A model generated the notes under the pieces. The model worked only from the letters and a program-made list of their open reading frames with translations, did no database searches and was not told the origin of the DNA. From a bacterium (GTDB lineage Bacteria; T1Sed10-126): a stretch of 5,618 bases of DNA. Every line of letters starts with the position of its first letter. The first letter of the stretch is position 1. Below, piece after piece: positions 1 to 5,618 of the stretch. The position numbers and the translations under genes are program-made. The stretch lies in the NCBI GenBank assembly GCA_003554945.1, contig PWHN01000045.1, positions 1-5,618 of the forward strand. The letters are read 5' to 3'.

Positions 1-185
1 ACATGAACTTCCTTCTCGGTAATTAAAATTCGGGGTGAAGTATGCACTAATATCAGACTGCTTTATTTAAACAGAAATTCACAAAATGTTAATCACACGA
101 TGGTTGGATTAGGAATCACTAGAAGGTGTTGTAAAACTGAGGAATTTATTGAAAACTTTCCGGATATACTGTAATCTTCAAGTGG

Positions 186-289
186 GGAAGTGTGAAAGTT
201 GGAAAGTTGGAAAGTTGGAAAGTTGGGAAGTGTGAAAGTGTGAAAGTTGGGAAGTGTGAAAGTGTGAAAGTTGGAAAGTGGGAAAGCTA
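186..289 (+). repeat. 8-bp tandem repeat array, 13 units (GAAAGTTG family)
   Basis: Thirteen contiguous units of exactly 8 bp with consensus GRAAGTKK. In order: GGAAGTGT, four GAAAGTTG, GGAAGTGT, GAAAGTGT, GAAAGTTG, GGAAGTGT, GAAAGTGT, GAAAGTTG, GAAAGTGG and a decayed GAAAGCTA. Positions 178-185 (TCAAGTGG) look like a fourteenth, degenerate unit. A three-unit block is duplicated exactly, giving a 24-bp higher-order repeat at 222-245 and 246-269. The phase never slips and the + strand is purine-rich. The same family recurs after moeA. Function is unknown; replication slippage or repair-template copying would produce this pattern. Confidence 0.95.
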
Positions 290-298
290 CTAAAAAGC

Positions 299-321
299 GT
301 GCAGGTATGCACAATTGTGCA
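299..321. promoter_or_regulatory. Nested inverted repeat before moaA, with a perfect 14-bp palindrome
   Basis: TGCACAATTGTGCA at 308-321 equals its own reverse complement. Its left arm TGCAC (308-312) also pairs with an upstream GTGCA (299-303) across a 4-base GGTA loop. Two overlapping, mutually exclusive dyads therefore share one arm, and GTGCAG occurs as a direct repeat at 299-304 and 317-322. The palindrome ends 5 bases before the GGAGG of moaA. It could be an operator for a dimeric regulator or an RNA hairpin affecting translation. I cannot match it to a known regulator. The symmetry is certain; the role is inferred. Confidence 0.5.
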
Positions 322-326
322 GAAGT

Positions 327-331
327 GGAGG
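327..331 (+). promoter_or_regulatory. Ribosome binding site that sets the moaA TTG start
   Basis: GGAGG (within AGTGGAGGAAG) lies 10 bases before the TTG at 342. The other in-frame TTG, at 315, has no such sequence upstream, sits inside the palindrome at 308-321, and would place this motif inside the coding region. This favours 342 as the start. Confidence 0.75.
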
Positions 332-341
332 AAGTAAAGAT

Positions 342-1325
342 TTGGAACAATTAGCAGACGGTTTTGGACGTATTCACGACTATCTACGTATTTCGGTTAC
401 TGATCGCTGTAATCTGCGCTGCCGGTATTGTATGCCGCCCGGGGGTATAGATGCAGCCACGCGTGAAGAGCTACTTTCATACGAGGAGTTATTTCGCATA
501 GCCCGGGTGCTGGCGAAAAGAGGAGTAAATAAGGTGCGTGTGACCGGCGGGGAGCCTTTTGTACGCCGCGATTTACCGTTACTTTTTGCTAAACTTTCAC
601 AGATACCCGAGCTGGAAAGACTGGCCGTAACCACCAATGGCCAGTTGATCGGCAGACACCTTGAGGATTTACGAAATGAAACCAGATTGAGCCGTATAAA
701 CTTCAGTCTCGACAGTCTTGACCCGGAACGATATCGGCGCGTGACCCGCGGTGGCAAATTGAAACCGGTGCTTGAAAGTATAGACCGGGCGCTGGAGCTT
801 GGATTCAAGGTTAAGGTAAATACAGTCGCCCTGTCCGGGCTGGACGAAGTGGAACTGAAAGAATTTTTAGAATTCATAAGTAGTCGGGATCTGACGCTTA
901 GATTTATTGAATTTATGCCGCTCTGTGGAGAAGGCTGGAGCGCCGACGATTTTTATCCACTTGAAAGGTTAAGACGTAATCTGCTTCAAAATTTTGAAAT
1001 TATTGAACAGGGACAGTTCTACAGGCCGGCTGGAGCAGAGGGCAAGATTGGATTTATCGGCTCGCTCAGTGAGTCTTTCTGTGGTAATTGTTCGCGACTT
1101 CGGATCTCCAGCCGTGGAGAAATTTATTCCTGTCTCTTCTCAGCGTCAGGCCGATCAATCCGGGAGTTGCTGCGTTCCGGAGTCAGTGACGACGAACTGG
1201 CCGCTTCTGTGGAAGCGGCGCTGGCCGATAAAAATTATGAAAATTCAGTGCCAGCTCCGGAAGAGGGAAATTTTGACAAATTTAGTCCCGAAGACTATGG
1301 ATTCATAAGACAAAAGGGTGGGTAA
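342..1325 (+). CDS. moaA: GTP 3',8-cyclase MoaA (radical SAM, Moco biosynthesis step 1)
   Basis: MoaA converts GTP to 3',8-cyclo-7,8-dihydro-GTP, which MoaC turns into cyclic pyranopterin monophosphate; it is cytosolic and oxygen-sensitive. With the TTG start at 342 the protein has 327 residues, normal for the family. The N-terminal radical SAM motif C-x3-C-x2-C is C23, C27 and C30 (CNLRCRYC) after the typical GFGRIHDYLRISVTDR. GGEPFVRRDL (69-78), TTNG (97-100), SLDSLDPERY (122-131) and RFIEFMPL (187-194) follow. The C-terminal cluster motif C-x2-C-x13-C is C247, C250 and C264, with the R-x-R that contacts GTP between (SRLRIS). The protein ends in the conserved Gly-Gly tail needed for catalysis. 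All catalytic elements are present, so it should be active. The next gene, moeA, overlaps or abuts it, so the two are probably cotranscribed. A longer form from TTG 315 is possible but less likely. Confidence 0.97.
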   Translation: MEQLADGFGRIHDYLRISVTDRCNLRCRYCMPPGGIDAATREELLSYEELFRIARVLAKRGVNKVRVTGGEPFVRRDLPLLFAKLSQIPELERLAVTTNGQLIGRHLEDLRNETRLSRINFSLDSLDPERYRRVTRGGKLKPVLESIDRALELGFKVKVNTVALSGLDEVELKEFLEFISSRDLTLRFIEFMPLCGEGWSADDFYPLERLRRNLLQNFEIIEQGQFYRPAGAEGKIGFIGSLSESFCGNCSRLRISSRGEIYSCLFSASGRSIRELLRSGVSDDELAASVEAALADKNYENSVPAPEEGNFDKFSPEDYGFIRQKGG

Positions 1326-2556
1326 TGTGGGTCTGGCGGAGTTAAATACAATCGAGGAAATGAAAAATTTAATAGATACGGTGGAAGTAAAAAAAACTGT
1401 GGAGTCGCTTCAGGTTACTGAGACGCCAGGCAGGGTGCTGGCAGAAGATCTAAAAGCCAGAGATCCACTGCCCCGTTTTGATCAGTCAGCGATGGATGGT
1501 TATGCAGTACAAGCGTCTGATTTAGTAAGTGCCGGTGTAGAATCTCCCGTAGAATTAAAGTTGAAAAATGAAGTAGCAGCCGGCGATGATCCGAAGTTTG
1601 AACTAAACCCCGGAGAAACAGCTCGAATATTTACGGGAGCGCCGGTGCCGTCGGGAGCGGACGCGGTTGTGATTCAAGAGAAAGTGGAGGGGTCGTCCGG
1701 GCGGGTGCAGTTTTTTGAGCCGGTCGAGGCCGGTGCTAATATACGTTATCGTGGGGGGGAGATAGAGCCGGGCAAGACGCTTTTGTCAGCCGGCCAACCA
1801 CTTTCACCGCCGGGAGTAGGGCTGGCTCTTTCCCAGGGGGTAGAGATGGTAAAGGTCTATCGCCGACCTTCTGCGGCGGTGCTATCAACTGGAGAAGAGC
1901 TTGTTCCTCCGACGACAGAGCCGGGGCCAGGGGAGAAACGTGACAGCAGCAATATAACCCTGGTCAAAGAGTTAGAACCGCTGGTCGATGAAGTAGATAG
2001 CAAACGGGTTGGTGATAGGCCGGCAAAGATCAAAACAATTTTAAGTAATTACCTTGATAATTATGATGTTGTTTTTACGCTGGGGGGAGTTTCAGTGGGG
2101 GAGAAAGATTATGTGCCGGGAGTGCTGGAAGAGCTGGGGGTTGAGAAGTTAGCCCATGGTGTTTTTCAAAAACCGGGCAAACCGCTTTGGTTTGGCCGCC
2201 GCGGGGAGACTTTTGTTTTTGGCTTACCCGGTAACCCGGTTTCGTCCCTTGCCTGCTTTTATCTCTACGCTTACAATTTATTGCGTCGAATTGCCGGTTA
2301 TGAGTCTAAATACGCCGGTTTACGCGAGGGTGTAACAAGGCTGGATAGTCGTTTCGATAAGGAGACAGCCCGCTCTCGTTTGGCCTGGGCCCGAACCTGG
2401 AGTAAAAACCATGATTTGCGGAGCAGGCTGCTTGATTGTCAAGAGTCGCACATGTTAACCGGCCCGGCAAAGGCGGATAGTCTCGTCTATTTGCCCGGTA
2501 ACCGGGAAAGTATCGGCACAGATGAGCCACTGCGGGTTTATTTTTTACCTTGGTAG
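1318..2556 (+). CDS. moeA: Molybdopterin molybdenumtransferase MoeA
   Basis: MoeA inserts molybdate into adenylated molybdopterin to give active Moco. The 412 residues match the usual length. Domain order is normal: linker and catalytic segment DPLPRFDQSAMDGYA (49-63, with the family's catalytic Asp at D60), ARIFTGAPVPSGADAVVIQE (102-121), LSTGEEL (189-195), then the MoCF-type molybdopterin-binding domain with GGVSVGEKD (256-264), QKPGKPLWFG (284-293) and GLPGNPVSS (302-310), and a C-terminal beta domain (about 335-412). At the family's RGED-like position it reads RGGE (145-148), a Glu where Asp is usual. The GTG at 1318 overlaps the moaA stop by 8 bases. A second GTG at 1327, just after that stop and 4 bases behind GGTGGG, is equally plausible and would shorten the protein by 3 residues. 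Tight linkage indicates one moaA-moeA transcript with coupled translation. Confidence 0.96.
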   Translation: MGNVGLAELNTIEEMKNLIDTVEVKKTVESLQVTETPGRVLAEDLKARDPLPRFDQSAMDGYAVQASDLVSAGVESPVELKLKNEVAAGDDPKFELNPGETARIFTGAPVPSGADAVVIQEKVEGSSGRVQFFEPVEAGANIRYRGGEIEPGKTLLSAGQPLSPPGVGLALSQGVEMVKVYRRPSAAVLSTGEELVPPTTEPGPGEKRDSSNITLVKELEPLVDEVDSKRVGDRPAKIKTILSNYLDNYDVVFTLGGVSVGEKDYVPGVLEELGVEKLAHGVFQKPGKPLWFGRRGETFVFGLPGNPVSSLACFYLYAYNLLRRIAGYESKYAGLREGVTRLDSRFDKETARSRLAWARTWSKNHDLRSRLLDCQESHMLTGPAKADSLVYLPGNRESIGTDEPLRVYFLPW

Positions 2557-2559
2557 TGG

Positions 2560-2623
2560 GAAAGTGTGAAAGTTGGAAAGTGTGAAAGTTGGAAAGTGGG
2601 AAAGTTAGAAAGTGGGAAAGTTA
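2560..2623 (+). repeat. 8-bp tandem repeat array, 8 units, directly after moeA
   Basis: Eight contiguous 8-bp units: GAAAGTGT, GAAAGTTG, GAAAGTGT, GAAAGTTG, GAAAGTGG, GAAAGTTA, GAAAGTGG, GAAAGTTA. They begin 3 bases after the moeA stop codon. Unit types, orientation and phase match the array at 186-289, so the moaA-moeA block is flanked by direct copies of one repeat family. The unit mix differs (alternating GT/TG, then GG/TA), so this is not a simple copy of the first array. At the 3' end it passes into AACTGAA AACCATA (2626-2639), which already resembles the 7-bp family further on. Confidence 0.95.
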
Positions 2624-2656
2624 AAAACTGAAAACCATAGAGCGGAGACCTTAAAA

Positions 2657-2690
2657 TGGATTGCGGATCGTGGTCCGCAATGACGAGCGT
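2657..2690. repeat. Palindromic intergenic element (TGGATTGCGGA...TCCGCAATGACG)
   Basis: A perfect 8-bp inverted repeat, ATTGCGGA (2660-2667) and TCCGCAAT (2674-2681), encloses a 6-base loop TCGTGG; in RNA a G-U pair extends the stem to 9 with a CGUG loop. It is flanked by TGG on the left and GACGAGCG on the right. From memory, a TGGAT-stem-loop-stem-ATGAC layout is seen in dispersed palindromic elements of several bacterial genomes. No T-run follows, so an intrinsic terminator is unlikely. It may be a member of a dispersed repeat family. Confidence 0.55.
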
Positions 2691-2756
2691 TGGGTCAAGA
2701 TCGGAAAACCGCAGTTGCGGGTTAACGTCTTAAACCGTAAAATCTTAAAGTTCGTT

Positions 2757-2777
2757 TCCAGTTTTTAGTTTCCAGTT
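2757..2777 (-). repeat. 7-bp repeats, inverted copy (3 units)
   Basis: On the minus strand this reads AACTGGA, AACTAAA, AACTGGA: three contiguous 7-bp units of the same family as the array at 2825-2887, in the opposite orientation. Its reverse complement matches 2846-2866 at 18 of 21 positions, with the three mismatches at unit positions 7, 6 and 7. The two blocks can therefore pair as a long imperfect stem across about 68 bases. Confidence 0.85.
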
Positions 2778-2824
2778 GAAACCTAACTTCAAAACAATAA
2801 ATCTGGTCGCGTGTTAAGTTCTTA

Positions 2825-2887
2825 AACTGAAAACTGGCAACTGGTAACTGGTAACTATAAACTGGTAACTGAAAACTGGCAACCGGT
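2825..2887 (+). repeat. 7-bp tandem repeat array (AACTGGT family), 9 units
   Basis: Nine contiguous 7-bp units in strict phase: AACTGAA, AACTGGC, AACTGGT, AACTGGT, AACTATA, AACTGGT, AACTGAA, AACTGGC, AACCGGT. The core AACTG varies mainly in its last two or three bases. A short array of the same family lies inverted at 2757-2777. Heptamer arrays in intergenic DNA are known elsewhere (the STRR repeats of cyanobacteria); this is an analogy in form, not a claim of relationship. No function is evident. Confidence 0.93.
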
Positions 2888-2998
2888 TGGAAGTGCAAGT
2901 AATATGAATTGTGGGTTGGGGCGGAATGACGGCTGGAAATCAAAAAACGTGCTGGTGTTAATTTTGGGTGAGTATTTCTAAATTGAGAGGTCAGGATT

Positions 2999-3760
2999 AT
3001 GGAGATTAACGAGTTGATCAGGTTAGCGCCCGGGGAAGAGAAGAAGCTCAGCATCCCCTACGCCGATATAGAATTAAGTTATGACGGAGATTCTCTGCAG
3101 TATTTTCGTCTGGACGCAGAGACGGGGGAAGTTTTAGCAGAAAAAAGTTTTTTAACCACCACAGGACGGGACGTGGAATTGAAGCTTACTCCCGTTTATC
3201 CCGACAGGCCAATAGTGTTCAAACCCGAGACGGAAGTAACTGTGCTGCCGAAAAGACGAGTCAATTTTTTTCTTACGCTACCTCTTGCCTATACGCTGCA
3301 GCTCATCCGCAGCGAAAGTAATCTTGAAGAGGTGCTTAATACGGTCCGTAAAAACACTTACTGGGGACCGCCAACCAGCGGTGTGTTAGCGTATGAGCAT
3401 CAGAGCCCCCTCTGGACAAAGGAGGAGGCGGTTTACCGGGAAGCAGCCGAGCCTGCAGCAACTGTTCCGGTGGTTTTTGTTAATCAACTGGACGACGAAT
3501 TTTTATTGAACAAACTTCTGGTACCACTGTGTGAGCTTGAAATATATTTAACCTCAAGTGGTGTACCCATTTTCAGAAGCGCCCGGGTAGAGCAGCGCGA
3601 CGAAGAAAATCAGGTTTCGCGGCCGGCGGACAGGCATCTACAGGATCTTGATTATGAACAAAAAATTTGTGATCCGCCCACTCCACCCCGTTCACTGCTG
3701 GAGAAGGTCAGTAAATTTTCGGGCTGGGGACAGCTAACGGGGGTGTTTGGAGACCGATGA
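2999..3760 (+). CDS. DUF432-family protein, unknown function
   Basis: A 253-residue cytosolic-looking protein with no signal peptide or membrane segment. I assign it to DUF432 from remembered family character: an early segment with SYDGDSLQYFRL (27-38), a middle VLPKRRVNFFLTLPLAYTLQL stretch (82-102), and a YWGPPTSGVLAYEH motif (121-134) that resembles the family's YG-P-x-x-G-x-x-x-x-Y signature. The rest looks beta-rich; the C-terminal 60 residues are charged and proline-containing (CDPPTPPRS, 224-232). The start is well supported: GAGAGG at 2985-2990 sits 8 bases before the ATG. Its stop overlaps the ATG of the MscS gene (ATGA), which implies coupled translation in similar amounts. Known DUF432 members are, as I recall, mainly archaeal and sometimes beside MscS genes. 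A role as a soluble partner or regulator of the channel is inference from context only. Confidence 0.78.
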   Translation: MEINELIRLAPGEEKKLSIPYADIELSYDGDSLQYFRLDAETGEVLAEKSFLTTTGRDVELKLTPVYPDRPIVFKPETEVTVLPKRRVNFFLTLPLAYTLQLIRSESNLEEVLNTVRKNTYWGPPTSGVLAYEHQSPLWTKEEAVYREAAEPAATVPVVFVNQLDDEFLLNKLLVPLCELEIYLTSSGVPIFRSARVEQRDEENQVSRPADRHLQDLDYEQKICDPPTPPRSLLEKVSKFSGWGQLTGVFGDR

Positions 3761-4620
3761 TATTAGTTGAAGCCGTATTTGAGAGACTGGTAGAAACAGT
3801 GGGCGACTGGTCCTGGAATCAGATAACAATAATTTTACTGACGGCAGTCTTAGGTTTTCTTATTGCCCGGGTGATAGCGAAACTGACCGGGAGACAATTT
3901 GAAAAAAAGACGGACTCTACCACCGGTATGATTGCTGAAAAAATTGTTTTTTACACTTTACTGGCGGTAGTGGGGGCAATTATTTTGAGGGAACTGGACG
4001 TAAGTCTGGGAGCTTTGCTTGCTGCGGGTGGATTTCTTGGGCTGGCCGTGGGTTTTGCAGCTCAGACCTCGGTGTCTAACATGATCAGCGGAATTTTTTT
4101 GATATTTGAGCGGCCGTTTCAGGTTGGAGACGTTCTCAGAATAGATGATAAATTTGGTGCTGTGCTGAGTATTGATCTGCTTTCTACCAAGGTGCGAACA
4201 TTTGATAACCTCTACTGGCGTATTCCAAACGAAAAAGTTTTGAAAAGCGATTTCACTACAATTACCAAGTATGATATTCGCAGGCTGGACGTCAACGCCA
4301 GTATAAGTTACGACGATGATATTGGCACGGCCCGTCAGGTTCTGCTGGAGTGTGCGCAGGAGGAGCCGTTAATACTCGGTGATCCCGAGCCAACCGTTCT
4401 AGTCACAAAGATGGCTGATTCAGGGATTGAACTGATTCTGCGCTGCTGGTTTTACAAGACCGATTTTCTGGCCGCGCAGACGGAACTTATTCAGACGGTA
4501 AAAGAACGGCTGGAAGCAGCCGGCTGTACTATTCCTTTTCCCCATCGAACGCTATATGTCCGCAACGAGGAAGACTGGCAGAAGGCAGCGGCTCTTGAAA
4601 ACGACGAGGCCGACGAGTAA
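3757..4620 (+). CDS. MscS-family mechanosensitive ion channel
   Basis: Small-conductance mechanosensitive channels open under membrane tension and release ions and solutes during hypo-osmotic shock. The 287 residues match the size of E. coli MscS (286). Predicted inner-membrane helices are TM1 about 22-43, TM2 about 58-78 and the pore-lining TM3 about 84-118, with the Ala/Gly-rich packing pattern LLAAGGFLGLAVGFAAQ (87-103), then SNMISGIFLIFERPFQVGD (107-125), the hallmark of the family. The soluble beta and alpha/beta cage domains follow (126-270), including VRTFDNLYWRIPNEKV (146-161), close to the family's R-T-x-D-N-x-x-x-x-x-P-N. The tail is acidic (ENDEADE). GGAG lies 4 bases before the start. 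The start overlaps the DUF432 stop and hypD begins 3 bases after the stop, so it sits mid-operon. MscS paralogues vary in gating and ligand; which type this is cannot be told. Confidence 0.94.
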   Translation: MILVEAVFERLVETVGDWSWNQITIILLTAVLGFLIARVIAKLTGRQFEKKTDSTTGMIAEKIVFYTLLAVVGAIILRELDVSLGALLAAGGFLGLAVGFAAQTSVSNMISGIFLIFERPFQVGDVLRIDDKFGAVLSIDLLSTKVRTFDNLYWRIPNEKVLKSDFTTITKYDIRRLDVNASISYDDDIGTARQVLLECAQEEPLILGDPEPTVLVTKMADSGIELILRCWFYKTDFLAAQTELIQTVKERLEAAGCTIPFPHRTLYVRNEEDWQKAAALENDEADE

Positions 4621-4623
4621 CTT

Positions 4624-5618
4624 GTGAAGTTTCTTGAAGAGTATCGGGATCCCGAAAAAGCAAGAAGTCTGGCCCGTCAGATTGAGTCGGTGGTGACTGA
4701 AGAATGGCGAATAATGGAGATCTGCGGCGGACAGACTCACGCAATACTGGAGTATGGGATTGACCGGCTTCTTCCTGCAAGTGTAGATTTGATTCATGGC
4801 CCCGGCTGTCCGGTCTGTGTTACCCCAATAAGTAAGATAGACAAGGCGCTAAAGCTGGCTCAGCGTCCGGAAGTTATTTTCTGTTCTTTTGGTGACATGC
4901 TCAGGGTCCCCGGTTCTGAGGGAGACCTTCGCTCAATTCGTTCGCGCGGTGGCGACGTCCGGATCGTCTACTCACCTCTGAACGCGGTAGAAATAGCCCG
5001 GGAAAATCCCGACCACGAAGTAGTTTTCTTTGCAATCGGTTTTGAAACCACCGCCCCGGTAAACGCTCAGGCGATTCGGCGAGCCGAAGCGGAGGGGTTG
5101 GACAACTTTTCTCTCCTGGTTTCCCAGGTTCTTGTTCCGCCGGCTATTCGAGCAATTAAGGAAGCGGAAGACTGCCGTGTTGATGGTTTTCTTGCGGCAG
5201 GTCACGTTTGCACAGTAATGGGCTACTGGCAGTATGAACCGCTGGCGGAAGATTATGAGACACCGATTGTAGTAACCGGATTTGAACCGTTTGACTTGCT
5301 GCAGGGGCTGCATATCTGTCTGAAACAGCTTGAAGCGGGACAAGCTGAAGTTATGAACCAATACAGCCGTGCGGTAACTCGCGAAGGGACTAAAGCGGCG
5401 CAAGAGCAGATTGAAAAAATTTTTAAGGTGGTTAATCAGCAGTGGCGTGGTCTGGGTGAGATACCAAACAGTGGACTCGCTTTGAAAGGGAAATATAACA
5501 AGTTTAACGCTGAAGAAAAGTTTGAGATAACGGTTGAAGAAGCAAAAATACCCGACCAGTGTATCTGCGGGCAAATACTCCAGGGGCTCGTCCGGCCGTC
5601 CGAATGTCCGGCTTTTGG
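4624..5618 (+). CDS. hypD: [NiFe]-hydrogenase maturation factor HypD, 3' end cut by window edge
   Basis: HypD, an Fe-S protein working with HypC, carries the iron atom on which the two CN ligands (from HypE/HypF) and the CO are assembled before transfer to the hydrogenase large subunit. The frame is open from GTG 4624 to the edge: 331 full codons of a protein usually near 365. Key motifs are CGGQTH (34-39) and HGPGCPVC (58-65), giving the three essential cysteines C34, C62 and C65; CSFGDM (87-92); GFETTAP (139-145); and [11 protein letters not shown] (191-201). At the end, C313, C315 and C328 (CIC...ECPAF) are three of the four usual ligands of the C-terminal [4Fe-4S] cluster; the fourth would lie beyond the window. 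The N-terminus [14 protein letters not shown] fits the family start. It begins 3 bases after the channel gene with only a weak GAG (4615-4617) ahead, so translation may be coupled. hypE would be a typical downstream neighbour. Confidence 0.97.

Follow-up and report, generated by a model that had tools for sequence, protein, structure and literature searches.

MscS serves as a standard model in the study of mechanosensation, where it is generally regarded as a channel that works alone. Two described systems bear on the locus reported here. In E. coli, FtsZ binds the cytoplasmic domain of MscS (PMC4440785), and in Pseudomonas aeruginosa the cmaX-cfrX-cmpX operon encodes a CorA homologue, the uncharacterised 84-residue protein CfrX and an MscS homologue (PMC7641640). 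A literature search that left many subscription-journal papers and bioRxiv preprints outside its scope did not find the whole words DUF432 or COG2430 and, within the same limits, the literature on MscS accessory proteins gave no description of a DUF432-MscS pair.

Layout of the locus and the channel gene

The window (the whole stretch of DNA analysed, 5618 nucleotides) carries moaA, moeA, an ORF of the DUF432 family, mscS and the start of hypD in this order, all on the forward strand. Its features are as follows.

315-1325, + strand: moaA
1318-2556, + strand: moeA
2985-2990, + strand: GAGAGG, 8 nt ahead of the first ATG and possibly the ribosome-binding site of the DUF432 gene (suggested by the sequence)
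2999-3760, + strand: gene for a DUF432-family protein of 253 residues, predicted to be soluble and all-beta (weak PF04254 match, strong linkage to the broader family by profile comparison, AlphaFold2 model)
3356-3394, + strand: DUF432 core motif, TYWGPPTSGVLAY in the window and TWFGPSTEGELCY in the family consensus (family alignments)
3749-3752, + strand: GGAG, a possible ribosome-binding site of mscS within the 3' end of the DUF432 gene (suggested by the sequence)
3757-3760, + strand: ATGA start-stop overlap of the DUF432-family gene and mscS (read from the sequence)
3757-4620, + strand: gene for an MscS mechanosensitive channel of 287 residues, from the DUF432-paired clade (PF00924, PF21082 and PF21088; tree)
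4174-4233, + strand: clade signature D140, L142, R155 and E159 in the MscS beta-domain (comparison of paired with unpaired MscS)
4624 onward, + strand: hypD, start only

The sequence-only reading had described an ATGA overlap that joins a soluble protein to an MscS channel. This is confirmed, positions 3757-3760 being common to both ORFs. An equal gene pair with an equal ATGA overlap is present in the other genome of the window's phylum (G001; two genomes were sampled), where the first protein is 36-38% identical to that of the window, and the overlap occurs at 14 further loci. The second ORF scores 37.8 bits with PF21088, 68.4 bits with PF00924 and 51.4 bits with PF21082, all above the cut-offs; by these pore-helix, beta-domain and C-terminal domain profiles it is assigned to the MscS family, with tension gating predicted. 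The closest solved relative of the encoded channel is MscS (E = 1.6e-37).

The hypD start lies 3 bp past the mscS stop codon (window positions 4621-4624), and the G001 contig stops after mscS. Arrays of an 8 bp unit (AAAGTTGG and variants) occupy intergenic positions 180-286 and 2555-2622 of the window. With up to two mismatches allowed, a 21-mer of the octamer unit matches the genome at 81 sites, compared with two for a reversed control; the arrays are dispersed in the genome. A heptamer array (AAACTGG, CAACTGG and TAACTGG) is located at 2825-2887, just upstream of the DUF432 gene.

Family membership and predicted structure of the DUF432-type protein

The first protein of the pair aligns with PF04254 (DUF432) over nearly the full length of the model (positions 17-122 of 123), with a score of 18.0 bits (E = 0.0034) that does not reach the curated gathering cut-off of 21 bits. 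A bridging profile was built from relatives only, leaving out the window protein, G001 and five Pfam-grade DUF432 proteins of archaeal type; it detects the window protein at E = 5.7e-25 and the five Pfam-grade proteins at E = 7e-9 to 1.5e-4, and hhalign gives 99.4% and 93.8% for the links to the window protein and to the Pfam-grade members, respectively. Since this non-circular profile connects it to Pfam-grade DUF432, the window protein is, by profile comparison, a divergent relative, rather than a Pfam-grade member, in a wide family that PF04254 covers only in part. The Pfam model itself reaches just 61 of the 96 relatives at E = 0.1 or below (best 5.8e-36). The DUF432 identity proposed from the sequence thus holds at the level of the wider family, as the bridging profile and hhalign indicate, and narrowly misses the Pfam cut-off. 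The window protein shares with PF04254 the same broad family, and Pfam-grade members in one bacterial phylum also adjoin MscS, but it lies under the cut-off and is without most of the family's tryptophans. PF04254 members in Pfam include archaeal DUF432 proteins (Methanosarcina acetivorans); the neighbour counts given below are for bacterial loci. A single-sequence scan of genome contigs with the window protein found no relative, and a plasmid search with a Pfam-grade relative gave no match.

The window protein has all the conserved core positions of its broader family, namely P65, D69, R70, P95, G123, G128, Y132 and N162 in window numbering. P65, G123 and N162 are invariant across 107 relatives and, within the core motif, G128 is conserved at 99% and Y132 at 93%. 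The usual tryptophan and cysteine of the DUF432 core are replaced by Y121 and A131.

The AlphaFold2 model of the window protein is all-beta, with a mean pLDDT of 83.9 and a pTM of 0.77; the model of a relative reaches 91.4 and 0.89, respectively. A hydropathy peak of at least 1.6 over 19 residues occurs in only five of 107 family members, and DUF432 is predicted to be soluble and all-beta. Its C-terminus consists of a variable linker, a conserved arginine and a short hydrophobic segment (consensus PR...LxRxFxxLF), which is a helix at low confidence in the window model and is not a helix in the model of the relative; this segment could be a docking element. A search of PDB sequences with the family profile returned nothing credible (best E = 0.8), and Foldseek and VIA-align searches with the two models found no match at E = 0.001, no Z score above 6.5 and no functional hint from the fold. 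Sliding clamps and beta-propeller blades were considered as fold matches and rejected, as they cover the models partially and score at random level. The absence of a structural match does not prove a new fold.

Recurrence of the pair and co-inheritance with one MscS clade

Pooling of all surveys and removal of duplicates left 108 evaluable loci, spread over many bacterial phyla, and MscS is the next gene downstream on the same strand at every one of them. The two genes overlap at 24 loci (16 by ATGA) and are separated by 0-20 bp at 59, by 21-50 bp at 19 and by larger gaps at six, such that 102 of the 108 pairs overlap or lie within 50 bp. The sequence-only reading had taken a recurrent overlap with MscS, should it exist, as a sign of partnership and had proposed that MscS adjacency be counted across DUF432 genes. 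Adjacency is without exception among the evaluable loci, and a lack of preference for MscS neighbours did not occur; the ATGA overlap itself is confined to 16/108 loci, with short gaps at most of the others.

The individual surveys agree. A four-sequence profile of DUF432 only, searched in 386 bacterial genomes, detected the family in 16, with MscS directly downstream on the same strand in 16/16. A PF04254 search in the phylum of one of these genomes gave 13 places in 12 genomes, all 13 paired, including both DUF432 copies of one genome, and a 398-genome sample from the phylum of G146 contained six DUF432 loci, again all paired. The species-representative scan yielded 80 named loci from Gemmatimonadota, Pseudomonadota, Thermodesulfobacteriota, Deinococcota, Nitrospirota, Acidobacteriota, Chloroflexota, Kiritimatiellota, Myxococcota and others; all 76 evaluable loci are paired, and the remaining four are cut off by a contig end 66-101 bp past the DUF432 stop codon. 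The match in genome G304 also lies at a contig end, where pairing is not evaluable. Acinetobacter baumannii carries the pair, annotated as a hypothetical protein and a mechanosensitive channel, as do many cultured bacteria, among them Colwellia, Paraglaciecola and Malonomonas. A Phycisphaerae MAG (L051) and a Porticoccaceae MAG (L039) contain near-alike pairs under different phylum labels, which reflects either recent transfer or a mis-binned contig.

The scattered and rare occurrence of the pair (16/386 and 6/398 genomes) would suit an accidental linkage or a relic of horizontal block transfer. This reading is already contradicted and scarcely credible: gene order is kept at 108/108 loci while the flanking genes are mostly unrelated, varying widely among pairs apart from those of CorA type, and MscS genes are a small minority (32 matches in ten genomes). 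With only about three MscS genes per genome, chance is not a serious explanation of the pairing.

The tree of MscS proteins (104 paired, 29 unpaired) gathers every paired protein into one clade (95/94 support). A single unpaired protein joins them, an additional copy from a genome with a pair of its own. The other 28 unpaired proteins, including a paralogue from the window's own genome, lie outside. Tree distances of DUF432 and MscS correlate with r = 0.92, compared with a permutation maximum of 0.37, and the two trees have 25 well-supported splits in common, with conflict at five of 41. The paired alignment amounts to about 26 effective sequences, too few for coevolution analysis. Because pairing holds at 108/108 loci, involves one MscS clade and is mirrored in the trees, we regard a genetic partnership of DUF432 with this clade as highly probable.

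The reverse search of the same 386 genomes with a paired-MscS profile gave 19 matches above 320 bits, of which 16 are paired, followed by one at 284 bits and then by matches at 240 bits or less. No DUF432-like gene was found upstream of the three unpaired proteins above 320 bits or of the one at 284 bits, and in a quick tree these four group within the paired clade, as would follow from a single gain of DUF432 and about three losses. Clade members without DUF432 are L136 (genome G422), L180 (G141), L183 (G278) and L185 (G267); mscS is followed in both G141 and G278 by a HAD-phosphatase-like and a YjbQ-like gene, names that come from reading the sequences. The notion that a channel of the paired clade always needs DUF432 is rejected, as some clade members are without it. 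Dependence is asymmetric, in that DUF432 always occurs with MscS and MscS of the paired clade can lack DUF432, as expected of an accessory factor.

The signature of the paired clade lies in a part of the beta-domain that corresponds approximately to residues 149-168 of E. coli MscS (window numbering + 9); compared with unpaired MscS, the clade also has T104, at the position of E. coli residue 113. D140, R155 and E159 are all kept in at least one clade member without DUF432, which weakens them as a candidate DUF432 site; since they are common to at least one unpaired member, they describe the subfamily rather than such a site.

Asymmetry and gene order also bear on a reading in which DUF432 is an assembly or stability factor that would assist folding of the MscS subunit or formation of the heptamer without belonging to the working channel. 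The DUF432-first order with its short spacing or overlap suits co-translational assembly, and some members of the paired clade do without DUF432. E. coli MscS, in turn, assembles without such a helper, and restriction to a single clade hints at a feature specific to the channel type; we consider an assembly factor unlikely.

Proposed role of DUF432 and comparison with known systems

The sequence-only reading had suggested a cytosolic partner of the channel, for example one that might bind its cage domain or sense a ligand or osmotic state. The soluble prediction, co-inheritance with a single clade and asymmetric dependence all favour a cytosolic partner. In the reading that we prefer, with somewhat more confidence than doubt, DUF432 is a cytosolic accessory protein that would bind the paired MscS subfamily and adjust its gating or inactivation. 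DUF432 is encoded first, accompanies one subfamily, is dispensable in a few lineages and is sometimes found near an ion transporter, all of which argues for an accessory role, and, as it lacks a signal or membrane segment, it would be expected to reach the channel from the cytosolic side, on which the beta-domain and cage of MscS are exposed. The two proteins are probably made from one transcript, often by way of overlapping stop and start codons. DUF432 would most likely bind the cytoplasmic side of the MscS heptamer, either at the beta-domain or at the underlying cage, and its most likely action would be on the opening threshold or inactivation of the channel. The pair would thereby contribute to osmotic and ion control, in some cases alongside a divalent cation transporter of CorA type.

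CorA-type genes flank 19 of about 107 loci (11 upstream and eight downstream) in several phyla, and ten of these neighbours were checked against PF01544; the loci include L034, L036, L040, L118, L119, L121, L024, L053, L062, L066, L115 and L130, among others. CorA as an obligatory third component was rejected on this count.

Two proteins that shared a process without contact would likewise be inherited together as a gene pair, for example if DUF432 bound a small molecule or handled metal with CorA during osmotic or ion stress. The CorA-type genes on either side of the 19 loci, and the 84-residue protein between CorA and MscS homologues in P. aeruginosa (PMC7641640), are consistent with such an arrangement. 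However, CorA is present at a minority of loci, whereas MscS is always present and always downstream, and neither an enzyme-like motif nor a structural match was found for DUF432; a role apart from the channel is improbable on these grounds. It is also conceivable that DUF432 is an effector, released or altered on channel opening, that signals to another target, given that the cytoplasmic domain of MscS can bind other proteins, such as FtsZ in E. coli (PMC4440785). No recurrent regulator or second target gene accompanies the pairs, their neighbours being diverse except for CorA, and we judge an effector very unlikely.

Returning to the accessory-protein reading, we tentatively put forward a more specific form of it, in which DUF432 would be the first dedicated auxiliary subunit of a bacterial MscS channel. 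The protein, soluble, all-beta and perhaps with a fold not yet recognised, may dock on the cytoplasmic side of one subfamily and set gating or inactivation according to conditions in the cytosol, for example ionic strength or divalent cations. A DUF432-MscS partnership would give DUF432 its first functional assignment and, if the proposal is true, would mean that tension-gated channels of bacteria are open to regulation by proteins dedicated to them. A DUF432 partner would also make the role of the MscS cytoplasmic cage directly testable, and the presence of the pair in cultured bacteria and A. baumannii makes material easy to get.

The window channel has the same transmembrane, beta and C-terminal domains as E. 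coli MscS (PDB entries such as 7onj and 2oau), with residues 25-280 aligned; it differs in the D140, R155 and E159 of its clade in the beta-domain and in the pore helix, where T104 replaces the glycine at E. coli position 113. The P. aeruginosa operon has the order of CorA homologue, uncharacterised protein and MscS homologue that is seen at some DUF432 loci. The idea that CfrX belongs to DUF432 was dropped on account of its length; at 84 residues it is a third of the size of DUF432, the comparison being by length and order only, and CorA is an occasional neighbour of the DUF432-MscS pair. The E. coli MscS-FtsZ interaction places a cytosolic protein on the MscS cytoplasmic domain, as proposed here for DUF432, but FtsZ is a general division protein and not a channel-dedicated gene neighbour.
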